From positions 1-14,129 of the forward strand of contig JASHYD010000891.1 in assembly GCA_030043175.1 (NCBI GenBank): DNA of 14,129 nucleotides, in the 5' to 3' direction. Positions 1 to 14,129 of the stretch are shown one piece after another; position 1 is the first letter of the stretch; each line of letters begins with the position of its first letter. The position numbers were made by a program, and so were the translations under genes. This DNA is from Xanthobacteraceae bacterium (GTDB lineage Bacteria > Pseudomonadota > Alphaproteobacteria > Rhizobiales > Xanthobacteraceae). Below the pieces are notes generated by a model. The model made no database searches. It was not told where the DNA came from and was given only the letters and a program-made list of their open reading frames with translations.

Positions 1-1137
1 ATCGGCGCCGCCCCGCGAAGTTCGCTCGGCGGGCAATCCTTGAATCCCCATGACCTCGCACGGTCGCCGGCAGGTTCCTCTAGTGGCACAGGCGTTGCTG
101 TCTCGGCGTCGTACGCTCCCCTCGGGATGGGGACCGATACAGGCGGTTCCATCCGGGGGCCATCGACGGCGAACGGCATTGTGGGCTTGAAACCGACGCA
201 TGGTCTGCTCAGCAGAAGTGGGATCATTCCACTTGCACTGACATTTGACACTGGGGGGCCAATGGCCCGTAGTGTCAGCGATGTGGCCGTTGCGCTTGGC
301 GCTATGACCGGCATTGATCCCGCCGACGCCGCTACGCAGAAAAGTGAAGGCAAGTTCTCAACCGACTACACGAAGGACCTGAAGATTGACGCGCTCAAAG
401 GTGCCCGTATCGGCATCGCGCGTGATTTTCTCGGTGCTGATCCGGATGTCGATTGGGTGATCGAAGCATCGCTCGACGCCATGCGGAAGGCAGGTGCGAC
501 AATCGTCGATGTACATTATCCGAAATGGCTGCTCGATTCGAAGCTTGAGTTCTTTAACGCAATCCTTTTGCCGGAATTTGCAGCGCAGATCAAAGACTAT
601 CTGGCCACCATCGGACCGGAATATCCCAAGACAATTCAAGATATGATCGACCGGACCAATCGCTTCACCGCGCCACGAGCGGATGGCGCTCGTCCCAATC
701 CAACTCGCTGGATCGTGTTCAAGCGTGAAGCATCGAGCGGAACTCTTGAGGACCACCGCTACACATCTGTCCGCGATTACGGTCTGCCACTCGTCCGGGC
801 GGCCGTCGAGGGACTCTTCGCTGCCGAGAAGCTTGATGCGATCGTTTATCCAACAGCGACTCGCAGGCCCGCATTGCTCACCGCGCCGCCCGACACGGCT
901 CCCCCAAGCCCGACCGCTTCAGCGACGAGCATCGCCAATCTCACGGGCTTCCCGGATCTGATCGTGCCCGCGGGATTCACCGGAGACAACCTTCCCGTCG
1001 GCATTTCTTTCTTCGGGCCCGCATTCAGCGAGCAGAAGCTTTTATCTCTCGGATACAGCTTCGAGCAAGCGACACACGCCCGGCGTCGGCCGGTACACGC
1101 GCCTGCGCTCAAGGGGGAATCGATATCAGTGCCTTAA
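1..1137 (+). CDS. Amidase-signature family hydrolase, 3' part (5' end outside window)
   Basis: The frame is open from base 1, so the N-terminus is missing; 378 residues remain. Amidase-signature enzymes hydrolyse amide bonds with a Ser-cisSer-Lys triad. The glycine/serine-rich core is visible: a GSSSG stretch whose first serine (codon 76-78) fits the cis-Ser, then GTDTGGSIRGPS, whose serine (codon 148-150) fits the nucleophile 24 residues later, the spacing known for the family. The catalytic lysine normally lies about 60 residues before the cis-Ser and so falls outside the window. The C-terminal part has the usual FPDLIVPAGF and LPVGISFFG blocks, so the 3' end looks complete. A TTG at 40 is only an internal leucine codon in the middle of the signature and not a start. 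The substrate cannot be told from sequence. The family assignment is firm; aspartyl/glutamyl-tRNA amidotransferase subunit A (GatA) is less likely because the C-terminal half differs. Confidence 0.93.
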   Translation: MGAAPRSSLGGQSLNPHDLARSPAGSSSGTGVAVSASYAPLGMGTDTGGSIRGPSTANGIVGLKPTHGLLSRSGIIPLALTFDTGGPMARSVSDVAVALGAMTGIDPADAATQKSEGKFSTDYTKDLKIDALKGARIGIARDFLGADPDVDWVIEASLDAMRKAGATIVDVHYPKWLLDSKLEFFNAILLPEFAAQIKDYLATIGPEYPKTIQDMIDRTNRFTAPRADGARPNPTRWIVFKREASSGTLEDHRYTSVRDYGLPLVRAAVEGLFAAEKLDAIVYPTATRRPALLTAPPDTAPPSPTASATSIANLTGFPDLIVPAGFTGDNLPVGISFFGPAFSEQKLLSLGYSFEQATHARRRPVHAPALKGESISVP

Positions 1138-1433
1138 CCAGTGGCGTCTTGTAGCCCTGGCCACGTCGTGGTCGCTGTACTTTGGGGTCGAAGAGGCTGC
1201 CATCGATGCGGGCGGTGACGAAGGACGATTTGAACGCTACAATCGACGTAACGCGGGATCTCATCGGCGCCTGCCTCCGCTCGAACCCTGGTCCCATGCC
1301 GAACTCTCAGCTGAGCAATTGTTCGCCGACGACTGGCTATGACGCATAAGTCGGCAGCCCTGGCCCATTCTCGACCGACGTGGCGCGTTACCAACGACGG
1401 TCGATTCGCCTCAGATAGCAGAAGAATCGGCCT
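1138..1433. other. Intergenic spacer, no supported gene
   Basis: These 296 bases lie between the amidase stop and the stop codon of the AraC-type gene, which converge. Short open frames exist on both strands, but none has a ribosome binding site, a recognisable motif or family-like composition. No T-tract hairpin that would serve as a shared terminator was found. It could hold a decayed gene remnant, but nothing in it can be named. Confidence 0.5.
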
Positions 1434-2315
1434 TCAGCGTCGTGATTCTTTTCGGAACGACGCGGGCGTGATACCAAAGGCCTTCTGAAACGTCGCAGTC
1501 AAATGGCTTTGATTGGCAAAGCCAACGTCGAGAGCGATGGCGCTGATAGGGTGATCGCTATGTTGAAGCAGCTCTCGCGCGCGCTGCAGGCGGCGGGAGA
1601 GCACATATGCATAGGGTGGCGCACCGGTCGCTGCTCGAAAGCTTCGGGCAAAGTAGTCCAATGGCATTTGGGCTATCCGGGCAAGATCGGACAGCGAAAT
1701 GGCCGCATCCAGATTAGAGTCAATGTAGTCGGCTACGTGACAAACAGTTGCCGGGTCGAGAGGGCGACGTGTTCCCTCAAGTGGGTTTTGGCCTCCCAGC
1801 AAAGCCACGCGATGCAGCACTACGCCGACAAGATGCTGGACATAGGTGTTATCAGGTGAGTGGCCTGCCTCAACTTCGTCGGCCAGAGCAGTCAGCAATC
1901 CTGAGACGATCCGCTCAGCGCGGTTGCTCATCAAGGCTGGCGGGTTTGGCAATCCAACATCTCTGGCGATTTCAGGCCTGATCCAAAGGATACAGCACCT
2001 TATGTCGGCGTGCTGGTAGGCAGCACACCGCTCGACTCCCGCGGGTACCACCGATACGGTCCCGGCGCGGTCCCGCCCGCTGAATAATGCCTCGCCGCTG
2101 GCGGCAATCTCGGTTCGTGTGGTGCCTCCCGTCTCAGTCGTCATGATTGCGTGGTTCGGAGCTCTCCACGAGAGCTCCGCCTCGGCGCAGACCCACCTCA
2201 CGCGCCGAAGCATGATCCCCGAACCGCACCACGATGCGGCCTGAACCAGCGTATGCTGTTCTTCTCCCCGTATTCGATCGCGCGTCGGACGGTGTCGCAT
2301 GGCCTCGGCTGTCAT
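1434..2315 (-). CDS. AraC/XylS-family transcriptional regulator
   Basis: The protein has about 293 residues from the chosen ATG. The C-terminal ~100 residues form a typical AraC double helix-turn-helix: a first HTH around ISLSDLARIAQMPLDYFARSF and a second around ISAIALDVGFANQSHLTATF, ending in the usual FGITPASFR. The N-terminal part (SWRAPNHAIM, GRDRAGTVSVVPAGVER) looks like the cupin-type sensing domain of this family, with VPAGVER as a typical strand-turn. The frame stays open to 2648, but the extra residues upstream are Cys/Arg-rich and unlike the family, so a start at 2315 or 2300 is preferred. ATG 2213 has a better purine tract (GGGG 4 bases upstream) but would remove part of the expected sensing domain. 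The gene is divergent from the isochorismatase-like hydrolase, a common layout for a regulator and its target. The inducer is unknown. The family call is firm; the start is uncertain. Confidence 0.88.
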   Translation of the reverse strand: MTAEAMRHRPTRDRIRGEEQHTLVQAASWCGSGIMLRRVRWVCAEAELSWRAPNHAIMTTETGGTTRTEIAASGEALFSGRDRAGTVSVVPAGVERCAAYQHADIRCCILWIRPEIARDVGLPNPPALMSNRAERIVSGLLTALADEVEAGHSPDNTYVQHLVGVVLHRVALLGGQNPLEGTRRPLDPATVCHVADYIDSNLDAAISLSDLARIAQMPLDYFARSFRAATGAPPYAYVLSRRLQRARELLQHSDHPISAIALDVGFANQSHLTATFQKAFGITPASFRKESRR

Positions 2316-2533
2316 TCGAAGTATGCCCAAGACATAATAATAGCCGGCGCCCGCCGAGATAGCAGGCGGTACGTTCGACACTGCTGCGCATTGCTCGCAA
2401 GGAGGATGACCATAATCCCGAAAAGACGCCCGAATCTTGAAAGCCAAGCTGTACGGAGGACGGCATAGTGCGCCCGCAGCTGGTCCCAACCCGGCCAGCG
2501 CGATGGATACACTGGGCTGAGGGACAATTTCGC

Positions 2534-3091
2534 ATGGTACTTCCGACGCACGAGAATGCCGCTGTTCTGTTTCTCGATCTGCAGGACGAGATTGTAAAGA
2601 ATAGCCGCACGGTGCCGATCGAGCGGTTGCGCCGCACCACAGCCGCACTCGCCAAGCTGGCCGCGTTGCACAAGCTACCAGTGTTTCTCACTGCGCTGCC
2701 GGCCTACGGCGAGTTCCTCGCGAATGTATTGGACCCACTAGACAATCCACAGATTCGCAAACGCACCCAACCGACGGCCTTTGCGGATGGTGGCCTCGTC
2801 GACGCACTGCGGGCGAGCGGCCGTCGCGTCATCGTGCTTGCCGGCGTGGCAAGCGAAATCTCAGTGCAGCGCACCGCGCTCGACGCACTCGCTGCGGGCT
2901 ATATGGTGCATGTGGCGGTGGATGCCTGTGGAGGCGTTGATGCCCGCACCGAGGACGCGGCTTGGCGGCGTATCGTTGCGGCGGGCGGCGTCACCACCTC
3001 GGCGACCGCGTTTGCAACGGAACTTACTGGCGATTTCACCACCGAGCTCGGCGGCGCGACGCTCGGAATCGTATATGAAACCCTGGGCTGA
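2534..3091 (+). CDS. Isochorismatase-fold (cysteine hydrolase family) protein lacking the catalytic Cys
   Basis: The protein has 185 residues from ATG 2534, which is preceded by GAGGG about 10 bases upstream; a GTG at 2468 would add 22 unlikely residues. The isochorismatase-like fold shows an N-terminal strand ending in the conserved Asp (AVLFLDLQDE, D15), a basic segment before TAF (QIRKRTQPTAF, K76/R77) and the strand-loop GVASEISVQRTALDA. In active cysteine hydrolases the loop usually reads GV-T-D/E-V-C-V; here position 110 is serine. The normal Asp-Lys-Cys triad is therefore incomplete, and the protein may use another chemistry or be non-catalytic. Related proteins of the YcaC/nicotinamidase superfamily act on amides or isochorismate in the cytoplasm; the substrate here is unknown. 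The gene is divergent from the AraC-type regulator and upstream of the broken AbrB-type gene. Confidence 0.85.
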   Translation: MVLPTHENAAVLFLDLQDEIVKNSRTVPIERLRRTTAALAKLAALHKLPVFLTALPAYGEFLANVLDPLDNPQIRKRTQPTAFADGGLVDALRASGRRVIVLAGVASEISVQRTALDALAAGYMVHVAVDACGGVDARTEDAAWRRIVAAGGVTTSATAFATELTGDFTTELGGATLGIVYETLG

Positions 3092-3377
3092 GTTGTGATC
3101 GGATTTTCATCCGCCCAGGCAAGAACGCCGTCATCACGCCAGCCATGTTGATACCCAGGCTCGCCTACTCGCCAGCGGCAGAACCATGATGCATCTGCCC
3201 CGAGCGCGACCATTCTCCGAGATCGGGCCGTCATAGGCCCAGGTGGATTCGCGGTCGAGCCGCTTGGCAGGCCCGAACGCACGCTTCCGGAGTTCCGGCA
3301 ACGACACGGCGCGGGCTGTCGGCAACACCTGAATCATGTGCTTTGCCCTTGCGCGATCATGTTTAAGAGGGGGTCAT
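3092..3377. other. Intergenic spacer with possible gene remnant
   Basis: This stretch of 286 bases lies between the hydrolase stop and the AbrB-type start. Two overlapping minus-strand frames (about 3134-3337, and the upper part of 2899-3282) read like protein in places, for example ESTWAYDGPISENG in one and GYQHGWRDDGVLAWADEN in the other. That could be a frameshifted remnant, but neither frame has a ribosome binding site or a recognised family, so no gene is called. The last 13 bases carry the strong Shine-Dalgarno run (3365-3373) of the next gene. Confidence 0.35.
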
Positions 3378-4459
3378 ATGAACGGGAAACTCGGGCACGC
3401 GCTGCACTGGGGGATGCTCATCGGGCTATCACTGTTCATCGTGGCATGCCTGGAGTTGCTGCGGCTGCCCGCCGCGCTGCTCCTGGGCTCCATGGCGGCG
3501 GCGATCCTGTTCGCGGTGCGCGAGGCAGACCTCCGTGTTCAGCCGCTGCTCTTCGATGGCGCGCAGGCAGTCATCGGCTGCTTGATCGCCCGAGCTTTCC
3601 CCCTGTCGATTTTCGTCGAGATGGCCCATCACTGGGCGATCTTTCTGGGCGGGGTGGTGTCGGTCATGGCCGCCGCCGCTTTGCTGGGCTGGCTGTTGAC
3701 GGTCCGGCAGGTTCTTCCGGGCTCGACGGCGATTTGGGGAACCTTTCCGGGTGCTGCGATGGCCATGATGCTAATGGCAGAGAGCTTCGACGCCGATATC
3801 CGGCTGGTCGCGTTCATGCAATACCTCCGCGTTGTTCTGGTCGCGGTGGGGGCTACCGTCATCGCGAGGCTGTTACCCCATCGGTGGCGGGTGCCGTGTG
3901 GGATCTCGACTGGTTTGCCCACGTCGCCTGGCCTGCCTTTGCCGTGACTGCTGCCTTGGCGATCGTCGGCGCAGTGGCCGGCCAGCGGCTGCGCATCCCA
4001 GCCGGCCCGCTGTTGGTGCCAATGGTTGTCGGCGTGATCCTGCAGGATGCCGGGCTCATCAGGGTCGAACTGCCACCGTGGCTTCTCGCGGTGGCGTATC
4101 TGCTCGTGGGCTGGAGCATCGGCCTACGCTTCAACAGAACGATACTGACCTACGTCGCGAAGGCATTCGGCCGGGTTCTGGTATCGCTTCTTTTGCTGGT
4201 CGTGGTGTGCGCCGTTTTTGGTGGTGTACTCGTTGCCGTCGCCGACGTCGATCCGCTGACTGCCTATCTGGCAACCAGTCCTGGCGGCGCGGATTCGGTC
4301 GCCATCATCGCGGCCTCCACCAAAGTAGACATGCCGTTCGTCATGGCGATGCAGACCGGTCGTTTCGCCCTGGTGCTACTCACAGGTCCCGTGATTGCGC
4401 GGCTCCTCGCGACCTGGGCATCGATGCGCGTGCGGACGCAGACGCCGCACTGTCCCTGA
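3378..4459 (+). pseudogene. AbrB-family membrane transporter gene, disrupted by a -1 frameshift
   Basis: ATG 3378 has a strong ribosome binding site (AAGAGGGGG at 3365-3373). The first ~168 codons encode several hydrophobic segments (LGHALHWGMLIGLSLFIVACL, FLGGVVSVMAAAALLGWLL and others) and the conserved GTFPGAAMAMMLMAESFDAD. After about base 3875 this frame turns nonsensical and stops at 3947. The second half continues in the frame one base earlier (VWDLDWFAHVAWPAFAVTAALAIVGAVAG ... ATSPGGADSVAIIAAST) to the stop at 4457-4459. Each half carries the repeated motif (GTFPGAA / ATSPGGAD) typical of the AbrB duplication. Adding one base restores a single frame of 360 residues, the usual length. 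The likeliest site is the C4 run at 3876-3879, where CCCCC would read RLLPPSVAGAV. The family is annotated as AbrB-like membrane proteins, probably transporters. It is either a true pseudogene or a sequencing error. Confidence 0.85.
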
Positions 4460-4650
4460 TCAGCCAATGACCCAGCGGCGCTGCGGGATTCGCCACGCTC
4501 CGATCCTTTCATCTTCATGCCGCAGCGGCAATCCCGGCACCTGCGAAAGGTTGGCGCGAATGCCAGCCGCAAGAATGCGCGATGTCTGGACTGACGGGGG
4601 CTAAATCAATCGGATCACCTTTGCGCACACCAATCCCGGCACCGTGCTGC

Positions 4651-5055
4651 TCAACTCTCTATCTCCCGCCGACCGGCCTCAGTGATTCTGATGCGAATGA
4701 CCTTGATCGCTTGGCCGCCAACCTTGACGGTCTGACGCTGTGCTGTGGCAAGCCCGGCGCGGATAAGACCAGCGAGCATTCTCAGGGTGAATCCATAAGT
4801 GCGCAGCAGCGTTTCGGTAAGACCGCGGCGATCCACGGCGAGCAGCTCTAGCGCCCAGCGTGCTTTGCCAGTGAGGTGCGGCTTGCATCCCGTCACGTCC
4901 CACTGCTTGGCGTGCTTGCGGTGAGCCGATCGGCGCTCTAGCGAAATTGTGGGCGGACTACGTGTTTGTGGCTGCCGAGGATGCCGGCCGAACCCAACCT
5001 TGACCGATGGCACTGGTGGCCTCTTGCCGGGCATGACGCTGGGATGCTTGCGCAT
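4651..5055 (-). CDS. Small conserved hypothetical protein, HTH-like C-terminal domain
   Basis: The protein has 134 residues from ATG 5055. The C-terminal ~80 residues (LTGKARWALELLAVDRRGLTETLL, FTLRMLAGLIRAGLA, GGQAIKVIRIRITEAGRREI) match my memory of a small family common in Bradyrhizobium, in which a helical HTH-like part precedes a short beta wing and a terminal ITEAGR helix. This looks like a winged-helix arrangement, but function and DNA binding are not known. The N-terminal ~50 residues are basic and Pro/Ser-rich and may not be translated: no good ribosome binding site precedes 5055 or the internal ATG 5034, and a GTG at 4896 would give only the conserved domain (81 residues). The gene stands alone. 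The 190 bases between it and the AbrB-type stop hold nothing I recognise. Confidence 0.65.
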   Translation of the reverse strand: MRKHPSVMPGKRPPVPSVKVGFGRHPRQPQTRSPPTISLERRSAHRKHAKQWDVTGCKPHLTGKARWALELLAVDRRGLTETLLRTYGFTLRMLAGLIRAGLATAQRQTVKVGGQAIKVIRIRITEAGRREIES

Positions 5056-5107
5056 GGGAAGCCAACGCCGCCCCTGTCGGCACGTTCCGCAAGCGGCGCC
5101 CGCATGC

Positions 5108-5147
5108 GCGTAAAATCAAGCCCCGTGCCTGGAAACCAGACACGGGG
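5108..5147 (-). terminator. Rho-independent terminator of the cold-shock gene
   Basis: On the minus strand, 39 bases past the csp stop, two 12-base arms flank a TTT loop (5121-5147). All positions pair if one G-U wobble is allowed. The stem is followed by CTTGATTTTAC, a T-rich tract. Position, stem strength and tail all fit an intrinsic terminator for the csp transcript. Confidence 0.85.
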
Positions 5148-5185
5148 CCCAACACCGATACTCGGAATTGTTTCGCGCTCGCGAA

Positions 5186-5395
5186 TCAGACGGAGCGTAG
5201 ATTCTCGGCCGAGGACTTGCCCGTCTTTCGGTTGGCAATGACCTCGAAAGAGACCTTTTGTCCCTCGTTAAGGCCTTGCATCCCTGCGCGTTCGACCGCG
5301 CTGATGTGTACGAAAACATCCTTGCCGCCATCATCTGGCTCGATGAATCCGTAGCCCTTCTGGCCATTGAACCACTTCACGGTTCCTTGCGTCAT
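5186..5395 (-). CDS. cspA: Cold-shock domain protein (CspA family)
   Basis: The protein has 69 residues and is a single OB-fold cold-shock domain that binds single-stranded nucleic acid, acting as an RNA chaperone in the cytoplasm. It starts [13 protein letters not shown]1 is seen at residues 13-18 (KGYGFI) and RNP2 at 26-31 (DVFVHI), followed by the usual [12 protein letters not shown] segment. Length and motifs are normal for the family. ATG 5395 has a good Shine-Dalgarno (AAGAAGAG, about 5 bases upstream). The gene stands alone between its own terminator (5108-5147) and a leader with a strong hairpin (5426-5445), so it is probably a single transcription unit. The subfamily symbol is generic: alphaproteobacteria carry several csp paralogues, and whether this one is cold-induced cannot be told. 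Confidence 0.97.
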
Positions 5396-5425
5396 ATAGC
5401 TCTTCTTTCGTTACGTATGTAGTCA

Positions 5426-5445
5426 GGCCGCGCGCCTGCGCGGCC
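5426..5445 (-). promoter_or_regulatory. GC-rich hairpin in the probable csp 5' leader
   Basis: A perfect 8-bp inverted repeat (GGCCGCGC / GCGCGGCC) with a 4-base loop lies 31 bases upstream of the csp ATG. No T-run follows on either strand, so it is not a normal intrinsic terminator. If transcription starts farther upstream it lies in the csp leader, where csp genes are known to carry temperature-sensitive RNA structure. That role is inferred from position. The rest of the 297-base gap between the csp start and the 5693 stop shows no gene. Confidence 0.5.
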
Positions 5446-5692
5446 GGTTAGTTCGAGATTTCGAGGAAAGTCGTCAGTCCGACGCGGGGACGCGCGCCGA
5501 GGCCAAGTCATTCGGCCGAAGCTCGATCGGGGAAATGTGGGGCGAGGCGGTCTCGACTGCAAGGTTCACCTGCCAAGAAAAGCTCGCTACTTGACATTCG
5601 AGCCGGCCTTGCCACCGGCATCCGAGTGCCGTTCGCGAGCCACAAAAGCTGAAGGTCTGCCTGCCCCTCGGGCGGCCCTCAGCCGAGATCGC

Positions 5693-6025
5693 TCACTGCT
5701 TGACCCACTTCGTCCCGTTGGACCATTCAATCGAGTGGTCGGGCCGAACCAACCCCTCGGCGTTATAGGGCGGCCCGGCGCTCACCGTGATGTTGCTCGT
5801 CAGCTTGCCATTGGCAAGCTCGTCGTCGCCAATCTTAAGCTCGAGCTTGGTGCCGGATTGGGAAATCGTGGGGGCCTGGCCCTGCCATTTGCACGGGTCC
5901 GGTTGGGGCTGGCACCGGTAGGTACCGCTCAGATTGGGGGCACTCGACTGCGCCTGCGCCAGTCCGCTGAACGCGAATGCCGCGAGGGTCACCATCAATG
6001 AGGTGGACAGAGAGTTCTTCAGCAT
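5693..6025 (-). CDS. Small exported hypothetical protein
   Basis: The protein has 110 residues from ATG 6025, with a good Shine-Dalgarno (AGGAAG, about 6 bases upstream). The N-terminus is a clear Sec signal peptide: a lysine (MLKNSL), a hydrophobic core (LMVTLAAFAFSGLA) and an AQA-type cleavage site near residue 26, giving a mature chain of about 84 residues. The mature part begins with APNLSGTYRCQPQPDPCKW, with two cysteines that may form a disulfide, then beta-prone stretches (TKLELKIGDDELANG, LTSNITVSA) and ends IEWSNGTKWVKQ. This resembles small periplasmic beta-barrel-like proteins whose N-SGTY start is often seen, but I cannot name a family. The open frame extends upstream to 6352, but that part has no signal or ribosome binding site. 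It lies downstream of the MBL-fold gene on the same strand (196-base spacer), so co-transcription is possible but unproven. Confidence 0.82.
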   Translation of the reverse strand: MLKNSLSTSLMVTLAAFAFSGLAQAQSSAPNLSGTYRCQPQPDPCKWQGQAPTISQSGTKLELKIGDDELANGKLTSNITVSAGPPYNAEGLVRPDHSIEWSNGTKWVKQ

Positions 6026-6160
6026 TGGTCTTCCTTTCGGTTGGTTTTGTCGTGCTTCGGCTTGCGAGGATTTGGTGCCAGCACCCCGGCCCTCGAGCGT
6101 CAGAGTTGACGCGGAGAATTGGCCCATTCGCAACGCCAATCCAAACATGACACATCGGTA

Positions 6161-6188
6161 TGCACCGCCGGCGATCGCCGGCGATGCA
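6161..6188. repeat. 28-bp near-perfect palindrome with GCGATCGC core
   Basis: The inner 18 bases (6166-6183) form a perfect dyad centred on GGCGATCGCC. After one mismatched pair (6165/6184) the arms continue with TGCA on both sides. It lies between the MBL-fold gene and the small exported-protein gene. No T-tract follows, so it is a weak candidate for a terminator. An operator, a processing site or a dispersed palindromic element are alternatives. Confidence 0.6.
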
Positions 6189-6221
6189 GGGTGGTGCTTT
6201 CGTTGGACCGCGTCCACGTTG

Positions 6222-7136
6222 TCAGGAGCGCTTGAAGGAGTTGTAGACCATGCGCAGCCAGTTCTGCGCCTGCTGATCGTTGGCGGCCCACTTCTTGTCG
6301 AGATCGGCCAACGGCTTCTCGGCAAGCACCTGCTGTTCGCTCTGGCCTTCATCGATTAATTTCTGGACGCGTTCGCGCGAGGTCACCAGCATTTCACGCC
6401 ACGCAACCAAGTCTGCCTTCTTGGCGAGCGCGCCATGGCCGGGCACGATCTTGGTGTTATCGTTTGACGTCTTGATATAGGCGTCGACCGCACGGATCAG
6501 GCCCCTGATATCGCCGCCGTTGGCGAAATCGATGGTGCTATAGCGGCCGGTATTGGTGAAGGTATCGCCGGTGGCCAGCACGTTGGCGTTCTGGAAATAG
6601 ACCCAGGTATCGCCATCGGTGTGCGCATTATACACGTGATTGAGAATCGCCCTTCGGCCGCCAGCTTCCACTGTCTTTGACCCGCCGATATAGGTTTCGG
6701 TCGGCAGCGCATCGGTTGACACGGGCGCGGTCTTGTTGCCGGTGAGGCCATTTGTGGTGCCGGCGGCGAGACGGGTCCTGATATTATCTTGGGCAACGAC
6801 GATCGCGCCGTCCTTGTGGAAGGACGCGTTCCCCCCGGTATGATCGCCATGATAGTGCGTGTCGATGAGATACTTGATAGGTAGCGGCGAGATTTTCTCA
6901 ATCGCGGCCTTGATCTTGTCGTGGAGCGGCGCGAACTCGCTGTCCACCATGATGATGCCGTCGGTGCCGACCGCGACCGTGATGTTGCCGCCCTGGCCTT
7001 GAAGTAGGTAAGTCTTGTTTCCAAGGTCCGTCGTCTTGATCTCGACCTTGGAGAAATCAACGTTTTGCTGCGCGACTGCAGTTCCGGCAAACAGAACGGC
7101 CGCACTTGCCAGCGCGGCGAGCGTGATATTCCTCAT
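6222..7136 (-). CDS. Exported metallo-beta-lactamase-fold hydrolase
   Basis: The protein has 304 residues from ATG 7136, which has a strong Shine-Dalgarno (GGAGGAG, 7 bases upstream); an ATG at 7190 would add 18 residues in front of the signal peptide and is rejected. The N-terminus (MRNITLAALASAAVLFAGTAVA) is a Sec signal peptide, so the enzyme should act in the periplasm. The metal-binding set is complete: HYHGDH (H94, H96, D98, H99), H172 in YNAHTDGD, D191 in ATGDTF and H234 in VPGHG, as expected for a dinuclear zinc MBL hydrolase. The ~50-residue helical tail (QKLIDEGQSEQQVLAEKPLADLDKKW) is a feature of a broad group of exported MBL proteins annotated as 'MBL fold metallo-hydrolase'. The substrate is unknown. 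Beta-lactamase activity is possible but not supported by any specific feature. It is transcribed divergently from the PLP enzyme gene. Confidence 0.93.
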   Translation of the reverse strand: MRNITLAALASAAVLFAGTAVAQQNVDFSKVEIKTTDLGNKTYLLQGQGGNITVAVGTDGIIMVDSEFAPLHDKIKAAIEKISPLPIKYLIDTHYHGDHTGGNASFHKDGAIVVAQDNIRTRLAAGTTNGLTGNKTAPVSTDALPTETYIGGSKTVEAGGRRAILNHVYNAHTDGDTWVYFQNANVLATGDTFTNTGRYSTIDFANGGDIRGLIRAVDAYIKTSNDNTKIVPGHGALAKKADLVAWREMLVTSRERVQKLIDEGQSEQQVLAEKPLADLDKKWAANDQQAQNWLRMVYNSFKRS

Positions 7137-7218
7137 GGTTGATCTCCTCCAATGACAACGACGCTCCTGGCTTGCGGCGACGCAAAACAAGCGGCGCAGG
7201 TCGATATCGGGGTTATCT

Positions 7219-7238
7219 CGGAGTCCGTACGGTCTCCG
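7219..7238. promoter_or_regulatory. 20-bp dyad between divergent MBL and PLP genes (candidate operator)
   Basis: A CCGTACGG centre is flanked by one T/T mismatch and then CGGAG / CTCCG arms. It lies in the 286-base divergent spacer, 83 bases from the MBL start and 184 bases from the PLP start. Symmetry and location suit a binding site for a dimeric regulator, but no known regulator motif is recognised. I found no SAM-type riboswitch in this spacer. Confidence 0.4.
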
Positions 7239-7422
7239 GTGGATGGCCTGCGGGTACTAGAGCAATGAGGCGGTGCGGCGACCCCCCTAGTCAAAACCAC
7301 GTGAAAAACGCGGACGATTCGCCGCGGCCGTTATCCGGGCCGTCCGTGATCGCTTGCAGGACGTTAGAGAACGAGGGCGGCTTGCGTTGAGCGCAGCGCC
7401 AACTTGACCGGGAGAAACCAGG

Positions 7423-8712
7423 ATGGACATTGCACGCTATCATAAGGCCCGGATCGGCAATCACGTGCTGAAGCCGGAGACCTTGATGCTTGGATACGGG
7501 TACGATCCGGCGCTTTCGGAAGGGTCGGTGAAGCCGCCAGTGTTCCTGACCTCGACCTTCGTGTTTCGAACGGCCGAAGAGGGGCGCGACTTCTTCGATT
7601 ACGCGGCCGGACGTCGAGAGCCACCCGCCGAGGGGAGAGCGGGGCTAGTATACTCCCGCTTCAACCACCCGAATCTCGAAATCGTCGAAGACCGACTTGC
7701 CGCCTACGAGGGAGCCGAAGAAGGTCTCGTGTTCTCGTCCGGCATGGCCGCGATCACGACGGCCATCCTGACGGATATCAGGCCCGGCGACGTGATCTTG
7801 CACAGCCGCCCCCTCTATGGCGGCACCGAGGTGCTGATTGAGAAAACCCTGACACCGTTCGGCATCCAGGCCGAGGGATTCACGGACGGGCTCGATGAGC
7901 GTCACATTCGTGGCGCGGCTGAACGTGGCATGGCCAAGGGCCGCGTGGCGATGATTTTCATCGAGACGCCGTCCAATCCCCTGGACACACTTGTCGATAT
8001 CGCACTCGTGCGGCGTCTTGCCGACGCGATCGGCAGCCAGCAAAACATGCGCCCGATCATTGCCTGCGACAACACCTTGCTCGGGCCGGTGTTCCAATCG
8101 CCTCTCGCACACGGCGCCGATCTGTCCATCTATTCGCTGACAAAGTATGTGGGTGGGCATAGTGATCTCATCGCCGGCGCCGTCATCGGCTCGCACCAGC
8201 ATCTGAGGCCGATCCGCGCCCTGCGCGGCGCCATCGGGACCCAGCTCGACCCGCACTCGTGCTGGATGTTGAGCCGTTCGCTGGAAACAGTGTCGTTGCG
8301 CATGGAGCGCGCGGCCACCAGTGCCGCGAAGGTGGCGCAATTCCTGGCCGAGCATCCGCAAGTGGTGCGTGTTCATTACCCGCCGCTGCGTTCTGCTGAT
8401 GATCCGGCGCGCCAGCTGATGGAGCGGCAATCGCGCTCCGCCGGCTCGACATTCTCGTTCGAGATCAAGGGCGGACAGGCGGAGGCGTTTGCATTCCTCA
8501 ATCAGCTCGAGGTGTTCAAGTTGGCGGTGAGCCTCGGGGGTACGGAATCGTTGATTTGCCACCCGGCGACGACCGTGCATTCCGGGCTCTCAGAGGAAGC
8601 GCGGGGTGCCATCGGGATTACGCCCGCTTTGATCCGGGTCTCGGTTGGCATCGAACATCCTGACGATCTTATCGCTGATATGGCACGAGCCTTTGAGCGG
8701 CCCAATGAATAA
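7423..8712 (+). CDS. Cys/Met-metabolism PLP enzyme (cystathionine gamma-synthase family)
   Basis: The protein has 429 residues; ATG 7423 follows GGGAGAAACCAGG. It is a fold-type I PLP enzyme of the trans-sulfuration group. Seen in order: the substrate/phosphate tyrosine in VYSRFNHPN (Y78), the phosphate loop SSGMAA (105-110), the stacking tyrosine in PLYGGTE (Y132), the ring-nitrogen aspartate in ACDNT (D216) and the Schiff-base lysine in [11 protein letters not shown] (K241). The C-terminal domain has the family blocks [18 protein letters not shown] and [17 protein letters not shown]. It is slightly longer than typical MetB/MetC/MegL (~380-400) owing to an N-terminal ~20-residue extension and the insert [15 protein letters not shown], found in a subgroup annotated only as 'cystathionine gamma-synthase family protein'. 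Sequence cannot decide between gamma-synthase, beta/gamma-lyase and O-acetylhomoserine sulfhydrylase activity. It converges with mazG. Confidence 0.93.
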
Positions 8713-8801
8713 TCCGGACGGCCAAAATGGCTCGGGCCATAAAGCGTCGGTCATCAGCCTTGCGGTTCGCAACGCCTGGGTTCGCCCTTACGCAACGCGT
8801 G

Positions 8802-9638
8802 CTACGACTCCCGGCGTTTTGCTTCATTCCACAGCTCGTCCATCTCCGCGAGCGTCGATTGCTCAGGTGTTTTTCCGGCTGTGGCGAGCGCTCGCTCGAT
8901 ATAACCGAAGCGGCGTTCGAACTTTTCGTTGGTGGTGCGCAGCGCCGCTTCCGGATCGGCGCCAAGATGGCGCGCAAGATTGGCAACGGCGAACAAGAGA
9001 TCGCCGACCTCATCTTGCGCCGAGCGCGGCTCGCCTGACGCTAGCGCGGCCGCAACCTCATCGGTCTCCTCGCGGATCTTTGCGAGCACCGCCAGGGGAT
9101 CGTTCCAGTCGAAGCCGACCTTGCCGGCCTTTTCCTGGAGCTTGAAGGCGCGCGTGAGGGCTGGGAGGGCAGGGGGGACGCCCGCCAGCGCGCCCGTGCT
9201 GCGCTCCCGGGCGTCCTTTGGATCAACCTCCCGGCGCGCGGCCCGCTCGGCTTTCTCCTGCGCCTTGATCCGGTCCCACAGCGCATTGACCGCCTCGAAA
9301 TGGAGACCGCGCGCGTCGCCGAACACGTGCGGGTGGCGCCGCACCAGCTTTTCCGTAATCGCCTCGACCACGTCGCCGAATCCGAAAAGGCCTGCTTCCT
9401 CGGCCATCCGGGCGTGAAACACCACCTGCAACAGGAGGTCGCCAAGTTCGTCCCGCAGATCCTCGAAATCACGCCGTTCGATCGCGTCCGCGACCTCATA
9501 GGCTTCCTCGATGGTGTAGGGCGCAATGGTGGAGAAGTTCTGCGCCAGATCCCATGGGCAGCCGGTATCGGCTGCGCGCAGCGCCGCCATAATCTCGATA
9601 AGACGGGTGATATCGCGCGAGGGAATGACATTGGCCAT
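8802..9638 (-). CDS. mazG: Nucleoside triphosphate pyrophosphohydrolase MazG
   Basis: The protein has 278 residues from ATG 9638 and is a two-domain MazG that hydrolyses NTPs/dNTPs to NMP and PPi. The N-terminal domain shows GCPWDLAQNFSTIAPYTIEEAYEVADAI...LRDELGDLLLQVVFHARMAEE; the EExxE...ExxD metal site is E44, E45, E48, E64 and D67. The second domain repeats the pattern (REETDEVAAAL...AQDEVGDLLFAVANLARH). The linker (KAERAARREVDPKDARERSTG) and the C-terminal FERRFGYIERAL...LDEMD-like block (TLAEMDELWNEAKR) are typical. The start at 9638 matches the family (PSRDITRLIEIMAALR follows at once) but lacks a good ribosome binding site. ATG 9731 has a better one (GAGGGA) and would add 31 polar residues. 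It stands alone and converges on the PLP gene. Confidence 0.95.
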   Translation of the reverse strand: MANVIPSRDITRLIEIMAALRAADTGCPWDLAQNFSTIAPYTIEEAYEVADAIERRDFEDLRDELGDLLLQVVFHARMAEEAGLFGFGDVVEAITEKLVRRHPHVFGDARGLHFEAVNALWDRIKAQEKAERAARREVDPKDARERSTGALAGVPPALPALTRAFKLQEKAGKVGFDWNDPLAVLAKIREETDEVAAALASGEPRSAQDEVGDLLFAVANLARHLGADPEAALRTTNEKFERRFGYIERALATAGKTPEQSTLAEMDELWNEAKRRES

Positions 9639-10340
9639 CGAAGTTGCGCGCTCGGGACCGCCGACCGATGTCGCAGGGGGAATGCGCGCGACTTGATCTG
9701 CGCTTCCCTTAGACTTGGAAGTTCGTTGCATGCCGATGCTTTCCCTCAAAGGATTTTCGAATGAAGCCTGGCCACACACGCAAGTGATCTTGTGGACGCA
9801 ATGTTTGGCGCGTTCGGCGACCTTTATAACGCCGCACCACAACAGCGCATTGGGGCTGACCGCGGGCGCAAGCGGACGGTCTGCCGGATGATTCCACGAC
9901 GCCCGCCTTTGTGCTGAGGTGCTACCAAGGCGGTGCGCCGCAATGCAAGCTGATTTCCGCTCGATGTCATGATGCCGGCCGCGCAGCCGCATCGCTCGCA
10001 CCTAACATGACGCTTTGCGGTTTGCCGGCACCCGCCGCGGATGTCCCGATTGATAATGCAGACGCGACCGCAAGGGTCGCCCCCGGGGCTCGCGACGACC
10101 GTATTCAGGCCCAAGATATCCACTGCGATCTCGCGTCGCGCCCGCGCATATTGGTTTTGCATCTTGACATCAGAACAAACAACGAACAGAAAGCAGTCCC
10201 GTGCGGGCGGGGAGGAATCGTTTTTGTCGAGGATAGCCGAGGAGGGCCCTGCGGTTGGCCCCAGTTGAGCGGGCGCCGGGATGGCTCGCCGTTCGATGCT
10301 GGCGGAGCCGGCCATGGCCCCGCATCGGGGGGGACGATCA
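9639..10340. other. Long non-coding spacer before the Wadjet operon
   Basis: About 600-700 bases (depending on the mazG start) separate the mazG start from jetA. Open frames on both strands (for example minus 9824-10315 and plus 9911-10375) are rich in Arg/Gly/Pro/Cys, lack ribosome binding sites and resemble no family, so I call none. No tRNA, direct repeats marking an insertion or toxin-antitoxin pair was seen. The stretch should contain the promoters of both divergent units; I cannot assign -35/-10 boxes. Confidence 0.55.
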
Positions 10341-11810
10341 ATGGATTATCGTACGCTCGAAACGCTGCAACATAGGCATCCTGCGTGGCGGCTGCTTAAG
10401 GCCGACCATGCGCCCCTCATCATTTGCTTCTTGCACGAGACCTTCATCCGCCCGAACGTGCGTACCCTGGCGCAGGGCGAGCTCGTCGCACGGTTGGAGG
10501 ACTGTCTGTTTTCCCTGCGGGCCGATCTTGGCGAGGACAAGTTTCCTCGCGAGGCCGCCCATTATCTCGATAATTGGGCCTCTGACGAACATGCCTGGTT
10601 GCGCAAGTACTATCCACCAAACAGTGACGAGGTCCATTTCGACCTCACGCCGGCAACCGAACGGGCCATAGACTGGATTTTCGACCTTGGACAGCGGCGT
10701 TTCGTCGGCACCGAATCGCGACTGATGGCGATCTTCGATCTGCTGCATCAACTTGTCCAAGGAACCGAGATGGACCCGTGGGCGCGAATCAGCGAGCTTG
10801 AGCGCCGCAAGCAGGAAATCGACCAGGAGATCACGCACATCCGCGACGGCGCACTTTACGTGCTCGATGCGACCCAGATCAAAGAGCGATTTTCGCACAT
10901 CGCGACGATGGCGCGCGGACTGTTGTCGGATTTCCGGGAGGTTGAGCAGAACTTTCGCGATCTCGATCGCGCGATTCGTGAGCGAATTGCGACCTGGGAC
11001 GGAGGAAAGGGCGCGCTCCTCGACGAAATATTCGGCGAGCGCGACGCCATTGCGGATTCCGATCAGGGCAAGAGCTTTCGCGCGTTCTGGGATTTCCTGA
11101 TGTCGCCGTCGCGCCAAAGCGAGCTGACGGAGTTGTTGTCGAGGGTGTTCGAACTCGATCCCGTCCAGGAGCTCAAGCCGGATCGACGCCTGCTGCGCAT
11201 TCATTATGATTGGGTGCAGGCGGGCGAAAATACCCAACGCACCGTGGCGCGGCTCTCCGAGCAGTTGCGGCGCTATCTCGACGACAAGGCATGGCAGGAC
11301 AACCGTCGGATCATGAAGCTCGTGAGGGACATCGAGCAACGCGCTGTCGCGATTCGTGACACGGCGCCGGCCGGGCCGGTGATGGCTCTCGATGAGCCGG
11401 CACCCGACATCGCCCTGGTGATGGATCGACCGCTGTTCACGCCGCCGTTAAAACCGCAAATCGAGGAAATTGCCGCCGATGCCGTCGAAGACGTGCCGTC
11501 GGATGCACTTTTCAACCATGTCTATGTGGACAAGGAACGTCTGGCCGGGCGCATCCGACGCGCGCTGCAGACGCGATCGCAGGTATCACTTGTCGATTTG
11601 GTAGAGGCGCATCCGCTTGAGCAGGGCCTGGCGGAGCTTGTGGCCTACGTGAGTCTTGCGGCGGCCGAAGCCGCCTGCGTCATTGACGATGCACAGCGTC
11701 AGACTGTGAGATGGACCGACGGTGAGGGCAGCGCTCGACAAGCGACGCTGCCGATGGTGGTGTTCTGTCGTCCGGTCGCATCGGCCGGCCGACCGGGAAG
11801 ACGGCGATGA
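10341..11810 (+). CDS. jetA: Wadjet system protein JetA (DUF3375, kleisin-like)
   Basis: The protein has 489 residues from ATG 10341, chosen because a seven-G run (10327-10333) forms a strong Shine-Dalgarno; an in-frame ATG at 10281 has none. It is recognised as DUF3375 from the opening (MDYRTLETLQ, HPAWRLLKADHAPLIICFLHETF), the helical middle (GTESRLMAIFDLLHQLV, ISELERRKQEIDQEI, ATQIKERF) and the C-terminal YVDKERLAGRIRRALQTRSQVSLVDLVEAHPLEQGLAELVAYVSLA winged-helix-like segment. JetA is the MukF-like kleisin that bridges the JetC ATPase heads and binds JetB. The complex extrudes DNA loops and, with JetD, cleaves small circular plasmids. Length is normal. The stop overlaps the jetB start in ATGA, showing operon structure. 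The position as first gene followed by DUF4194 and an SMC-like ATPase supports the call strongly. Confidence 0.95.
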   Translation: MDYRTLETLQHRHPAWRLLKADHAPLIICFLHETFIRPNVRTLAQGELVARLEDCLFSLRADLGEDKFPREAAHYLDNWASDEHAWLRKYYPPNSDEVHFDLTPATERAIDWIFDLGQRRFVGTESRLMAIFDLLHQLVQGTEMDPWARISELERRKQEIDQEITHIRDGALYVLDATQIKERFSHIATMARGLLSDFREVEQNFRDLDRAIRERIATWDGGKGALLDEIFGERDAIADSDQGKSFRAFWDFLMSPSRQSELTELLSRVFELDPVQELKPDRRLLRIHYDWVQAGENTQRTVARLSEQLRRYLDDKAWQDNRRIMKLVRDIEQRAVAIRDTAPAGPVMALDEPAPDIALVMDRPLFTPPLKPQIEEIAADAVEDVPSDALFNHVYVDKERLAGRIRRALQTRSQVSLVDLVEAHPLEQGLAELVAYVSLAAAEAACVIDDAQRQTVRWTDGEGSARQATLPMVVFCRPVASAGRPGRRR

Positions 11811-12397
11811 CGGAGGCAAACGCGCTTTCCATCACCGTCGTCTCGCTGATGAAAGGCATTGCCGACCGCGAAAGCGATCCCGCCCTGTGGCAGTCGCTGA
11901 TCGGCATTCAGGCGCGGGTTCGCGACTACGTCGCCTGCCTTGGCCTAGACCTTGTGCTCGATGAATCGGAAGGCTTTGCCTACCTTCGGCAGAGGTCGGC
12001 AGAGGAGGGGGCGGGAGAATTCCCACGGCTCGTTCCACGCCGGCAGCTTGGCTACCAACTCAGCCTGATGCTGGTGCTGTTGAGAAAAAAGCTGGCGGAA
12101 TTCGACGCCACCAGCGGCGAGTCACGCCTTATTCTTGGCCGCGATGACATCGTTGAGATGATGCGTCTGTTTCTTGCCGAGACCGGCAACCAGGTCCGGC
12201 TGACCAGCCGAATCGAAGCCGATATCAATCGCGTCGTGGAGATGGGGTTCCTGCGACGGCTGCGCGGGACGGATGACAGATTTGAAGTCCGACGTATCCT
12301 CAAGGCTTTCGTCGATGCCCAATGGCTCGCCGAATTCGACCGGCGCCTTGCGGCTTACCGGTCCCATGCGTCAAGCGAGCAGGTAGCGGTCGAATGA
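11807..12397 (+). CDS. jetB: Wadjet system protein JetB (DUF4194, KITE-like)
   Basis: The protein has 196 residues. ATG 11807 lies inside the jetA stop (ATGA), with GGGAAGACGG just upstream as a possible ribosome binding site. Typical DUF4194 features are an N-terminal helical part (SITVVSLMKGIADRESDPALWQSLI), LDLVLDESEGFAYLRQR, FPRLVPRRQLGYQLSLMLVLLRKKLAEFDA, then DIVEMMRLFLAETGN and IEADINRVVEMGFLRRLRG, with a closing RRILKAFVDAQWLAEFDRRLAAY. JetB is the MukE-like KITE subunit, a tandem winged-helix dimer that binds the JetA kleisin in the condensin-like complex. Length agrees with the family. A 10-base tandem repeat at 11986-12005 does not disturb the frame. The stop overlaps the jetC start, again ATGA. 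Confidence 0.95.
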   Translation: MTEANALSITVVSLMKGIADRESDPALWQSLIGIQARVRDYVACLGLDLVLDESEGFAYLRQRSAEEGAGEFPRLVPRRQLGYQLSLMLVLLRKKLAEFDATSGESRLILGRDDIVEMMRLFLAETGNQVRLTSRIEADINRVVEMGFLRRLRGTDDRFEVRRILKAFVDAQWLAEFDRRLAAYRSHASSEQVAVE

Positions 12398-14129
12398 ACG
12401 AAATGCTTGTGAGCCCTCCCGTCGCGTCCGCCGAAGCCCCGCAACCCGAGCCTGCGCCGCAAACCGGCGAGGCGCTCGGCTTGGATCCCCGGCCGCAAAC
12501 GCGGGCGGAACTCCGCCTAGACTGTCCGTCGCCGGTGGGGGAGGGCAGGGCGGGTGCCGCTCGTGCCGGGATGCGCCTTCACCGCTGCGAATTCTTCAAC
12601 TGGGGAACCTTTCACGGACGCGTCTGGGGGCTTGACCTCAACGGCGACAACACGCTGCTGACGGGAGACATCGGGTCCGGGAAATCCACCCTTGTTGACG
12701 CAATCACCACGTTTTTGGTGCCGACTCAGAAGATTTCCTACAACAAAGCCGCCGGCGCGGATTCGAAGGAACGCGACCTGAAGTCATACGTCCTCGGGCA
12801 CTTCAAATCCGAGCGCGGCGACGCCGGTTTCGCGGCAAGGCCGGTGGCGCTGCGGGGGCTCAACACCTATTCGGTCATCCTGGGCCGGTTCCGCAACGAC
12901 GGCTTCCAGCAGGAAGTGACTCTGGCGCAGGTGTTCTGGTTCAAGGACGCGCACGGACAGCCAAGCCGGTTTTACGTTGTTGCGGATCAACCGCTCGCTA
13001 TCTCGGAGCACTTCAGCGACTTCGGCGCCGACATCAATGCGTTGAAGAAGAGATTGCGGGCGATGCAGCGCGTTGAGGTGCACGATACCTTTCCGCCCTA
13101 CAGCGCCTCGTTTCGCCGGCGCTTCGGCATCGAGAACGAACAGGCGCTCGACCTTTTCCATCAAACGGTGTCAATGAAATCGGTGGGGAACTTAACCGAG
13201 TTCGTGCGCCATCACATGCTCGAAACGTTTCCGGTCGAGGCGCGCATCGATGCACTGATGGCGCATTTCGACAACCTCAACCGAGCGCACGAATCGGTTC
13301 TGAAGGCGAAGGCGCAAATCACGCGCCTGACCCCTCTGATTGCCGATTGCGATCAGCACACGACGCTCATGCAGGAAGCGCAGACGCTGCGCGGCTGCCG
13401 GGATGCCCTGCGCGCCTTCTTTGCCGGCGTGAAGGCGGGGCTGCTCGAGCGACGTTGCGAAAGCTTAGGCTTGGATCTCGACCGGCTGTCCGAACGCATT
13501 GCCGTACTCGATGACAAGGAAGGCAATCTTTACAGCCGGCGCGATGAAATCAAACGCGCAATCGCGGAGAATGGCGGGGATCGCATCGAGAACCTCAAAC
13601 GCGAGATCGCCGCACGGGAAACTCTCAAGAAAGACCGCATGGGGCGCGCCGAGCAGTATGCCGGATTGGCCCGCACGGCCGGGCTGCCTGACAGCTCAGA
13701 CGCGGATGCTTTCGCAGCCAATCGCGCCGTGATCGCGTCGGAGAGCGAAGCCATTGCGGCCCGAAAAGCCGAGACACAGAATGCCATCACCGACGAATCT
13801 GTCGCGCTCCAGCAGCTGCGCATGCAGCACCTGGAAATCGACCGAGAAATCGAGTCCCTGAAAAAGCGCCGTTCGAACATCCCGGCGAACATGCTGGCGA
13901 TTCGCGATAGTCTGTGCCGCGAACTGAGAGTTGATGAAGAAAAATTTCCTTTTGCCGGAGAATTGATCCAGGTCCGGGAAGAGGAGACTGCGTGGGAAGG
14001 CGCAATCGAACGCGTCCTGCATAGCTACGCTCTGTCGCTGCTGGTTCCGGACGAAGATTATCCGCGGGTCGCCGAGTGGGTTGAGCGCACGCACCTCCGC
14101 GGCCGGCTGGTCTATTACCGGGTGAGAGC
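12394..14129 (+). CDS. jetC: Wadjet system protein JetC (SMC/MukB-like ATPase), 5' part
   Basis: The frame is open from ATG 12394 (ATGA overlap with jetB) to the right edge: 578 codons, with the 3' part outside the window. Residues 60-100 (MRLHRCEFFNWGTFHGRVWGLDLNGDN, then the Walker A GDIGSGKST with K97) form the start of an SMC-type ATPase head. NKAAGADSKERDLKSYVLGHFKSERGD and VSMKSVGNLTEFVRHHMLE follow, as in Wadjet/MksB ATPases. From about residue 290 to 490 the chain is a charged helical coiled-coil arm (LGLDLDRLSERIAVLDDKEGNLYSR and following). From about 500 the segment FAGELIQVREEETAWEGAIERVL...LLVPDEDY...LVYYRV resembles the SMC hinge. The C-terminal arm, signature motif and Walker B lie outside the window. 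Residues 1-59 are an unusual Pro/Ala-rich extension. JetC drives ATP-powered loop extrusion on target plasmids. Confidence 0.95.
   Translation, partial: MNEMLVSPPVASAEAPQPEPAPQTGEALGLDPRPQTRAELRLDCPSPVGEGRAGAARAGMRLHRCEFFNWGTFHGRVWGLDLNGDNTLLTGDIGSGKSTLVDAITTFLVPTQKISYNKAAGADSKERDLKSYVLGHFKSERGDAGFAARPVALRGLNTYSVILGRFRNDGFQQEVTLAQVFWFKDAHGQPSRFYVVADQPLAISEHFSDFGADINALKKRLRAMQRVEVHDTFPPYSASFRRRFGIENEQALDLFHQTVSMKSVGNLTEFVRHHMLETFPVEARIDALMAHFDNLNRAHESVLKAKAQITRLTPLIADCDQHTTLMQEAQTLRGCRDALRAFFAGVKAGLLERRCESLGLDLDRLSERIAVLDDKEGNLYSRRDEIKRAIAENGGDRIENLKREIAARETLKKDRMGRAEQYAGLARTAGLPDSSDADAFAANRAVIASESEAIAARKAETQNAITDESVALQQLRMQHLEIDREIESLKKRRSNIPANMLAIRDSLCRELRVDEEKFPFAGELIQVREEETAWEGAIERVLHSYALSLLVPDEDYPRVAEWVERTHLRGRLVYYRVR

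Follow-up and report, generated by a model that had tools for sequence, protein, structure and literature searches.

A type I Wadjet operon with a short JetB beside mazG in a Hyphomicrobiales chromosome

Results

Genes at the locus and their family assignment

The window, by which we mean the whole analysed stretch of 14,129 nucleotides, ends at its right edge in three genes in the order jetA-jetB-jetC, joined by ATGA overlaps at 11807-11810 and 12394-12397 (Table 1). The first-pass annotation had read DUF3375, DUF4194 and an SMC-like ATPase in a row with these two overlaps; Pfam and PADLOC bore out the row to the base, and both overlaps are in the sequence. Among the window frames searched with Pfam, 10281-11807 matched DUF3375, 11807-12394 matched DUF4194 and, more weakly, MksE (2.2e-16), and 12394-14127 matched the AAA_29 P-loop family (3.4e-23). 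The best PADLOC matches were JetA1 (9.5e-217), JetB1 (1.1e-83) and JetC1 (2.3e-224), E-values that exclude chance matches. We placed the jetA start at 10341 and not at 10281 because residue 21 of the longer frame is where both the top-scoring JetA profile and the ortholog begin.

Table 1 Features of the operon and its left neighbour in the window.
Feature	Position	Strand	Evidence
mazG, to the left of the operon at the shared site	8802..9644	-	Pfam MazG 3.9e-41; ortholog adjoins same operon in relative's genome G001
jetA, kleisin-like subunit, DUF3375, 489 aa	10341..11810	+	Pfam PF11855 4e-156; PADLOC JetA1; solved JetA 8dk1; start by ortholog L001:446
jetB, KITE subunit, DUF4194, 196 aa, short form	11807..12397	+	Pfam PF13835 2e-45; PADLOC JetB1
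N-terminal half of jetC, an SMC ATPase gene, truncated at window end	12394..14129	+	PADLOC JetC1; solved JetC 8dk2; Pfam AAA_29
Low-confidence N-terminal tail of JetC, 59 codons before MRLHRCEFFNWGTF	12394..12570	+	Comparison with 119 of 120 listed homologs; pLDDT <50, residues 1-56
Possible weak trace, close to background, of dispersed repeat R2 (84% over 32 nt)	12530..12561	+	blastn E 0.001
Walker A motif GDIGSGKST of JetC	12664..12690	+	Translation; 38-sequence alignment A2

The window holds 578 codons of jetC before the gene runs off the edge, and full-length JetC measures 1163 and 1203 aa in two relatives. Its Walker A motif is invariant or nearly so across the aligned sequences, and SbcC_Walker_B is present in the JetC of the relative L001 and in P0002, which is 97% identical to the window's part of JetC. 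A consensus scan, itself a weak test, found no promoter-like site upstream of the operon, and an Rfam search gave no match at gathering scores.

The three families, their order and an SMC head with Walker A are those of the solved type I Wadjet JetABCD systems (8as8/8bfn/8q72, 8dk1-8dk3, 7til). The family models support the jetABC identity proposed in the first-pass annotation, as do matches to solved JetA, JetB and JetC chains (JetA to 8dk1, 1.6e-23; JetC to 8dk2, 5.7e-48). An MksBEF-type chromosome-organizing condensin that had lost its nuclease would share the MukBEF-like SMC complex that the operon has in common with MksBEF and MksBEFG, and would fit both the MksE match of JetB and the lack of a visible JetD in the window. 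However, the DUF4194 and JetB1 models score far above MksE, and the profile searches that the annotation had suggested for the three genes gave their best scores with DUF3375, DUF4194 and the type I JetA, JetB and JetC models. Moreover, jetD lies downstream of jetC in a syntenic relative and in all five annotated plasmid operons inspected (three further ones inspected carry no annotation). Given the model scores and the jetD of the relative, the condensin reading is not favoured and we consider it extremely improbable.

A chromosomal site common to two species

The relative, L001, is a Hyphomicrobiales MAG, the sole one to come from the genome scan, and its JetA is 89% identical to that of the window. 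It carries jetABCD, with jetD directly after jetC and encoding DUF3322 and JetD_C domains. Its JetD matches the solved JetD(E248A) chain 8q72, position 248 of which aligns with Glu 322, and by this alignment the catalytic Toprim Glu is kept; the protein also matches solved MksG. Overlapping contig ends gave the gene order mazG-jetABCD-uma2-mbl-tatD-metG, so that the synteny comparison proposed in the first-pass annotation finds the same operon next to mazG. Among 60 family stretches without Wadjet, mazG lay downstream of mbl in 39 (within 1.5 kb in 23) and was not found there within the stretch in 21; the place of the operon therefore looks like one chromosomal site common to the two species. 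This site, together with the mbl-mazG order that many (though not all) Wadjet-free relatives have, supports the earlier suggestion of a settled chromosomal copy, and Pfam named no transposase or integrase among the 16 window frames tested, in agreement with the same annotation. The window's PLP gene was not found in the 60 family stretches. With a possible defence hotspot at mbl-mazG in view, frames of at least 120 aa were listed for the mbl-mazG intervals of 16 of the 39 mazG-bearing stretches, those with gaps of at least 1.7 kb; judged by eye, they look like ordinary genes, one or two of them resembling transposases and some resembling sensors.

A short JetB and a long JetC tail

The alignment puts residue 14 of the window's JetB at position 56 or 60 of solved JetBs, such that the protein starts later than those of solved type I Wadjets and about 42-46 of their N-terminal residues are missing. 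No earlier in-frame start was found upstream of jetB. An IFDR-like motif ([IVLM]F[DE][RK]) was absent from JetA, JetB and the available part of JetC. The review PMC10586767 places one JetD contact (IFDR) in the JetB N-terminal region, and among the papers listed in a literature search on JetB-JetD contacts it alone named IFDR; this 2023 review also calls the activation of JetD by JetABC unresolved. From the sequence we infer that, with a JetB lacking this N-terminal contact region, JetD of the window's system would need contacts elsewhere.

JetC, unlike JetB, is extended at its N terminus relative to the solved type I Wadjets. Its tail has 58-59 residues, whereas the median for 100 more distant JetCs among the homologs listed is 21, and the structure model suggests that the tail is probably disordered. 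Between the two species it is 44.8% identical with a dN/dS of 0.49, although on a poor alignment. Such fast divergence would be expected if the tail were untranslated, with the start at the internal ATG at 12571 (MRLHRCEF), an ATG common in this JetC subfamily, and 12394-12570 serving as a spacer with repeat debris; a paper on intragenic REPs also warns of misannotated N termini (PMC3733652). Nevertheless, the upstream ATG overlaps the jetB stop in both species, the first residues MNExLVSPPxA are common to both, and the frame is open throughout (no stop in 177 nt in the window or 297 nt in L001). Many JetCs also have GFRL in place of GMRL and, having no Met at that point, must start upstream. 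We consequently regard an untranslated tail as unlikely and treat it as part of JetC.

Palindromic repeats in the relative's jetC and jetD

In L001, palindromic repeats of a dispersed kind lie within the JetC tail and the JetD linker and are read in frame. The repeat in the relative is dispersed (at least 44 matches in its genome, itself included, many partial), palindromic (folding z -4.64) and in frame within jetC, a conserved gene, and within other genes. As only about 40 or 14 candidates were scored per genome, the repeat counts are lower bounds, and open frames around the copies are uninformative alone in GC-rich DNA, where many frames are open. The comparison with UvrD relatives had n = 19, with L117 and L118 uninformative (wrong reading frame). 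Intragenic REPs are already in print (PMC3733652), and the papers on these and on Rickettsia palindromic elements (PMC2229807, PMC3733652) likewise describe dispersed palindromic repeats in frame within genes, including UvrD-type repair genes, whereas those of the relative occur in a Hyphomicrobiales genome and within two genes of a defence operon, jetC and jetD.

In the jetC of the window itself, any trace of such a repeat is weak and close to background. The E of its R2 match (0.001) is equalled by an R1 match elsewhere in the window, and folding showed no excess (z +0.66). Among the weak matches listed between the window and the relative's genome, 23 of 39 fall at 12505-12568, while the two best lie elsewhere.

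These inserts bear on whether the system is decaying, with jetC or jetD broken beyond the window or impaired by repeat insertion: jetC is only about half seen, its tail is expanded, and JetC and JetD of the relative both carry inserted repeat peptides. Yet jetA, jetB and the jetC core are under purifying selection (dN/dS 0.117, 0.137 and 0.100, compared to 0.171 for mazG), their frames are open in both species, and the relative's JetD keeps its catalytic Glu. The inserts also lie in segments with pLDDT <50, a weak argument because residues 1-111 of the JetD model are poorly predicted as well. Overall, decay appears very unlikely.

JetC tails across operons

We also compared JetB and JetC N termini across operons, leaving out one of 51 genomes. 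The 59 operons were reduced to 47 by removing nine without a match to the small JetB profile and three with weak matches at the 1e-6 limit. JetB starts were chosen by script as those nearest to the upstream stop, the cut between short and long was our own choice of 28 residues, and L130 (a short frame with no JetC parsed) and the distant L177 were counted as short. A swap of tails between JetB and JetC was unsupported by length, as JetC tails are of similar length in long-JetB operons.

Motif evidence for a swap points both ways. One narrow pattern, [LIVF][DE]F, occurred in the JetC tail of 19 of 28 short-JetB and none of nine long-JetB operons, a count that omits six operons, including the window, with JetB starts downstream of the anchor. 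A wider motif that adds [LIVM]F[DENST] occurred in 22 of 34 short-JetB operons, those six included, and 7 of 9 long-JetB operons. Both motifs were picked after inspecting the tails, and the counts are not independent because many genomes are close relatives. The window's own JetC tail has neither motif, and both are also absent from the JetC of three xFD-type operons, L133, L168 and L173 (the latter two by eye; L170 was unparsed). Of the first 75 JetC homologs in the list, 5 carry the wider motif, as do 22 of the 45 that follow.

Discussion

Family and gene-order comparisons identify the locus with high confidence as a Hyphomicrobiales chromosomal operon of the type I Wadjet (JetABCD) kind, with predicted anti-plasmid activity. 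It adjoins mazG; in the relative, a conserved mbl-tatD-metG block flanks it on the other side. The window itself holds jetA, jetB and the N-terminal half of jetC; the C-terminal half, where the signature and Walker B would be, and jetD would lie beyond the window and are seen in the relative. Our literature search for Wadjet in Hyphomicrobiales found no publication, and the system is an ordinary member of the well-described type I Wadjet. The Wadjet literature has JetABC loading on DNA and proposes that it extrudes loops; when the circle is small, the two motors collide and JetD cuts the plasmid. Here, JetD would have to engage the complex without the JetB N-terminal region.

One speculative extension, which we think improbable, is that a large type I Wadjet group without the JetB docking tail recruits JetD via the JetC tail, and that in this clade the JetC tail and the JetD linker are landing sites for palindromic repeats, mobile repeats that may re-tune nuclease reach or auto-inhibition. 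As Wadjet itself is well described, the potential importance lies in the contrast between subunit tails. Operons without one reported JetB-JetD contact would offer a comparative test of how JetABC activates JetD, and the repeats inside the relative's jetC and jetD would provide a natural set of linker-length variants.

Type I Wadjet operon and a related locus

The best PADLOC models for the three proteins encoded at the right edge of the window were type I JetA, JetB and JetC, and all three matched solved chains of those names, which upholds the first-pass assignment of the DUF3375–DUF4194–SMC set to type I Wadjet; both ATGA overlaps claimed there are present. jetA was started at 10341, where the best profile and ortholog start, and therefore not at the alternative in-frame position 10281. 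According to the Wadjet literature, JetABC extrudes DNA loops and JetD does the cutting.

Coordinates of features in the window and in the related locus L001 (Hyphomicrobiales MAG contig of genome G001)
Feature	Coordinates	Remarks
Amidase gene	window 1-1137	ordinary neighbour
AraC-type regulator gene	window 1434-2648	ordinary neighbour
Isochorismatase-type protein gene	window 2468-3091	ordinary neighbour
MBL-fold protein gene	window 6222-7190	ordinary neighbour
Cys/Met PLP enzyme gene	window 7423-8712	ordinary neighbour
jetA (DUF3375)	window 10341-11810	489 residues; translation and family match
jetB (DUF4194)	window 11807-12397	196 residues; translation and family match
jetC (SMC-type ATPase)	window 12394-window end	first 578 residues; translation and family match
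Repeat R1	L001:2540-2700; G001 at 44 places	palindromic, ~100 nt
jetD	L001:6286-7695	with DUF3322 and JetD_C domains
Repeat R2	L001:6935-7080	JetD linker between DUF3322 and JetD_C

A genome-collection scan with JetA as query returned one related locus, L001, with jetA, jetB, a full jetC (1203 codons) and jetD, followed downstream by a Uma2-type gene and then by an MBL-fold gene, tatD and metG. The Uma2-type gene, for a putative endonuclease (L001:7692-8327), and the end of jetD overlap; the two genes may share a transcript. The L001 JetD matched solved MksG and solved JetD in sequence, and its predicted fold had 8b7f and 7til as top structures, from a modest model (mean pLDDT 66). Its Glu 322 aligns with the mutated position of the JetD(E248A) chain in 8q72 and is invariant across 35 JetDs. 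An entry with 100% identity to this JetD, P0121, bears the name Xanthobacteraceae bacterium, and a protein search found a full-length JetC (1163 aa, on a 16,434-base contig) with 97% identity to the window's JetC part.

We found that constraint on the Wadjet operon is at least that on the neighbouring mazG: between window and L001, amino-acid identity was 89.0% for JetA, 87.2% for JetB, 89.8% for the JetC core part and 84.9% for MazG, with Nei-Gojobori dN/dS of 0.117, 0.137, 0.100 and 0.171, respectively.

Chromosomal site and distribution

The mazG ortholog in G001 lies at the end of a contig other than that of L001, and the two contig ends (mazG end and jetA end) have 107 identical bases in common; mazG therefore adjoins jetA there as in the window, supporting by synteny the settled chromosomal placement suggested in the first-pass annotation. 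Downstream of the MBL-fold gene, we surveyed 60 stretches (one of 177 bases only) from family members of G001, drawn from a set of 112 matching genomes that includes G001 itself. mazG was found in 39 of these stretches, within 1.5 kb in 23, and was not found in the other 21, while none of the 60 gave jetA or jetD matches (tblastn, 1e-8). In our reading, a metG-tatD-mbl-mazG block took in the Wadjet operon, in opposite orientation, before the two species diverged; the window shows the mazG side of the site only. Overall, the window operon is unremarkable for a type I Wadjet, and its chromosomal site is shared with the relative.

With at most two candidates scored per genome, the search of 297 genomes of the order at E ≤ 1e-50 found JetC in two, namely G001 and a genome whose match had 29% identity; among 385 genomes of the class at E ≤ 1e-30, the one with a match was G001. 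Within the phylum, 51 of the 398 genomes searched, counting G001, had DUF4194 proteins, so that rarity, if real, is limited to the close kind.

Elsewhere in the window, an AbrB-family (PF05145) gene at 3336-4459 is split over two frames, with 3336-3947 matching positions 1-137 of the profile and the second frame matching 143-313, reflecting either a frameshift in the gene or a sequence error.

Dispersed repeats in jetC and jetD of the relative

The JetC tail and the JetD linker of L001 carry the dispersed palindromic repeats R1 and R2, with at least 44 matches (many partial) and at least 43 matches (most only about 22-40 nt) in G001, respectively, themselves included. R1 folded far better than its shuffles (z -4.64), and the two repeats have a 53-nt stretch in common at 79%. 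Among 16 aligned JetDs, five closer ones had shorter, mostly QAGEGR-like pieces in the DUF3322–JetD_C linker and ten others had no insert there.

R1 copies also occur within other open frames of G001. Among ten frames tested, Pfam recognised domains in nine, and the copy lay between matched domains of one protein in five cases (DnaX, HrpB, UvrD, a POR-DUF6537 protein and a hydantoinase). Several unrelated genes (dnaX, hrpB and uvrD among them) read R1 in the same frame, SPSPLVGEGxGG...PTPDPSP, and other copies are in other frames. At the place of the UvrD insert (G001 residues 339-372, compared with loci L107-L125, two of them unreadable), 0 or 1 residue was present in all seven order-search relatives and in 1 of 12 family-search relatives. 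Nine family members had other inserts of 10-32 residues there, differing in sequence, as if this linker were a repeated landing site. Beyond G001, 10 of 60 family genomes gave weak matches to R1. Intragenic REPs and their occurrence in repair genes are already in print (PMC3733652; PMC2229807, both as excerpted), so even the L001 repeats are a further case of a known kind; the excerpted texts do not name jetC and jetD as carriers.

In the window, the JetC tail matched R2 at 84% over 32 nt (E 0.001), and R1 reached an equal E elsewhere, over 16 nt at 13708-13723, which places the R2 match near background. The window had 39 matches to G001 at E ≤ 1; 23 of these fell on one 64-base stretch around the R2 match (12505-12568), with the two best elsewhere, and the tail showed no excess folding (z +0.66). 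These data make a weak case for a possible degenerate repeat trace.

JetB and JetC N-termini

JetC tails were surveyed in the best 120 of 7951 homologs, 119 of them measurable. In the 100 more distant JetCs (a few of them truncated), a median of 21 and a maximum of 37 residues preceded the conserved core; the 19 closest homologs had tails of 22 to 103 residues, and that of the window has 58 by the same measure, with residues 1-56 predicted at pLDDT below 50. The tails of three listed homologs (P0014-P0016, 99-103 residues) carry a recurrent-looking peptide, SPDGAQRNPG...LHPGYE, putatively a translated repeat.

According to a review (PMC10586767, as excerpted), JetD contacts JetABC at multiple points, one being an N-terminal IFDR motif of JetB. 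Residue 14 of window JetB aligns to residue 56 or 60 of solved JetBs and jetB has no earlier in-frame start, which indicates that window JetB is without the N-terminal region of this contact. Across 47 measurable operons, window and G001 included, JetB was short in 35 and long in 12; the pattern [IVLF]F[DE][RKQTAS] was absent from the JetB tail in all 35 and present in five of the 12, once literally as IFDR (locus L168). All three annotated short-JetB operons that we opened (Thiodictyon and two Streptomyces plasmids) keep jetD. In short-JetB operons, JetD would have to use other contacts, for which the JetC tail is a candidate on mixed motif evidence; the window's JetC tail is without such a candidate motif. 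That there is a large type I Wadjet group without the JetB docking tail, in which JetD would be recruited via the JetC tail and, in this clade, repeats would re-tune the nuclease, we consider improbable, and slightly more so since the IFDR contact is not the sole one reported. Two structural details of the window Wadjet would interest specialists in SMC nucleases.
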